DNA of 64,000 bases. Source: Allobosea sp. ASV33. GTDB lineage: Bacteria; Pseudomonadota; Alphaproteobacteria; Rhizobiales; Beijerinckiaceae. The position numbers were made by a program, and so were the translations under genes. The notes below the pieces were generated by a model. The model did not search any database. It saw only the letters and a list, made by a program, of their open reading frames with translations, and was not told where the DNA came from. Positions within the stretch are counted from its first letter, which is position 1; each line of letters opens with the position of its first letter. This document shows positions 1 through 64,000 of this stretch, one piece after another. The stretch spans positions 1 through 64,000 of the forward strand of contig NZ_JAELTI010000015.1 in assembly GCF_016428755.1 (NCBI RefSeq), written 5' to 3'.

Positions 1-342
1 CGTCGTGTCGGGATGGCCGAGGCTGTTGGAGCGTGCGAGCGCAGCCCAGTTCTCAGGCCGCAGCTTCTCGTCATTGCCGAGGACGCGGTCGACCTCGGGC
101 ATCTCGGCGAAACGGGCGGGCTCGATCTGCGCGGCGCAACCGGTGACGATGACGGGCCTGTCCGGCTGTTCGCGCTTGAGGCGGCGCAGGGCCTGCCGCG
201 CCTGCCGGGTCGCCTCGGCCGTGACCGCACAGGAATTGACGATCGCGGCGTGTTTCAGCCCGGCCGCTTCCGCCTTGAGCCTCAGCGCCTCGCTCTCGAC
301 GATGTTGAGGCGGCAGCCGAAGGTGACGACTTCCAGCGTCAT
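1..342 (-). CDS. mtaB: tRNA threonylcarbamoyladenosine methylthiotransferase MtaB (N-terminal part, cut by window edge)
   Basis: Radical-SAM methylthiotransferase that converts t6A37 to ms2t6A37 in tRNAs reading ANN codons. Only the first 114 residues lie in the window; the gene runs off the left edge. The visible part is the N-terminal MTTase (UPF0004) domain with its three cluster-binding cysteines: C10 in FGCRLN, C38 in NSCAVT and C69 in VTGCAAQ. NSCAVT followed by TRQARQ fits the MtaB branch rather than MiaB. The start lies 12 bp after the dapF stop on the same strand, so dapF and mtaB are probably one transcript. The radical-SAM CxxxCxxC motif would lie outside the window and cannot be checked. 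Confidence 0.88.
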   Translation of the reverse strand, partial: MTLEVVTFGCRLNIVESEALRLKAEAAGLKHAAIVNSCAVTAEATRQARQALRRLKREQPDRPVIVTGCAAQIEPARFAEMPEVDRVLGNDEKLRPENWAALARSNSLGHPDTT

Positions 343-354
343 GATGTCCGGCCC

Positions 355-1239
355 TCAGGCCGCGCTCGAAAACAACGCCGGGTCGAGCGTGCCTTCCCAT
401 TCGAATTCGACTGGGCCTGTCATCAGGACACGGCCGTCGCGCTCGCGCCATTCGATGGCGAGATCGCCGCCGGGCAGGCTGACGGTGGCCTTGCGGGCAG
501 TGAGCTCGCGGCGCACCCCCGCGACGAGCGCCGCGCAGGCGCCGGAGCCGCAGGCCTGGGTGATGCCGGCACCGCGCTCCCAGACGCGCAGCACGATATG
601 ATCGGGCGCCCTCACCGCGGCGAGCTCGATATTGGCGCGATCGGGGAAGATCGGATGGTTCTCGAGCAGCGGGCCGATCTGCTCGAGATTGTAGGCATAG
701 GGGTCGGTGACGAAGAAGACCGCGTGCGGATTGCCCATGTTGACGGCGCAGGGCGTGTGCAAGATCGGGTTGTCGATCGGCCCGATCTGGAGCTCGAAGC
801 GGCTGGTGTCCTCGAAGGGCTCGGCCAGGGGAATCTGGTCCCAGGCGAGACGCGGCGCACCCATGTCGACGGTGAAGAGCGTTTCGCCCTCGCGCACCGC
901 CGGCAGCAGACCGGCCTTGGTCTGGAGCGCCAGCCGGGTCTTGGCTGCATCGCCCATCTGCGGATCGGCGATCATCGCCCAGGCGACGCAGCGCGTGCCG
1001 TTGCCGCAGGCGCCGGCTTCCGAGCCGTCGGTGTTGTAGATGCGCACGAAGGCGTCGGTGCCGGGCGTCGCCGCATCGTGAAGGACCATGAGCTGGTCGA
1101 AGCGGGCGCGCGGCTCGGATGCGATGGCGCGAGCCTCGTTTTCGCTGACGACATGCTTGCTGCCGCGCAGATCGAGCACCGTGATCTGGTTGCCGAGCCC
1201 GTTCATCTTCAGGAACCGGCGATTGGCCAGAGCGTTCAT
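355..1239 (-). CDS. dapF: Diaminopimelate epimerase DapF
   Basis: Converts LL- to meso-diaminopimelate for lysine and peptidoglycan synthesis, in the cytoplasm and without a cofactor. Both catalytic cysteine motifs are present: [11 protein letters not shown] (Cys near residue 78) and [11 protein letters not shown] in the C-terminal half; the N-terminal KMNGLGN matches the family. An in-frame GTG at 1296 would add 19 residues with no homology to the family, so the ATG at 1239 (protein beginning MNALANRRF) is preferred, giving 294 residues, a normal length. mtaB follows 12 bp downstream on the same strand. Confidence 0.93.
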
Positions 1240-1375
1240 TTGGTCACACGTCCCATGAATAAGGGGTCTATGGCGGAGGCGACGTGAAAAAGCCACCCTC
1301 GTCCCCGTTCCCTAGGAGAAGGTGGACATTCTATGTTGCGCCGCAAGGGCGCGAATCGCGTGAAACTCGAAGGCC

Positions 1376-2275
1376 GTGACGATGCGTGATTCTCGGCAGT
1401 ATTCCCTGAGCTATGTTCTGGCGCTCCTCGCGAGCCTGCCGAACGGAATGGCCTTCGCTCAGACGCGCGTGGCGCCTCCGCCCACGGTCGAATCCGCACC
1501 TCTTGCACCGCCGCCCGGCGCCAGTCCCGCACAGATGCCCTCGGCACCGGCGCAGACGCCGCCCGTGCCCGTGCCGGATTCCCAGCCGGGGCCGCAGCCG
1601 GTTCAGCCGGCGCCGCCACCGCCGAATCCGGTGGTGCCGCAGCCTGTGCAACCCGCGCCGACCTTGCCGGGACCGGCCGAGCCGCAGCCGGTGCAGCCGC
1701 CGCCGACCCTGCCGCCTCCCGGACAGCCCTTGCCCGCGCCACCCGCCCAGCAGCAGACCGGCGTGCCCGATCCCAATGCGACGCTCGCCGGCAAGCGCGG
1801 GGATTCCAGCGATATCGACGAGGTTGCGCTGGTCGCCAAGCCCGTTCTCGCGCTGTCGGGGCAGGCGACCTGGGACCAGGGTTTCCAGAAGCTCTCGGAA
1901 AGCTTCAACATCCTGCGCGCGGAAGCGCAGAAGGCGGGCCTGCCGGTCGCGGGCCGGCCCCTGTCGCTCTTCGTCGAGACGACGGATGACGGTTTCCGCT
2001 TCGAAGCCATGTTGCCGGTTGCGCCATCGGCCGGGGGGCAGGTTCCTGCCTTCGGTCCGGGCATCCGGCTTGGCGCCTCACCGGCGGGGCGGGCGCTGCG
2101 TTTCCTGCATGTCGCGCCCTACGATGATATCGATTCCACTTACGAGACGATCACGGCCTATCTCGAAGCCAAGAGCATCGCCGTGAAGGACGCCTTCCTC
2201 GAGGAATACGTCAGCGACCTCCGGGACCCCGGCGATCCGAACCTCGAGATCAACGTCTACGTTCAGCCGAAGTAG
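1376..2275 (+). CDS. Exported proline-rich protein with a GyrI-like/effector-binding domain
   Basis: No specific function is assigned. The first ~28 residues look like a signal peptide ending near AFAQ. Residues ~30-130 are a proline-rich low-complexity linker in which PQPVQP recurs three times. Residues ~150-299 resemble the GyrI-like small-molecule-binding (AraC effector-binding) domain, notably the segment around FLHVAPYDDIDSTYETITAYL. Such a domain outside the cytoplasm suggests periplasmic ligand binding rather than transcription control. The start is GTG at 1376 or, equally possible, ATG at 1382. The gene is divergent from dapF. Confidence 0.7.
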   Translation: MTMRDSRQYSLSYVLALLASLPNGMAFAQTRVAPPPTVESAPLAPPPGASPAQMPSAPAQTPPVPVPDSQPGPQPVQPAPPPPNPVVPQPVQPAPTLPGPAEPQPVQPPPTLPPPGQPLPAPPAQQQTGVPDPNATLAGKRGDSSDIDEVALVAKPVLALSGQATWDQGFQKLSESFNILRAEAQKAGLPVAGRPLSLFVETTDDGFRFEAMLPVAPSAGGQVPAFGPGIRLGASPAGRALRFLHVAPYDDIDSTYETITAYLEAKSIAVKDAFLEEYVSDLRDPGDPNLEINVYVQPK

Positions 2276-2280
2276 CGAGC

Positions 2281-2383
2281 GTCATGCTCGGGCCTGACCC
2301 GAGCATCTCATGACGATCGAGGCTCCCTGCGCCTCGCTTTCAAGAGATTCTCGGGTCTGCGCTTAGCTTCGCCCGAGAATGAC
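2281..2383. repeat. Intergenic palindromic repeat, CTCGGG class
   Basis: Begins GTCATGCTCGGG and ends CCCGAGAATGAC, with inner arms CCCGAGCATCTC and GAGATTCTCGGG. It consists of two short hairpins in tandem. Lies between converging genes; one of about fifteen related elements in the window. Confidence 0.8.
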
Positions 2384-2398
2384 GGTTGCGGATTTCGC

Positions 2399-3457
2399 TC
2401 ACACGCTCCAGCTCAAGCCCGGCCGCATCGGCCTGAAGCGCTCTTCCGGCAGGCCGACTTCGGCGAGCGCCACCTTCAGCGCTTCGGGCGGGCGCTCGAC
2501 GCCCTCGTCGGTGAGCTGGAATGTGCCCCAGTGATGGCCGATCGCCTGCTGCGCGCGCAGCGCCAGCATGACCTTCACGGCCTCGTCCGGGTTCATGTGG
2601 TTGTCCGACATGAACCAGCGCGGCTCGTAGGCGCCGATCGGCAGCACGGCGAGATCGAAGGGCCCATGCCTGCTGCCGAGCTCGGCATAGAGCGAGCCGT
2701 CATGGTAGCCGGTATCGCCGATATGGAAGATCTTCGCGGCCGGCGTTTCCAGGATGTAGGAGCACCACAGCGCCATGCGCCGGTCGAAGGCGCCGCGCGC
2801 CGACCAGTGATAGCTCGGCACCAGCGTCACCCCGACCTTGTCCGAGAGCGTGAGCCGGTCGTTCCAGTCATGCGCCTCGGCGCGGGCATCGGGGATGCGG
2901 GCGCGGACGATCGCGTCATTGCCGAGCGGCATGATCATGCGCGGCTGGTCTCTGGCATGCAGCAGCGCCAGCGTCTCGATGTCGAGATGGTCGTAGTGGT
3001 TATGCGTGACCAACACCGCGTCGATCTTCGGCAGATCGGCGAAGGCGACGCCCGGCGCGTTCACGCGCCTGGGGCCGATGAAGGAAAAGGGGCTGGCGCG
3101 CTCGGAATAGACCGGGTCGATCAGAAGATTGAGGCCGGCGACCTGATAGAGGAAGGAGGCGTGGCCGAGATGGACGATCCGGGCGCCCTCGACGCGGGCG
3201 GGGGGCTTGTCCTGCGGCGGCGCGGGGTAGGCGACTGGGAAGGCCTCGCGCTCGCGCTTGCCGGTCTGCCAGCGCAGCACGTCGGCGAGTCCCTTGGTCA
3301 CCGGGCGGCCGTCGCTGAAGACGAGCCCGTTGAAATGGTCGCTGACGGGTCCCTGGTAATAGGGATTGCGCGAGCGGGTGATCGCGGCCCAGGCGGCGCC
3401 GGTCGAAGCCAGCAGGGCACCGAGGCCGACGAATGAGAGAAGCTTGCGGCGGGTCAT
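2399..3457 (-). CDS. Metallo-beta-lactamase-fold hydrolase, NAPE-PLD-like, exported
   Basis: Member of the beta-lactamase_2 branch related to N-acyl-phosphatidylethanolamine phospholipase D and UlaG-like lipases/hydrolases. The N-terminus (MTRRKLLSFVGLGALLAS) has a twin-arginine-like pair followed by a hydrophobic stretch, suggesting Tat export or a membrane anchor. The metal site is visible as THNHYDHLD (HxHxDH), followed by HIGDTGYHD and GHHWGTF. Length (352 residues) is normal. The substrate cannot be predicted. It ends just after the repeat at 2281-2383 and lies 33 bp downstream of the methyltransferase gene on the same strand. Confidence 0.82.
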   Translation of the reverse strand: MTRRKLLSFVGLGALLASTGAAWAAITRSRNPYYQGPVSDHFNGLVFSDGRPVTKGLADVLRWQTGKREREAFPVAYPAPPQDKPPARVEGARIVHLGHASFLYQVAGLNLLIDPVYSERASPFSFIGPRRVNAPGVAFADLPKIDAVLVTHNHYDHLDIETLALLHARDQPRMIMPLGNDAIVRARIPDARAEAHDWNDRLTLSDKVGVTLVPSYHWSARGAFDRRMALWCSYILETPAAKIFHIGDTGYHDGSLYAELGSRHGPFDLAVLPIGAYEPRWFMSDNHMNPDEAVKVMLALRAQQAIGHHWGTFQLTDEGVERPPEALKVALAEVGLPEERFRPMRPGLSWSV

Positions 3458-3490
3458 GGTCCAGAACAGGTAGGCCGCCGCGGCGTTTGG

Positions 3491-4099
3491 TCAAGGCTTC
3501 GGCGATCTGATCGCCAGGGCGTGAAGCCAGCGTGTCGGCTGGCGGTCATAGCCGGAGCCGGTGTCCTCATCTATTGTCAGGGGCTGCCAGCGAGCGCTGT
3601 CGCCAAAGGCGGTGCGCAATTCGCCGGCCGAGAGATAGTTGAAATAGCGGCCGAGGCCGTCGCGTCCCTCCGCCCCGCCGGCTTTGAAGCTGGCATAGAA
3701 GATGCCGCCCGGCCTTAATGCCTGATGGATTCGGTCGATGATGCCGGGCAAGGCGGGGCGGGGTGCATGCAGGAGACAAGCGTGCGCCCAGACGCCGTCA
3801 TAGGCAGCGACCTCTTCCAGGTCTTCGAAGAGCAGGACGCCGACCGGGCGGCCGAGCCGCAGCTCGGCCTGTTGGGCCAGCTCCGGGGAGCCGTCCGTCG
3901 GCACGACGTCGAAGCCGCGCCGCAGCATCTCCTCGCTGTCCTGCCCGCCGCCGCAGCCGAGTTCGAGAATCCGCGCGCCCGGCTTGAGCCCGGCCACGAA
4001 GGGATCGATGCGGCTGTGCTCTGCCAGCCGGTCGCGGCCGGCATAGGCGCTGGCTTCCTCGGCATAGAAGCCGAGCGTCCGGTCGTCCTTGCTCGACAT
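3491..4099 (-). CDS. Class I SAM-dependent methyltransferase
   Basis: Small cytoplasmic methyltransferase of 202 residues. SAM-binding motif I is ILELGCGGGQDSEEML and is followed by DVVPTDGSPELA (motif II); the C-terminal half shows the usual LRPGGIFYASF strand. The reading frame is open far upstream, through the LysE gene, but the ATG at 4099 (MSSKDDRTLG) starts 8 bp after the LysE stop and gives the normal domain. It is probably co-transcribed with that exporter. The substrate is unknown; the TehB/UbiE-like fold does not discriminate. Confidence 0.82.
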   Translation of the reverse strand: MSSKDDRTLGFYAEEASAYAGRDRLAEHSRIDPFVAGLKPGARILELGCGGGQDSEEMLRRGFDVVPTDGSPELAQQAELRLGRPVGVLLFEDLEEVAAYDGVWAHACLLHAPRPALPGIIDRIHQALRPGGIFYASFKAGGAEGRDGLGRYFNYLSAGELRTAFGDSARWQPLTIDEDTGSGYDRQPTRWLHALAIRSPKP

Positions 4100-4107
4100 G
4101 ACGGGCG

Positions 4108-4734
4108 TCAGTTGCTGCCGGAGCGGATGGCGACGGTCGCGACGCCGGCGCCGATCAGCAGCGTGCCGCCGGCCTTGTTGAACAGCCCGATCGCACGGGG
4201 ATTGCCGACCACCGCGCGGGCTCGCGAAGCGATCAGCGCGTAGCCCATGGCATTGGCGAAGGCGAGCGTGATGAAGGTCGCCTCGAAGATCAGCATCTGC
4301 GTCCAGAAATCGCCCTTGGTGTCGAGGAACTGGGGCAGGAAGGCGACGAAGAAGGTGATGCTCTTCGGGTTCAGCGCGGTCACCAGCCAGGCATGGCCGA
4401 GCATCTTCCAGCCGGGGGCGGCGTCCTCGCGCGGCTTGGCGTCGAGCGTGCCGCCGGCCCTGAAGAGTTTGATGCCGAGCCAGACCAGATAGGCCGCGCC
4501 GATCCATTTCAGCGCGGTGAAGACCAGGGCGGAGGTGGCGAGCAGGGCGCCAACGCCGAGCATGGAGAGCGTCATCGCGGTGAAATCGCCGAGCGCGACG
4601 CCGACCGCGATCGGGAACGCCGTGCGCCAGCCCTGGCCGAGCGCATAGGAGATGACGAGGAGGATCGTCGGCCCGGGAATGACCAGGAGGACGGCGGTGG
4701 CGGCGGTGAAGGCGATCCAGGCTTCGAACGTCAT
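4108..4734 (-). CDS. LysE family amino-acid exporter
   Basis: Inner-membrane translocator of the LysE/RhtB superfamily, about 208 residues with roughly six hydrophobic segments. The N-terminal signature (LLVIPGPTILLVISYALGQG) and the mid-protein ALNPKSITFFVAFLPQF are characteristic. The start at 4734 (MTFEAW) is preferred over the upstream ATGs near 4770 because GGAG lies 11 nt before it. The methyltransferase gene follows 8 bp downstream. The substrate is probably an amino acid or homoserine-lactone-like compound; nothing in the sequence narrows it. Confidence 0.85.
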   Translation of the reverse strand: MTFEAWIAFTAATAVLLVIPGPTILLVISYALGQGWRTAFPIAVGVALGDFTAMTLSMLGVGALLATSALVFTALKWIGAAYLVWLGIKLFRAGGTLDAKPREDAAPGWKMLGHAWLVTALNPKSITFFVAFLPQFLDTKGDFWTQMLIFEATFITLAFANAMGYALIASRARAVVGNPRAIGLFNKAGGTLLIGAGVATVAIRSGSN

Positions 4735-4818
4735 GGTGGTGATGGCTCCGTTAAAGACGAGAGCCATCACCAGAAGCCGGTGTTTGTAAAGAGCCGAATC
4801 GAGGTCGGCTCAGCCGGC

Positions 4819-5244
4819 TCAGCGCGTGCCCTTGAGGAAGTCGCAGAGACCCTTCCGAACGGCGTCTTCAGGCGCGATCTGGCCGGGCTGGACGGTGAAG
4901 GCGATATCGATGCGCGTGCCGGTCGGCTGCTTGCGTGCCGTCACTTTCAGGATCTGCGGGCGGCCGGAGCCGGTGACTTCCTGCATGGCGGTGATCGTGC
5001 CGCTCGCCTTGTCCGTCCGGATGTCGCCGAAATCGCCGTCGGCCTCGATCGCGCGGACGATGGCGGGCAGGACGGCGGCCGGAGCCTTCTTCGAGAGATC
5101 CCAGGTCCGGTAGGTGATCTGCGAGACCATCGGTACGCCCGATGAGGTGAAATTGGTGGCGCAGGGCTGGGCCTGAGCTGCGCCGATGGCGGCGAAAGAG
5201 GCGGTGGCGGCAATGACGAAGGGAATAAAAGAACGAATGGACAT
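4819..5244 (-). CDS. Exported protein of unknown function
   Basis: 141 residues when started at ATG 5244 (MSIRSFIPFV); the longer open frame would overlap the upstream CAP-domain gene. Residues 1-25 form a signal peptide with a probable cleavage after AAQA. The mature part has two cysteines, one near its N-terminus and one near its C-terminus, that could form a disulfide in the periplasm. No domain was recognised. It follows the CAP-domain lipoprotein gene by about 34 bp on the same strand. Confidence 0.65.
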   Translation of the reverse strand: MSIRSFIPFVIAATASFAAIGAAQAQPCATNFTSSGVPMVSQITYRTWDLSKKAPAAVLPAIVRAIEADGDFGDIRTDKASGTITAMQEVTGSGRPQILKVTARKQPTGTRIDIAFTVQPGQIAPEDAVRKGLCDFLKGTR

Positions 5245-5278
5245 CTGAACGCTCGCTAGGAGTGACGGATATCGCTGG

Positions 5279-5833
5279 TTAACGAGGCTGCGGCGGGCTG
5301 TCACCGTAACCCATGGTCACGCGCGGCTCGGGATCGGCGGCGACCACCAACGCCCACCAGACGCGATATGTGGTGCGCGGATCCTTGGAGAGCGCGATGC
5401 CGTAGCGGGTCGCTTCCTTCATGCGCAGATTGGTGTCGTGGCCCGGCGACTTGCGCCAGCCGTCGAAGGCTTCCTCGACCGAGAAATAGCCGCCGCCGAG
5501 ATTTTCCGCGGCCCGGGCGCTGTCGATGCCGGCGGCGTGGATGCGGCTGCCGAAGCTGCCTCCAGCGTCATGCGAGAGCGCATTGGCCTTGACCATCGCG
5601 TCGGCCTGGCGCTGTGCCATCGCCATCAAACGCGGGTCCGGCCGGACGGGGCCGAGGCCCTGGCTGGCGCGATAGGCGTTGAGGATGCGCCCGGCCTGGG
5701 CGGGATCGAGCGTGACAGCCGCGACCTTCTCGACCATGCGCGGATCGAGCGGGCCTTCGCGCCTTGGATCGCCGGCGCAGGCGGCCAGCAGGACGGAGAG
5801 GGCCAGCAGGATCGAGGCGGTTGTCAGTTTCAT
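5279..5833 (-). CDS. CAP/SCP-domain lipoprotein
   Basis: 184 residues. The N-terminus is a lipoprotein signal (LLALSVLLAAC, lipobox LAAC with Cys19). The remainder is a cysteine-rich-secretory-protein/PR-1-like (CAP) domain: LNAYRASQGLGPV, ADAMVKANALSHDAG, RAAENLGGGYFSVEEAFDGW and SPGHDTNL supply the His and Glu residues of the conserved CAP cavity. Bacterial CAP proteins of this type are envelope proteins of uncertain activity. It heads a short minus-strand pair with the exported protein downstream. Confidence 0.82.
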   Translation of the reverse strand: MKLTTASILLALSVLLAACAGDPRREGPLDPRMVEKVAAVTLDPAQAGRILNAYRASQGLGPVRPDPRLMAMAQRQADAMVKANALSHDAGGSFGSRIHAAGIDSARAAENLGGGYFSVEEAFDGWRKSPGHDTNLRMKEATRYGIALSKDPRTTYRVWWALVVAADPEPRVTMGYGDSPPQPR

Positions 5834-5968
5834 GGGCCGGCATGTCTCGCGAATCGGGCGCGCAGCGATGCCGCCAGATCAGGGCCGTTCTGCGGCCAAG
5901 ACTCACAATTTCGTGTAGAGGTTGAATCGCATGCAGTGGAAGGACGCCGCTCCGGAACGAGACAGGGC

Positions 5969-6059
5969 GTCATTCTCGGGCTTGACCCGAGAAACTCTGA
6001 ACGGTCAGGCATGGGAGCCTCTTTCGGCCGGAGATGCTCGGGTCAGGCCCGAGCATGAC
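5969..6059. repeat. Intergenic palindromic repeat, CTCGGG class
   Basis: Starts GTCATTCTCGGG and ends CCCGAGCATGAC; contains the spacer GGAGCCTCTTTCGG also found in the copy at 46354-46444. Confidence 0.8.
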
Positions 6060-6098
6060 GGCCAAGAGGCTCTGCCGGCTCGCAAATCGCCGTCAAAC

Positions 6099-6128
6099 TT
6101 GACTTTCGCCACAGTCTTCCGCTTTAAG
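6099..6128 (+). promoter_or_regulatory. Possible sigma-70 promoter for ffh
   Basis: TTGACT at 6099-6104 and TTTAAG at 6123-6128 with an 18-bp spacer, about 170 bp upstream of the ffh start. Motif match by eye only; it is the best candidate in this leader. Confidence 0.35.
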
Positions 6129-6303
6129 ACGCCCATCCGTTTCGCCGACATCGCCGAAACCACATCCGCCGACCGGGCCGCGCAAGCCGCTTTCATGAGC
6201 CCGGAGGTCAACGCCCGACAGCGCGATTGCGCCCTCGGGCGCGAAACCGCTTGGCGATGAGGCTCTGGCGCTGAAGGCTTCTGAGGCAAGCAGGCAGGTC
6301 CGC

Positions 6304-7878
6304 ATGTTCGGCACGCTGAGCGACAGGCTCTCCGGCATCCTCTCGGGGCTGACCCGCAGGGGTTCGCTGACCGAGGAGGACGTCAACGCGGCTCTCCGCG
6401 AGGTTCGCCGCGCGCTGCTCGAGGCGGACGTCGCGCTCGAGGTCGTCCGGTCCTTCACCGACAAGGTGCGCGAGCGCGCCGTCGGCGCCGAGGTGCTGAA
6501 ATCGGTCACGCCCGGCCAGCAGGTCATCAAGATCGTCAACGACGTTCTGATCGAGACGCTGGGCGGCGAGGGCGAGGGCATCAATTTCGATGCCGTGCCG
6601 CCGGTGCCGGTCCTGATGGTGGGTCTGCAGGGTTCGGGTAAGACCACCTCGACCGCGAAGATCGCCAAGCGCCTGACCGAGCGCCACAAGAAGAAGGTGC
6701 TGATGGCGTCGCTCGATACGCGACGCCCGGCCGCCATGGAACAGCTCGCCATCCTCGGCACCCAGGTCGGCGTGCAGACGCTGCCGATCGTCGCCGGCCA
6801 GTCGGCCGTGCAGATCGCCAAGCGAGCGGTCGAGGCCGCCCGTCTCGGCGGCTACGACGTCGTGATGCTCGACACCGCCGGCCGCGTGACGCTCGACGAC
6901 ACGCTGATGGCCGAGGTGGCCGAGGTGAAGGCCGCGACCAACCCGCATGAAGTGCTGCTCGTCGCCGACGCGCTGACCGGCCAGGACGCGGTCAACACGG
7001 CGCGCGCCTTCGATGCCCGCGTCGGCCTCACCGGCATCGTGCTGACCCGCATGGACGGCGACTCGCGCGGTGGCGCGGCGCTCTCGATGCGCGCGGTCAC
7101 CGGCAAGCCGATCAAGCTGGTCGGTATCGGCGAAAAGGTCGACGAGCTCGACGAATTCCATCCCTCGCGCGTCGCCAACCGCATCCTCGGCATGGGCGAC
7201 ATCGTCTCGCTCGTCGAGAAGGCGGCGCAGACGATCGACGCCGCGCAGGCTCAGGCCACCGCGCAGCGCATGGCCAAGGGCCAGTTCGACCTCTCCGACA
7301 TGCGCGCGCAGCTCCAGCAGATGGAGAAGATGGGCGGCATCGGCGGCGTGATGGGCATGCTGCCCGGCATGAAGCAGGCGCAGTCCCAGCTCGCCAATGC
7401 CGGCGTCGGCGACAAGATGTTCAAGAGCATGATCGCCGCGATCGACTCGATGACGCCGGCCGAGCGCAAGAACCCCGATCTGCTCAAGAACAGCCGCAAG
7501 AAGCGCATCGCGGCCGGCTCCGGCACCACGGCCGAGCAGATCAACAAGCTGCTCAAGATGCATCGCGGCATGGCCGACGCCATGAAGATGATGAGCAAGC
7601 AAAAGGGCGGCATGCTCGGCAAGCTCGGTTCGATGTTCGGGATGGGCGGCGGTCTGCCGGCCGGCATGCCCGATCCCTCGAAGATGGACGCAGGCCAGCT
7701 TGCGGAACTGCAGAAGCAGCTCGGCGCGGGCGGCGGCCTGCCCTCGATGCCGCCGGGCGGCTTCCCCGGCCTGCCGAAGGGCGTCACCCCGCCGGCCGGG
7801 ATGATGCCGAAGCTGCCGGGCCTCGGCGGCGGTGGCTTGCCCGGCCTGGGCAATCCGTTCGGGGGCAAGAAGAAGTGA
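6304..7878 (+). CDS. ffh: Signal recognition particle protein Ffh (SRP54)
   Basis: GTPase subunit of the signal recognition particle; binds 4.5S RNA and signal sequences of nascent membrane proteins and docks on FtsY. Order: N domain (1-~90), G domain with P-loop GLQGSGKTT near residue 107, DTRRPAAMEQL, DTAGR and TRMDGD, then the methionine-rich M domain from ~330. The C-terminal ~80 residues are an unusually long Gly/Met/Pro-rich tail. At 524 residues it is longer than E. coli Ffh (453) because of this tail. The acetyltransferase gene overlaps its stop by 4 bp. Confidence 0.97.
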   Translation: MFGTLSDRLSGILSGLTRRGSLTEEDVNAALREVRRALLEADVALEVVRSFTDKVRERAVGAEVLKSVTPGQQVIKIVNDVLIETLGGEGEGINFDAVPPVPVLMVGLQGSGKTTSTAKIAKRLTERHKKKVLMASLDTRRPAAMEQLAILGTQVGVQTLPIVAGQSAVQIAKRAVEAARLGGYDVVMLDTAGRVTLDDTLMAEVAEVKAATNPHEVLLVADALTGQDAVNTARAFDARVGLTGIVLTRMDGDSRGGAALSMRAVTGKPIKLVGIGEKVDELDEFHPSRVANRILGMGDIVSLVEKAAQTIDAAQAQATAQRMAKGQFDLSDMRAQLQQMEKMGGIGGVMGMLPGMKQAQSQLANAGVGDKMFKSMIAAIDSMTPAERKNPDLLKNSRKKRIAAGSGTTAEQINKLLKMHRGMADAMKMMSKQKGGMLGKLGSMFGMGGGLPAGMPDPSKMDAGQLAELQKQLGAGGGLPSMPPGGFPGLPKGVTPPAGMMPKLPGLGGGGLPGLGNPFGGKKK

Positions 7879-8390
7879 TTCCCGTTCTGGAAACAGAGCG
7901 GTTGCGGTTGCGCGGCTGGACTGTCGCCGATTTCGACGTGCTCGCGCAGTTCTTCGGCAACGAGGAGCTCACGCGCTATGTCGGCGGCGCCAGCAACCGC
8001 GAAGATTCTTGGCGCCGTCTGTCCAGCATGGCCGGTCATTGGTCCCTGCGCGGCCACGGTCTCTGGGCGGTGGAAGCGAAAGATGACAGCCGCCTCGTCG
8101 GCTGGTGCGGCCTGCTCTCGCCGGAAGGCTGGCCCGAGCCGGAGATCGGCTGGAGCCTATTCGCAGGCGAGCATGGCCGCGGCTATGCGACCGAGGCGGC
8201 GCTGCGCGCCCGTGACTATGCCTATCGTGACTTGGGATGGACCACGCTGATGAGCCTGGTCCATCCCGACAACCGACCCTCGATCCGCGTCGCCGAGCGT
8301 CTCGGCGCGCGCTTCGAGAAACCCTTCGTGATCCGTGGCACCGAGGTCGGCATCTACCGGCACCCGGCCGCCACGCCTGCGAAACACTGA
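7875..8390 (+). CDS. GNAT family N-acetyltransferase (RimJ/RimL type)
   Basis: 171 residues. Starts at GTG 7875, overlapping the ffh stop in a GTGA arrangement, which indicates translational coupling. The RimJ/RimL branch is shown by TERLRLRGWTVADFD at the N-terminus and, in the acetyl-CoA loop, GEHGRGYATEAA; TLMSLVHPDNRPSIRVAERLGA is the usual C-terminal core. It probably acetylates an alpha-amino group or small molecule; the target is unknown. It separates ffh from rpsP, which usually sit closer together. Confidence 0.85.
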   Translation: MIPVLETERLRLRGWTVADFDVLAQFFGNEELTRYVGGASNREDSWRRLSSMAGHWSLRGHGLWAVEAKDDSRLVGWCGLLSPEGWPEPEIGWSLFAGEHGRGYATEAALRARDYAYRDLGWTTLMSLVHPDNRPSIRVAERLGARFEKPFVIRGTEVGIYRHPAATPAKH

Positions 8391-8420
8391 ACCAAAACCA
8401 AACCTGACCGGAGAAGACCC

Positions 8421-8789
8421 ATGTCCCTCAAGATTCGCCTGACCCGCGGCGGCGCCAAGAAGCGCCCGTACTATCGCATCGTCGTCGCCGACTCGCGCTC
8501 GCCGCGCGATGGCCGCTTCATCGAGAAGATCGGCTCCTATGATCCGATGAAGGCCAAGGACGCCGCCGACCGCGTCGTGCTCGACACCGAGAAGGTCCAG
8601 GCCTGGCTCGCCAAGGGCGCCCAGCCGACCGATCGCGTCCTGCGCTTCCTCGACGCTGCCGGCCTCGTCAAGCGCGCTGCCCGCAACAACCCGAACAAGG
8701 CCGTTCCCGGCGAGAAGGCCAAGGAGCGCGCTGAGAAGAAGGCCGAGAAGGCCGCTGCTCCGGCTGCCGAAGAAGCCGCCGAGGCGTGA
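8421..8789 (+). CDS. rpsP: 30S ribosomal protein S16
   Basis: Binds 16S rRNA during small-subunit assembly. The N-terminal [25 protein letters not shown] is the conserved S16 core; the rest of the ~80-residue domain follows normally. Residues ~95-122 are a Lys/Glu/Ala-rich tail typical of alphaproteobacterial S16. A strong GGAGAAG lies before the ATG. First gene of the rpsP-rimM-trmD set. Confidence 0.97.
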
Positions 8790-8808
8790 GCCGTTTGATC
8801 CTCACACC

Positions 8809-8955
8809 GTCATTCCGGGGCGCGGCGCAGCCGCGGGCCCGGAATCCAGAACCGGAGGTCGTTGCAGGGAAACCTGAGCGGCTGTCGCGTTCATCCGAGA
8901 TTCGGCATCGGTTCTGGATTCCGGGCTCTTCGCTGGCGCGAAGTCCCGGAATGAC
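8809..8955. repeat. Intergenic palindromic repeat, ATTCCGGG class (long form)
   Basis: 147 bp, beginning GTCATTCCGGG and ending CCCGGAATGAC, with inner arms CCCGGAATCCAGAACC and GGTTCTGGATTCCGGG. Sits between rpsP and rimM, inside a translation operon, so it must be transcribed. Confidence 0.8.
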
Positions 8956-8967
8956 GGGAGTGGGGAC

Positions 8968-9489
8968 ATGAGCGACCTCATCCTGCTCGGTGTCGTCGGC
9001 GCGCCGCATGGCGTGCGCGGCGAGGTCAGGATCAAGACCTTTACCGGCGATCCCCTCGGGATCGCCGATTACGGCCCGCTGACCGATGGCAAGGGCCGCA
9101 GCTTCGAGATCACCGATATCCGCCCGGCCAAGGAGGTCGTCGTCGCCCGCCTCAAGGACGTGACGACGCGCGAGCAGGCCGAGGCGCTGAACGGGACGGA
9201 ACTGTTCGTCGCCCGCGACAAGCTCTCGGCTGATGCGGACGAGGACGAGTTCCTGCATGCCGATCTGATCGGTTGCAGCGTGGTCGGGCCTGATGGCGCG
9301 GTGCTCGGCACCGTCACCATGGTCGAGAATTACGGCGCCGGCGATCTGCTCGATATCAAGACGCCGGACGGGCGCTACGTCCTGATGCCCTTCACCAAGG
9401 CCTTCGCGCCGCGGATCGACATCGCCGCGCGCCGGATCGAGGCCGAGCCGCCCTTGGGATTGTTCGAGCCCGACGATGACAAGCCATAA
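8968..9489 (+). CDS. rimM: 16S rRNA processing protein RimM
   Basis: Assembly factor for the 30S head. N-terminal RimM domain: LLGVVGAPHGVRGEVRIKTFTGDP; C-terminal PRC-barrel: GTVTMVENYGAGDLLDIKTPDG and VLMPFTKAFAPRID. 173 residues, a normal length. The downstream HAD gene overlaps it by 14 bp. Confidence 0.95.
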   Translation: MSDLILLGVVGAPHGVRGEVRIKTFTGDPLGIADYGPLTDGKGRSFEITDIRPAKEVVVARLKDVTTREQAEALNGTELFVARDKLSADADEDEFLHADLIGCSVVGPDGAVLGTVTMVENYGAGDLLDIKTPDGRYVLMPFTKAFAPRIDIAARRIEAEPPLGLFEPDDDKP

Positions 9490-10147
9490 GCCGGCCCGCG
9501 CGCTGATCTTCGACATGGACGGCACCATCGTCGACAATATGCGCTTCCATGACGATGCCTGGGAGAGCTGGCACGTCAGCAACAAGCTGCCCTTCGACCG
9601 CAGCACCTTCGCGGCGCGCACGGCCGGCATGGCCGGCAACGAGATCATCTCCTCCTATTTCCCGGAAGCCGCCGTGGCCGAGCTCGACGCGATGAGCGAC
9701 GCCAAGGAAGCGCTCTACCGTGAGGCCTATCTGCCGCATGTGACTGCGACGCCCGGTTTCCTGGACCTGATCGCGCGGGCCGAGGCGGCAGGCGTGCCGA
9801 TGGCCGTCGGGACGGCGGCGCCGCCGGCCAATATCGAGGTGGTGCTCGACACGCTCGGCCTGCGCCAGCGCTTCGCGACGATCGTCTCGCCGAGCCAGGG
9901 CTTTCGCGGCAAGCCGCATCCTGACATGTTCCTGGCCGCGGCCGAGCGGATGAAGGTCGATCCCGCCGATTGCATCGTCTTCGAGGATGCGCCGCTCGGC
10001 GTCGAGGCGGCGCGCCGCGCCGGCATGCGGGCGGTGGCACTGCTCACCATGCTCGGCCCCGAGGGTTTCGCGGGCTATGACAACCTGATCGCCTCGGCTC
10101 GCGATTTCACGGCGCTGGACGGGCTGCCTGCGCTGCGCTTCAGTTAG
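9476..10147 (+). CDS. HAD-superfamily hydrolase (beta-phosphoglucomutase/phosphatase-like)
   Basis: 223 residues. Motif I is IFDMDGTIVDNM (nucleophile Asp and acid/base Asp), motif II lies in AVGTAAPP, the Lys motif in GFRGKPHPDMF and the metal-binding motif in IVFEDAPLGVEAARRAG. The cap follows motif I, as in subfamily I. Members are sugar-phosphate phosphatases or mutases; the substrate is not predictable. It overlaps rimM by 14 bp and is translationally coupled to it. Confidence 0.85.
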   Translation: MTSHKPARALIFDMDGTIVDNMRFHDDAWESWHVSNKLPFDRSTFAARTAGMAGNEIISSYFPEAAVAELDAMSDAKEALYREAYLPHVTATPGFLDLIARAEAAGVPMAVGTAAPPANIEVVLDTLGLRQRFATIVSPSQGFRGKPHPDMFLAAAERMKVDPADCIVFEDAPLGVEAARRAGMRAVALLTMLGPEGFAGYDNLIASARDFTALDGLPALRFS

Positions 10148-10172
10148 TTAGTTCGCCTTTTTCGACCCGCGG

Positions 10173-10273
10173 GTCATCCCGGACAAGCCGCGTTAGCGGC
10201 GCCGATCCGGGATCCATGCCTGAACCGTTCCGGCATGGATCCCGGGTCTGCGCTTCGCTCCGCCCGGGATGAC
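10173..10273. repeat. Intergenic palindromic repeat, ATCCCGGG class
   Basis: Starts GTCATCCCGG and ends CCCGGGATGAC, with inner arms CCGGGATCCATGCC and GGCATGGATCCCGGG. Located between the HAD gene and trmD. Confidence 0.85.
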
Positions 10274-10308
10274 AGACCGGGAGCAATTGCCTGACACCAA
10301 GGTTGTCC

Positions 10309-11004
10309 ATGTCCTTCCGCGCCTCGATCCTGACGCTCTATCCGGAGATGTTTCCCGGGCCGCTCGGCATCTCGCTGGCGGGCGAGGGGCTGCGCAAGGG
10401 ATTGTGGTCGCTCGATACCCATCAGATCCGCGAGCACGGCATCGGCCGCCACCGCAATGTCGACGACAACCCGGCCGGCGGCGGCGCCGGGATGGTGCTG
10501 CGCTGCGACGTGCTGGCGGCGGCGATCGATGCGGCCGTGCCGGCGGATGATGCGAGACCGCGCCTGCTGATGTCGCCGCGCGGGCGGCCGCTCAAGCAGG
10601 AGCAGGTGCGCGACTGGGCTGAGGGGCCCGGCCTCGTCATCGTCTGCGGGCGCTTCGAGGGTGTCGACGAGCGCGTGATCGAAGGGCGCAACCTGATCGA
10701 GGTCTCGATCGGCGACTACATCCTCTCCGGCGGCGAGATGGCGGCGCTGACGCTGCTCGATGCCTGCGTGCGATTGATCCCCGGCGTGATGGGCAAGGTC
10801 GCGTCCGGCGAGGACGAGAGCTTCGAGAACGGCTTGCTCGAATATCCGCATTATACCCGCCCGCGCGAGTGGGAGGGCAGGGGCCTGCCGGAGGCGCTGC
10901 TCTCAGGCGACCATGCCCGCATCGCGAAATGGCGGCGGGCGGAGGCGGAGCGGATCACGCGGGAGAGAAGGCCGGATTTGTTGAAGGAGCGCGGCGAGGG
11001 CTGA
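10309..11004 (+). CDS. trmD: tRNA (guanine-37-N1)-methyltransferase TrmD
   Basis: SPOUT-class enzyme making m1G37, which prevents +1 frameshifting. Knot-forming motifs: [27 protein letters not shown] and the C-terminal [13 protein letters not shown]. 231 residues. The ATG at 10309 has AAGG six bases upstream and is chosen over the TTG at 10303. rplS, the usual next gene, is absent; a repeat and a minus-strand gene follow. Confidence 0.95.
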
Positions 11005-11012
11005 GCCTGACC

Positions 11013-11110
11013 GTCATTCTCGGGCGGAGCGCAGCGCAGACCCGAGAATCTCTTCGCAGGAGGAGGCGCCTCTTTCTGCAGGAGATGCTCGGGTCAAGCC
11101 CGAGCATGAC
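11013..11110. repeat. Intergenic palindromic repeat, CTCGGG class
   Basis: GTCATTCTCGGG at the left, CCCGAGCATGAC at the right. Lies at the point where rplS would be expected after trmD. Confidence 0.8.
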
Positions 11111-11118
11111 GGTGGTGG

Positions 11119-11541
11119 TTACGGATAGGCCGTCACCGGCAGCTTCTCGGCCAGCCAGCCGCCGGGCCCGAGCACACCGCCCCGCACGCCCGCGAGATCG
11201 CGCCAGCCACGTCCGGCGAGCTTCTGTACGACGGCGACCGCCTGCGCACCGGTCCGGTCGATCAGGACGATGCGCTTGCCGGGATTGTCGAGGCGAAGCC
11301 CGGCGATCCTGACCTCGAAGGCCGGTGCGTCGGCATCCAGTCCGAGAGCGCCCTGCGGCAGGCCGGTATCGGCCCATTCCTGCGCCCCGCGGATATCGAT
11401 CAGCAGGATGCGCTTGGCTTGCGCGGCTTCATAGGCTTCGCGGGGCGAGAGCGTTGTCGCCGCTTGCCCGAAAACGAAAGAGGCCGGGAGCATGAAGCCC
11501 CCGGCCAGAACGATCCGGCGCGTTGCGGCGCCCATGGTCAT
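11119..11541 (-). CDS. Exported rhodanese-like protein lacking the active-site cysteine
   Basis: 140 residues with a signal peptide (residues ~8-27, ending VFGQA). The remainder is one rhodanese domain: LLIDIRGAQEWADTGLPQGA is the typical start. The active-site loop, normally CRTGxRS, reads IDRTGAQA with Asp95 in place of Cys, so sulfurtransferase activity is not expected. Start at ATG 11541 or ATG 11535. The upstream aminotransferase gene ends 5 bp away on the same strand, so the two are probably co-transcribed. Confidence 0.8.
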   Translation of the reverse strand: MTMGAATRRIVLAGGFMLPASFVFGQAATTLSPREAYEAAQAKRILLIDIRGAQEWADTGLPQGALGLDADAPAFEVRIAGLRLDNPGKRIVLIDRTGAQAVAVVQKLAGRGWRDLAGVRGGVLGPGGWLAEKLPVTAYP

Positions 11542-11546
11542 CGTGC

Positions 11547-12806
<1,260 letters not shown>

Positions 12807-12914
12807 TTATGACTCGCGGGCCATGATCGCAAGCGCAACTGATTGATGTCTGGCAGAAACGTCATGAATTGCGAGCGGTTTGCCCTTGCGGCCGGAGCAT
12901 GCGAAGCCGACCCG

Positions 12915-13394
12915 ATGACGAATGCTGCTGGCCCCATCGCTGTCTATGTCGACGCCGACGCCTGCCCGGTGAAAGACGAGGTCTACCGCGTCGCCGGCCG
13001 GCACCGCCTGCATGTCTTCGTCGTCGCCAACAGCTTCCTTAACGTGCCGCGCGAGCCCTGGATCGAGCGCGTGACGGTGCCCGGCAATTTCGACGCGGCC
13101 GACGACTGGATCGCGGAGCGGGTCTCGCGTGGCGCAATCGTGATCACGGCCGACATCCCCCTGGCCGACCGCTGCATCAAGGCCGGTGCCGACGTGATCG
13201 GGCCGACCGGAAAGCCATTTACCGAAGCCTCGATCGGCATGGCGCTGGCGACGCGCGACATGATGGAGGACCTGCGCGCGATGGGCGCGGCCAGCGGCGG
13301 GCCGAAACCGTTCTCGCAGAAGGACCGCTCGGCCTTCCTGCAGGCGCTCGACGTTGCGGTCCAGCGCCTGAAGCGGGCGGGCTTCGGCCCCTGA
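12915..13394 (+). CDS. YaiI/YqxD family protein (UPF0178, DUF188)
   Basis: 159 residues starting at ATG 12915 ([11 protein letters not shown]), the normal family length; an ATG at 12864 and a TTG at 12843 are possible but unsupported. Conserved signature: [20 protein letters not shown] and, further on, [25 protein letters not shown]. The fold is PIN-like with several conserved acidic residues; biochemical activity is not established in the family. Divergent from the aminotransferase gene. Confidence 0.85.
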
Positions 13395-13398
13395 ACGC

Positions 13399-14211
13399 TC
13401 AGATTTCCGAGAAGTCGCCGCCACGCCCCTTGCCCGCGGCGAAGCGGCCCGCGCCGGCCGCGCCTTCCGTCGCGATGGTATGGGCGCCGCGCTGCCATTC
13501 CTGCCTGAGAGCCTCGGCCACGCTGAGCCCGTGGCCGGCGATGGCGCTGGCGCGATCGGCCCGGACGGCGCCCTGCGGGAAGCGCGCGATCTCCTGCGCC
13601 ATCGCTTCGGCCGCAGCGCGAGCCTGGCCTTTGGGCGCGATCGTTTCGCAGAGGCCGATGCGCAACGCTTCGTCGGCCGGGACCTTGCGGCCGGTCATGA
13701 TGATCTCCAGCGCACGGCCCTGTCCGACGAGGCGCGGCAGGCGCACCGTGCCGCCATCGATCAGCGGGATGCCCCAGCGCCGGCAATAGACGCCGAAATA
13801 GGCATCCTCCGCCATCACGCGGATATCGCACCAGAGGGCGAGTTCCATGCCGCCCGCGACGGCCGGGCCTTCGATCGCGGCGATCAGAGGCTTGCTCATC
13901 GCGAGGCGCGAGGGACCCATCGGCCCGCGGGGCGTTGCGCCATCCGCCGCTGGAAAAGCGAGCCCGTCGACGATCTCGCTCTTGAAACGCTCGGCATCGG
14001 TGAAGGCCTGGGCGTATTTCAGGTCCCAGCCGGCGCAGAAGGCGCCTCCTTCGCCCCAGAACACGATCGCGGCCGTGTCTTCGTCGCGGTCGAGCTCGCG
14101 GAACGCGCGGGTCAGCGCATCGGCGCTGTCGGGGTCCATTGCATTGCGCGCTTCCGGCCGGCTGTGAACGACCGTCGCGACCTTGCCCTGCCTCTCGATC
14201 CGTACCGCCAT
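13399..14211 (-). CDS. Crotonase-family protein (enoyl-CoA hydratase-like)
   Basis: 270 residues, cytoplasmic. The crotonase oxyanion-hole regions are GGAFCAGWDLKYA and GPAVAGGMELALWCD. The Glu of GGMEL matches the first catalytic Glu of enoyl-CoA hydratase, but the position of the second (PE in the hydratase) is Tyr-Cys in FGVYCRRWG. It therefore may be an isomerase, thioesterase or other crotonase variant rather than a hydratase. It converges on the YaiI-family gene and is divergent from the tricarboxylate-binding protein gene. Confidence 0.82.
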   Translation of the reverse strand: MAVRIERQGKVATVVHSRPEARNAMDPDSADALTRAFRELDRDEDTAAIVFWGEGGAFCAGWDLKYAQAFTDAERFKSEIVDGLAFPAADGATPRGPMGPSRLAMSKPLIAAIEGPAVAGGMELALWCDIRVMAEDAYFGVYCRRWGIPLIDGGTVRLPRLVGQGRALEIIMTGRKVPADEALRIGLCETIAPKGQARAAAEAMAQEIARFPQGAVRADRASAIAGHGLSVAEALRQEWQRGAHTIATEGAAGAGRFAAGKGRGGDFSEI

Positions 14212-14351
14212 CGTCTGTCCTCCCTCTGTTTCCCATGCAGATTACGCACTGTTTCCACGCGGATGTCTGGCGCTGGACGCATGGCGCCTTTGCCCGTAAA
14301 TCTCGCCGCAAAGCAGGCCTGCCATTCAGGCGGGCGTCCGGGAGGAAGTCC

Positions 14352-15326
14352 ATGTCGTTGACCCGCCGTTCCACGCTCGGCCTGATGGCCGGCGCCGTCT
14401 TCGCGCCGTCGATCGTTCGGGCGCAGAGCTTCCCCACCAAGGTCGTCACGCTGGTCGTGCCCTATCCGGCGGGCGGCCCGACCGATGCCATCGCGCGCTT
14501 CGTCGCGCAGGACATGTCGGCCGCCTTCGGCCAGAACGTCGTCGTCGACAACCGGGCCGGCGCCTCCGGCGCCGTCGGCACCCGCGCCGTCGCCCATGCG
14601 GCGCCGGACGGCTACACCATCGTCTTCGGCAACAACCAGACGCATGGCAACAACATGTTCCTGCTGAAGGAGCCGGGCTACGACGCGGTCAAGGATTTCG
14701 CGCCGCTCGCCGGCGTCGGCGCCTTCGAGCACGCCTTCGTGGTCCGCAAGGACCTGCCGGCCAAGAACATCCAGGAGCTGATCGCGCTCGCCAAGGCCGA
14801 TCCGGGCAAGCTGAACTACGGCTCGACCGGCGTCGGCTCCGGCTCGCATCTGGCCATGGAGCTGTTCATGCAGCGCACCGGCATCAAGATGACGCATGTG
14901 CCGTTCCGCGGCGCCGCGCCTCTGGTTCAGGAGATCATCGCCGGCCGCATCGATATCGCCAACTCGACGCTGCCGAGCGTGCTGGAGCAGATCAATGCCG
15001 GCACGCTGCGCGCGCTCGCTCTAGCCAGCCCCGAGCGCAATCCGCGCGCCAAGGATATCCCGACGCTGCGCGAACAGGGCGTGAGCAATGCCGACGCCGA
15101 TTCCTGGGCCGCCTTCTTCGCCCCGGTCAAGACACCGGACGCCGTGCTCGATACGCTCTCCAAGGCGGTCATCGCCTCGCTCAACAAGCCCGAGACGCGC
15201 GAGGCGATCCTGAAGCTCGGCTTTACGCTCAAGGTGCGCGATCCCGCGGCGTTCAAGCCATACCACGCCCAGGAAATCGCGACCTGGAAGCAGATCATCG
15301 CGGATGCCGGCGTGAAGCCGGAGTAA
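14352..15326 (+). CDS. Tripartite tricarboxylate transporter substrate-binding protein (Bug/TctC family)
   Basis: Periplasmic binding protein of 324 residues. Signal peptide 1-24 with an RR pair (LTRRSTLGLMAG) ending IVRAQ. The Bug-family core is clear: VTLVVPYPAGGPTDAIARF, VVDNRAGASGAVGTRAVA and LNYGSTGVGSGSHLAME. GGAGGAAG sits 4 nt before the ATG. No tctA or tctB membrane gene is nearby, so this is an orphan binding protein, common in this family. Ligand unknown (carboxylates are typical). Confidence 0.88.
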   Translation: MSLTRRSTLGLMAGAVFAPSIVRAQSFPTKVVTLVVPYPAGGPTDAIARFVAQDMSAAFGQNVVVDNRAGASGAVGTRAVAHAAPDGYTIVFGNNQTHGNNMFLLKEPGYDAVKDFAPLAGVGAFEHAFVVRKDLPAKNIQELIALAKADPGKLNYGSTGVGSGSHLAMELFMQRTGIKMTHVPFRGAAPLVQEIIAGRIDIANSTLPSVLEQINAGTLRALALASPERNPRAKDIPTLREQGVSNADADSWAAFFAPVKTPDAVLDTLSKAVIASLNKPETREAILKLGFTLKVRDPAAFKPYHAQEIATWKQIIADAGVKPE

Positions 15327-15347
15327 GGCTCGGAAGCCTCGCAAATT

Positions 15348-15468
15348 CCCTCATAGCGATGATCCTGAGGCGCCGCGATGCGGCGTCTCGAAGGATGCTG
15401 CATGGAGTGAGGGAGCCTGCTGGCCCATCCTTCGAGACGCGGTCTTCGGCCGCTCCTCAGGATGAGGG
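15348..15468. repeat. Intergenic inverted repeat of a distinct class (ATCCTTCGAGACGC)
   Basis: Outer arms CCCTCAT and GATGAGGG; inner arms GATCCTGAGG / CCTCAGGATG and GGCGTCTCGAAGGATG / CATCCTTCGAGACGC. Sequence is unrelated to the CGGG classes, though its size and intergenic position are alike. Only copy in the window. Confidence 0.75.
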
Positions 15469-15576
15469 CTGAGGAGGCAACTCGTCTCACTTCGTCGTGA
15501 GCTTGCCGCAATGGCTTGGCGATCGGCGGCGTTCCCCTCAATCTCCGGCCGGGCCGGATGGAATGAGGAGAGCGTC

Positions 15577-16710
15577 ATGCTGCGGTGGGGATGGGTTGGA
15601 ATTCTCGGAACAGTGCTGGCGCTTGCGGGCCCGGCGCTGCCGGCATCGGCCCAGAAGCGCTTCCCGTCGAGCGCCGGTGATCTGACGGTCGAGACCGTCG
15701 CCGGCGGGTTGGAAAATCCGTGGGGCCTCGCCTTCCTGCCGGACGGGCGCATGCTGGTCACCGAACGCCCCGGCCGGCTGCGGCTGGTCGAGACGGACGG
15801 CAAGCTTTCACGGCCGATCGGCGGGGTGCCGAGCGTGGCTGCGCGGGGGCAGGGCGGTTTGCTCGGCATCGCGCTCGATCCCGGTTTCGCGCAGAATCGC
15901 CTGGTCTATCTCTCCTTTTCCGAGCCGCGCGGCGGCGGCAACGGCACCAGCGTCGCGCGCGGGCGCCTCAATGAGCAGGACACGGCCCTGACGGCTGTCC
16001 AGGTGATCTTCCGGCAGATGCCGGCGATCAATTCCAACCTGCATTTCGGCTCGCGCCTCGTCTTCGACCGGACGGGCGCGCTCTTCGTCACGGTGGGCGA
16101 GCGTTTCACCCAGCGTGACCAGGCGCAGAATCCCGCCAATCATCTCGGCAAGATCATCCGCATCCGGCCGGATGGCGGCACGCCTCCCGACAATCCTAAG
16201 AAGGACGGCTGGGCGCCGGAGATCTGGTCGATCGGGCATCGGAATGTCCAAGGTGCCGCGCTGCATCCCGATACCGGACAGCTCTGGACCGCGGAGCACG
16301 GCGCGCGCGGCGGCGACGAGGTCAACACGCCCAAGGCCGGGCTGAATTACGGCTGGCCGGTCATCACCTATGGCGTCGATTATTCCGGCGCGAAGATCGG
16401 CGAGGGCACGGCGAAGGCCGGGATGGAGCAGCCGCTGTTCTACTGGGACCCGTCGATCGCACCGTCCGGCGCCGCCTTCTATACCGGGCCGGTCTGGCCG
16501 GCCTGGAAAAACTCGTTCTTCGTCGGCGCGCTCGCCGGACAGATGCTGGTCCGGCTCTCGACCGAAGGCGAGAAGGTGACGGGCGAGGAGCGCCTGCTGA
16601 CCGATATCGGCGCGCGCATCCGCGATGTCGTCCAGGGGCCGGATGGCTTCCTCTACCTGCTCAGCGACGATGCCGATGGGAAGATTCTGCGGGTGAAGCC
16701 CGCCCGCTAG
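15577..16710 (+). CDS. PQQ-dependent aldose sugar dehydrogenase (Asd/YliI type), exported
   Basis: 377 residues with a signal peptide (cleavage near ASAQ). Six-bladed GSDH propeller: VAGGLENPWGLAFLPDG, RMLVTERPGRLR, the catalytic-His region GQGGLLGIALDPGF, IWSIGHRNVQGAALHP and EHGARGGDEVN (calcium/PQQ site). It would oxidise aldoses in the periplasm with PQQ supplied in trans. GAGGAG lies about 10 nt before the ATG at 15577; the frame is open further upstream but runs into the repeat. Confidence 0.87.
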   Translation: MLRWGWVGILGTVLALAGPALPASAQKRFPSSAGDLTVETVAGGLENPWGLAFLPDGRMLVTERPGRLRLVETDGKLSRPIGGVPSVAARGQGGLLGIALDPGFAQNRLVYLSFSEPRGGGNGTSVARGRLNEQDTALTAVQVIFRQMPAINSNLHFGSRLVFDRTGALFVTVGERFTQRDQAQNPANHLGKIIRIRPDGGTPPDNPKKDGWAPEIWSIGHRNVQGAALHPDTGQLWTAEHGARGGDEVNTPKAGLNYGWPVITYGVDYSGAKIGEGTAKAGMEQPLFYWDPSIAPSGAAFYTGPVWPAWKNSFFVGALAGQMLVRLSTEGEKVTGEERLLTDIGARIRDVVQGPDGFLYLLSDDADGKILRVKPAR

Positions 16711-16717
16711 ACGCCGA

Positions 16718-17020
16718 TCAGGGCCCGCAATCCCATTCGCGCTCGATGACGAAGACCTTGCGGGTGGCGAGGCTGCCATTGGGGTCGTAGAGATCGCCGA
16801 CATAATATTCGGTGCCGGCGGCGTCATGGGCGCTGCGCTCGACCTGGAGCGACCAGCCATAGCCGACCTGCTTGCCGCCCTGCCAGTTGCGATGGACGGC
16901 GCTCGGCGAGGCCGCGGAGAGGATGCGAACGGTGTCGTTGCTCGGGCTGCAGGTCGGGCCGGCCAGGGCCGCGGCGGGAGCGAGCACGAGGCCGCAGAGA
17001 ATCAGTGCCGTCTTTTGCAA
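16718..17020 (-). CDS. Small exported protein of unknown function
   Basis: 100 residues. Signal peptide 1-20 (LILCGLVLAPAAALA). The mature part has two cysteines, near its N-terminus (PTCSPSN) and at its very end (EWDCGP), probably a disulfide. No family recognised. Converges on the sugar dehydrogenase gene, 7 bp from its stop. Confidence 0.65.
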   Translation of the reverse strand: MQKTALILCGLVLAPAAALAGPTCSPSNDTVRILSAASPSAVHRNWQGGKQVGYGWSLQVERSAHDAAGTEYYVGDLYDPNGSLATRKVFVIEREWDCGP

Positions 17021-17180
17021 GTCAGTAGGTCCTATCGAGAAGGAAGGTGAAGCGCTGCGCCCAGGTCTTGGCGTGGAACAGATCTTGGCGTGGAGAAAGC
17101 GCCGGCTGCCGGGAGCTTTTTTCGCGCCGACCTGTTCGGCGGCGGCAGATGACGGGCCTTTCGCATGGCAGTTGCGGCCG

Positions 17181-17441
17181 TCAGCCGAAGCGCAGCTTCA
17201 TGGCGAGGATCACGAGGACGAGCACCAGCGTCAGCGCATTGGCGGCGATGACCGGCCAGGAGACGATCTGGACGCCGTAACTCAGCCAGAGCGCCGTGCC
17301 CGCGGCGAAAAGCCCCTGCGTCCACAAGGAGATCGCGCGCGTGTCGCGGGTGCGGATCGTCCGCCAGGCCTGGGGCAGCCAGCACAGGCTGGTCAGGGTG
17401 GCTGCGGCGAAGCCGAGGAGCTCGATGGCGGCTGGCGACAT
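17181..17441 (-). CDS. SemiSWEET-type sugar transporter (PQ-loop)
   Basis: 86 residues with three hydrophobic segments, the size of a bacterial SemiSWEET half-transporter that dimerises. The PQ motif is in LTSLCWLPQAWRTIRTRDTR; the second and third segments are GLFAAGTALWLSYGV and AANALTLVLVLVIL. Probably moves sugars through the inner membrane. The start at ATG 17441 (MSPAAIE) is chosen for length; there is no good Shine-Dalgarno, and ATG 17477 is an alternative. Confidence 0.82.
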   Translation of the reverse strand: MSPAAIELLGFAAATLTSLCWLPQAWRTIRTRDTRAISLWTQGLFAAGTALWLSYGVQIVSWPVIAANALTLVLVLVILAMKLRFG

Positions 17442-17577
17442 GGGGGCGAATCGCGGGAGGGATGCTGGCTCCCCCATAGCGGAATTCGCTTCTTCGTGCC
17501 GCCATTCTGGACGGTTAACCTCCGTTAACCACAGCGACCTAGCTTGTCGGGGAATCTGTCCCGAATCGGTGGAGACC

Positions 17578-18762
17578 ATGCGCGCTATTCACCTGGCCTT
17601 GCCACTCGTCCTTCTCGCTTCCGCCGCTTCGGCGCAGGGCAGCTTCCAGTCCTGCGTTGCAGGCTTGCGGTCGGAGGCTGCTGCCAAGGGCGTCTCGGGG
17701 GCGACCTTCGACCGGGCCATGGCCGGCGTCGAGCCGGACATGAAGGTCATCGAGGCTATGAACAACCAGCCGGAGTTCAAGACGCCGATCTGGGACTATC
17801 TCGGCACGCTGGTCGACGAGGAGAAGGTGGCGGAGGGGCGCTCGATGCTGCGCCAATACGCCTCCGTCTTCGCCGCGGCCGAGCAGCGCTTCGGCGTCGA
17901 CCGCCACACCATCGCCGCTGTCTGGGGCGTCGAGAGCGATTTCGGCAAGGCGCGGGGCAAGATGCCGCTGGTCCAGGCGCTCTCGACCGGGGCATGCCTG
18001 GCGCCGCGCCGCAACGCCTTCTTCAAGGGCGAATTGATCGCGACGCTGCAGATCATCCAGCGCGGCGATGTCCGGCCCGAGCGGCTGTTCGGCTCCTGGG
18101 CCGGCGCCTTCGGCCACACCCAGTTCATCCCCTCGACCTATCTGCGCCTCGCGGTCGACGGCGACGGCGACGGGCGGCGCGACCTCGTCGATTCGATCCC
18201 CGACGCGCTGCATTCGACCGCGAATTTCATGGCCAAGGCCGGCTGGGTTACCGGCGCGACCTGGGGCTACGAGGTGCGCGTTCCCGGCGGCTATTCCGGC
18301 CCGACCGGTCGCAATCCCAAGCAGCCGGTTTCGAGCTGGGCTTCGCGGGGTATCGTCAAGTTCGATGGCTCGGCGCTGACCGGCTCTGGCAATGCGGGGC
18401 TGCTGATGCCGGCGGGGCGCAACGGCCCGGCCTTCCTCGTCTTCAAGAACTACGACGCCGCCTACAGCTATAACGGCGCGGATTCCTATGCGCTCGCGAT
18501 CTCGCTTCTCTCTGATCGCTTGCGCGGCAAGCCGGGTGTGCAGGGCGATTGGCCTACCGACGATTTGCCGCTCTCGCGCGAGCAGCGCCGCGAACTTCAG
18601 CGCCTGCTGATCGCGCGCGGCTACAATGTAGGCGAGCCCGACGGCGCCGTCGGTTCGCTGACGCGCGCCGCGATCAAGGAGATCGAGGGTAAGCTGGGCA
18701 TGCAGCAGACCGGCCGGCCGGGCGAGAAGGTCCTGCGCGCGCTAAAGGGCGGGCGGGTCTAG
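17578..18762 (+). CDS. Lytic murein transglycosylase, MltB-like, with C-terminal peptidoglycan-binding domain
   Basis: 394 residues. Signal peptide 1-19 (ASAASAQ); no lipobox, so soluble periplasmic rather than a lipoprotein. SLT_2 domain: the catalytic Glu is in AVWGVESDFGKARG; GSWAGAFGHTQFIPSTYL and AVDGDGDGRRDLVDSI follow. A PG_binding_1 domain occupies the last ~65 residues (LSREQRRELQRLLIARGYNVG). It cleaves glycan strands with anhydro-muramic ends. GGAG lies just before the ATG. Confidence 0.9.
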   Translation: MRAIHLALPLVLLASAASAQGSFQSCVAGLRSEAAAKGVSGATFDRAMAGVEPDMKVIEAMNNQPEFKTPIWDYLGTLVDEEKVAEGRSMLRQYASVFAAAEQRFGVDRHTIAAVWGVESDFGKARGKMPLVQALSTGACLAPRRNAFFKGELIATLQIIQRGDVRPERLFGSWAGAFGHTQFIPSTYLRLAVDGDGDGRRDLVDSIPDALHSTANFMAKAGWVTGATWGYEVRVPGGYSGPTGRNPKQPVSSWASRGIVKFDGSALTGSGNAGLLMPAGRNGPAFLVFKNYDAAYSYNGADSYALAISLLSDRLRGKPGVQGDWPTDDLPLSREQRRELQRLLIARGYNVGEPDGAVGSLTRAAIKEIEGKLGMQQTGRPGEKVLRALKGGRV

Positions 18763-18799
18763 GCGAGCGATCGATTCTGCAGCAAGGCGCCTCCCTCTT

Positions 18800-18942
18800 G
18801 TCATTCCGGGGCTTCGCAAAGCGAAGAACCCGGAATCCACGACAGGGCGCGGCACTTGGAACTGTTCCTTCGAGACGACGGCCGAGCGGTCTCGCCCGGT
18901 CGTGGATTCCGGGTTCAGGCCTGCTGCCTGCCCCAGAATGAC
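18800..18942. repeat. Intergenic palindromic repeat, ATTCCGGG class (long form)
   Basis: GTCATTCCGGG at the left; the right end is degenerate (CCCCAGAATGAC). Inner arms CCCGGAATCCACGAC and GTCGTGGATTCCGGG. Confidence 0.8.
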
Positions 18943-19003
18943 AAAGCGCATCGCCTCGCAGAAAACGGGTGGCCTCGCGCCACCTTGTCGTATGAAAGGC
19001 TCG

Positions 19004-19101
19004 GTCATCCCGGACAAGCCGCGCGAGCGGCGCCGATCCGGGATCCATGCCTGAACCGTCCGGCATGGATCCCGGGTCTCCCTTCGGTCGCCCGGGATGA
19101 C
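19004..19101. repeat. Intergenic palindromic repeat, ATCCCGGG class
   Basis: GTCATCCCGG to CCCGGGATGAC, nearly the same sequence as the copy at 10173-10273, including the GGCATGGATCCCGGG arm. Ends 23 bp before the RidA start codon. Confidence 0.85.
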
Positions 19102-19123
19102 CGGTGTTTCATTCGGAGAATCC

Positions 19124-19510
19124 ATGCGCCGCCTGCTTTCCACCGGCTCGCCCTTCGAGCGCAATTTCGGCTATTCGCGCGCCGTGATCGACGGCGACCT
19201 CGTCTTCGTTTCCGGCACGACCGGCTACGACTACGCCACCATGATCCTGCCCGAAGACCCGGCCGAGCAGGCGCGGAACATCTTCCGCACGATCAGTGCG
19301 GTGCTGGCGGAGGCGGGGTCGTCGCTGTCGCAGGCCGTGCGGGCGCAGTATTTCGTCACCGATCGCAGCTATTGCGAGCCGGTGCTGGGCGTCTGCGGGG
19401 AGTTCTTCCGCGAGATCAGGCCGGCGGCTGGAATCTACGTCGTGGCCGGCCTGCTGAAGCCCGAGATGAAGGTCGAGATCGAGGTGACGGCGCGCATGCC
19501 GAGCGCCTGA
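19124..19510 (+). CDS. RidA/YjgF/UK114 family protein
   Basis: 128 residues. Family features: FSRAVIDGD-type strand (FGYSRAVIDGDLVFVSGTTG), AEQARNIFRTISAVLAEAGS and AGLLKPEMKVEIEVTA, where canonical RidA has an Arg that binds the substrate carboxylate; here the equivalent region reads YVVAGLLKPEMKV without an obvious Arg, suggesting one of the divergent Rid subfamilies. The likely role is deamination of reactive imines or a related reaction. GGAGAA precedes the ATG at 19124. Confidence 0.82.
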   Translation: MRRLLSTGSPFERNFGYSRAVIDGDLVFVSGTTGYDYATMILPEDPAEQARNIFRTISAVLAEAGSSLSQAVRAQYFVTDRSYCEPVLGVCGEFFREIRPAAGIYVVAGLLKPEMKVEIEVTARMPSA

Positions 19511-19601
19511 CGGCAAGTTGTCGACAAGCTGCCGACACTTGGTATATCCCTTGCTTGGGAGTGCCCCTTGGGCATTTGCCTAACAATGAGGGAGATTTGC
19601 C

Positions 19602-21191
19602 ATGTCGATCCGCCGTCGCACTGTCCTCAAGGGAGCCGGGGCGCTTGCCGCGACGGCCTTCATGGGCAACCGGGCCTTTTCTCAGGGGGCGGCGGGGACG
19701 CTGCGCTTCAACCCTTCGACGCCTTTGCCCTCGCTGGATCCGATCACGGCCACCAGCTACGTCATCCGCAACCACGGCTACCTGATCTACGACACGCTCT
19801 TCGCCACCGACGCGAATTTCCAGATCAAGCCGCAGATGGTCGAGGCCTGGGAAACCGCGCCGGACGGGTTGAGCTGGACCTTCCGTCTCCGCGACGGGCT
19901 CGCCTTCCATGACGAGACGCCGGTCCGCGCGCAGGACTGCATCGCCTCGATCGCCCGCTGGTCGAAGCGCGATGCCTTCGGCCAGACCTTCGCCACCTTC
20001 GTCGAGGCTTACGATGTCGTCGACCAGCGCAACTTCCGCATCCGCCTGAAGAAGCCGTTCCCGATGATGACGGCTGCGCTCGGCAAGCTGTCGTCGAACG
20101 TGCCCTTCATCATGCCGGAGCGCATCGCGCAGACCGACCACATGAAGAACATCACGGAGGCTGTCGGCTCCGGCCCGTGGCGCTTCATGGACAAGCAGTG
20201 GGTGCCCGGCCAGAACGCGATCTACGAGCGCTTCGCCAAATACAAGCCGCGCGAGGAGGCGCCCTCCTGGGCCGCCGGCGGCAAGGTCGCCCGGATCGAC
20301 CGCATCGAGTGGCTCGCCCTGACCGAGGCCGCGGCCGCCGCCGGCGCCCTGATGCAGGGAGAGCTCGACTGGTACGAGCAGCCGCCCGTCGACCTGATCC
20401 CGATGCTGAAGGGCAACAAGGACATCGTCATCGAGAACGTGCCGCTCGGCCTGTTCCTGCTGATGCGGTTCAACCAGCTGCAGCCGCCCTTCAACAATCC
20501 GGCGATCCGCCGGGCGGTGATGGCCGCGGTCAACCAGACCGACTACATGGAGGCCGTCGTCGGCGACAAGGCGTTCTACAGCGGCGCCAAGACCTTCTTC
20601 ACGCCGGGCTCGCCGATGTCGTCGGGAGCGGGCGGGGCTGCGGCCATGCCGGGCAATCTCGACAAGGCCAAGGCCATGCTCAAGGAGGCCGGCTACAAGG
20701 GCGAGAAGGTCGTCCTGCTCGCGCCGGCCGATCAGCCGATCGCCTATCAGCAGTGCATGATCACCGAGGATCTTTTCAAGAAGCTCGGCATCAATACCGA
20801 ACTGGTCGCGACTGACTGGGCGAGCTTCATCGGCCGCCGTTCCAATCGCGGCCTGCCGGACCAGGGCGGCTGGTCGGTGTTCCATACGCTGTGGTCCTGC
20901 GCCGATACGCTCAATCCTGCGCTACACCCGCTGATGCGGGCCAATGGCGGCTCGGCCTGGTTCGGCTGGCCCGAGGACGCCCGGATCGAAGAGCTCCGGG
21001 ACGCCTGGATCGCCACGCCGGAAGAGGCCAAGCAGAAGGAACTCGCGGCCAAGATCGAGGAGCGCGGCTTCGAGGTCGTTCCCTATGTTCCCTGCGGCCT
21101 CGTCCAGCAGCCGATGGCCTTCCGCCGGAACCTGAGCGGCATGGTGCTCGCGCCGGCGCAGTTCTTCTGGAACATGGAAAAGAAGGCCTGA
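19602..21191 (+). CDS. ABC transporter substrate-binding protein, family 5 (peptide/nickel type)
   Basis: 529 residues. Tat-like signal peptide (RRRTVLKGAGALAATAFMG, cleavage near AFSQG). SBP_bac_5 signature: LPSLDPITATSYV, YLIYDTLFATDANFQIKPQMVEAW and GLSWTFRLRDGLAFHDETPV. Mature protein is expected in the periplasm. No permease or ATPase gene is adjacent, so the transporter it serves is elsewhere. GGGAGA lies before the ATG. Ligand probably an oligopeptide or similar compound. Confidence 0.88.
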   Translation: MSIRRRTVLKGAGALAATAFMGNRAFSQGAAGTLRFNPSTPLPSLDPITATSYVIRNHGYLIYDTLFATDANFQIKPQMVEAWETAPDGLSWTFRLRDGLAFHDETPVRAQDCIASIARWSKRDAFGQTFATFVEAYDVVDQRNFRIRLKKPFPMMTAALGKLSSNVPFIMPERIAQTDHMKNITEAVGSGPWRFMDKQWVPGQNAIYERFAKYKPREEAPSWAAGGKVARIDRIEWLALTEAAAAAGALMQGELDWYEQPPVDLIPMLKGNKDIVIENVPLGLFLLMRFNQLQPPFNNPAIRRAVMAAVNQTDYMEAVVGDKAFYSGAKTFFTPGSPMSSGAGGAAAMPGNLDKAKAMLKEAGYKGEKVVLLAPADQPIAYQQCMITEDLFKKLGINTELVATDWASFIGRRSNRGLPDQGGWSVFHTLWSCADTLNPALHPLMRANGGSAWFGWPEDARIEELRDAWIATPEEAKQKELAAKIEERGFEVVPYVPCGLVQQPMAFRRNLSGMVLAPAQFFWNMEKKA

Positions 21192-21334
21192 GCGGCCTCA
21201 CGGCGCCGGTGCATGGCCTGCCATGCGCCGGCTTCTTAGGCCCGCCGCTTGCGTCGTCGGGGCTGCGACCTTAAGCACCCCGCGAGGCCGGAAAACGGCC
21301 GAGCTGACGACATCTAGCGCGCGAGGCGACGACC

Positions 21335-22444
21335 ATGGCGACCCACAAGCTCCTGCTGCTCCCCGGCGACGGCATCGGCCCCGAGGTGATGGGCCAGGTC
21401 GAGCAGATCGTCTCCTGGTTCGGCAAGCAGGGCCTCGCCTCCTTCGAGATCGAGAAGGGCCTCGTCGGCGGTGCCGCCTATGACGCGCATAAGCAGGCGA
21501 TCTCCGAAGGCGACATGAAGCTGGCGCAAGACGCCGACGCCGTGCTGTTCGGCGCCGTCGGCGGGCCGAAATGGGCCGACGTGCCCTATCAGCATCGCCC
21601 GGAAGCCGGCCTGCTGCGCCTGCGCAAGGATCTCGGCCTGTTCGCCAATCTGCGCCCCGCGATCTGCTATCCGGCGCTGGCCTCGGCCTCCTCGCTGAAG
21701 CCCGAGGTCGTCGAGGGCCTCGACATCCTGATCGTGCGCGAGCTCACCGGCGGCGTCTATTTCGGCGAGCCGAAGGAGATCGTCACGCTGGAGGACGGCC
21801 AGAAGCGCGGCATCGATACCCAGCTCTACACGACCGGCGAGATCGAGCGCATCTCCCGCGTCGCCTTCGAGTTGGCGCGCACCCGCCGCAACAAGGTCTC
21901 CTCGGCCGAGAAGCACAACGTCATGAAGACCGGCGTGCTCTGGAAGCAGACGGTCACCGCGCTGCATGCGGCCGAGTACAAGGACGTCGAGCTTGAGCAT
22001 GTGCTGGCCGACAACTGCGCCATGCAGCTCGTGCGCTGGCCGAAGCAGTACGACGTCATCGTCTGCGACAACCTGTTCGGCGACATCCTCTCGGACGTCG
22101 CGGCGATGCTGACCGGCTCGCTCGGCATGCTGCCCTCGGCCTCGCTCGGCGCTGAGGACCCGACTACGGGCAAGCGCAAGGCGCTCTACGAGCCCGTCCA
22201 CGGCTCGGCGCCGGACATCGCCGGCAAGGGCCTCGCCAACCCCATCGCGATGATCGGCTCGTTTGCGATGGCGCTGCGCTATTCGTTCGGCGCGGGCGAG
22301 GCGGCGGACCGTCTCGAAGGCGCGATCGCGGACGTGCTGGGCTCCGGCACCCGCACCAAGGACATCGCGGCCCCCGGCGCCAACGCGGTCTCGACCAGCG
22401 AGATGGGCCAAGCGATCATTGGGGCGTTGGAAGCGCGGGGCTGA
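21335..22444 (+). CDS. leuB: 3-isopropylmalate dehydrogenase LeuB
   Basis: Third step of leucine synthesis: NAD-dependent oxidative decarboxylation of 3-isopropylmalate. 369 residues. Signature regions: [54 protein letters not shown] (near residue 250) and [18 protein letters not shown]. leuC and leuD are not in the window. A repeat follows the stop codon. Confidence 0.96.
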
Positions 22445-22453
22445 TCGTCAACC

Positions 22454-22533
22454 GTCATGGCCGGGCTTGACCCGGCCATCTCGGAAACCAGCTCAGTTCG
22501 GAAAGAGATGCTCGGGTCAAGCCCGAGCATGAC
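22454..22533. repeat. Intergenic palindromic repeat, mixed CCGGG/CTCGGG class
   Basis: GTCATGGCCGGGCTTGACCC at the left and GGGTCAAGCCCGAGCATGAC at the right; a short element made of one half of each type. Confidence 0.75.
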
Positions 22534-22621
22534 GGGCGAAGAATATCTCTCTCCCTCGTGAATTGCCGTGACCCCGCTTTCGTGGCCTAACAACCGCCAA
22601 CGAAAACGGAGTATGTCCGTC

Positions 22622-23578
22622 ATGCTGATCAAGCGCCTTGCCGGCTGGGAAATGCCGGAAAGCCAGGCCACGCCCGAGAGCGTGTTCCTCAACCGCCGTC
22701 AGTTGATGACTGCCGGCGCCGGGTTGATCGCGGGAGCCGCGTTACCGGGCCGTGCGATGGCCGAGGGAGCCGATCCCACGCTCGATCTCTATCCGGCCAA
22801 GCGCAACGAAGCCTACAAGCTCGACGTGGCGCTGACGAAGGAAGACGACGCGGCGAACTACAATAATTTCTACGAGTTCGGCATGTCGAAGGACATCGTC
22901 GATGCCTCGAAGCGCCTCGCCACGCGGCCCTGGACCATCCAGGTCGAGGGCCTCGTCGAAAAGCCCTTCGAGATCGGTTTCGACGACCTCATCCGCAAAC
23001 TGCCGATCGAGGAGCGCCTGTATCGCTTCCGCTGCGTCGAGGCCTGGGCGATGGCGGTTCCGTGGACCGGTATTCCGCTCAAATCCTTCGTCGCGCTGGC
23101 GAAGCCGCTTTCGGGCGCGAAATACATCCGCTTCGAGACTTTCATGAACCCGCGCGTCGCGCCGGGGCAGAGCCAGCGCTGGTATCCCTGGCCCTATACG
23201 GAAGGGCTGACCCTCGCGGAGGCGGCGAACGAGCTTCCCTTGCTCGTCACCGGCATCTACGGCAAGCCGCTGCCGACCCAGCACGGCGCGCCGATCCGCC
23301 TGATCACGCCGTGGAAATACGGCTTCAAGTCGGTGAAATCGATCCGCAAGATCAGCTTCGTCGCCGAGCGGCCGAAGACCTTCTGGGAGGGCTTGCAGGC
23401 CTCGGAATACGGTTTCTGGGCCAATGTGAACCCGGCCGTGCCGCATCCGCGCTGGAGCCAGGCAAGCGAGCAGATCCTGGGCTCGCGGGACCGGCGCCCA
23501 ACGCTGATCTATAACGGCTATGGCGAGCAGGTCGCCGGGCTCTACAAGGGGTTGGAGAGCGAGAACCTCTTCATGTGA
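22622..23578 (+). CDS. msrP: Protein-methionine-sulfoxide reductase catalytic subunit MsrP
   Basis: Molybdopterin enzyme that repairs oxidised methionines in periplasmic proteins. The twin-arginine signal is visible (FLNRRQLMTAGAGLIAG). The molybdenum-ligand Cys is in YRFRCVEAWAMAVPW, within a sulfite-oxidase-fold domain, and the C-terminus has SQASEQILGSR. About 318 residues. ATG 22622 is chosen because GGAG lies 10 nt upstream; ATG 22613 is too close to it. msrQ, which encodes the haem membrane partner and is normally adjacent, is not in the window. Confidence 0.9.
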   Translation: MLIKRLAGWEMPESQATPESVFLNRRQLMTAGAGLIAGAALPGRAMAEGADPTLDLYPAKRNEAYKLDVALTKEDDAANYNNFYEFGMSKDIVDASKRLATRPWTIQVEGLVEKPFEIGFDDLIRKLPIEERLYRFRCVEAWAMAVPWTGIPLKSFVALAKPLSGAKYIRFETFMNPRVAPGQSQRWYPWPYTEGLTLAEAANELPLLVTGIYGKPLPTQHGAPIRLITPWKYGFKSVKSIRKISFVAERPKTFWEGLQASEYGFWANVNPAVPHPRWSQASEQILGSRDRRPTLIYNGYGEQVAGLYKGLESENLFM

Positions 23579-23667
23579 GGGCGGTCTGGGCAGGTTTCGG
23601 GTGCCGTCTCCTGCCGCCGCCGTGATAGACCTCATGTCATCCCTAGCCGGAACGACACGAGTCGAGC

Positions 23668-24243
23668 ATGGCCAACCAACATTTCCATCTGTTCGAAACC
23701 ACGATCGGCCCCTGCGCCGTGGTCTGGGAAGGCGAGCGCTTCATCGGCGCGCAACTGCCCGAGCGCGACGAGGCCGCAGCCCGCAAGCGCCTGGAGCGAC
23801 GGTTTCCCGAGGCTGATGAGACGGAGGCCGAAGGCTTCGTCGCGGAGGCCGTGACCGGCATCCGCGCGCTGTTCGACGGCGAGAAGCGCGACCTGTCGCA
23901 TCTGCCGGTGGCGCTGGAGAGCGTCTCCGCGTTCAATCGCAAGGTCTACGAGGTCGCGCTCGCCATCCCGCATGGCGAGACCCTGACCTATGGCGAGGTT
24001 GCCCAGCGCATCGGCGATCCCGGCGCGGCGCGGGCGGTCGGCGTCGCGCTCGGCCAGAACCCCTGGCCGATCATCGTGCCCTGCCATCGCGTGTTGGCGG
24101 CGGGCGGCAAGACCGGCGGCTTCTCGGCCGAGGGCGGCGTCGAGATCAAGCTTCGCATCCTGACTATCGAGAAGGCGCGCACCAGCGCCGAGCCCAGCCT
24201 GTTCGATGCGTTGCCTCTGGCGGCACGGCCGGGGCGGCATTGA
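23668..24243 (+). CDS. ogt: Methylated-DNA--protein-cysteine methyltransferase
   Basis: Suicide enzyme that removes O6-alkyl groups from guanine. 191 residues. Active-site motif IIVPCHRVLAAGGKTGGF (acceptor Cys), preceded by the DNA-binding helix region IPHGETLTYGEVAQRIGDPGAARAVG. No AdaA-type regulatory domain is present, so it is the Ogt/AdaB form. It lies between msrP and a repeat. Confidence 0.92.
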   Translation: MANQHFHLFETTIGPCAVVWEGERFIGAQLPERDEAAARKRLERRFPEADETEAEGFVAEAVTGIRALFDGEKRDLSHLPVALESVSAFNRKVYEVALAIPHGETLTYGEVAQRIGDPGAARAVGVALGQNPWPIIVPCHRVLAAGGKTGGFSAEGGVEIKLRILTIEKARTSAEPSLFDALPLAARPGRH

Positions 24244-24267
24244 GAAGCCACATTTCCATAAGCGCAG

Positions 24268-24363
24268 GTCATCCCGGACGCAGCGAAGCGGAGATCCGGG
24301 ATCCATGCCTGAACCTCGACCGGAAGCGCGCCGGCATGGATCCCGGGTCAAGCCCGGGATGAC
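24268..24363. repeat. Intergenic palindromic repeat, ATCCCGGG class
   Basis: GTCATCCCGG to CCCGGGATGAC with the GGCATGGATCCCGGG inner arm. Confidence 0.85.
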
Positions 24364-24519
24364 CCGCGTGGTTCCCGCGGAATATGGGCAGGCTTCAATA
24401 CCCCTTCGTCCACCGCGCAGCTTGAAATCGCGCAATGTCGCTCTTGCAGCGCGGCGGCTTGCGCGGTCGAGGCTGCGACCTCTACTGTGCCGGCCTTTCC
24501 ACCCTCACTGGGGACCGTC

Positions 24520-25071
24520 ATGGCCAAACTGAAGCTCGCCGTCATCGTGGGCAGCAACCGCCGCGAATCGATCAACCGCAAGCTGGCCCAGGCGCTGGTG
24601 AAGCTGGGCGAGGGCGCCTTCGACGCCAGCTTCGTCCAGATCGACGACCTGCCGATGTTCAACCAGGACCTGGAGCCGAACCGGCCCGAGTCGACGCTGC
24701 GCCTGAAGCGCGAGATCGAGGCGGCCGACGCGATCCTGATCGTCACGCCCGAGCATAATCGCTCGATCCCGGCCGTGCTCAAGAACGCCATCGACTGGGC
24801 CTCGCGCCCCTATGGCAAGAATTCCTGGGCCGGCAAGACCGTTGCCGTCACCGGCACCAGCGGCGGCGCCGTCGGCACCGCCGTCTCGCAGAACGAATTG
24901 CGCATGATCCTGACCAATCTCGCCGGTGTCGTCGTCGGCGGCCAGGTCTTCGTGACCTTCAAGGACGATCTGCTCGACGTCCAGCACAATGTCACCAACG
25001 AGGCCACTCGCGCCTTCCTGCAGGGCTTCATCGACAATTTCGCGAAGATCGCCGGCAAGCTCGCCGCCTGA
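24520..25071 (+). CDS. NADPH-dependent FMN reductase (ChrR/YieF-like)
   Basis: 183 residues, flavodoxin-like fold. FMN-phosphate loop: VIVGSNRRESINRKLA; the second signature is TPEHNRSIPAVLKNAIDWAS, followed by GKTVAVTGTSGGAVGT. Members reduce quinones, azo dyes or chromate and protect against oxidative stress. ATG 24520 is chosen by homology; GGGACC precedes it. A strong intrinsic terminator follows at 25099. Confidence 0.88.
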   Translation: MAKLKLAVIVGSNRRESINRKLAQALVKLGEGAFDASFVQIDDLPMFNQDLEPNRPESTLRLKREIEAADAILIVTPEHNRSIPAVLKNAIDWASRPYGKNSWAGKTVAVTGTSGGAVGTAVSQNELRMILTNLAGVVVGGQVFVTFKDDLLDVQHNVTNEATRAFLQGFIDNFAKIAGKLAA

Positions 25072-25098
25072 TCGAAGCAGCCACTGCGCTTGCATCAA

Positions 25099-25126
25099 GG
25101 CGTCGCCTCCGGGCGGCGCCTTTTCT
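25099..25126 (+). terminator. Intrinsic terminator of the FMN reductase gene
   Basis: 9-bp stem GGCGTCGCC / GGCGGCGCC (one G-T pair) around the tetraloop TCCG, then TTTTCT; 28 bp after the stop codon. Confidence 0.85.
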
Positions 25127-25178
25127 GTCTGGCATTGGGGAAGACGGGGTAGCCCGAAGGGAGCCGTCGCGCGCGGGC

Positions 25179-25212
25179 AAAAAAGAGCCGGCGTCCCCGA
25201 AGGGAGCCGGCT
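25179..25212 (-). terminator. Intrinsic terminator of the predicted sRNA
   Basis: On the minus strand AGCCGGCTCCC, loop TTCG, GGGACGCCGGCT with a single bulged C, then CTTTTTT. No protein gene on the minus strand ends here, so it most likely terminates a non-coding RNA. Confidence 0.78.
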
Positions 25213-25317
25213 TTGTAAGTTTGAAACATCTGGCAAAAGCCAAACATCTCAGAGGGGAACGGCTGAAACGAACTCAACGCCGGGAGGAGATTGCGGAGCC
25301 CGTTCCGAACAACCGTG
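25179..25317 (-). ncRNA. Predicted small RNA, AbcR/alpha-r15-like
   Basis: Minus-strand transcript of about 139 nt. A promoter lies just upstream (TTGCAA, 17 bp, GATATT). The body has two pyrimidine tracts that could pair with Shine-Dalgarno sequences: TCTCCTCCC (rc of 25283-25291) and GTTCCCCTCT (rc of 25250-25259). It ends in a strong terminator, AGCCGGC-TCCC-TTCG-GGGA-C-GCCGGCT followed by CTTTTTT. From memory, AbcR (alpha-r15) sRNAs of Sinorhizobium and Brucella lie next to the lsrB/vtlR regulator gene, as here. Sequence identity to AbcR could not be tested. Confidence 0.6.
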
Positions 25318-25322
25318 AATAC

Positions 25323-25356
25323 AATATCGGCCATGACCTGCCGTTTTGCAATGCAA
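25323..25356 (-). promoter_or_regulatory. Predicted sRNA promoter with overlapping LysR-type palindrome
   Basis: On the minus strand, TTGCAA (25351-25346) and GATATT (25328-25323) with a 17-bp spacer. The palindrome TTGCA-T-TGCAA (25356-25346) overlaps the -35 box and could bind the neighbouring LysR regulator. Confidence 0.45.
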
Positions 25357-25583
25357 CATATCTTGGGTCCGCCATGCGGCACATGCATGAACTAAGGGCA
25401 GATGGCGTGTATTTGAGCCTAAATGATTGAGAAATATGCGTTCGTTGCAGGATGGGGCCTGCGCGGGGAAGTTGCAGGCCTTTCCCAAATCCGATTTTCG
25501 TCCGCAGCTGAACAGTTTTCAGGCGAACAGTCCGATTTTGGCGCATGCGAGATGCCGGTCTGGTCACAAAATTGCCAGAATCG

Positions 25584-25605
25584 AAAAGGGCGCCGTGAGG
25601 CGCCC
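25584..25605 (-). terminator. Intrinsic terminator of the lsrB-like gene
   Basis: Minus strand GGGCGCC, loop TCAC, GGCGCCC, then TTTTCG; 26 bp after the regulator stop codon. Confidence 0.82.
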
Positions 25606-25630
25606 GATTCTTTATGCATATCTGGAGCGA

Positions 25631-26521
25631 TCAGTAGGTCCAGCGCTGGGCCTTCTGGATCAGGAAGTCGCGGAAGACCTGGACGCGGGCGACCGACTTC
25701 ATTTCCTCGGGATAGACCAGATAGCTCTCGAGCTGCGGCATCTCGGTCTCGCGCATCAACTGCACGAGCGGGGAGCCGGTCTCGATCAGGTAATCCGGCA
25801 GCACGGCGATGCCGGCCCCGGAATCGACCGCCCGCTTCATCGCCGTGATGTTGTTCACGACAAGGTGGATCGGCCGCGGGTTGCGCTGGTCGCGCCCCAT
25901 CGTGCCGAGCCAGTGCACCGCCGTCAGATAGGAGGGCGAGGTGCCGCCGAAGGAGAGGATGCGGTGGTTGTCGAGATCGTCGTAGCTCTTGGGTTCGCCG
26001 AAGCGCTTCACATAGGCCGGCGACGCGTAGACGTGGAAATGCACCGTGAAGAGCTTGCGCTGGATCAGGTCCGGCTGCTGCGGCTGGCGCAGGCGGATCG
26101 CGATATCGGCCTCGCGCATCGACAGGTCGAGTTCCTCGTCGGTGAGGATGAGCTCGACCCTGATGTCGGGATAGAGATCCATGAACTCGGCGAGGCGCGG
26201 CGTCAGCCAATGGCCGCCCAGACCCCGGGTCGCGGTGACCTTGAGCTCGCCCGAGGGGTGCTCGCGCGTCTCGGAGAGCTGCGAGCGGGTGCGCTCCAGC
26301 CGCTGCGTCATCTCGCGGGCGGCACGCCACAGCAATTCGCCCTGCTCGGTGAGGATCAGGCCACGCGTATGCCGATGGAACAGCGGCGCGCGCAGCTCCC
26401 GCTCGAGCGCCCCGATCTGCCGGCTGACGGCCGATTGACTCAAGCCGAGAACATCGCCAGCTTTGGTGAAGCTGCCTGACTCCGCGACCGTATAAAAGAT
26501 TCTAATGCGGTCCCAATCCAC
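25631..26521 (-). CDS. lsrB: LysR-type transcriptional regulator, LsrB/VtlR-like
   Basis: 296 residues when started at GTG 26521, which has GGGGGA six bases upstream and gives an N-terminus (M/V)DWDRIRIFYTVAES matching the LsrB/VtlR family; an ATG at 26551 would add ten residues. Helix-turn-helix: GSFTKAGDVLGLSQSAVSRQI; the C-terminal LysR effector domain follows. In Sinorhizobium, Agrobacterium and Brucella this regulator lies beside trxB, controls oxidative-stress, envelope and virulence genes, and in Brucella activates abcR2. No cysteine occurs in this copy. trxB lies upstream on the same strand. Confidence 0.82.
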   Translation of the reverse strand: MDWDRIRIFYTVAESGSFTKAGDVLGLSQSAVSRQIGALERELRAPLFHRHTRGLILTEQGELLWRAAREMTQRLERTRSQLSETREHPSGELKVTATRGLGGHWLTPRLAEFMDLYPDIRVELILTDEELDLSMREADIAIRLRQPQQPDLIQRKLFTVHFHVYASPAYVKRFGEPKSYDDLDNHRILSFGGTSPSYLTAVHWLGTMGRDQRNPRPIHLVVNNITAMKRAVDSGAGIAVLPDYLIETGSPLVQLMRETEMPQLESYLVYPEEMKSVARVQVFRDFLIQKAQRWTY

Positions 26522-26624
26522 CGCGCTTCCCCCGCTATGCGTTTTTTGCATGATGGGGGATAAAGGCGTGGTGCGTCAATGTCTGCGTGGCAGACAGTCA
26601 CTGTTATTCGTCGTGAATCTGGTG

Positions 26625-26655
26625 ACGCAACCCATCAGAGTCAGTGATGGGTTGC
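26625..26655. other. Perfect 12-bp stem-loop between trxB and the lsrB-like gene
   Basis: CGCAACCCATCA, loop GAGTCAG, TGATGGGTTGCG. It begins 11 bp after the trxB stop (on the minus strand) and lies about 100 bp before the regulator start. No T-run follows on either strand, so it may be an operator or an RNA-stabilising hairpin rather than an intrinsic terminator. Confidence 0.7.
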
Positions 26656-26665
26656 GCCAAACGCT

Positions 26666-27718
<1,053 letters not shown>

Positions 27719-28729
27719 TCAGGAGCGCGTGAATCCCAGCGCCGCTCGATGGCGCAGCCAGCCTTGCCGTATCGCATCGGCTATGATCGGCGTTGAGTCT
27801 ATCGGTTCGTAAGGCTGGCCTTCAAGGCGTCCACAGAAGCGATACACAACGCCCTCGCGTTCCAGCGCCGCGACCAATGCCGCGATCTTGGGATGGCCGC
27901 CGGTCGGCTCGAAAACCAGCACGGGTTTGCCCGCCGCCGCGGCCTCGCCGATCATGTTGGTCGAGTCTGCGGTGACCACAACGGCATCGGCGTTGGCGAG
28001 CAGGGCGAGAAAGGGATTCTCGCCGGTGCCGTCCCACCACCAGCCGCCATGCCGGGCGAAGACGGCGGCAACCGCTGCTCCCAATGCAGGCGAGGTGCGC
28101 CGCGAGGGCGAGCCCATGAGGCTTGCGCCCGACCCTGCGAGTTCGTCGAGCTGGCCGGCAAAGCGCTCGATATCGGCCGGGGTGAAGCGGTGATGCCGGC
28201 TGTCGCCGCCGACGAGAACGGCCACGCGCGGCGCGTTCAAGCCGGCGATGCCCGAGGGCGGCGCGGCGCGGGCGGCGGCAAGCTTCTCGGGCGTCAGCCG
28301 GTGCGGCGAGGTCGTGGTGACCACGACGTTGTCGCCGCGCAACCGGTCATGCCCGGAGACCCAGATCAGGTCTGCGGTGCCGGGGCCTGTGCGCGGGTCC
28401 TTGAGGAAGACGGTGTAGGTCGCGCCGTTCGAGGCCTGTTTCAGCGCGCGCAGATAGGCGACGGCGCGCCGGCCCGAGGCGATGGCGATATCGGGGAAGG
28501 GCGGCTTGAGCGGGCTGTCCGGCCGATCCGGCGCCTCGCGCGGGTCGATCGGCCCGCGCGGCATCAACCAGGCCCAGGGCTTGCGCGGCTTCACCCGGCG
28601 GATTTCGGGGACGACGCCGAGCTGTTCGGCCACGCCGAGGCATTGCAACTCGTCGCCGGCTTTGCCGTCGGTCAGAACCCAGACGGTCGGCTCCGGATTG
28701 TCGTGCATGGCTATCTGGGCTCGTGGCAT
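27719..28729 (-). CDS. ELM1 family protein (mitochondrial-fission-protein-like, DUF1022)
   Basis: 336 residues, cytoplasmic or peripheral. The family has a GT-B-like fold: VWVLTDGKAGDELQCLGVAEQLG at the N-terminus, then PDIAIASGRRAV, VLVGGDSRHHRF and, near the C-terminus, VVVTADSTNMIGEAAAAGKPV (nucleotide-sugar-site-like). In plants the homologue affects mitochondrial fission; the bacterial role is undefined, and a glycosyltransferase activity is only suggested by the fold. The start at 28729 has AAGG just upstream; ATG 28708 is an alternative. Divergent from the Lrp regulator gene. Confidence 0.82.
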   Translation of the reverse strand: MPRAQIAMHDNPEPTVWVLTDGKAGDELQCLGVAEQLGVVPEIRRVKPRKPWAWLMPRGPIDPREAPDRPDSPLKPPFPDIAIASGRRAVAYLRALKQASNGATYTVFLKDPRTGPGTADLIWVSGHDRLRGDNVVVTTTSPHRLTPEKLAAARAAPPSGIAGLNAPRVAVLVGGDSRHHRFTPADIERFAGQLDELAGSGASLMGSPSRRTSPALGAAVAAVFARHGGWWWDGTGENPFLALLANADAVVVTADSTNMIGEAAAAGKPVLVFEPTGGHPKIAALVAALEREGVVYRFCGRLEGQPYEPIDSTPIIADAIRQGWLRHRAALGFTRS

Positions 28730-28790
28730 GCGCCTTGTATCGCTTGGCCGCGCCGTCTACACCAGCGCGACCTTCACGCGAGGACACTCG

Positions 28791-29255
28791 TTGCGCGCCA
28801 AACTCGACGATATCGACCTGCGCATCCTGCGCGAACTCCAGGCCGATGGGCGCATGACCAATGTCGAGCTCGCCAGCCGCGTCGGCATCTCGCCGCCGCC
28901 CTGCCTGCGGCGCGTCCGCGCGCTGGAGGAGGCCGGCCTGATCCGCGGCTACCATGCCGATCTCGACGAGCGAAAGCTGGGCTTCGAAGTGGTCTGCTTC
29001 GCCTTCGTGCATCTGGCGAGCCAGGCCGAGGCCGACCTCGTCGCCTTCCAGGAGCGCATGAGAGGCTGGCCGACCGTGCGCGAATGCTGGACGCTCTCGG
29101 GCGATATCGACTTCGCCCTGAAATGCGTCGCGCCGGACCTGAAGGCCTTCCAGGACTTCGTCGCGGAACTCACGGCGATGCCGAATGTCCGCAATGTCCG
29201 GACCGCGCTCGCCCTCGACCGGGTCAAGGACGAGCCGATCGTGCCGTTCGGCTGA
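28791..29255 (+). CDS. Lrp/AsnC family transcriptional regulator
   Basis: 154 residues starting at TTG 28791, which has GAGGA seven bases upstream; an ATG at 28728 is also in frame but would overlap the divergent ELM1 gene. N-terminal winged helix: LDDIDLRILRELQADGRMTNVELASRVGIS, recognition helix in PPPCLRRVRALEEAG; C-terminal RAM (ligand) domain from ~65. It probably responds to an amino acid. An Lrp/AsnC gene near trxB and greA recurs in other Rhizobiales genomes, as I recall. Confidence 0.87.
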   Translation: MRAKLDDIDLRILRELQADGRMTNVELASRVGISPPPCLRRVRALEEAGLIRGYHADLDERKLGFEVVCFAFVHLASQAEADLVAFQERMRGWPTVRECWTLSGDIDFALKCVAPDLKAFQDFVAELTAMPNVRNVRTALALDRVKDEPIVPFG

Positions 29256-29306
29256 GAACGCGCTGATTTGGCACGCCGCCGGCAAACGCGAAGCGGTCGC
29301 TGAGCA

Positions 29307-29822
29307 CTAGGCGAGGTAGTGCTTGATCCACCAGGCGTTGTTGCGCGCCAATGCCGCAAGCCGCCGCGTGCTGGCATCCGGCAGGGTCCAGAGCACGCCG
29401 TTTCCGTTCTCGGTGGAGCGGATCGGCCAGCTTTCGAGAGCGCGGCCGGCGCGGTCGTAGAGCGTGACGGTGCTTTCGAGATAGTCGCTATCCGAGCCGC
29501 CGCCGTCCCCGTGGCGCCGGCCGCCACCGCCGCCATTGCCGCCGGCCGCGCTCGCGAGCCAGAGGCTGCTGACCGAGACGACCAGCCGGTTGCCGGCGCC
29601 GCGCTGGTAGCCGGGGCCGAGAATCTCGGCCAGCGTCCGCTCCAGCTCACTGCGGACCACGGCAACATTGTCGCCCCAGCCCTCCAGAACCGTCGGCGAA
29701 AACACGACGCTGACGGAGCCGATCGGCGCGCCTTGCGCGAGGACGGGCGATAAACCGGCCGGGAGCAGGGCAAGCGATGCGCCGGCGAGGGTCAGGCTGA
29801 GGAAACTGCGGCGATTGATCAT
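29307..29822 (-). CDS. Exported protein of unknown function
   Basis: 171 residues. Tat-like signal peptide (INRRSFLSLTLAGASLALLPAG, cleavage near VLAQG). The mature part contains a Gly/His/Asp-rich low-complexity insert at ~95-115 (GGNGGGGGRRHGDGGG) flanked by beta-rich segments. No domain recognised. It lies between the Lrp gene and greA, convergent with the former. Confidence 0.65.
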   Translation of the reverse strand: MINRRSFLSLTLAGASLALLPAGLSPVLAQGAPIGSVSVVFSPTVLEGWGDNVAVVRSELERTLAEILGPGYQRGAGNRLVVSVSSLWLASAAGGNGGGGGRRHGDGGGSDSDYLESTVTLYDRAGRALESWPIRSTENGNGVLWTLPDASTRRLAALARNNAWWIKHYLA

Positions 29823-29897
29823 GGCGTCGTCTCCGATGGGGTCGAAGACAATCTAGGGATGGCGGCGCCGATTTGCATCGGCGCCCTAACGCCATCG

Positions 29898-30371
29898 TTA
29901 CCGGAAGACGACGCTAACGACTTCGTAGGACTTGCCGCCGCCGGGCGTGTTGACCTGGACGGAATCGCCGACCTTCTTGCCGATCAGCGCGCGGGCGATC
30001 GGCGAGCCGATCGAGACCTTGCCAGATTTCACGTCCGATTCCGGCTCGCCGACGATCTGGTAGCTCTTCTCTTCCTCGGTATCGTCGTCGATCAGCTTGA
30101 CGGTGGCGCCGAACTTGATCGTGTCGCCGCCGAGCTTGGAGACGTCGATGATGTCGGCGCGGCCGATCAGCGATTCGAGTTCCATGATCCGGCCTTCGTT
30201 GAGCGACTGCGCTTCCTTGGCCGCGTGGTATTCCGCGTTCTCGGAGAGATCACCCAGCGCGCGCGCCTCGGCGATCGCGGTGATGATGCGTTGGCGCTGG
30301 ACCTGCTGGCGGTCCTTCAGCTCGGCCTCCAGGGCGGCGAAGCCGCCGGCGGTCATCGGAACCTTTTCCAT
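29898..30371 (-). CDS. greA: Transcription elongation factor GreA
   Basis: Stimulates RNA cleavage by backtracked RNA polymerase. 157 residues, typical. N-terminal coiled coil with the acidic tip [16 protein letters not shown] (the Asp and Glu that act at the catalytic site) and C-terminal FKBP-like domain [21 protein letters not shown]. Started at ATG 30371 with GGAAGG upstream; the longer frame adds 15 unsupported residues. carB lies upstream on the same strand, ending 103 bp before this start. Confidence 0.95.
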
Positions 30372-30474
30372 ACCTTCCGTCCCATAAGCTCCGAAAGCGC
30401 GGCTCGCCGGCGGCATATCGACCGCCGGCTCCCGCGCTTCCGCTCAATCTATAGAATTCGCCCGGCGCGGCCCG

Positions 30475-33792
<3,318 letters not shown>

Positions 33793-33975
33793 GATCTCGA
33801 CCGGTCTTGGGCAGGCGCGCGCAAGGCTTGCGTCCGATCGGGCGAGCGGAGGCCTGGCGAGCGTCTGAATGAATGCTAGGCGCTCGCTATAGAGGGCGAA
33901 GGCGCCGGGGGGAAGCTAAAAGGAGCGGCACGGCCAGATGTGCACGGCTTCGTCATGCCGCTTGCCAGACGCATG

Positions 33976-34014
33976 CTCCATATGAAATGTTATATTATAA
34001 CATTTCATATGGAG
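33976..34014. promoter_or_regulatory. Perfect 39-bp palindrome, probable Zur operator
   Basis: Two 19-bp arms, CTCCATATGAAATGTTATA and its exact complement, around a central T (33995). The core ATGTTATA-T-TATAACAT matches the alphaproteobacterial Zur box. The right arm ends in GGAG (34011-34014), the Shine-Dalgarno of the following gene, so protein binding would cover the ribosome-binding region. It also stands out as the most AT-rich stretch nearby. Confidence 0.82.
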
Positions 34015-34023
34015 TGCTGCCTC

Positions 34024-35235
34024 ATGCCTCGCCTGCCCGTCACCGTCCTGTCCGGCTTCCTGGGAGCCGGCAAGACGACCCTGCTCAACCACATCCTCAA
34101 CAACCGCGAGGGCCGCAAGGTCGCGGTCATCGTCAACGACATGAGCGAGGTGAATATCGATGCCGATCTGGTGCGGGAGGGCGGCGGCAAGCTCTCGCGC
34201 ACCGACGAGAAGATTGTCGAAATGAGCAATGGCTGCATCTGCTGCACCTTGCGCGACGATCTGCTGGCCGAGGTGCGCCGTCTCGCGGAGGAGGGGCGGT
34301 TCGACTACCTGCTGATCGAGGGGACGGGCATCGCCGAGCCGCTGCCGGTCGCCGCGACCTTCGAGTTCCGCGACGAAGACGGGCTTTCACTATCGGACGT
34401 CGCGCGGCTCGACACGATGGTCACGGTGGTCGATGCGGTGAGTCTGCTCAAGGACTACGGCTCGCGCGATGTCCTGCGCGAGCGCGGCGAGACGGCGGGG
34501 GAGGGCGACGAGCGCACGCTGGTCGACCTCCTGGTGGAGCAGATCGAGTTCGCAGACGTGGTCGTGCTGAACAAAGTCTCCGACGCCTCGCCGGAGCAGC
34601 GCGAGGCCGTCAGCAAGATCGTGCGCGCGCTCAATCCGGATGCGAGGCAGGTCGAGGCGGATTTCGGCAAGGTGCCGCTCGATGCCGTGCTCGATACCGG
34701 GCTGTTCGATCATGAGAAGGCGCAGGAACATCCGCTCTGGCACAAGGAGCTCTACGGCTTCAAAGACCATGTGCCGGAGACGGAGGAATACGGCATTTCC
34801 TCCTTCGTCTACCGGGCGCGGCGCCCCTTTCATCCGGAAAAGTTCAGTGACTTCCTGGGGCGGACGTGGCCGGGGCTGATCCGCGCCAAGGGGCATTTCT
34901 GGCTGGCGACGCGGCCGGACTGGGTCGGCGAGATGTCGCTGGCCGGCAGCATCTGCCGCACCGAGGCGATGGGTTTTTGGTGGGCGGCGGTGCCGCGTTC
35001 GCGCTGGCCCGATCATCCCGAATGGCAGGCGATCCTGAACCGCCACTGGCATTCGGTCTGGGGCGACCGGCGGCAGGAACTGGTCTTCATCGGGACCGAT
35101 CTCGACGAGGCGGCGATTCGCGCCGCGCTCGACCTCTGCCTCGTCGGCGATGCCCTGCCGATGCGCTTCAACCCCGAGCGCTATCGCGACCTGCCGGACC
35201 CTTTCCCGGCCTGGCGGCGGGCGGAAGCGGCCTGA
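34024..35235 (+). CDS. COG0523 (CobW/P47K) GTPase, probable zinc metallochaperone (ZigA/YciC type)
   Basis: 403 residues. Walker [17 protein letters not shown]; the metal-binding CxCC motif in [26 protein letters not shown]; the G4 motif is NKVSDA. The C-terminal CobW_C domain starts near 270 ([18 protein letters not shown]). The COG0523 members next to Zur sites deliver zinc to enzymes in zinc starvation; the palindrome immediately upstream supports this. ATG 34024 is used because GGAG is 9 nt before it; ATG 34009 lies inside the palindrome. Confidence 0.87.
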
Positions 35236-35250
35236 TCCGGGCAGCTCGCC

Positions 35251-36459
35251 TCAACTACGGGCCGGCGCTGCCGTCTCACACAGGGCCGGCACGCGCTTGG
35301 CAGCGCGCTTGCGATAGAGCGTGAAGGCGAGCACCGCGAGCGCCGCGACCTCGCAGGCGGCACCGACGAAGCCGAGCGGCCAAGTGCCGGCATGGCGCAT
35401 GACCTGCTGGCCGAGCGCCGCGCCGGCCGCGATGCCGAAATAGAGCGCCGAGGCATTGAGCGAGAGCGCGACCACCGTCGCGTCAGGCGCCATCGCCGCC
35501 AACCGCGACATCTGCGAGGGATGGCCGGCCCAGCCCGCCGCGCTCCAGACGAAGAGGACGACGGGGATCGGCCAGATCGCCAGGGCCGGCGGCAGGCTGA
35601 CCGCGATCAGCGAGGCGGCGAGCAACGCCGCCGCCAGGATCGACAGCACCACGGACAGCGAGCGCTCGGGGCCGAAGCGGTCGCTGGCGACGCCGCCGAA
35701 CTGGTTGCCCAGCGCTGAGCCGATGCCGGATACGACGAGCGTCGCGGCGAGCCAGGGGCCGGTGATGCCGGCATGGTTGGTCAGGAAGGGCGCGATATAG
35801 GTGTAGAGGACGAAGGCGCCGGTGGTCCACAGCATGGTCGTGGCGAGCGCCAGCAGCACGTCGCCGCGGCCCGCGACCTGAAGCCGCTCGCGCAGCGTGT
35901 TGCTGCCGCGGGGCAAGCCACGCGGCAGCTTGATCAGCAGGCCGGCGAGCGAGAGCGCGCTGAGCAGGGCCACGATCAGGAAGGCGAGATGCCAGCCGCC
36001 GAAGCCGACGATGGCCGTCCCGATCGGGACGCCGAGGATCAGCGAGACGGTCATGCCGCCGGTGACGAGCGCTATGGCGCGGCCCCGGCGCTCGGGGGAG
36101 GAGATTGCGACGGCGACGGCATTGGCAGTGGGCATGAAGACGCCGGCCGAGAGCGCCATCACGATGCGCGCCGCCATCACCACCCAGAAGTCGGTGGCGA
36201 AGGCGGCGCCCAGATTGGCGAGGCCGAACACCGTCATGGCGCCGACGAGCACCACCTTGCGGTCGGCATCGCCCAGCACGGTGGAGAGGATCGGCGAGCC
36301 GATGGCGTAGGCCAGCGCGAAGATCGAGATGAGGAGGCCGGCGGTATCGACCGAGACGGCGAGGCCCGAGGCGAGATGGGGCAGGATGCCGGTGACGATC
36401 AGGCTGCCCGTGCCGATGGCGAAGGCGCCGCCGGCGAGCGAGAGAAGGCGCGTATCCAT
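35251..36459 (-). CDS. MFS transporter (AraJ/arabinose-efflux-like)
   Basis: 402 residues, about twelve hydrophobic segments. The conserved cytoplasmic loop between helices 2 and 3 reads GDADRKVVLVGAMTVFG; the drug-efflux-type motif in helix 5 (GMTVSLILGVPIGTAI) points to an exporter of the DHA1 family. It converges on the COG0523 gene with 15 bp between stops. Divergent from an ArsR-type regulator gene, and two operator-like palindromes lie in between, so it is probably regulated by it. Confidence 0.86.
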   Translation of the reverse strand: MDTRLLSLAGGAFAIGTGSLIVTGILPHLASGLAVSVDTAGLLISIFALAYAIGSPILSTVLGDADRKVVLVGAMTVFGLANLGAAFATDFWVVMAARIVMALSAGVFMPTANAVAVAISSPERRGRAIALVTGGMTVSLILGVPIGTAIVGFGGWHLAFLIVALLSALSLAGLLIKLPRGLPRGSNTLRERLQVAGRGDVLLALATTMLWTTGAFVLYTYIAPFLTNHAGITGPWLAATLVVSGIGSALGNQFGGVASDRFGPERSLSVVLSILAAALLAASLIAVSLPPALAIWPIPVVLFVWSAAGWAGHPSQMSRLAAMAPDATVVALSLNASALYFGIAAGAALGQQVMRHAGTWPLGFVGAACEVAALAVLAFTLYRKRAAKRVPALCETAAPARS

Positions 36460-36521
36460 GGGAGAGATCCTTGGGGAGTGATCCTTGCGGATGGTCGCTG
36501 CGTCGAAGTCAGGCTTCGAAA

Positions 36522-36586
36522 TTCAATGATCGTTGAATTAAACCTGCCTGGCGATTACCGCAAGGGTAATTTCAATGGATGTTGAA
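36522..36586. promoter_or_regulatory. Twin operator-like palindromes in the MFS/ArsR divergent promoter
   Basis: TTCAATGATCGTTGAA (36522-36537) and TTCAATGGATGTTGAA (36571-36586) share 13 of 16 bases and the TTCAA-N6-TTGAA symmetry; centres are 49 bp apart. They sit 62 bp before the MFS start and 39 bp before the regulator start. Likely binding sites of the ArsR-type regulator. Confidence 0.7.
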
Positions 36587-36624
36587 TATTGTCAGGAGCG
36601 ACCGCATCGCCTATCTCGGAGGTC

Positions 36625-36993
36625 ATGAAGCCGGTTTTTCACCCTGATATCGAGGATGTCGCGCCCGCCGACGTGTTCGGGGCGCTGGCCGATCCGATTC
36701 GGCTCGGCATTCTCGTCGCGCTCTCGGACGTCAACGAGGTCGACAAGGCGCGCTGCAGCCATTTCACCGCCTTCGCCTCGCCCTCGCTCCTGTCCTATCA
36801 CTTCGCCAAGCTGCGCGAGGCCGGCATCACCCGCATGCGGGTGGAAGGGACCTCGCGCTATCTCAGCATCCGGCGCGAGGAGCTGAACCAGCGCTTTCCC
36901 GGGCTGATCGACAGCGTGATCGAGACCGCGCGACGCGACCCCAACCTGCCGCGGCTCGGGCCGGAATGGCTCTCCGGCACCGTCGGGGCATAG
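36625..36993 (+). CDS. ArsR-type winged-helix regulator
   Basis: 122 residues from ATG 36625 (MKPVFHPDIED); a TTG at 36589 lies within the operator region. Winged-helix domain: VFGALADPIRLGILVALSD, with the recognition helix in SPSLLSYHFAKLREAG and the wing in RVEGTSRYLSIRREEL. Only one cysteine (KARCSHF), so a classical metal-sensing cysteine pair is absent; it probably senses an organic ligand carried by the divergent exporter. Confidence 0.84.
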   Translation: MKPVFHPDIEDVAPADVFGALADPIRLGILVALSDVNEVDKARCSHFTAFASPSLLSYHFAKLREAGITRMRVEGTSRYLSIRREELNQRFPGLIDSVIETARRDPNLPRLGPEWLSGTVGA

Positions 36994-37113
36994 GGACCGA
37001 CAGCCTCTCGTTGACAGGTATCCGCACAGGTTTAACGTCCTCGTTTCCGCGATGGCGTCGAGCCGGTTCGCGATACGGCACCGGCAGCGCCCCCGAACCC
37101 GAGGAGGATGGCC

Positions 37114-38175
37114 ATGCGTGCTGCCGACTCTCAGAAACTCGACGATCTGGTGGGGCGTCTCGTCGGTGATGTCGGGGCGTCCGTCACCGGCGCCCTGATC
37201 GTGCTGGGCGACCAGCTCGGCCTCTACAAGGCGATGGCCGACGGCGAGCCCGTCACCTCCCAGCAGCTGGCGGAGAAGACGGGCTTCAAGGAGCGCTATC
37301 TGCGCGAATGGCTCGCCGGCCAGGCTTCGGCCGGCTATGTCGACTATGACGAAGGCAGCGACAGCTTCAGCCTCTCGCCGGAGCAGGCGATGGCCTTCGC
37401 GCAGGAGGACAGCCCGGCCTTCTTCGCCGGGGCCTTCGAGATCGTCCAGTCGATGTGGCTCGACGAGCCGAAGGTCGCGGAGGCCTTCCGCAACGGCTCG
37501 GGCCTCGGCTGGCACGAGCACAGCAAATGCCTGTTCCGCGGGACCGAGCGTTTCTTCCGGCCGGGCTACAACGCGCATCTGACGGCGGAGTGGATTCCGG
37601 CGCTGGACGGCGTCAAGGCGAAGCTCGAACGCGGGGCGACCGTCGCCGATGTCGGCTGCGGGCACGGCTCCTCCACCATCCTGATGGCGCAGGCCTATCC
37701 GGAATCGCGTTTCTACGGCTTCGATTATCATGGGCCGTCGATCGAACGGGCGCGCGAGGCAGCGGAGAAGGCGGGCGTCGGCGACCGGATCGTCTTCGAG
37801 CGCGCCTCGGCCAAGGATTTCCCGGAGAAGAAGTACGATCTCGTGACGATGTTCGACTGCCTGCACGACATGGGCGACCCGGTCGGGGCGGGCAGGCATG
37901 TGCGCGAGTCGCTGGCGCGGGACGGCAGCTGGATGATCGTCGAGCCCTTCGCGCATGACCATCTCAAGGACAATCTCAACCCGGTCGGGCGGATCTTCTA
38001 CGGGGCCTCGACGATGATCTGCACGCCGGCCTCGCTGTCGCAGGAGGTCGGGCTCGGGCTGGGCGCGCAGGCCGGCGAGATGCGTTTGCGCAAGGTCGCG
38101 ATGGATGCCGGCTTCCAGCATTTCCGCAGGGCGACCGAGACGCCGTTCAACATGGTGTTCGAGGTCCGGGCCTGA
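37114..38175 (+). CDS. SAM-dependent methyltransferase with N-terminal winged-helix domain (Rv2258c-like)
   Basis: 353 residues from ATG 37114, which is six bases after GAGGAGG; ATG 37108 directly abuts it. Residues ~10-90 form a winged-helix dimerisation domain (LGLYKAMADGEPVTSQQLAEKTG). The class I methyltransferase domain starts near 165: VADVGCGHGSSTILMAQAYP (motif I), DYHGPSIERARE (motif II) and LVTMFDCLHDMGDP (motif IV). Similar proteins methylate small molecules. Substrate unknown. Not close enough to the ArsR gene to call an operon. Confidence 0.84.
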   Translation: MRAADSQKLDDLVGRLVGDVGASVTGALIVLGDQLGLYKAMADGEPVTSQQLAEKTGFKERYLREWLAGQASAGYVDYDEGSDSFSLSPEQAMAFAQEDSPAFFAGAFEIVQSMWLDEPKVAEAFRNGSGLGWHEHSKCLFRGTERFFRPGYNAHLTAEWIPALDGVKAKLERGATVADVGCGHGSSTILMAQAYPESRFYGFDYHGPSIERAREAAEKAGVGDRIVFERASAKDFPEKKYDLVTMFDCLHDMGDPVGAGRHVRESLARDGSWMIVEPFAHDHLKDNLNPVGRIFYGASTMICTPASLSQEVGLGLGAQAGEMRLRKVAMDAGFQHFRRATETPFNMVFEVRA

Positions 38176-38214
38176 GGAGACCTGTACCTCGCGTCGTTGT
38201 CACGGAATCGGATC

Positions 38215-38317
38215 GTCATCCCGGCCGAGCCGCGACAGCGGCGCCGATCCGGGATCCATCGCAAACCTCCGCCCTCTACGATGGATCCTGGGTCTTCCTT
38301 CGGTCGCCCGGGATGAC
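38215..38317. repeat. Intergenic palindromic repeat, ATCCCGGG class
   Basis: GTCATCCCGG to CCCGGGATGAC, with the inner arms GGGATCCATCG and CGATGGATCC (CGATGGATCCTGGG). Confidence 0.82.
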
Positions 38318-38430
38318 GCGTGTTTCCGCGCAAAACCCACGCGCGCTCGTTGATCGCACTTCGCGCCAGTGGGACGTGCCGTTTTGTCCTCAGATTGCGC
38401 GCAAGCAGGTTGAGTTCGCGAGATCGAGAT

Positions 38431-38453
38431 GAGATGTTATATCGTTGCATATT
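38431..38453 (+). promoter_or_regulatory. Possible degenerate Zur site upstream of the AztD-like gene
   Basis: The left half GAGATGTTATA matches 10 of 11 bases of the left half of the palindrome at 33976-34014; the right half (CGTTGCATATT) matches 5 of 11. It lies 17 bp before the GTG start, in a locally AT-rich stretch. Confidence 0.45.
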
Positions 38454-38469
38454 ATCTTGGAGCTTTCCC

Positions 38470-39765
38470 GTGCCTTCCTTCCGCTTCGCCGGCTGCCTGC
38501 TTGCCTCCGCGGCGCTCGCCCATGATCACACGCCCTTGCGGGGCCGCCTCGTGTTCGCCGATCACGAGAAGCCGGTGGTCCGCATCCTCGATCTCGACAG
38601 CGGCGAGGTCACTGACAGCTTCGACGTGCCGAAGTCCAATCCCGGCTTTGCCGGGGTCTCCGGCGGGCGCTATGTCGTGGTGAAGACCGGTGACGAGGCC
38701 GGCACGCTGCGCATTCTCGACACCGGGCTGATTGCGGAATCGCATGGCGACCATGTCGATCTCGACAAGGCCCCGCCGAAGCTGCTCGATTTCAGCGTGA
38801 AGGGCGACCGGCCGGCGCATGTGCTCTCCGGTCACGGGCAGCTCTCGCTGTTCTTCGACGGCCTGCGGCCGTGGGAGGGCAAAAGCGAGCCGAAGGCGGT
38901 GCTGGTCGCGATCGATAGCCTGGGCAAGGACAAGCCGGCCGTCGCGATCTGGCCGAGCCCGGCGCCGCAGCATGGTATCGCCGTGCCGCTCGGCAACCGG
39001 CAATGGCTGATGTCGATCCCGAACCCGGCCTATGCCAGGGGCGACGATCGCAGCGCCTCGCCGCGCCCGAACGGCTTCGATATCCTCGCCGAGGGCAAGG
39101 GCTGGAAGCGCGTCGCGCTGTTCGACGATGCCGCAAAGCCCGATGCATCCTGCAAGCTCTTCCACGGCTCGGCGCAAGCGCGCGGCGGACGCCATGTCTT
39201 CGGTTGCGCCGAGGGCGAGGGCGGCGGCTTGCTGGTGCTGTCCAAGGCCGGCAAGGGCGCGGCGGCGAGCTGGAGCGGGCGCAAGCTCGGCTATCCCGAC
39301 GAGCGGCGTGTGAGCGCGCTGAAATCGCGCGAGGGCGGGCGCCATCTCGTCGGCAATTACGGGCTGAAGGCGCCCTATGACGCGCTGCTGCGGATCGACC
39401 CGGAAGCCAAGGCGCTGAAGATCGAGGACGTGCTGGCGGTGCCGGGCGGACAAGCCGCCTGCCAGTTCGAGCTCAGCGGCAACGGCAGCCGCCTTGCCAA
39501 CCTGACGCCGGACGGCAAGCTGCGCATCTACGAGATCGCGCCGGCCTGGAAGGAGCTCGCGGCCTTCGATGCCGTGCCGGCCTTCGACTGCGCCTATGGC
39601 GCGAAGACGCCGACGCCGAGCCTCGCCGTGATCGGCGGCAACGCTTTCGTCAGCGACCCCACCAATGGGCGCATCCGCGAATTCCATTTGGATACGCTGA
39701 AGCAGGGGCTCGACATGCCCGTCGGCGGCATGCCGGCCAATCTCGCGGGCAACGACGCCGGCTGA
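38470..39765 (+). CDS. aztD: AztD-like periplasmic zinc chaperone (beta-propeller)
   Basis: 431 residues from GTG 38470, with GGAG seven bases upstream. Short signal peptide (FAGCLLASAALA), then the mature N-terminus HDHTPLRG, a likely zinc-binding end. The propeller resembles AztD of Paracoccus: RLVFADHEKPVVRILDLDSG, AESHGDHVDLDKAPPKLLDF and FSVKGDRPAHVLSGHGQLSL. AztD passes zinc to the binding protein of an ABC importer (AztABC). No aztABC genes lie in the window. An upstream Zur-like half-site agrees with zinc control. Confidence 0.75.
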   Translation: MPSFRFAGCLLASAALAHDHTPLRGRLVFADHEKPVVRILDLDSGEVTDSFDVPKSNPGFAGVSGGRYVVVKTGDEAGTLRILDTGLIAESHGDHVDLDKAPPKLLDFSVKGDRPAHVLSGHGQLSLFFDGLRPWEGKSEPKAVLVAIDSLGKDKPAVAIWPSPAPQHGIAVPLGNRQWLMSIPNPAYARGDDRSASPRPNGFDILAEGKGWKRVALFDDAAKPDASCKLFHGSAQARGGRHVFGCAEGEGGGLLVLSKAGKGAAASWSGRKLGYPDERRVSALKSREGGRHLVGNYGLKAPYDALLRIDPEAKALKIEDVLAVPGGQAACQFELSGNGSRLANLTPDGKLRIYEIAPAWKELAAFDAVPAFDCAYGAKTPTPSLAVIGGNAFVSDPTNGRIREFHLDTLKQGLDMPVGGMPANLAGNDAG

Positions 39766-39791
39766 CGGGCCGGAGCGACGCGACGCCGGCC

Positions 39792-39885
39792 GTCATCCCG
39801 GGCTTGACCCGGGATCCATCGTAACGCGCGATGCCCCTCGATGGATTCCGGATCGGCGCCGCTGACGCGGCTTGTCCGCAATGAC
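39792..39885. repeat. Intergenic palindromic repeat, ATCCCGGG class (degenerate right end)
   Basis: GTCATCCCGGGCTTGACCC at the left, GTCCGCAATGAC at the right. Confidence 0.75.
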
Positions 39886-39929
39886 GGCGTCTCTTTCCGG
39901 AAGGCCTGCGCATAGTCTAGGAAGCGCGG

Positions 39930-40334
39930 ATGCCGCTTCGCCGTTATCCGCGCCAGTTCCGCCAGCTCGTCGCCTATGTCTTCGCCGGCGGGCTGACGGC
40001 TATCGCGCATTACGGCGTGCTGATCGGGCTGGTCGAGCTGGCCCATGTCGATCCCGTGCCGGCGACGCTCGCGGGCTTCATCGTCGGTGCGCTGGTCTCC
40101 TACGCGCTCAACCGCTGGATGACCTTCGATGCGACCCGCAGCCATGCTCAGGCCGGCTGGCGCTTCGCCCTGATCGCAGCCGGTGGCTTCGTGCTCACCG
40201 GCATCCTGATGCATCTCTTCGTGGCGCGGGCGGGCCTGCCCTATCTGCCGATGCAGCTGGTCACCACGGGCGTGGTGATGGTGTTCTCGTTCCTCGGCCA
40301 CAAGTTCTTCAGCTTCGCCGACAGGGCGGGCTAG
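39930..40334 (+). CDS. GtrA family membrane protein
   Basis: 134 residues with four hydrophobic segments (about 13-32, 42-60, 77-97, 105-125). Family features: FRQLVAYVFAGGLTAIAHYG and, at the loop, ALVSYALNRWMTFDA; the C-terminus has GHKFFSFAD. GtrA proteins are thought to flip polyprenyl-linked sugars for cell-surface polysaccharide. No glycosyltransferase gene is adjacent. Confidence 0.85.
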   Translation: MPLRRYPRQFRQLVAYVFAGGLTAIAHYGVLIGLVELAHVDPVPATLAGFIVGALVSYALNRWMTFDATRSHAQAGWRFALIAAGGFVLTGILMHLFVARAGLPYLPMQLVTTGVVMVFSFLGHKFFSFADRAG

Positions 40335-40371
40335 CCCGCCCTGTCCGAAGTGCCTGGCAGATCGGCGAGCG

Positions 40372-40629
40372 CTATCGTCCCGAGCCGATCGCGCAGTTCA
40401 TGAAGGCCATATGCGCTCCGGATCCGCGCTTGGGGCTCCGCCAGACCAGCCGGCCCGGACGGTGATGATCCGGCATGATCCTGCCGCCATTGTCGAGCGC
40501 GCAACTGCAGGAGCGTGGATTGGTCATGCCGCGGCATTCGGGCCTGATCCGGCCGTATTGCGCCGAGGCGCTCGATAGTGTTCCCCATGCAGCGGCAAGC
40601 AAAGCCGCCGTCACCAGCCCGTATCTCAT
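40372..40629 (-). CDS. Small exported cysteine-containing protein
   Basis: 85 residues from ATG 40629, which has GGAGGGGA upstream. Signal peptide 1-23 (LVTAALLAAAWGTLSSASAQ). The mature part has four cysteines (PECRG, RSCSCAL, MNCAIG), probably paired in the periplasm. No family recognised. Convergent with gtrA. Confidence 0.6.
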   Translation of the reverse strand: MRYGLVTAALLAAAWGTLSSASAQYGRIRPECRGMTNPRSCSCALDNGGRIMPDHHRPGRLVWRSPKRGSGAHMAFMNCAIGSGR

Positions 40630-40762
40630 CTCGGTCCCCTCCAGCCGAGCCACGTTTTCATGCTTGCCGGCGGGAGTCCATCGGATGAGGCCTGGTCGCC
40701 CCCGAACCTGAAGGTCGAATCCATCATGCGGCGAGCCGCCTCGCGGCCCGCCCTTGCAGCCT

Positions 40763-41230
40763 TTACTGCTGCGGGGCGACGGTCAGCGTGAGCTGCCTGC
40801 GGCCGATGCGGCCTTCCTTGTCGGTGGCCTCGATCTCGATGATGTGGCTGCCGCTCGGCACGACGACGGAGGGCGCGTCGATGCCGCCCGGCGTGATGTA
40901 CTGCTTGATGCGCTGGGTGATGTCGACCGGCGGGTCGCGCCGGTAGAAGACACGCACGGTCGCCGGATCGACCGGCACGCCGTTTGCCGGCATGAAGCGC
41001 ACGTTCAGGCGGAAAGGCTTGCCGTCGACGCCCTTGTCCGGGGTCGGCAACGTGTCGATGCCGGGGCCGCGGGTCAGGTTGCGCGTGCTGGCCGGGACCT
41101 TGGGCGCGGCCGGCAACCCCGCTTCCTCGCGGGTGATGAGAGGGATCGGGTCGGCGGCTTGTGCCACCGACAGCATGGCGGCGGTGGCGAGAACGGCAGG
41201 CAGAATGTGCCTAATGAGCACAGACGTCAT
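40763..41230 (-). CDS. Exported protein of unknown function with beta-sandwich-like C-terminus
   Basis: 155 residues from ATG 41230 (AGGA lies five bases upstream of it); ATG 41233 is equally in frame. Signal peptide ends near SVAQA. The C-terminal half (FRLNVRFMPANGVPVDPATVRVFYRR, PSGSHIIEIEATDKEGR) looks like an Ig/Big-type beta-sandwich of the kind that binds other proteins or polysaccharide. It begins 4-8 bp after the stop of the zinc-ribbon membrane protein gene, so the two form a pair. Confidence 0.65.
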   Translation of the reverse strand: MTSVLIRHILPAVLATAAMLSVAQAADPIPLITREEAGLPAAPKVPASTRNLTRGPGIDTLPTPDKGVDGKPFRLNVRFMPANGVPVDPATVRVFYRRDPPVDITQRIKQYITPGGIDAPSVVVPSGSHIIEIEATDKEGRIGRRQLTLTVAPQQ

Positions 41231-41237
41231 CATCGTC

Positions 41238-42071
41238 CTATTTCACTCCAAGGATTGCGGCGATGAGGCCGGCGATTGCCGAAATGGCGGTGCCGGCCAT
41301 CAGGATGGTGGTTTCGATGGTCTTCAGCGTTTCCATCGGCACCTTGCCGTGGACGGCCTGAAGCCCCTTCCGCAGTTCCGGCAGCGAGACGAGGCCACGC
41401 GCGGCGAGCGCAGCCTGCGTCACGCGCAGCAACATCCCCGAGAACATCGAGGCGGCGATGCTCAGCGCGTAGAACGAGGTCTCGCGCCAGGCGACCGCCC
41501 CCTGCGGAAGGAGCGGTATGTTGTCGTGCCAGCCCAGCAACGCGTTCATGGTCGCGACGGAAAAAATCGCGAAGGCGATCGCGACGCCGATATCGAAGGC
41601 GATCAGGCGCGGGCGGATGCCGAAATAGATCAGGCCGGTGAAGAACGGGATCGCGATCGAGGCGAGGCGCAGCGTCCACAGCGGCAGATCGAGCCAGAGG
41701 ATGACCGCGCAATAGGCGAGCAGCAGCAGCACGAGACCGAATGGCAGCACCCAGAAGCGCCGGCGCGCGACCGAGAAGGCGACCGGTGCCGCTTCCCGCT
41801 GGGGTTCCACCAGGTCGGCAAAGGTGACAGGCGCGGGCTCGGGCACCCGTGCGCTGGCGGGCGCGGGACGGCTTTCCTCCGGCTGCTTCTCGAGAGCTGC
41901 GAGCCGCTCTTCCAGTGCATCCAGGCGGCGCAGCAACGGCAGAACGGGCGTGAGGTCCCGGCCGCAGCTACGGCAGGACAGCACGCCCTTGTTGAGCGCA
42001 GCTTCGCAATAGGGACAGGTGAACTGGTCCTGCACGGCAATCTCGCGAGGGGAAGTCGCGGTCAAAGCCAT
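41238..42071 (-). CDS. Zinc-ribbon membrane protein of unknown function
   Basis: 277 residues. An N-terminal zinc ribbon (CPYCEAALNKGVLSCRSCG, residues ~19-37) is followed by a short coiled coil (LDALEERLAALE), a Pro/Ala-rich linker and four to six hydrophobic segments from ~105 to the end. The ribbon is expected on the cytoplasmic side. No family recognised. Forms a tight two-gene set with the exported protein downstream. Confidence 0.7.
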   Translation of the reverse strand: MALTATSPREIAVQDQFTCPYCEAALNKGVLSCRSCGRDLTPVLPLLRRLDALEERLAALEKQPEESRPAPASARVPEPAPVTFADLVEPQREAAPVAFSVARRRFWVLPFGLVLLLLAYCAVILWLDLPLWTLRLASIAIPFFTGLIYFGIRPRLIAFDIGVAIAFAIFSVATMNALLGWHDNIPLLPQGAVAWRETSFYALSIAASMFSGMLLRVTQAALAARGLVSLPELRKGLQAVHGKVPMETLKTIETTILMAGTAISAIAGLIAAILGVK

Positions 42072-42163
42072 ATCCGAAGCGTCAAATCAAGGCATATGAC
42101 GAACTTCCGTAAGGGAAGATCGGTGCAGAGGCGTCGGATTATCGGTCTGGATTCTACTTTCGT

Positions 42164-42859
42164 CTATGCTGCCGCCTTGATGGCCTTGAACGTCATGCGG
42201 TGCGGGTTGTGGCCGAAATTCCCCGGCCGCTGCACATCGGCGAAGCCGGCTTCGCGGATCAGGGCGGTGATCGCCTCTGCCGTATAGGTCGAAAGGCCGT
42301 ACTGCGCCCGCAGTTTGCGGTAGTCCGAGAAGGCAGTGCGGACGAGGCCGCCGAGCGCCGCCATGAGGAAGCCGCCGCGCCAGGCGAAGGCGAGCAATTG
42401 CGAGGCATCGGTCAGCGGACTGACGTCCGGCGGGATGACGTCGGCGAGGATGAGCGCGCCGCCGGGCTTCAAACGGTCTCGCCAGGTTTCCAGCAGCGCC
42501 TTCAGTTCGTCGCGCGAGAGATACTGGAGCAGGGAATTGGCGACGACGAGATCGAGCGAGGCCGGCGGCAGGGCCTCGACCTCTTCCGGCGAGACCACGA
42601 CGATCGTGTCCTTGCGGCCGAACTGGGCGCGCAGCTTGTCGCGCACGGTCGGCGCCGCCTCGCAGAGATAGAGCTTGCCGCAGGAACCGGCGACGCGGGC
42701 GGCGTCGAGCGCCTCGCCGCAGCCATGGTCGAGGACGACCGCATCTGCTGTCGGGATATGGCCGATCAGGTCGGTCGCGATGGCGCGGTAGTGCAGGGCC
42801 TTGTGGCGCGGCGAGACGTAGATCGCATGCTCGCCGTTCCAGAAATCGCGCCAGGACAT
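42164..42859 (-). CDS. Class I SAM-dependent methyltransferase
   Basis: 231 residues. Motif I is VVLDHGCGEALDAARVAG, a variant of the DxGxGxG motif with DHGCGEA; LDLVVANSLLQYLS is motif IV and LKPGGALILADVI is motif V. Segment ~155-175 (LLAFAWRGGFLMAALGGLV) is hydrophobic and may sit on a lipid surface. Substrate unknown. Divergent from cfa. Confidence 0.8.
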   Translation of the reverse strand: MSWRDFWNGEHAIYVSPRHKALHYRAIATDLIGHIPTADAVVLDHGCGEALDAARVAGSCGKLYLCEAAPTVRDKLRAQFGRKDTIVVVSPEEVEALPPASLDLVVANSLLQYLSRDELKALLETWRDRLKPGGALILADVIPPDVSPLTDASQLLAFAWRGGFLMAALGGLVRTAFSDYRKLRAQYGLSTYTAEAITALIREAGFADVQRPGNFGHNPHRMTFKAIKAAA

Positions 42860-42990
42860 GTGTTCGGTCGACCCTCGGGTTGCGGCACTATTCCCGATGA
42901 CTACGCATAAGCCGGCTGGCTCTGCAACCGCCGGGCTTTCGAGATCGCGGGGTTTCGGCTTTAGTTGGCAAACCGAGACGAGGAGCGCCC

Positions 42991-44244
42991 ATGCTGCTGC
43001 TGCCGCGATTGCTCAAGCGGTTCATCCGCCACGGACGGCTGACGGTGATCACGCCGGACGGCAAGCGCCATGTCTTCGGATCGGGGCCGGCGGAGCTGCT
43101 TTTCGCCGGCGTCACCAAGACGGCCCCGGCCGTCACCGTGCGCTTCCACGACAACCGCGTCGAACGCGAGCTCTTCCTCAATCCCGAGCTCGCTTTGGCC
43201 GAAGGTTATATGGACGGGCGGATCGATTTCGAGGACGGCACGATCCACGACCTGCTGACGCTGTTCTGGCTGCAGCGCAAGGAAATGCGCAAGGACCCGC
43301 TGCAGCAGGCGATCCGCAAGGTGCGGTTCAGGATTCGGCGCTGGCGGATGCACAACCCGCTCGGCGCCGCCGGGAAGAAGGTCAAGCATCACTACGATAT
43401 TCCGACCGATTTCTACCGGCTCTGGCTCGACGAGACGATGACCTATTCGTGTGCCTACTGGCATACGCCGGAGGTCGGGCTCGAGAACGCGCAGAAGGCG
43501 AAGCTCAGGCACATCGCTGCAAAGCTGAAGATCGAGCCCGGCATGAGCGTGCTCGATATCGGCTCGGGCTGGGGCGAGCTTGCGATCTACCTCGCCAAGG
43601 CCTGCGGCGCGAAGGTGACCGGGCTCAACGTCTCGCCCGACCAGATGGCGGCGGCCTCGAGGCGAGCCGAGGCGGCCGGCGTCGGCGATGCCGTCACGTT
43701 CGTCAACAAGGATTATCGCGAGCTCGGCGGAACGTTCGACCGCGTCGTCTCGGTCGGCATGATGGAGCATGTCGGCGTCGCGCATTACGGCGAATACTTC
43801 GAGAAGATTCGCGACCTGCTGACCCCGGACGGGATCGCGCTGGTCCATTGCATCGGCCGCGTCGGGCCGCCCGGCTTCACCGGGCCCTTCTTCGACAAGT
43901 ACATCTTCCCCGGCGGCTATGCGCCGGCGCTGTCGGAGGTCTTCGCAGCGCAGGAGCAGACGGGCCTGTGGGCTTCCGACTGCGAGTTCTGGCGCCGGCA
44001 CTATCACTGGACGCTGGAAGCCTGGCGCGAGCGCTTCATGGCGAAGCGGCCCGAGGTCGTCGCCATGATGGGCGAGCGCTTCGCCCGGATGTGGGAATTC
44101 TACCTCTGCGCCTGCTCGATCTCCTTCGACATCGGCGGCGACATGGTGTTCCAGCTCCTGCTCGGGCAGCACAAGAGCGCCGTCCCGATCATCCGCGACT
44201 ATATCGCGGATGACGAGAAGGCGCTGGAGGCGAGAGGGTTTTGA
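42991..44244 (+). CDS. cfa: Cyclopropane-fatty-acyl-phospholipid synthase
   Basis: Adds a methylene from SAM across the double bond of unsaturated acyl chains in membrane phospholipids. 417 residues. The N-terminal lipid-binding domain precedes KVKHHYDIPTDFYRLWLD (family signature), then YSCAYW with the active-site Cys region, SAM motif VLDIGSGWGELAIYLA, and VSVGMMEHVG with the catalytic Glu. Typical in this group, where lactobacillic acid is common. A palindromic repeat follows. Confidence 0.93.
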   Translation: MLLLPRLLKRFIRHGRLTVITPDGKRHVFGSGPAELLFAGVTKTAPAVTVRFHDNRVERELFLNPELALAEGYMDGRIDFEDGTIHDLLTLFWLQRKEMRKDPLQQAIRKVRFRIRRWRMHNPLGAAGKKVKHHYDIPTDFYRLWLDETMTYSCAYWHTPEVGLENAQKAKLRHIAAKLKIEPGMSVLDIGSGWGELAIYLAKACGAKVTGLNVSPDQMAAASRRAEAAGVGDAVTFVNKDYRELGGTFDRVVSVGMMEHVGVAHYGEYFEKIRDLLTPDGIALVHCIGRVGPPGFTGPFFDKYIFPGGYAPALSEVFAAQEQTGLWASDCEFWRRHYHWTLEAWRERFMAKRPEVVAMMGERFARMWEFYLCACSISFDIGGDMVFQLLLGQHKSAVPIIRDYIADDEKALEARGF

Positions 44245-44279
44245 GATCGCTTGCCGTGGCGGCCTTCCACACGCGCAAC

Positions 44280-44382
44280 GTCATCCCGGACAAGCCGCGA
44301 AGCGGCGCCGATCCGGGATCCATCGTAGAGCGCGGAGCCCTATGATGGATCCCGGGTCTGCGCTGCGCTTGCCCGGGATGAC
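44280..44382. repeat. Intergenic palindromic repeat, ATCCCGGG class
   Basis: GTCATCCCGG to CCCGGGATGAC with the inner arm ATGATGGATCCCGGG. Confidence 0.85.
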
Positions 44383-44409
44383 GGCTGGCGGTTCGCGCGT
44401 CGGGCGCGC

Positions 44410-45318
44410 TCAGCGCTTCAGGTTGACGACCACCACCCCGGCGAGCGCCATCGCACCGCCGATCAGGCCGAAGATCGTGGGAACTTCGCCGAGCCAGAAG
44501 AAGCCGATCAGCATCGCCATGGGCGGCACGGCATATTGGAAATTCGAGGCGCGGGCGGCCGGCAGCCGCGAGAGCGTGATCGCCCAGGTGCCGTAGGCGA
44601 TCAGGCTTGGCACAACGGCGAGATAGACTACCGACCAGAAGGAGACGCTTGGCGCGGCTTTAGCCTGCTCGATGGCCGAAGGCAGGAAGGGCAGCAGCAC
44701 GAAGCCGCCGATCGCCATGTTCCAAGCGGCGACATGGAGCGGCTTGTAGCGGGCGAAGAGCGGCTTCTGGACGACGGTGGTGATGGCGTTGCAGAAGGCC
44801 GCGCCGAGGATCAAGAGCACGCTCAACCCGATCTCGACATCGAGCCCCTTGCCGAGCGCGATGACGCCGATGCCGGCGAAGGATAAACCCGTGCCGAGCC
44901 ACGCGGTCAGGCTGAAGCGCTCGCCCAGGATCATCATGGCGAGCACGGCCGTCATGATCGGGTTGGTGTTGATGATGAAGGCGGCCGGGCCCGCCGGCAC
45001 GACGCGCTGGCCGAAATTCAGCAGCAGAGCGTAACCGGCGATGAAGATCACGCCGCCGACGAGGAAGCGCCAGATATCGCCGAGCTCGGGCAGCTTCGCC
45101 CGCGTCAGGATGAGGAAGAGCGCGGCTGGCGCGCCGGCAAGCGCGAAGCGCAGGGCGGCCATCTCGGCCGGGCCGAAGCCGGCGAGCCCGGCGCGGATCG
45201 CGGGGAAGGAGGAGGCCCAGGCCATGACCGTGAAGGTCACGGTGAAGACCAGCGTCGGATCGAGACGCTGGGAGCCTGAGGCGGCGAGGGTGGGGGAAAC
45301 GCAGCTTGAGGAGGACAT
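44410..45318 (-). CDS. EamA/DMT family exporter
   Basis: 302 residues from ATG 45318, with ten hydrophobic segments in two EamA repeats of five. [20 protein letters not shown] opens the first repeat; the second begins around [19 protein letters not shown] exporters move amino acids or metabolites outward. Divergent from a LysR regulator gene about 90 bp away, a common arrangement in which the regulator controls the exporter. Confidence 0.86.
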
Positions 45319-45409
45319 GGCGTCGATCCATCGATGACGAGAGGTTGCTCCCGATAAGCGCCTCGGCGAGCTGATTGACAAACGAACAATTCGCGCATGA
45401 GCTGTGAGA

Positions 45410-46342
45410 ATGGATCACAGCTCGAACCTGCCGCCGCTCGACACCTTGCGCGCCTTCGAGGCGGCCGCGCGCACCGGCAGCTTCTCCTCGGCAGCGGAGG
45501 CGCTGAACCTGACTCATGGTGCCGTCAGCCGGCAGATCGCCAAGCTCGAGCACTGGCTGGGCCTGCGCGTCTTCCTGCGGCAGGCGCGCGGTGTTTCTCT
45601 GACGCCGGAAGGCCAGCGCCTGCTCCAGCGCACGCAGGAGGCCTTCGCGCTGATCGCCGACACGTCCGAGCGCTGGCGCGAGGCGCGCGGCGCCTCGGTG
45701 GTTCGGGTCAGCGCGCCGCCTTCGGTCTGCGCGCTCTGGCTGATGCCGCGACTGGCCGTGCTGGAAGCGGGGACGCCGTCGCTGCGGATCGTGCTGCAGG
45801 TCGAGCATCGCAAGGTGGATTTCGAGGAGGAGGGCGTCGACCTCGGCATCCGCTGCGGGCGCGGCGGCGCGCCGGACCGGCTCTCGCTCAAGCTGTTCGA
45901 GGAATGGTGCTTCCCGATCGCCTCGCCCACGCTCGCCGATGCTATTGGTGAGGGTGCACCTGAGCGCCTGCTTGCACAGCCGCTGATCCATGACTCGGAT
46001 GCTGCCGGCTGGAAAGCCTGGTTCGCGGCACAGGGGCTGGATTATCGCCCGCGCCCGCAGGATCGGCGTTTCGAGGACTATAATCTCGTGCTCGATGCCG
46101 CCGCGCATGGGCTCGGCATCGCCTTGGCGCGTCCGCCGCTGGCACGCGAGCAACTGGCGGTGGGGCGGATCGTCAGGGTCGATGCGCGCGAGGCGCTGAA
46201 CCCGGTCTCCTACTGGCTCGACCGGCCACTGGGTGTGCTCCGGCCGTCGGCTGCGGCGCTGGCCGAGCGGATCGCGCGGGAGGCGGGAAATGATCGGGGA
46301 GAGATCGAGGGTTTTTTGAGCCGGGAGGCGCGGGCAGCGTAG
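45410..46342 (+). CDS. LysR-type regulator, GcvA-like
   Basis: 310 residues from ATG 45410; GTG 45404 is also in frame. N-terminal helix-turn-helix: [25 protein letters not shown] in outline, recognition helix [13 protein letters not shown]. The substrate domain starts near 95 with [18 protein letters not shown], the GcvA/AmpR-like pattern. Probably regulates the divergent EamA exporter and itself. Confidence 0.87.
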
Positions 46343-46353
46343 CTCTTTCGTGC

Positions 46354-46444
46354 GTCATGCTCGGGCTTGACCCGAGCATCTCATGACCAGCGGGCGTCGG
46401 AGCCTCTTTCGGCCCGAGATTCTCGGGGCAAGCCCGAGAATGAC
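46354..46444. repeat. Intergenic palindromic repeat, CTCGGG class
   Basis: GTCATGCTCGGGCTTGACCC at the left, CCCGAGAATGAC at the right; spacer GGAGCCTCTTTCGG as at 5969-6059. Confidence 0.82.
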
Positions 46445-46453
46445 GGTCTGCAT

Positions 46454-46879
46454 TTACCGCAAGCTGTGTCGTGGTGCCGCAACCTCGCCGCGCTGGCTGG
46501 CGCGGGCCATCTCGAAGCTGTCGGCGATGCGCCGCGCCCGGACGATGAAGGCCTGCGCGATCTCTGGCGGGCAGACCTCGTGGGCAGTGATCTCGAACAG
46601 ATCGAGCCAGCGGTCGAAATGCTGGCCTTCCAGGGGCAGGATCAGATGCGGGCGCATCGGGCGGCCATCGTAGCGGCCGGTGCGCAGCATCACGCCGCTC
46701 CAGAAATCCGTGATCTTGCCGATATGGTGGTCCCAGTCCTCGACGGCGGCCGCGAAGACCGGGCCGATCAGCTTGTCCTCCCGGGCCCGCGCATAAAACG
46801 TGCGGACGAGCTCCGCGATCATCGGCTCGCGCAGATCGGGATGGGCGGCGCCCGGATAGAGCAGGGGATTGTCGGTCAT
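46454..46879 (-). CDS. Group III truncated haemoglobin
   Basis: 141 residues from ATG 46879 (MTDNPLLYPG); ATG 46906 and an upstream start at 46978 are possible. Globin features: MIAELVRTFYARAREDKLIGPVF, DWDHHIGKITDFWSGVML and the proximal-His region EGQHFDRWLDLF. The 2-over-2 fold of group III is suggested by these patterns. Function in group III is poorly defined; redox or NO-related reactions are proposed. The gene is alone between two repeats. Confidence 0.85.
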   Translation of the reverse strand: MTDNPLLYPGAAHPDLREPMIAELVRTFYARAREDKLIGPVFAAAVEDWDHHIGKITDFWSGVMLRTGRYDGRPMRPHLILPLEGQHFDRWLDLFEITAHEVCPPEIAQAFIVRARRIADSFEMARASQRGEVAAPRHSLR

Positions 46880-46978
46880 CGTCGCGTGGTCGGGAATTGG
46901 CTGCATCCGATATGGCGAGTGCGGGGCTGGATGGATAGGTCCGCCAGCGTCGCAGGTCTCGTGTAAGCGCTCACGCAT

Positions 46979-47014
46979 GTCATCCCGGGTCTCCCTGCGG
47001 TCGCCCGGGACGAC
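46979..47014. repeat. Half-size palindromic repeat, ATCCCGGG class
   Basis: GTCATCCCGGGTCT and CGCCCGGGACGAC form a single hairpin, the right half of the usual element; one base differs from the standard GGGATGAC end. Confidence 0.7.
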
Positions 47015-47025
47015 CAGCGTTTTGA

Positions 47026-47838
47026 TTAGACAGTCAGAAGCTCGCTATCGGTCGGCGTCGCGGCCAATCCGGTTTGCCGGCCATCGCCATGCTCCAGGAA
47101 CAGCCGCATCTCCTCCGCCAGCGCGAAGAAGCGGTCGCGCACCGCCTTGGCATGCGGATTGGCGCGCTCGATCGCCATGAAGACATTGGGCGCGTCGTAG
47201 CGGACCATCTCGGTCGCCTGCATCAGCAGATCGAAGCTCGCCGTGGTCATCGTCCGGGGCAGGGGCTCCATGCGGACCAGGATCTTGGCGATGAGATGGG
47301 TCAGGCCCTGCACCATCGCGACCTCGCGGTCATGGGCGTCAGCCGTCGTCACGATGACCTTCAGCTTGAGGACGCGACGCAGGAAGGCCGCGATGCGCGG
47401 CGTGCTGCTCCCGCGGATCGGGCAAAGCGCGATCTTGAGGCCGGCGAGCCCGTTGCGGGCGCTTTGCGGGCCGAAGAGCGGATGCGTGCCGATGATCTCG
47501 ACATCGTCGGGCAGTGCCGCCTGCATCGCGCGGGCCGGGCCGATCTTGACCGAGCCGACATCGAGCACGATGGCGCCGGCCCTGAGATGGGGGCGCAGAG
47601 CCGCGATCGCTTCGGGGATCGCCGGTACAGGCACGGCAAGGATCACGAGATCGCAAGTTGCGACTTCGGCGGCGGTCGCCGGCTGCAAGCCCTTGCCAGC
47701 CGCATCGGCCGCAGAAGCGTTGCCGGGATCGCAGACGCGCAGCGCGAAATGCGGCTGAAGATGACGAGCCATCAACTGCCCGAAGGCGCCGAAGCCCATG
47801 ATGCCGATGGTGGAGATCGTTCTGATTTTCGAAGACAT
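47026..47838 (-). CDS. Prephenate/arogenate dehydrogenase family protein (TyrA type)
   Basis: 270 residues from ATG 47838 (MSSKIRTIS). NAD(P)-binding motif IMGFGAFGQLMARHL, then VLDVGSVKIGPARAMQ and IGTHPLFGPQSARNG, which form the TyrA substrate pocket with its His. The C-terminal helical domain is present. It would oxidise prephenate or arogenate on the way to tyrosine. A second TyrA normally sits beside hisC or aroA in Rhizobiales, so this copy could be the arogenate-type or a paralogue. Confidence 0.83.
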   Translation of the reverse strand: MSSKIRTISTIGIMGFGAFGQLMARHLQPHFALRVCDPGNASAADAAGKGLQPATAAEVATCDLVILAVPVPAIPEAIAALRPHLRAGAIVLDVGSVKIGPARAMQAALPDDVEIIGTHPLFGPQSARNGLAGLKIALCPIRGSSTPRIAAFLRRVLKLKVIVTTADAHDREVAMVQGLTHLIAKILVRMEPLPRTMTTASFDLLMQATEMVRYDAPNVFMAIERANPHAKAVRDRFFALAEEMRLFLEHGDGRQTGLAATPTDSELLTV

Positions 47839-48038
47839 CGCTCTGGTCCGGTGGGAGCCGCGATGCCGGGTGATCTGCCTGAATTCAACCGCCAGCGCGG
47901 CGGTTGAACATGGGAATGCCACCGCCTTTATGAGGACGGGGCGTAATAGCTGCGCTGGAGGGCCATCAGGCTGGTCATGCGCTGCTTAAACCGCGCCTCC
48001 CGGGCGCGGTCAATCGGAAAACCAGCCTGCGGGACAAT

Positions 48039-49247
48039 TCAGGCCGCCTTCTTCGCCTTCTCGGCCGCCATCAGCTCGGTGAAGCGGGTGAAGAGGTAAT
48101 GGCTGTCCTGCGGGCCGGGCGAGGCTTCCGGATGGTGCTGGACGCTGAAGGCCGGGCGGTCGGTCAACGCGATGCCGCTGTTCGAGCCGTCGAAGAGCGA
48201 GACATGGGTCTCGACCGCATTGGCCGGCAGGCTCGCGGGATCGACTGCGAAACCGTGGTTCATCGAGACGATCTCGACCTTGCCGGTGGTCTTGTCCTGC
48301 ACCGGATGGTTGGCGCCGTGATGGCCCTGCTTCATCTTCATGGTCTGGCCGCCGATGGCGAGCGCCATCATCTGGTGCCCCAGGCAGATGCCGAAGGTCG
48401 GGACCTTCTTCTCGAGCAGTTCCTTGATCACCGGCACGGCATATTCGCCGGTCGCCGCCGGGTCGCCCGGGCCGTTGGAGAGGAAGATGCCGTCCGGATT
48501 GAGCGACAGGATGTCGGCGGCCGTCGCCGTCGAGGGCACGACGGTGACGTCGCAGCCCGCCTTGGCGAGCAGGCGCAGGATGTTGCGCTTCACGCCGTAA
48601 TCGATGGCGACGACCTTGAAGTTGCTGCCGTCGCGCTTGCCGTAGCCGGCCGGCCAGATCCAGGGCGTCTCGTCCCAGTCGTAGCGCTGCGCGGCGGTGA
48701 CGAGCGGCACGAGGTCGAGCCCGGCCATGGAAGGCAGCCCGGCCGCCTGCTTCTTCAGGCGCTCGATGTCGAAGACGCCGTCCGGGCTATGGGCGAGGAT
48801 GGCATTCGGCATGCCGTTGTCGCGGATCAGCGCGGTCAGCGCGCGGGTGTCGACGCCGCAGATGCCGACGATGTTGCGAGCCTTCAGCCAGGCATCGAAA
48901 TGCCGGTTGGCACGCCAGTTCGAGGGCTCGGTGATGGCGGCGTGGAGCACGCAGCCGCGCACGCCGGAGGACGCCGCGGCGTTGACGGTTTCAGTGTCCT
49001 CCTCGTTCACGCCGACATTGCCGACATGCGGGAAGGTGAAGGTGATGATCTGCCCGGCATAGGACGGGTCGGTCAGGATTTCCTGATAGCCGGTCATCGC
49101 CGTGTTGAAGCAGACCTCGCCCGGTGCCTCGCCGACGGCGCCGAGGCCGAAGCCTTCCAGCACCGTGCCATCGGCCAATACGAGGAGCGCGGTCGCGCGC
49201 GGTTCGGTCCAGCCGCTGGCGGCGGGGTTTCCTTCGGGAGCGGTCAT
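48039..49247 (-). CDS. carA: Carbamoyl-phosphate synthase small subunit
   Basis: Glutaminase subunit that feeds ammonia to CarB. 402 residues from ATG 49247 (MTAPEGNPA); longer frames add a Cys-rich segment without homology. N-terminal CPSase_sm domain: GFGLGAVGEAPGEVCFNTAM; C-terminal class I glutaminase with nucleophile Cys in FGICLGHQMMALAIGG and the His in VQHHPEASPG. Divergent from gatB/yqeY, as is common in alphaproteobacteria. Confidence 0.95.
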   Translation of the reverse strand: MTAPEGNPAASGWTEPRATALLVLADGTVLEGFGLGAVGEAPGEVCFNTAMTGYQEILTDPSYAGQIITFTFPHVGNVGVNEEDTETVNAAASSGVRGCVLHAAITEPSNWRANRHFDAWLKARNIVGICGVDTRALTALIRDNGMPNAILAHSPDGVFDIERLKKQAAGLPSMAGLDLVPLVTAAQRYDWDETPWIWPAGYGKRDGSNFKVVAIDYGVKRNILRLLAKAGCDVTVVPSTATAADILSLNPDGIFLSNGPGDPAATGEYAVPVIKELLEKKVPTFGICLGHQMMALAIGGQTMKMKQGHHGANHPVQDKTTGKVEIVSMNHGFAVDPASLPANAVETHVSLFDGSNSGIALTDRPAFSVQHHPEASPGPQDSHYLFTRFTELMAAEKAKKAA

Positions 49248-49414
49248 GTCTATGTCTCGATCCAGGCCGCGCGAGCGGCAAAATGCGGGGGCGGGGCTGC
49301 AGCAATCCACTCCGCCGGTCTGGAACGCGAGCCTTAAAGAGCCGGGCGCTGCCCGTCAATCAAGCTTGGTGCAGGCCGCACAGGACAAAGAAGCAAGAGA
49401 AAAGGACGATGACG

Positions 49415-49876
49415 ATGACCAGCCTGCGCGAACGCTTCACGGCCGACATGAAGGAAGCGATGAAGGCCGGCGAGAAGGCGAAGGTCGCGGCGATCCGCCT
49501 GATCAGCGCCGCGCTGAAGGAAAAGGACATCGAGGCGCGGGGCGCCGGCAAGGGCGAAGCGACGGCGGACGAGATCCTCGGCGTGCTCCAGAAGATGATC
49601 AAGCAGCGCCAGGAATCGATCGCGATCTACGACGCCAACAACCGCCCGGAACTGGCCGAGGGCGAGCGCGTCGAGGTCGCGGTGATCTCGTCCTACCTGC
49701 CCAAGCAGATGTCGGACGAGGAGGTGAAGGCCGCGATCGACAAGGCCGTGACCGACACCGGCGCGACCGCTGTCAAGGACATGGGCAAGGTCATCGCCAG
49801 CTTGCGCGCGGCTTATGCCGGCCAGATGGATTTCGGCAAGGTCAGCCCGATGGTGAAGGCCGCGCTCGGCGGCTGA
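49415..49876 (+). CDS. GatB/YqeY domain protein
   Basis: 153 residues from ATG 49415, about eight bases after AAAGGA; ATG 49409 is too close to it. The whole protein is the YqeY helical fold: LRERFTADMKEAMKAGEK, AAIRLISAALKEKDIEARG and YLPKQMSDEEVKAAIDKAV. Related to the tail of GatB, which contacts tRNA; its role in bacteria, probably tRNA-linked, is not defined. Located between carA and dnaG, its usual setting. Confidence 0.9.
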   Translation: MTSLRERFTADMKEAMKAGEKAKVAAIRLISAALKEKDIEARGAGKGEATADEILGVLQKMIKQRQESIAIYDANNRPELAEGERVEVAVISSYLPKQMSDEEVKAAIDKAVTDTGATAVKDMGKVIASLRAAYAGQMDFGKVSPMVKAALGG

Positions 49877-49897
49877 GATGGCGGCAGCGGGCGGGCC

Positions 49898-50287
49898 TCA
49901 GGCCCGCTCGACATCCGTCTCCGAGAAATCGCCGCCCTTGTAGAGCAGCGGCCAGCCGCGCGCTTTCGCCAGCGCGTAGGCTGCGCAATCGCCCATGTTG
50001 AGGCGAGCCGGGTGGCGGCCCTTACCGTAGCGGCCATAGGCCTCGAAGGCGAGATCAGAGAGCGGCTTGTCGAAGGGGATGATGTCGACGCCGTAATCGG
50101 CGATGAAATCATCGACAGCCGTGCTGGGCAGTCCCTTCGTGAAGGTCAGGACGAGGCGAGCTTCAAGGAGGTTGACGGCCGTCATTTGCCTCTGCCGCGA
50201 GGTCTGTATGAGATCGACAAAGGCGAGGCGCTCAGCCTCACCCGTCAAGCATACGACCACTGCCGACGTATCGATGACGAGGTTCAC
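49898..50287 (-). CDS. vapC: VapC-type PIN-domain toxin
   Basis: Ribonuclease toxin of a type II toxin-antitoxin pair. 129 residues. The PIN acidic residues are visible: VIDTSA (Asp6), NLLEARL (Glu), MGDCAAYALA (Asp) and GGDFSETD (Asp). It overlaps the antitoxin gene by 4 bp (ATGA), so the two are translationally coupled. VapC toxins usually cut tRNA or rRNA; the target is not predictable. Confidence 0.9.
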   Translation of the reverse strand: MNLVIDTSAVVVCLTGEAERLAFVDLIQTSRQRQMTAVNLLEARLVLTFTKGLPSTAVDDFIADYGVDIIPFDKPLSDLAFEAYGRYGKGRHPARLNMGDCAAYALAKARGWPLLYKGGDFSETDVERA

Positions 50288-50559
50288 CAGAAGCCGTTCT
50301 CGTCATAGCCGATCGCGTCGTCCATCTCCTGCTTCGTCATCGACTTATCCGTCGGTTTGATATCGTATTTCTTGTAGAGCGCGTCGAGCTTGCGCCTGCC
50401 TTCCGCCACCCGCCGGGCCTTTTCCTCCTCGGACAATTCATCCTTGCCGAGTTCGCTCCTGACGGCCTGGCGCACGGCTTCCGTCAAACTCAGGCCACGA
50501 CGACGCGCGAGCAGGCGCACGGCCTCCTCGGTTTCGCGGTCCTTGATGTTGAGGGCCAT
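50284..50559 (-). CDS. vapB: VapB-type antitoxin
   Basis: 91 residues. The N-terminal ribbon-helix-helix ([36 protein letters not shown]) matches the PSK-type VapB family that binds the promoter; the C-terminal part (~45-91) would cover the toxin. It precedes and overlaps vapC. The pair is probably autoregulated; a promoter must lie in the short gap before dnaG, on the opposite strand. Confidence 0.88.
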   Translation of the reverse strand: MALNIKDRETEEAVRLLARRRGLSLTEAVRQAVRSELGKDELSEEEKARRVAEGRRKLDALYKKYDIKPTDKSMTKQEMDDAIGYDENGFW

Positions 50560-50682
50560 GGCTTTCTTCCTTTTCGACGATTTTCTTTACCAGATGGGGT
50601 GCGCTGTGGATATGGTCCATAAGCTCGGGCCGAGGCGTCTTGGCGGTTGGCAAGCGGCTTCGCAGGGTCCAGACAGAGCCCC

Positions 50683-52587
50683 ATGAAATTCCCGCCCTCC
50701 GTCCTTGAGGAGATCAAGGCGCGGCTGCCTGTCTCGGCGGTCGTGGGCAAGCGCGTGCGCTTGCAGAAGGCCGGGCGCGAATGGAAGGGCCTGTCCCCCT
50801 TCAACGCGGAGAAGACGGCCTCCTTCTTCGTCAACGACCAGAAGGCGTCTTTCTTCGATTTCTCGTCGGGCAAGAACGGCGACATCTTCAAGTTCGTGAT
50901 GGAGACCGAGGGGCTCTCCTTCCCGGAGGCCGTGGAGAAGCTCGCGGCCGAGGCCGGCGTCATCCTGCCGAAGATCACGGCGGAAGCGCAGGTCCAGGAG
51001 GAGAAGCGCAAGGGGCTGCACGAGGTCGTGGAGCTCGCGGCGCAATTCTTCGAGGCCGAACTGATGGGCGATCGCGGCGGTGGAGCGAGGCGTTATCTCG
51101 CGACGCGCGGGCTCGACGGCGAGGCGCGTACGCGCTTTCGTCTCGGCTATGGTCCGGCCGATCGTTTCGCCTTGCGCGACCATCTGGCGGGGAAGGGCGT
51201 TCCGGCCGAACTGATGATGGAGGCGGGGCTGCTCGTGCATGGCGACGAGATCGCCGTGCCCTATGACCGTTTCCGCGACCGGGTGATGTTCCCGATCCAT
51301 GATTCCCGCGGGCGGGTCATCGCCTTCGGCGGGCGGGCGATGAGCTCGGAGGTCGCGGCGAAATACCTGAACTCGCCGGAGACGCCGCTCTTCCACAAGG
51401 GCTCGCTGCTGTTCAACCACCACAATGCTCGCAAAGCTGCGCATGACACCGGACAGGTCGTGGTGGTCGAGGGCTATGTCGACGTCATCGCCATGTCGCT
51501 TTCGGGCTTCCCGCAGACGGTGGCGCCGCTCGGCACCGCCCTGACCGAGGACCAGCTCGGCCTGCTCTGGCGCATGGCCGACGAGCCTGTGATCTGCCTC
51601 GACGGCGACAAGGCCGGCCGCAAGGCCGCGAGCCGGGCGATCGATATCGCGCTGCCGATGCTGGAGCCGGGCAAGTCGCTCTCCTTCGCGCTGCTGCCGG
51701 ACGGGCAGGACCCGGACGACCTCGCCCGCTCGGGCGGGCGGCAGGCGATCGCAGAGGTGGTCGCGGCGGCACGTCCGCTCGTCGACATGCTCTGGCAGCG
51801 CGAGGTCGAGGCCGGCCCGCTCGATACGCCGGAGCGGCGCGCCGCCTTCGAACGCCGCCTGAAGGAGCCGCTCGGGCAGATTCGCGACGAGACCACGCGC
51901 AAGCACTACCGTCGCGAGATGGACGAGCGCCTGGCGCAGCTCTTCGCCAGCGCCGCCCCGGCGCGGCAGGAGCGTGGTGGCGGAGGGCAAGGCAACTTCC
52001 AGCGCGGACGCGGTGGGGGATCGGCGCGCGGCGGCGGGTTCGGCCGGCAGGTGCCGCCCTGGCTCGCCGGGCCGCTCAAGGCGTCGAGCGCGCTGACGCA
52101 ATCGCGCCTCGTGGCGAAGCTGCGCGGCGAGGACCAGCGCGAGGCCTTCATCCTGCTGGCGCTGGCGTGCCATCCCGATCTCCTCCTGCGCTGTGCCGAC
52201 GAGATCGCCGAATTGTCGCTGGACGGGCCGGCGGCCGAGCGCTTCCGGCAGGCGCTGCTCGATTCCGTCGAGGACACGCTCGATCGCGAGACGCTGGCGA
52301 ATCGGCTGGCGCAGCCGCGAGTCAAGGAAGCGCGGGGGCATCTGATGGCGGTCACTGGGCCGGCGGAGCGGCGCAAGCTCGCGCAAGATGCTGATCCGGA
52401 ATCGGTTTTCGACTCGATTCATCAGGCCATCGTCTTGCATCATCGCGCACGAACGCTAAATAGCGAGTTGAGAGCAGCCGAGCGCGCCTTGGCTGACGAT
52501 GCGACCGAAGCCAATTTCGCCTGGATCAAGGACGTGAAGGCCCGCCTCGAGACGATCGAAGGCACCGAGGCCATGTCCGAGGATTGA
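50683..52587 (+). CDS. dnaG: DNA primase DnaG
   Basis: Makes RNA primers for replication with DnaB. 634 residues. The N-terminal domain has the usual sequence context but the four zinc ligands are replaced: Ser38, Asn41, Asp59 and Ser62 sit where C, H, C and C are in E. coli (LSPFNAEKT and FFDFSSGK). The RNA-polymerase domain includes the TOPRIM motifs VVVEGYVDVIAM and CLDGDKAGRKA. A Gly/Arg-rich linker is near 430; the C-terminal DnaB-binding domain follows. Similar ligand loss is, to my recollection, common in alphaproteobacteria. Confidence 0.95.
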   Translation: MKFPPSVLEEIKARLPVSAVVGKRVRLQKAGREWKGLSPFNAEKTASFFVNDQKASFFDFSSGKNGDIFKFVMETEGLSFPEAVEKLAAEAGVILPKITAEAQVQEEKRKGLHEVVELAAQFFEAELMGDRGGGARRYLATRGLDGEARTRFRLGYGPADRFALRDHLAGKGVPAELMMEAGLLVHGDEIAVPYDRFRDRVMFPIHDSRGRVIAFGGRAMSSEVAAKYLNSPETPLFHKGSLLFNHHNARKAAHDTGQVVVVEGYVDVIAMSLSGFPQTVAPLGTALTEDQLGLLWRMADEPVICLDGDKAGRKAASRAIDIALPMLEPGKSLSFALLPDGQDPDDLARSGGRQAIAEVVAAARPLVDMLWQREVEAGPLDTPERRAAFERRLKEPLGQIRDETTRKHYRREMDERLAQLFASAAPARQERGGGGQGNFQRGRGGGSARGGGFGRQVPPWLAGPLKASSALTQSRLVAKLRGEDQREAFILLALACHPDLLLRCADEIAELSLDGPAAERFRQALLDSVEDTLDRETLANRLAQPRVKEARGHLMAVTGPAERRKLAQDADPESVFDSIHQAIVLHHRARTLNSELRAAERALADDATEANFAWIKDVKARLETIEGTEAMSED

Positions 52588-52782
52588 TAGCCAGCGAGTG
52601 GTGGACGCTAGTCTGATGCGCGCAAGCTGTGGGGTGGTTCACGATTCGTCAACGACGTCTGGTGCCATCTGCAACTGGATTTGGGTGGGTGAGCGCGCCG
52701 GGCCTGCGGTCGCGCCGCCCTTTTATGCGTCGGTATATGGCTGTCTCGGCCATGCCCCGGTGCGAGTGCGGAGCGCTGATTG

Positions 52783-54792
52783 ATGGCGACTAAAGCGAGC
52801 GAACGGGAAAAGACCGATCAGGTCGCGCCGGATGCCCCCCCGACTACCGACGGCCCGTTGCTCGACCTGACCGATCAGGCCGTAAGGCGGATGATCAAGC
52901 TCGCGAAGAAGCGCGGCTATGTCACCTATGACGAACTGAACGAAGTGCTGCCTTCCGAGGAGTTCTCCTCGGAGCAGATCGAGGACGTGCTCGGCCAGCT
53001 CAGCGAGCAGGGCATCAACGTCGTCGACAACGAGGATCCGGAAGCGGCCGGCGAGGAGCGCGCGGCCCGCAAGGACGGCGGCGGCGACGAGGAAGAGCCC
53101 GAGGGCGGCGACATGGTCGACGCCTCGCGCCAGACCCTGCCGGTCGAGACCAAGCGCAACCTGGAGCCGACCGAGCGCACCGACGATCCGGTCCGCATGT
53201 ATCTGCGCGAGATGGGCTCGGTCGAGCTGCTCTCCCGCGAGGGCGAGATCGCGATCGCCAAGCGCATCGAGGCTGGCCGCGAGGCGATGATCGCGGGACT
53301 CTGCGAGAGCCCGCTGACCTTCCAGGCCATCATCATCTGGCGCGACGAGCTCGTCGACGGCAAGGTGCTGCTGCGCGACATCATCGACCTCGAAGCGACC
53401 TATGCCGGCCCCGACGGCAAGAACCCCGTCGTCGCCGGCGAGGAAGAGGCCGAGGAAGCCGAGCCGGCCGAGACCCCGGAGGGCGAGACGCCGCCGGACA
53501 TGGACGACGACGACATGGAGAACAACGTGTCGCTCTCGGCCATGGAGGCGGAGCTCAAGCCGCGCGTGCTCGAGACCTTCAACGCCATCGCCGACGACTA
53601 CAAGAAGCTGCGCCGCCTGCAGGACCAGGACATCGCCAACCGGCTGGAGAACACCAAGCTCTCGCCGTCGCAGGACCGCAAGTACAAGAAGCTCAAGGAC
53701 GACATCATCACCGCGGTGAAGTCGCTCTCGCTCAACAACAACCGCATCGAGGCGCTGGTCGAGCAGCTCTACGACATCAACAAGCGCCTGATCGGCCATG
53801 AGACGCGCCTGCTGCGCCTCGCCGAGAGCTATGGCGTCGGCCGCGAGGACTTCCTCAAGCAGCATGTCGGCGGCGAGCTCGACCCGAAATGGGTTCTGCG
53901 CGTCTCCAAGCTCGGCTCGCGCGGCTGGAAGGAGTTCGTCGCGGCGGAGCTGGAGCGGATCAAGCAGCTGCGCGAGGAGGTGCACACGCTCGCCTCCGAG
54001 ACCGGCCTGGAGATCCAGGAATTCCGCAAGATCGTGCTGATGGTCCAGAAGGGCGAGCGCGAGGCCCGTCAGGCGAAGAAGGAGATGATCGAGGCGAACC
54101 TGCGCCTCGTGATCTCGATCGCCAAGAAGTACACGAACCGCGGCCTGCAGTTCCTCGACCTGATCCAGGAAGGCAATATCGGCCTGATGAAGGCGGTCGA
54201 CAAGTTCGAGTATCGCCGGGGCTACAAGTTCTCGACCTATGCGACCTGGTGGATCCGCCAGGCGATCACCCGCTCGATCGCCGACCAGGCCCGCACGATC
54301 CGCATCCCCGTCCACATGATCGAGACGATCAACAAGATCGTGCGGACCTCGCGCCAGATGCTGCACGAGATCGGCCGCGAGCCGACCCCTGAGGAGCTGG
54401 CAGAGAAGCTGGCCATGCCACTGGAGAAGGTGCGCAAGGTCCTGAAGATCGCCAAGGAGCCGATCTCGCTGGAAACGCCGATCGGCGACGAGGAGGATTC
54501 GCATCTCGGCGACTTCATCGAGGACAAGAACGCGATCCTGCCGATCGACGCCGCTATCCAGTCGAACCTGCGCGAGACGACGACCCGCGTGCTGGCCTCG
54601 CTGACGCCGCGCGAGGAGCGCGTGCTGCGCATGCGCTTCGGCATCGGCATGAACACCGACCACACCCTCGAAGAGGTCGGCCAGCAGTTCAGCGTCACCC
54701 GCGAGCGCATCCGTCAGATCGAGGCGAAGGCGCTGCGCAAGCTCAAGCACCCGAGCCGCTCGCGGAAGCTCAGGAGCTTCCTCGACAATTGA
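52783..54792 (+). CDS. rpoD: RNA polymerase sigma factor RpoD (sigma-70)
   Basis: Housekeeping sigma factor. 669 residues from ATG 52783, after GGAG. Order: region 1.1 (~20-90), an acidic Glu/Asp-rich linker, region 1.2 ([21 protein letters not shown]), a non-conserved region, region 2 ([20 protein letters not shown]), region 3 ([16 protein letters not shown]) and region 4 with its helix-turn-helix ([20 protein letters not shown]). dnaG-rpoD is the usual order. A strong terminator follows. Confidence 0.98.
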
Positions 54793-54830
54793 TCGGCTGC
54801 GCGGCCGTTTTTCGGCCGGTTGCAAACAAG

Positions 54831-54864
54831 ACCCGCTTCCACTTTGTGGAGGCGGGTTTTTCTT
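54831..54864 (+). terminator. Intrinsic terminator of rpoD
   Basis: 12-bp stem ACCCGCTTCCAC / GTGGAGGCGGGT (one G-T pair), loop TTT, then TTTTCTTT. A smaller hairpin (CGGCCG) precedes it. Confidence 0.9.
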
Positions 54865-54961
54865 TGAGCGCTTCGCCGGTCCAACCCTCCTTTGAACGTA
54901 GGACGCGGCAGTCACAGTCGCTGGTCAGTCTGCTGCCGCCTTGCGACCCAGGAGATTGCCT

Positions 54962-55489
54962 GTGCTCCCCTTCACCTACGATGCCCTTGCCCAGCGCTTT
55001 GCCACGGTCCGCCCCTGGGCGAAGAAGGCGGTCGGCGACGCGACCAATCGCTGTGCCATCTGCATGGGCTATACGCTGCGGCTGACGCCGTCGGAGGACG
55101 ATGCGACGATCGAGAAATTGGCTGATGTCGCGAGCCGGGTGAATGCCGATGCCGGGCCTGTAGGCGGCGCGCGCCCGCTGAGCACGCTCAGCGCCAGCTT
55201 CTTCATCCGGGCGGCGGAGCTCGAGCCTCGCGTCCGCCGCGTCTATGGCGAGCCGGATGTCCAGGGCGTCTCCAAGAATGTCTGGCGCTCGGTGATCGGC
55301 AAGAAGGGCGTGCTCTACCTTGAGGATTGCTACCAGACCGAGGGGGACAAGAGCACGTCGTTCCTGTTCTTCCAGCGCGTGAACGGCGATCATTGGGATC
55401 TGTTCAACGGCATCAACATGGTCGCGGAGGAATATCTGCTCAGCGGCAACAGCCACGAGGGCCAGCTCTACTTCTGGAAGGCGCGGTAG
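54962..55489 (+). CDS. Tae4-like peptidoglycan amidase (type VI effector family)
   Basis: 175 residues from GTG 54962, with AGGAG about eight bases upstream. No signal peptide, as expected for a type VI effector. It resembles Tae4 in two blocks: NRCAICMGYTLR (Tae4 NACPIRMSYVLN, nucleophile Cys31) and IGKKGVLYLED, followed by DHWDLFNG with His144 (Tae4 GHVTLWNG). Tae4 enzymes cut the D-Glu/mDAP bond in peptidoglycan. No Tai4-like immunity gene or T6SS genes are in the window. It could be an orphan effector or a domesticated amidase. Confidence 0.72.
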   Translation: MLPFTYDALAQRFATVRPWAKKAVGDATNRCAICMGYTLRLTPSEDDATIEKLADVASRVNADAGPVGGARPLSTLSASFFIRAAELEPRVRRVYGEPDVQGVSKNVWRSVIGKKGVLYLEDCYQTEGDKSTSFLFFQRVNGDHWDLFNGINMVAEEYLLSGNSHEGQLYFWKAR

Positions 55490-55506
55490 CGCTTGCCAAA
55501 AGAAAA

Positions 55507-55527
55507 GGGCGCCAGCGGCGCCCTTTC
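55507..55527. terminator. Bidirectional intrinsic terminator
   Basis: GGGCGCC, loop AGC, GGCGCCC with AAAA on the left and TTTC on the right; lies between converging genes. Confidence 0.82.
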
Positions 55528-55549
55528 ATATGGCCGTGCCGGACCTGCC

Positions 55550-56032
55550 TCACAGAGTCCGCGCCAGCGCGACCAGCTGTTCCCAGGCCTTGCCCCAGCC
55601 GTCGTGGAAACCCATCTGCTCGTGCTGCTGCTTGCCGGCGACATCCTTGTGATAGGCGCGGGCGATGTAGAGCGTGCCGGTCGCGGTCGGCTCGATCGTG
55701 ATCGAGGCCGTCATGAAGCCGCCCTCGATCGGGCGGAAGCCCGGGCCGAGCGCATCGGTGAAGAGCAGGAAGGTTTCCGGCACTACCGCCAGCACGCAGC
55801 CGTTATTGTCGTGCTTCTCGCCGTTCGGCCCTTCCATCACCGTGTGGAATTGGCCGCCGGGGCGCAGGTCCAGCTCGCAGGCGGTCGTCTTCCAGGGCGC
55901 GGGGGTGAACCACTGCATCAGCAGCTTCGGCTCCGTCCAGGCGCGCCACACCAGGCGAGGCGGCACATCGGTCTCGCGCCGCAATTCGAGGTCCAGCGCA
56001 GGGTCGAAAGCGGTCGCATGCGTATCGGTCAT
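55550..56032 (-). CDS. SRPBCC/AHSA1 family protein
   Basis: 160 residues. START-like helix-grip domain: DVPPRLVWRAWTEPKLLMQWFTP at the start, then LRPGGQFHTVMEGPNG and HDGWGKAWEQLVALA at the C-terminal helix. Such proteins bind hydrophobic ligands. Overlaps the ArsR regulator stop by 4 bp; ArsR-AHSA1 pairs of this kind are common and usually self-regulated. Confidence 0.87.
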   Translation of the reverse strand: MTDTHATAFDPALDLELRRETDVPPRLVWRAWTEPKLLMQWFTPAPWKTTACELDLRPGGQFHTVMEGPNGEKHDNNGCVLAVVPETFLLFTDALGPGFRPIEGGFMTASITIEPTATGTLYIARAYHKDVAGKQQHEQMGFHDGWGKAWEQLVALARTL

Positions 56033-56373
56033 CGATTGTCCTCCTGATCCTTCAGTTGCAGCACCAGCCGGTCGAGCTGGTCGAGGCGTCTGGTCCAGAG
56101 CGAGCGCTGCGCCTCCAGCCAGTGTTCGGCCGCGGCGAGCGGTTCCGCCCGCAAAGTGCAGGTGCGCACGCGCCCGGTCTTGCGGGTGGCGACGAGGCCG
56201 CAATCCTCCAGCACCTTCAGATGCTGCAGGAAGCTCGGCAGCGCCATCTCGAAGGGCTTCGCCAGTTCGCTGACCGAGGCCGGCCCGCGGCCGAGCGCCT
56301 GGACGACCGCGCGACGCGTCGGATCGGACAGCGCGCGGAAGGTGTCGTCGAGGGCAGGCTGTGGGGCGACCAT
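56029..56373 (-). CDS. ArsR family regulator
   Basis: 114 residues from ATG 56373. Winged helix: DDTFRALSDPTRRAVVQALGRG, recognition helix in LPSFLQHLKVLEDCGL and wing KTGRVRTCTL. No CxC metal motif, so an organic ligand is likely. Translationally coupled to the SRPBCC gene downstream. Confidence 0.88.
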   Translation of the reverse strand: MVAPQPALDDTFRALSDPTRRAVVQALGRGPASVSELAKPFEMALPSFLQHLKVLEDCGLVATRKTGRVRTCTLRAEPLAAAEHWLEAQRSLWTRRLDQLDRLVLQLKDQEDNR

Positions 56374-56491
56374 GGCTTTCGATAGCGTGGCGGAAATACT
56401 TAGGTCAATGCCTAAGTTTTGAGAGTGCCGCGGGAGCTTGATCTTCCCCGCGGGAGAGGGCTTCCTGCGCATCCCGTTTTTGGAGGCGCCC

Positions 56492-57103
56492 ATGTCCCCC
56501 GAATTCCTGCTGACCTCGCTGATCATCGTCGCCTCGCCGGGAACGGGAGCGATCTACACCATCGCTGCCGGGCTGACGCGCGGTTCGCGGGCGAGCGTGC
56601 TCGCGGCCTTCGCCTGCACGATCGGGATCGTGCCGCATCTGATCGCCGCGATGATGGGGATCGCGGCGCTGCTGCATGCCAGCGCGCTCGCCTTCGCCAT
56701 CGTGAAATATGCCGGCGTCGCCTATCTGCTCTACATGGCCTGGCAGACGCTCAGGGAGCATGGTGCGCTCAAGGTCGAGACCAAGGCGGATGCGCGCTCG
56801 GCCTGGCTGGTGCTGCGCGACGGATTGGCGCTCAACCTGCTCAACCCCAAGCTCTCGATCTTCTTCGTCGCCTTCCTGCCGCAGTTCATCGCGGCGGACG
56901 AGGCGAGCCCGATGGCGCGGATGCTGGAGCTCTCCGGCGTGTTCATGGCGATGACCTTCATCGTCTTCGCGCTCTACGGGCTCTTCGCCGCGGCGATGCG
57001 CGACAAGGTCATCGGCCGCCCGGCGGTGATGGCCTGGCTGCGCCGGAGCTTCGCCGCCGCCTTCGTGGGGCTCGGCGCCAAGCTCGCGCTGACCGAGCGC
57101 TGA
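56492..57103 (+). CDS. LysE family exporter
   Basis: 203 residues from ATG 56492, with GGAGG upstream. Signature: LIIVASPGTGAIYTIAAGL at the N-terminus (PG of the family pattern) and LNLLNPKLSIFFVAFLPQF in the middle. Six hydrophobic segments. It overlaps the YjbQ gene in a TGATG junction, so translation is coupled. The substrate is unknown. Confidence 0.87.
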   Translation: MSPEFLLTSLIIVASPGTGAIYTIAAGLTRGSRASVLAAFACTIGIVPHLIAAMMGIAALLHASALAFAIVKYAGVAYLLYMAWQTLREHGALKVETKADARSAWLVLRDGLALNLLNPKLSIFFVAFLPQFIAADEASPMARMLELSGVFMAMTFIVFALYGLFAAAMRDKVIGRPAVMAWLRRSFAAAFVGLGAKLALTER

Positions 57104-57528
57104 TGGCGCGGCAGACGATCCTGACGGTCGAGACGCGCGGGCCGGGGCTCTACGAGTTCACGGACCGCGCCATCGCCTTCGTCAAGGCCGGCGGCGAGAC
57201 CAGCGGGCTGCTGACGCTGTTCGTGCGGCACACCTCCTGCTCGCTCCTGATCCAGGAGAATGCCGATCCGGATGTGCGCCGCGATCTCGACGCGTTCTTT
57301 CGGAGGCTGGTGCCATCGGCGGATGATCCGGCGATGGCCTATCTCGTCCATCGCGACGAGGGGCCGGACGACATGCCGGCCCATATCAAGGCGGCGCTGA
57401 CGCCGGTCTCGCTGTCCATTCCGGTGATGGGCGGGCGTCTCGTGCTCGGCACCTGGCAGGGCATCTATCTGTTCGAGCACCGCCAGAGACCGCATCGGCG
57501 CGAGGTCGCCCTCCACCTCTCGGCTTGA
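57103..57528 (+). CDS. YjbQ family protein (UPF0047, possible secondary thiamine-phosphate synthase)
   Basis: 141 residues. Family signature: LLTLFVRHTSCSLLIQENADP, DMPAHIKAALTPVSLSIPV and GTWQGIYLFEHRQRPHRREV. YjbQ proteins have weak thiamine-phosphate-synthase activity; the physiological role is unclear. The start overlaps the stop of the LysE gene (TGATG). Confidence 0.9.
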   Translation: MARQTILTVETRGPGLYEFTDRAIAFVKAGGETSGLLTLFVRHTSCSLLIQENADPDVRRDLDAFFRRLVPSADDPAMAYLVHRDEGPDDMPAHIKAALTPVSLSIPVMGGRLVLGTWQGIYLFEHRQRPHRREVALHLSA

Positions 57529-57532
57529 GAGG

Positions 57533-57784
57533 TCAGGCCGGCGGCGCCACCACGAGCGCGACGAGGCGCCGGACGACCGGCAGCACGACGAGCAATGTCG
57601 GGAAGGCGACGACCCAGGACAGGGCCCAGGCGCCGGGCCAGGTCTGGAGGAATTCGGCGGTAAGGCCGAGGGCCTTCAGGGTCGAGATGCCGGAGACGAC
57701 GAAGGTCATCAGGATGGACAGGAAGAAGGGCATCATCACGCCGGCGTAGCGGGCGGGCAGGCGCGGGTAGGTAGAGCTGGACAT
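57533..57784 (-). CDS. Small membrane protein, DUF2798
   Basis: 83 residues with two hydrophobic segments (~17-40 and ~53-75). The pattern matches the DUF2798 family (RYAGVMMPFFLSILMTFVVS, WVVAFPTLLVVLPVVRRL). Inner-membrane protein of unknown function. Convergent with the YjbQ gene. Confidence 0.75.
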   Translation of the reverse strand: MSSSTYPRLPARYAGVMMPFFLSILMTFVVSGISTLKALGLTAEFLQTWPGAWALSWVVAFPTLLVVLPVVRRLVALVVAPPA

Positions 57785-58020
57785 AAGTCAGGCTTTCGCA
57801 AGGTGCAGGCCGTTCGGACGCATCCGAATCGGCTTGCGCCGAAGGGATGCGTTGCCTGACGTGAGACGCTTACGAACGGGACGAAGGCCCGATCGCGGCT
57901 GCATAGGAAAAGCTGCTGCCGCTGCCAAGCGATTTCTGGCGTGTTCGGAGGTTGGCAGCGACTGTCGTCGGGGCTACTTGTCCGGCATAGCCCTGACGCC
58001 CGGTTCGAGGAGCGCCCGCC

Positions 58021-58308
58021 ATGTCCTTCCTGAAATCGCTGTTCGGTGGCCGCAAGCCGGCCGAGGACAAGCCCGCCGGCCCGGTCAAGAGCATCGAGCA
58101 TAACGGCTTCACCATCCATGCCACGCCCTATCAGGAAGGCGGGCAGTACCAGCTCTGCGGCGTGATCGAGAAGGTCGTGGATGGCGAGACGAAGAGCCAC
58201 CGCTTCATCCGGGCCGACCGTTTTCCGGGGCAGGCCGAAGCCGCCGATTTCACCCTGGTGAAGGGCCAGCAGATCGTCGACATGGAAGGCGACCGCGTCT
58301 TCCGCTGA
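58021..58308 (+). CDS. HlyU-like protein (PF10115 family)
   Basis: 95 residues. KSIEHNGFTIHATPYQEGGQYQLCGVIEK and SHRFIRADRFPGQAEAAD in outline match the HlyU family, named after a Vibrio haemolysin regulator of a different type. A winged-helix fold is not evident from this sequence; in alphaproteobacteria these proteins are widespread and uncharacterised. Confidence 0.78.
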   Translation: MSFLKSLFGGRKPAEDKPAGPVKSIEHNGFTIHATPYQEGGQYQLCGVIEKVVDGETKSHRFIRADRFPGQAEAADFTLVKGQQIVDMEGDRVFR

Positions 58309-58387
58309 GCGACAGCCTGCGGTTTTTTGGGAACGGTTCTGCAGTCCAAGGGTTTCCTGATCACATCCCAACGATCAGGAGAACGCC

Positions 58388-58948
58388 ATGGCCGATCTCA
58401 CCGGAAAGAAGATTCTCATCCTCGCGACGCATGGATTCGAGCAATCCGAGCTCGACGTGCCGCATGCGGCCCTGCAGAAGGCCGGTGCCACCGTCGACAT
58501 CGTTTCGCCGGAGGCGGGCGAGATCAAGGGCTGGCAGGGCAAGGACTGGGGCCGGCCCGTCGCGGTCGATCGCACGCTCGATCAGGCCAGCGCCAACGAC
58601 TACGATGCGATCGTGCTGCCCGGCGGGCAGATGAACCCCGACACGCTGCGCGGCAACGACAAGGCGCTCAGCCTGATCAAGAATTTCTTCGACCAGGGCA
58701 AGGTCGTCGCCGCCGTCTGCCACGGCCCGTGGCTGCTGATCGATACCGGCATCGCCAAGGGCCGCAAGGTCACCTCCTACAAGACGATCAAGCAGGACCT
58801 GATCAATGCCGGGGCAAGCTGGGAGGACAGCGAGGTTGTCACCGACAAGGGCGTCGTAACCTCGCGCAAACCCGACGACCTGCCGGCCTTCGTCGCCAAG
58901 ATCATCGAGGAGGTTAAGGAAGGCCGCCACGAGCGCCGCGCCGCCTGA
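58388..58948 (+). CDS. PfpI/DJ-1 family protein (YhbO-like)
   Basis: 186 residues. Nucleophile-elbow Cys in VVAAVCHGPWLLID; conserved Glu in THGFEQSELDVPHAAL. The family includes stress-response deglycases/hydrolases such as YhbO and PfpI. Cytoplasmic. Solitary gene with AGGAGAA upstream. Confidence 0.9.
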   Translation: MADLTGKKILILATHGFEQSELDVPHAALQKAGATVDIVSPEAGEIKGWQGKDWGRPVAVDRTLDQASANDYDAIVLPGGQMNPDTLRGNDKALSLIKNFFDQGKVVAAVCHGPWLLIDTGIAKGRKVTSYKTIKQDLINAGASWEDSEVVTDKGVVTSRKPDDLPAFVAKIIEEVKEGRHERRAA

Positions 58949-59132
58949 CGGCAACTTTATCTCAAACCACGACAAGACATGGCATCCGCGGTCCATCGGC
59001 CGCGGATGCTTCGTCTTGTCGGCCCGCCGCGATCGCGCGGCTGCCCTGCCTCCGGCGCGCTTGCCCGGCAGGTTCCATGCGCTAAAGCTGCCCGGAGAAG
59101 AGCCATCTCCAAGATATGGCCGCCGAGGAAGC

Positions 59133-60371
59133 ATGTCCCAGGACGCCGACCGCTACCAACCCGATTCGTCCTATGCTTGGCTGAGGCTCGCCGTCGCGCT
59201 GCTGGTCGGCACGATCGCCTGCGTCGGCTCCTGGTCGGTTGTCGTCGTGCTGCCGGCGATGCAGGGCGAGTTCGGGACGCTGCGGGCCGGGGCCTCGCTG
59301 CCCTATACCTTCGCCATGCTCGGCTTCGGCGCCGGCAACATCATCATGGGCCGGGTCGCCGATCGCTACGGCATCATGGTGCCGATCGTGATGGGCGCAT
59401 TCCTGCTGGCGGCCGGCTATTCCGCGGCGGCGATGTCGCATTCGCTCTGGCAGTTCGCGCTCGCGCACGGGCTGCTGATCGGCATGGGCAGCGCCGCAGG
59501 CTTCTCGCCGCTGATCTCGGACCTGTCGCACTGGTTCCGTCGACACCGCGGCCTCGCCGTGGTCTGCGGTGCGTCGGGCAGCTATCTCGCCGGCGTGTTC
59601 TGGCCGCAGGTGATCACCTGGGGCATGGCGAATTATGGCTGGCGCGCGACGCATTTCGGCATCGCCGTCGTCACGCTGGTGGTCCTGCTGCCGCTCGCGC
59701 CGTTCTTCCGGCGCCAGCCGACGGCGGCAACCATGGCTGCCGCCGAGGCGAGCAGCGCCGGCGCGCGCGGCGATCTCGGGCTCAGCGCCGGGCAGCTCCA
59801 GCTTTTGCTCTGCGTCGCCGGCTTCGCCTGCTGCGTCGCCATGGCGATGCCGCAGGTGCATATCGTCGCCTATTGCGGAGACCTGGGTTACGGCGTCGCG
59901 CGCGGCGCCGAAATGCTCTCGCTGATGATGCTGCTCGGCATCGTCAGCCGCATCGGCTCCGGCTTTGTCTCGGACCGGATCGGCGGCGCGGCGACATTGG
60001 CGCTGGGCTCGCTGATGCAGGGCGTGGCGCTGTTTCTCTATCTCTGGTTCGACGGGTTGCAGTCGCTCTATGTCGTCAGCGGCATCTTCGGCCTGTTTCA
60101 GGGCGGCATCGTGCCGATGTATGCGGTCGTCATCCGCGAATATCTTCCGGCCAAGCAGGCGGGCGTGCGCATCGGGCTGGTGATGTCGGTCACCGTGCTC
60201 GGCATGGCCTTCGGCGGCTATCTCTCGGGCGTGATCTTCGACTATTTCAGCTCGTACCGGATGGCCTTCCTCAACGGGCTCGCCTGGAACCTCGTCAATC
60301 TCAGCATCGTCTGCTGGCTGATGCTGAGGGCCCGGCAACGGCCCGCGCCGCCGCTTCAGGTCGCCGGCTGA
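59133..60371 (+). CDS. MFS transporter (monocarboxylate-porter/oxalate-formate type)
   Basis: 412 residues from ATG 59133; GAGGAA precedes it. Twelve hydrophobic segments. Signatures: GNIIMGRVADRYGIMVPIV in loop 2-3 and, in the second half, GRIGSGFVSDRIGG-like (SRIGSGFVSDRIGGAATL); WFRRHRGLAVVCGASG is typical of OFA/MCP members. Likely a carboxylate transporter. A thioesterase gene follows on the same strand. Confidence 0.87.
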   Translation: MSQDADRYQPDSSYAWLRLAVALLVGTIACVGSWSVVVVLPAMQGEFGTLRAGASLPYTFAMLGFGAGNIIMGRVADRYGIMVPIVMGAFLLAAGYSAAAMSHSLWQFALAHGLLIGMGSAAGFSPLISDLSHWFRRHRGLAVVCGASGSYLAGVFWPQVITWGMANYGWRATHFGIAVVTLVVLLPLAPFFRRQPTAATMAAAEASSAGARGDLGLSAGQLQLLLCVAGFACCVAMAMPQVHIVAYCGDLGYGVARGAEMLSLMMLLGIVSRIGSGFVSDRIGGAATLALGSLMQGVALFLYLWFDGLQSLYVVSGIFGLFQGGIVPMYAVVIREYLPAKQAGVRIGLVMSVTVLGMAFGGYLSGVIFDYFSSYRMAFLNGLAWNLVNLSIVCWLMLRARQRPAPPLQVAG

Positions 60372-60446
60372 GCAGGCCGCTTGCGCCGTCGCCATAGCGC
60401 CAGCATCATCGGCTGAGCGGATTCCCCGCCTGCCTGAAGGATGCCC

Positions 60447-60854
60447 ATGAGCCCTGCCGCCGACGAACCCGAGGAAGCCCCGCGCGGGGCGCTGACCGTG
60501 CGCACGATCGCCATGCCCGGCGATACCAATGCCAATGGCGATATCTTCGGCGGCTGGGTGATGTCGCGGATGGACCAGGCCGGCGGCATCGCCGGTGTCG
60601 ACAGGGCGCAGGGACGCGTGGTGACGATTGCGGTCGATGCGATGACCTTCTTCCGGCCGGTCAAGGTCGGCGATGTGCTCAGCGTCTATACCGAGATCGA
60701 ATCCGTCGGCCGGACTTCGATGAAGATCCATGTCGAGGCCTGGGCCAAGCGCTTCCGCACGACGCTGCACGAGAAGGTCACCGAGGCCACTTTCACCTTC
60801 GTCGCGATCGACGAGGAGGGGCGGCCCAGGCCGGTGCCTAAGCTTGAAGGTTAA
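60447..60854 (+). CDS. Acyl-CoA thioesterase, YciA-like hotdog fold
   Basis: 135 residues from ATG 60447 (GAAGG six bases upstream); ATG 60441 is too close to the Shine-Dalgarno. Signature: MPGDTNANGDIFGGWVMSRMD (YciA/BFIT pattern, catalytic Asp in GDIFGGW region), then TFFRPVKVGDVLSVYTEI. Hydrolyses acyl-CoAs. Same strand as the MFS gene, separated by 75 bp. Confidence 0.9.
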   Translation: MSPAADEPEEAPRGALTVRTIAMPGDTNANGDIFGGWVMSRMDQAGGIAGVDRAQGRVVTIAVDAMTFFRPVKVGDVLSVYTEIESVGRTSMKIHVEAWAKRFRTTLHEKVTEATFTFVAIDEEGRPRPVPKLEG

Positions 60855-61168
60855 AGGAACTTAACCTCCTCTAACGTCAAGTGAATCCCGTCGCTGCGCG
60901 AGTGATTCAAAAGAATCCACTTTAAACGTTCCTTAAGCGCACTTGGACGATGCTGCGCTCCAGACCGGGGGGACAAGCCCCGGCCAGGGGACTTTCATGG
61001 CCTTTTCGTCGCCGCATGCGGATCCAGCCGCCTGGCTTTCATGCCGGGGGAGGGAGGGGATTCCCATGACTGCAGGATGGTCGGTTCGGTTCAGGGCAAT
61101 CCTGAACGGGTAGTTTTCCTGTTTTTGAACTCCTCTCCAGCGTTGCGTGAATTCCGGAGTACGACTTC
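60855..61168. other. 314-bp leader of the chemoreceptor gene with three hairpins
   Basis: Hairpins at 60901-60921 (AGTGATTC AAAA GAATCCACT, one bulged base), 60965-60983 (CCGGGG / CCCCGG) and 61089-61107 (GTTCAGG, GCAAT, CCTGAAC), the last followed by GGGTAGTTTTCC. A 38-codon open frame at 60997-61113 has AGGGGA before its ATG but no homology I recognise and a weaker codon bias. Confidence 0.5.
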
Positions 61169-63577
61169 ATGACGAAAGCCAAGCCCGTGCGTGAGGGCAA
61201 GCCGTTGCGGATCGGTATCGCGCCCCGGATCTATGCCGCGCTCGGCGTGATGACGGCCCTGACCATCGTCTCGTCCTCGGTCGCCTGGTTCTCCTATGAC
61301 AGCGTCGACAAGACGGTCGACGATCTGGTCAGCCAGAAGATGCCGGTGGTCGAGCTCGCTCTCGAGCTTTCGCAGGCCGCGACCCAGTCGACCGCGCTGG
61401 CGGCACGTTTCAGCGAGGTCTCGACCCTGCAGCAGCGCGCAAGCCTGACCGGCGATCTCGACGGCGTCGAGGCCCGCCAGCTCGATCTGCTGCGGCGCAT
61501 CGCCGAGCAGGGCAAGGTCGACAAGTCGAAGCCGCAAGCCGCGATCGACGAGCTGGCCCGCCAGATCAACGACATCAACGACCTGACCGGGGAGCGGCTG
61601 CGCAACGCCGCCGACACGGCGACGGCGCTTACCGCCCTGTCGAAGGCCCGCGACGGCTTCAGTGCCATGGCCGATTTCGAGACGTCCGACGCCCAGTTCA
61701 ACGTCAAGATGAACATCACCAGTGCGGCGCAGCTCTCGGGCAGCGAATTCGACGCCGCGCTCTCGAAGGTGCTGGACAAGGACCTGTCCTCGCTCCAGAC
61801 CGCCCAGGCGCTCCAGCTCCAGATCAGCGAGACGGTCGGCCTGCTGCGCGAAATCTCCCAGGTCGACAGCACCGAGAAGCTCGAGATCGCCAAGTCGCGC
61901 CTCAAGGCGCAGCTCGGCCAGGTCCGCGGCCTCCTTGCCGCGGCGGACATGCTGCAGGCCAATCCGGCGCGCGGCCAGGCGGTCAATGCCGTGACCGATC
62001 TCGGCGAAGGCGCCGGCGGCCTGGTCGCCATCCGCGAGCGCGATCTGGCGACGCAGGCCGCGATCGTCGCGGGCCTCAAGAACCTCGACCAGGCGGCCGA
62101 CAAGGTCCGCCGAGAGGTCGGCGAGCTCGTCTCTTCCGCCCGCGGCGGCGCGATCGCCGGGCGCGACTCGACCAAGGCCATGATCGAGCGCAGCGAGTAC
62201 ACGCTCGCCGCGATCGGCATCGCCTCGCTGCTGGTGGCGCTGGCGCTTTCCTTCCTCTTCGTCCGTCCGATGATCATTGGCCGCCTCAACCGGCTCTGGG
62301 CCGCGACCAAGGCGATCGCCGACGGCGCGCTGGAGACGGTGGTCGACACCAAGGGCAATGACGAGATCTCGGATATCTCGAAAAGCGTCCTTCTGTTCCG
62401 CGACAATGCGGTGGCGCTGCGCGCCGCCGAGCTGGCCAAGGTCGAGGACGAGGCGCGGGCGCAGGAGCAGCGCCGCGAGATGATGCGCGAACTGGGCGAG
62501 GCCTTCGGCGTCGTCGTCGCGGCCGCCGCTGCCGGCGACTTCACCCAGCGCGTCGCGGCGCAGTTCGCCGATCCCGAGCTCAATGCGCTCGCCGGTTCGG
62601 TCAATACGCTGCTGGAGACGGTGCAGACCGGCCTGTCGGAGACCTGCGATGTGCTGGCGGAGCTGTCGGCCGGTCATCTCTCGACCCGGATCGAGGGACT
62701 GTATCAGGGCGCCTTCGCCGAGCTCAAGGACGGCACGAACATGCTGGCCAACGAGTTCGAGAGCACGCTCGCGCGCCTCGCCGAGACGGTCTCGGCCGTC
62801 CGCAGCGCGACCAGCGAGATTCTCGACGGCGTCACCGATCTCGCCGAGCGCACCAGCGAGGAGAGCAATGCCGTCTCGATGGCGACCAACCAGCTCGGCG
62901 CCTTTGCCGGCACGGTGAAGAAGACCGCGAGCGAGGCTGCCCAGGCGACCGGCATGGCGCAGGGCGCGGAAGAGCGCGCGCAGCAGGGCGAGAAGGTCGT
63001 GGCCTCGGCGCTGGAAGCGATGCAGCGCATCCGCCAGTCCTCGAGCAAGATTTCCGAGGTCATCGCGATGATCGACGAGATCGCCTTCCAGACCAACCTG
63101 CTGGCGCTCAACGCCGCGGTCGAGGCGGCGCGGGCCGGCGATGCCGGCAAGGGCTTCGCGGTGGTCGCGACCGAGGTGCGCAGCCTCGCCAAGCGCTCGG
63201 CCGATGCTTCGAACGACGTCAAGAAGCTCGTCGAGGCGGCGCATGGCGACGTCAAGGTCGGCGTCGGCCTGGTCGAGGAAACCTCGGCGATGTTCGGCGC
63301 GATCGTCTCCTCGGTGAACGAACTCACCGGGCTGATGAACGGCATCTCGCAGACCGCCCGCAACCAGGCGAGCGACGTCTCGGCGATCAATACCGAGATC
63401 GACGGCATCGGCACGATGGCACACCAGAACGCCGCGCTGGTCGAGGAGACCAATGCCGCGCTCGCGCTGACCGACGAGCAGACGCGTGCGCTGACCGAGC
63501 ATATCGGCCGCTTCACCTTCCGCCAGGGCCATGCGGCGGAGGAACATGGCGAGCGCCGGCACGCTGCGGCAGCCTGA
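61169..63577 (+). CDS. Methyl-accepting chemotaxis protein
   Basis: 802 residues. One membrane segment at ~20-42 ([20 protein letters not shown]), a large periplasmic sensor of ~300 residues (mostly helical), the second segment at ~343-365 ([17 protein letters not shown]), a HAMP domain, and a cytoplasmic signalling coiled coil with the tip [20 protein letters not shown] near residue 635. No C-terminal pentapeptide for CheR/CheB. The ligand cannot be predicted. A long leader precedes it and a terminator follows. Confidence 0.93.
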
Positions 63578-63615
63578 CGCGAAGAACGGGGCATTTCGCC
63601 TGCCAGAACGGAACA

Positions 63616-63645
63616 GGGCCTCCCGGCATGCCGGGAGGCCCTTTC
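63616..63645 (+). terminator. Intrinsic terminator of the chemoreceptor gene
   Basis: Perfect inverted repeat GGGCCTCCCGGC-AT-GCCGGGAGGCCC followed by TTTCG; 39 bp after the stop codon. Confidence 0.85.
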
Positions 63646-63700
63646 GATTCCCGCCTGATGTGCCTTGCTTGCCGGGCAGCGGCGATGCTAGGCGAGGAGT

Positions 63701-63776
63701 GGGCCGGTAGCTCAATGGTTAGAGCTCGCTGCTCATAACAGCGCCGGTGCCGGTTCGAGTCCGGCCCGGCCCACCA
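63701..63776 (+). tRNA. tRNA-Met (anticodon CAU, elongator)
   Basis: 76-nt cloverleaf: acceptor GGGCCGG/CCGGCCC, D stem GCTC/GAGC, anticodon stem CGCTG/CAGCG with loop CTCATAA (anticodon at 63734-63736), T stem GCCGG/CCGGC with TTCGAGT, discriminator A and an encoded CCA. The normally paired first base pair and lack of the three G-C pairs next to the anticodon rule out the initiator. A CAU tRNA could also be the tRNA-Ile2 read by lysidine; Met is the more likely reading. Confidence 0.92.
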
Positions 63777-63839
63777 TTATCCCAGTGTGCCGGGCGTCAG
63801 CAGACTGCTCAAGCCGAGCTTTGGCCGCCTGATCGGCCA

Positions 63840-64000
63840 TCAGCGACCGTAATAGCCGCGTTCGAGGCCGCTGAGCGGCGGTCGCTGATAGTAGCCGTAG
63901 CCGCCGCCATAGCCGGGGGCATCGCCGTAGCCCGGATGGCTGTAGGCGCCGCCGTAACCGCCGCCGCCATACCCACCATAGCTGCGATAACCGCTATAGC
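63840..64000 (-). CDS. C-terminal end of a Gly/Tyr-rich protein (cut by window edge)
   Basis: 53 codons visible. The residues are almost all Gly, Tyr, Ser and Pro (YGGYGGGGYGGAYSHPGYGD, then YGGGYGYYQRPPLSG and ERGYYGR before the stop). Such tails occur in exported and surface proteins. Most of the gene lies beyond the right edge, so no family is assigned. Confidence 0.6.
   Translation of the reverse strand, partial: YSGYRSYGGYGGGGYGGAYSHPGYGDAPGYGGGYGYYQRPPLSGLERGYYGR

Follow-up and report, generated by a model that had tools for sequence, protein, structure and literature searches.

AbcR function has been described for Sinorhizobium, Agrobacterium and Brucella (PMC8844928, PMC7486931, PMC3712013, PMC4211561), and in related bacteria of soil and plants such RNAs adjust nutrient uptake. 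In S. meliloti, AbcR1 and AbcR2 carry one anti-Shine-Dalgarno seed (aSD1, CUCCUCCC) in the loop of the 5' hairpin and another (aSD2, UUCCCCUC) between SL1 and SL2 (PMC8844928). LsrB binds the abcR1 promoter and AbcR1 is undetectable without LsrB; removal of the sequence GCAT-N3-TG-N3-T, located at -61 to -49, cut abcR1 expression more than 22-fold (PMC8844928). Nevertheless, AbcR2 is LsrB-independent, although it lies in tandem with AbcR1 beside lsrB (PMC8844928, PMC3712013). The gene order in Agrobacterium is trxB, vtlR and then the abcR genes (PMC7486931). Alpha-r15 members are described as always multi-copy in Rhizobiaceae and Brucellaceae, and an A/U-rich single strand before a U-tailed Rho-independent terminator is one of their features (PMC3712013). 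Among the literature matches listed, from a search that left subscription papers outside, there was no paper on an AbcR RNA in Bosea or neighbouring genera. The RNA predicted here from the window (the whole 64,000-nucleotide stretch of DNA analysed) is a new, single-copy member of the known AbcR family.

The RNA gene and its fold

On the minus strand, the hexamer TTGCAA (25351-25346) is followed after 17 bp by GATATT (25328-25323) and then by the segment 25317-25179, which holds two C-rich tracts, CTCCTCCC at 25289-25282 and GTTCCCCTCT at 25260-25251, and ends in a TTCG-loop hairpin and CTTTTTT. The promoter-like hexamers, C-rich tracts, hairpin and terminal T run named in the initial annotation are thus all present. 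The RNA of this segment folds into three stem-loops with an energy of -60.9 kcal/mol, compared with a mean of -40.4 kcal/mol for shuffled sequences (z -5.6; 0 of 200 shuffles as good). As in AbcR RNAs, AACUUACAA lies open 5' of the terminator hairpin, which is followed by CUUUUUU. The terminator, with its bulged stem, is absent from the list given by a pattern scan for terminators, and a generic sigma-70 scan found no promoters; the -35/-10 reading rests on conservation. A terminator-like hairpin (25605-25588) stands 3' of lysR, so that the sRNA looks like a unit of its own. The features of the locus are collected in Table 1.

Table 1. Features of the predicted sRNA locus in the window
Feature	Position	Strand	Basis
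Predicted AbcR/ar15-type sRNA gene, ~139 nt	25179..25317	-	Rfam ar15 (25182-25314); held-out model R2 (25182-25328); genus conservation and covariation
Stem-loop 1 (5' hairpin)	25259..25316	-	Minimum-free-energy fold; helices 1 and 2 have 20 pairs, 99.6% of cells paired in 35 sequences
aSD1 seed CTCCTCCC, loop of stem-loop 1	25282..25289	-	Sequence; identical to S. meliloti aSD1 CUCCUCCC
aSD2 seed TTCCCCTC, linker, 7/8 bases open	25252..25259	-	Sequence and fold; identical to S. meliloti aSD2 UUCCCCUC
Stem-loop 2	25222..25251	-	Fold; 13 pairs, 100% of cells paired (35 sequences)
Rho-independent-type terminator hairpin and U tail, TTCG loop, bulged stem	25179..25212	-	Sequence, fold, pair conservation
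-10-like element GATATT	25323..25328	-	Sequence; genus alignment; ATAT in this position in many copies across the order
TTGCATTGCAA, overlapping the -35-like hexamer TTGCAA (25346-25351)	25346..25356	-	TGCATTGC invariant in 36/36 genus rows
Degenerate VtlR/LsrB box GCATGGCGGACCC, GCAT half-site kept, about -60 to -48	25365..25377	-	GCAT invariant in 36/36 rows
Terminator-like hairpin 3' of lysR, parting lysR from the sRNA unit	25588..25605	-	One of 3 found, 0.8 expected
vtlR/lsrB orthologue, LysR-type regulator, 306 aa	25631..26551	-	Pfam HTH_1 and LysR_substrate; best of 40 hits for the LysR beside the ar15 pair of genome G059
trxB-like gene (pyridine nucleotide-disulphide oxidoreductase), conserved neighbour	26666..27706	-	Listed frame; true start may lie inside

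A DNA search found the sRNA in 34 of 37 same-genus (Bosea-like) genomes and in none of 24 other-order genomes. It is missing from three small genus genomes (G026, G031, G034; 3.2-3.6 Mb, 93-96% complete), and the source genome (5.66 Mb) has one copy. Across 35 distinct genus sequences, CTCCTCCC and GTTCCCCTCTG are invariant and 99.7% of the 1531 cells of 44 pairs hold standard pairs, compared with 98.2% in shuffles and 34-48% in slid versions. Two-sided changes occur in 5 of the 44 pairs of the genus alignment A4 (22 cells; shuffles mean 4.9), and many pairs never vary, so that the support from covariation rests on few positions. Covariation was judged on A4 together with single folds of the order-wide copies, because A2, the MAFFT alignment of order-wide copies, yielded only 4 consensus pairs. 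A coding reading was rejected on the grounds of base pairing and of changes in loop length by numbers of bases not divisible by three.

Three Bosea-like genomes carry extra AbcR-like copies: one in G003, one in G007 and two in G029 (L036; L044; G007:C19:1049-1193; G029:C2:205326-205462). The copies of L036 and L044 have no LysR match nearby and keep the promoter motif TGCATTGCAAAA, and that of L044 adjoins an HTH gene and a Fic-like gene, both named from reading frames. This context suggests mobile copies.

Family assignment

At the gathering threshold, Rfam gave no match at the sRNA, and a permissive search was therefore used. Rfam ar15 (RF02345) then matched the sRNA over its full length (model positions 1-112, 25182-25314) with E 2.4e-4 in the 559-base stretch searched and 30.4 bits, below the gathering score of 40. 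The check with the ar15 model that the initial annotation had proposed for 25072-25630 thus gave the full-length match, but at a score under the cut-off. None of the other permissive Rfam matches has an E better than 0.34, and that to Atu_C8 sits on the lysR terminator. With E 0.01 or better, ar15 matched 38 of 61 genomes, one of them above the cut-off, and none of 14 control genomes.

The held-out model R2 was built from 34 order-wide sequences with all Boseaceae left out. Its sole match in the 5.66-Mb source genome is the window sRNA, with E 3.8e-8, although Infernal E-values are rough owing to a short calibration. Together with the same seeds in the same places and the same synteny, this match supports the AbcR/alpha-r15 identity proposed from the first inspection. 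R2 matches 34 of 37 genus genomes (31 of these 34 with one copy, three with more) and 8 of 24 others; in G021, G023 and G027 the DNA search adds just pieces shorter than 40 nt. A further model, R1, is circular for the window sRNA since it contains the window's own sequence, and R2 is therefore the test quoted; R1 also matched 4 of 10 sampled genomes from other genera of the same family.

Among 16 order-wide loci carrying or matching the RNA, the ar15 cut-off was reached in three (Mycoplana L140, Hoeflea L128 and Pleomorphomonas L110), and automatic Rfam annotation may for this reason overlook many non-rhizobial AbcR members. The source genome has one copy and so departs from the multi-copy habit of alpha-r15 RNAs, which was not taken as defining because the published statement concerns two other bacterial families.

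Both window seeds match aSD1 and aSD2 of S. meliloti AbcR1/2 letter for letter and in the same two places. When 46 order-wide copies were folded singly, at least 5 of 6 aSD1 bases were open in 42; at most 4 of 8 aSD2 bases were open in 17, and in one copy none was. By the script's pattern, aSD1 is absent from a Xanthobacter copy (L101). Three Microvirga copies (L075, L076, L089) read GTTCCCTCTGG, with an aSD2 tract one C shorter.

Neighbouring genes and distribution across the order

The reference for orthology was the LysR of genome G059 (locus L031), in place of the S. meliloti or Agrobacterium protein; this gene adjoins two strong ar15 genes (127 and 119 bits). Searched against the source genome (G000), it matched the window LysR with 379 bits and 55% identity, compared with 120 bits and 32% for the next of 40 hits, and the neighbour described earlier as lsrB/vtlR-like can accordingly be called an orthologue. 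The closest named relatives of the window LysR, among the best 80 of at least 585, are from Bosea (95-99%), which places the window in that genus or very close to it. As described for Agrobacterium (PMC7486931), the sRNA lies downstream of vtlR/lsrB, with trxB on the other side of the regulator gene; the trxB-like gene is on the far side of lysR in both the window and G059. In G055 and G060 (L035, L033) no LysR of more than 38% identity was found within 1.5 kb of the RNA, and linkage of lysR and RNA is thus common, not universal. Elsewhere in the window, two nested inverted repeats between genes at 24263-24368 (arms 24293-24309/24333-24349 and 24263-24277/24354-24368) resemble a dispersed intergenic repeat.

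Out of at least 585 relatives found when public genomes were scanned by LysR alignment, the 80 best were kept as Hyphomicrobiales loci. The exact 11-nt seed motif GTTCCCCTCTG was present downstream of the LysR and on the same strand in 41 of the 80, at 130-734 nt past the LysR match, with five loci carrying it twice. Over both strands of all 80 loci (902 kb), 46 of 47 occurrences of the motif fell within 1.5 kb downstream of the LysR on the same strand. When R2 was applied to the other 39 loci, 11 more matched within 1.5 kb on the same strand with E 1e-4 or better (L075, L076, L089, L098, L099, L103, L106, L120, L121, L122, L131). Further R2 matches lie 2.2 kb away in L113 and on the opposite strand in L119 (E 5.9e-13) and L109 (E 2.7e-4). 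Intermediates between the rhizobial and the Bosea RNA were found in Chelatococcus, Salinarimonas, Kaistia, Pleomorphomonas and Stappia.

None of the 12 Methylobacterium/Methylorubrum loci (L077-L086, L093, L137; the flank of L085 is just 65 nt) matched R2 at E 0.1 or R1 at E 1. All 12 keep the VtlR-type gene, with no ar15-like match adjoining. About 55 nt past the lysR stop, L077 and L081 each have the end of a convergent open frame.

The promoter region

Upstream of the sRNA, GCAT at 25377-25374 stands at about -60, 26 bases before the -35, with the same spacing as the exact box of L031. The second half of GCAT-N3-TG-N3-T is unmatched in the window sRNA promoter, and the exact box is absent from the window and from 8 of 8 Boseaceae loci. 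Across the order, an exact box stands upstream in 16 of 46 copies, compared with 50 of 5292 segments of equal length from both strands of the same loci, promoters included. The 36 genus rows in which GCAT and TGCATTGC are invariant include two copies without a nearby lysR match. Moreover, TGCATTGC is common to one Chelatococcus, one Salinarimonas and three Microvirga copies, and the first Chelatococcus copy of L072 carries both the exact box and TTGCATTGCAA. The longer promoter motif TGYTGCATTGCAAAA has one other site in the genome at up to 1 mismatch (L062), around which no AbcR-like sequence was seen by eye.

The initial annotation had proposed TTGCA-T-TGCAA at the -35 as the site through which the adjacent LysR protein controls the RNA. 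To judge from the alignments, the palindrome TTGCATTGCAA is real and conserved, but it is not the published VtlR box, which begins 26 bases 5' of the -35. The palindrome may serve as a further VtlR half-site or as core promoter.

Candidate targets

The source genome has 21 Peripla_BP_6 and 54 SBP_bac_5 matches above the cut-off. Two transporter binding-protein genes had been claimed for the window as possible targets, and one of them was verified, an SBP_bac_5 (PF00496) match at 19821-20891. The target test took in 21 of 22 PF13458, 30 of 54 PF00496 and 30 of 72 PF00106 matches, with start codons chosen by script, and compared 51 SBP starts with 30 short-chain-dehydrogenase starts as controls. 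Pairing of the seeds was not significantly better for the 51 SBP than for the 30 control starts (Mann-Whitney p 0.24 for aSD1 and 0.18 for aSD2), and controls made up 4 of the 15 best-pairing starts. Median aSD1/aSD2 energies were -16.3/-14.3 for PF13458, -13.6/-13.1 for PF00496 and -14.2/-12.4 for controls, and 16S anti-Shine-Dalgarno pairing was slightly better for SBP starts than for controls (p 0.04). Among 11 k-mers tested, AGGGGA (15/51 vs 2/30, p 0.013) and GGAGGA (7/51 vs 0/30, p 0.033) stood out, and neither survives correction. Since the pairing test was not significant, the transporter role of the window RNA is a putative one, carried over from relatives.

AGAGGGGAA before L188 and GGGAGGAGA before L152 are among the best single SBP sites, and both are partly conserved. 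For the L188 site, a whole-query match was obtained in only one other of 37 genomes, where AAGAGGGGA persists within a leader that has diverged; among the six longest matches aligned for the L152 site, four keep GGGAGGAG, one has GGGAGGA and one has neither. Conservation of these candidate sites is suggestive only.

Interpretation

The window sequence very probably encodes a single-copy, trans-acting AbcR (ar15) sRNA that is transcribed independently of the VtlR/LsrB gene on its 5' side, from its own promoter. The grounds are sequence and structural homology, conserved seeds, trxB-vtlR-sRNA synteny and conservation upstream, where a VtlR-like half-site lies. Control by VtlR has a rival explanation, in which the RNA is an AbcR homologue that has escaped the regulator in Bosea, the neighbouring gene reflects ancestral linkage and TTGCATTGCAA is the site of some other regulator or the core promoter. 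Such a loss would fit an exact box that is missing from the window and all eight Boseaceae loci, yet present at 16 of 46 copies order-wide, and has a parallel in S. meliloti AbcR2, LsrB-independent despite its place beside lsrB (PMC8844928, PMC3712013). It is nevertheless rather unlikely, given that GCAT at the box position and TGCATTGC hold in all 36 rows, even in the two copies with no lysR nearby, and that the exact box and TTGCATTGCAA stand together in the first Chelatococcus copy.

That the RNA is an unrelated C-rich anti-Shine-Dalgarno sRNA, like AbcR by convergence, is highly improbable. The order of elements and the neighbour gene are the same, five genera supply intermediates and the held-out model matches, although C-rich loops do recur in other sRNA families (PMC3927594, PMC8844928), the stem sequences are unlike rhizobial ones and the Rfam score is under the cut-off. 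It would be equally surprising if there were no RNA gene, and the segment were a 3' UTR or a small protein-coding stretch: overlapping open frames are present and the sigma-70 scan is empty, but the terminator-like hairpin parts the RNA from lysR, indels do not come in threes and paired columns covary.

If the RNA is, as preferred here, an AbcR under VtlR control, characterised relatives would lead one to expect that VtlR activates it and Hfq stabilises it. By pairing with ribosome-binding sites, its two C-rich single-stranded seeds would then block translation of mRNAs from uptake or metabolic genes, among them those for ABC-transporter binding proteins, and the regulator gene and RNA would form one module tuning nutrient uptake. 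A wider proposal, put forward tentatively and with some doubt, is that a trxB-vtlR-abcR module was ancestral to Hyphomicrobiales, that the single Boseaceae copy does the work of both AbcR1 and AbcR2, and that the VtlR operator was rebuilt from GCAT-N3-TG-N3-T as a pair of GCAT-type half-sites spaced by about 23 bp, the second over the -35; Methylobacterium would have lost the RNA beside vtlR and kept the regulator.

The predicted gene would extend the nutrient-uptake sRNA of rhizobia and brucellae to Bosea, as a simple single-copy version of the VtlR-AbcR circuit. The survey of the 80 top-ranking loci, out of at least 585 relatives, extends AbcR to lineages in which the Rfam model stays under its cut-off, and Methylobacterium, with vtlR and no adjacent RNA, offers a natural contrast for the role of VtlR without AbcR.

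Comparison with known systems

NfeR1 of S. meliloti is likewise an anti-Shine-Dalgarno sRNA, whose validated targets are mRNAs of periplasmic binding proteins (PMC8844928), but it has three identical motifs and 115 nt, and was set apart from the window RNA by description. Agrobacterium tumefaciens AbcR1 with VtlR shares the order trxB, vtlR, sRNA (PMC7486931); there, abcR1 and abcR2 form a pair, and expression and VtlR binding have been shown, whereas the window RNA is known from its sequence. S. meliloti AbcR1/AbcR2 have both seeds, their placement in 5' hairpin loop and linker, and the position beside lsrB in common with the window RNA (PMC8844928, PMC3712013). The S. meliloti genes are a tandem pair, unlike the single copy in the source genome, and of the S. 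meliloti LsrB box the window operator keeps only GCAT. Stem-loop 2 has 13 pairs in the window RNA, compared with 7-8 in the folded Hoeflea and Mycoplana copies, S. meliloti itself not having been folded.
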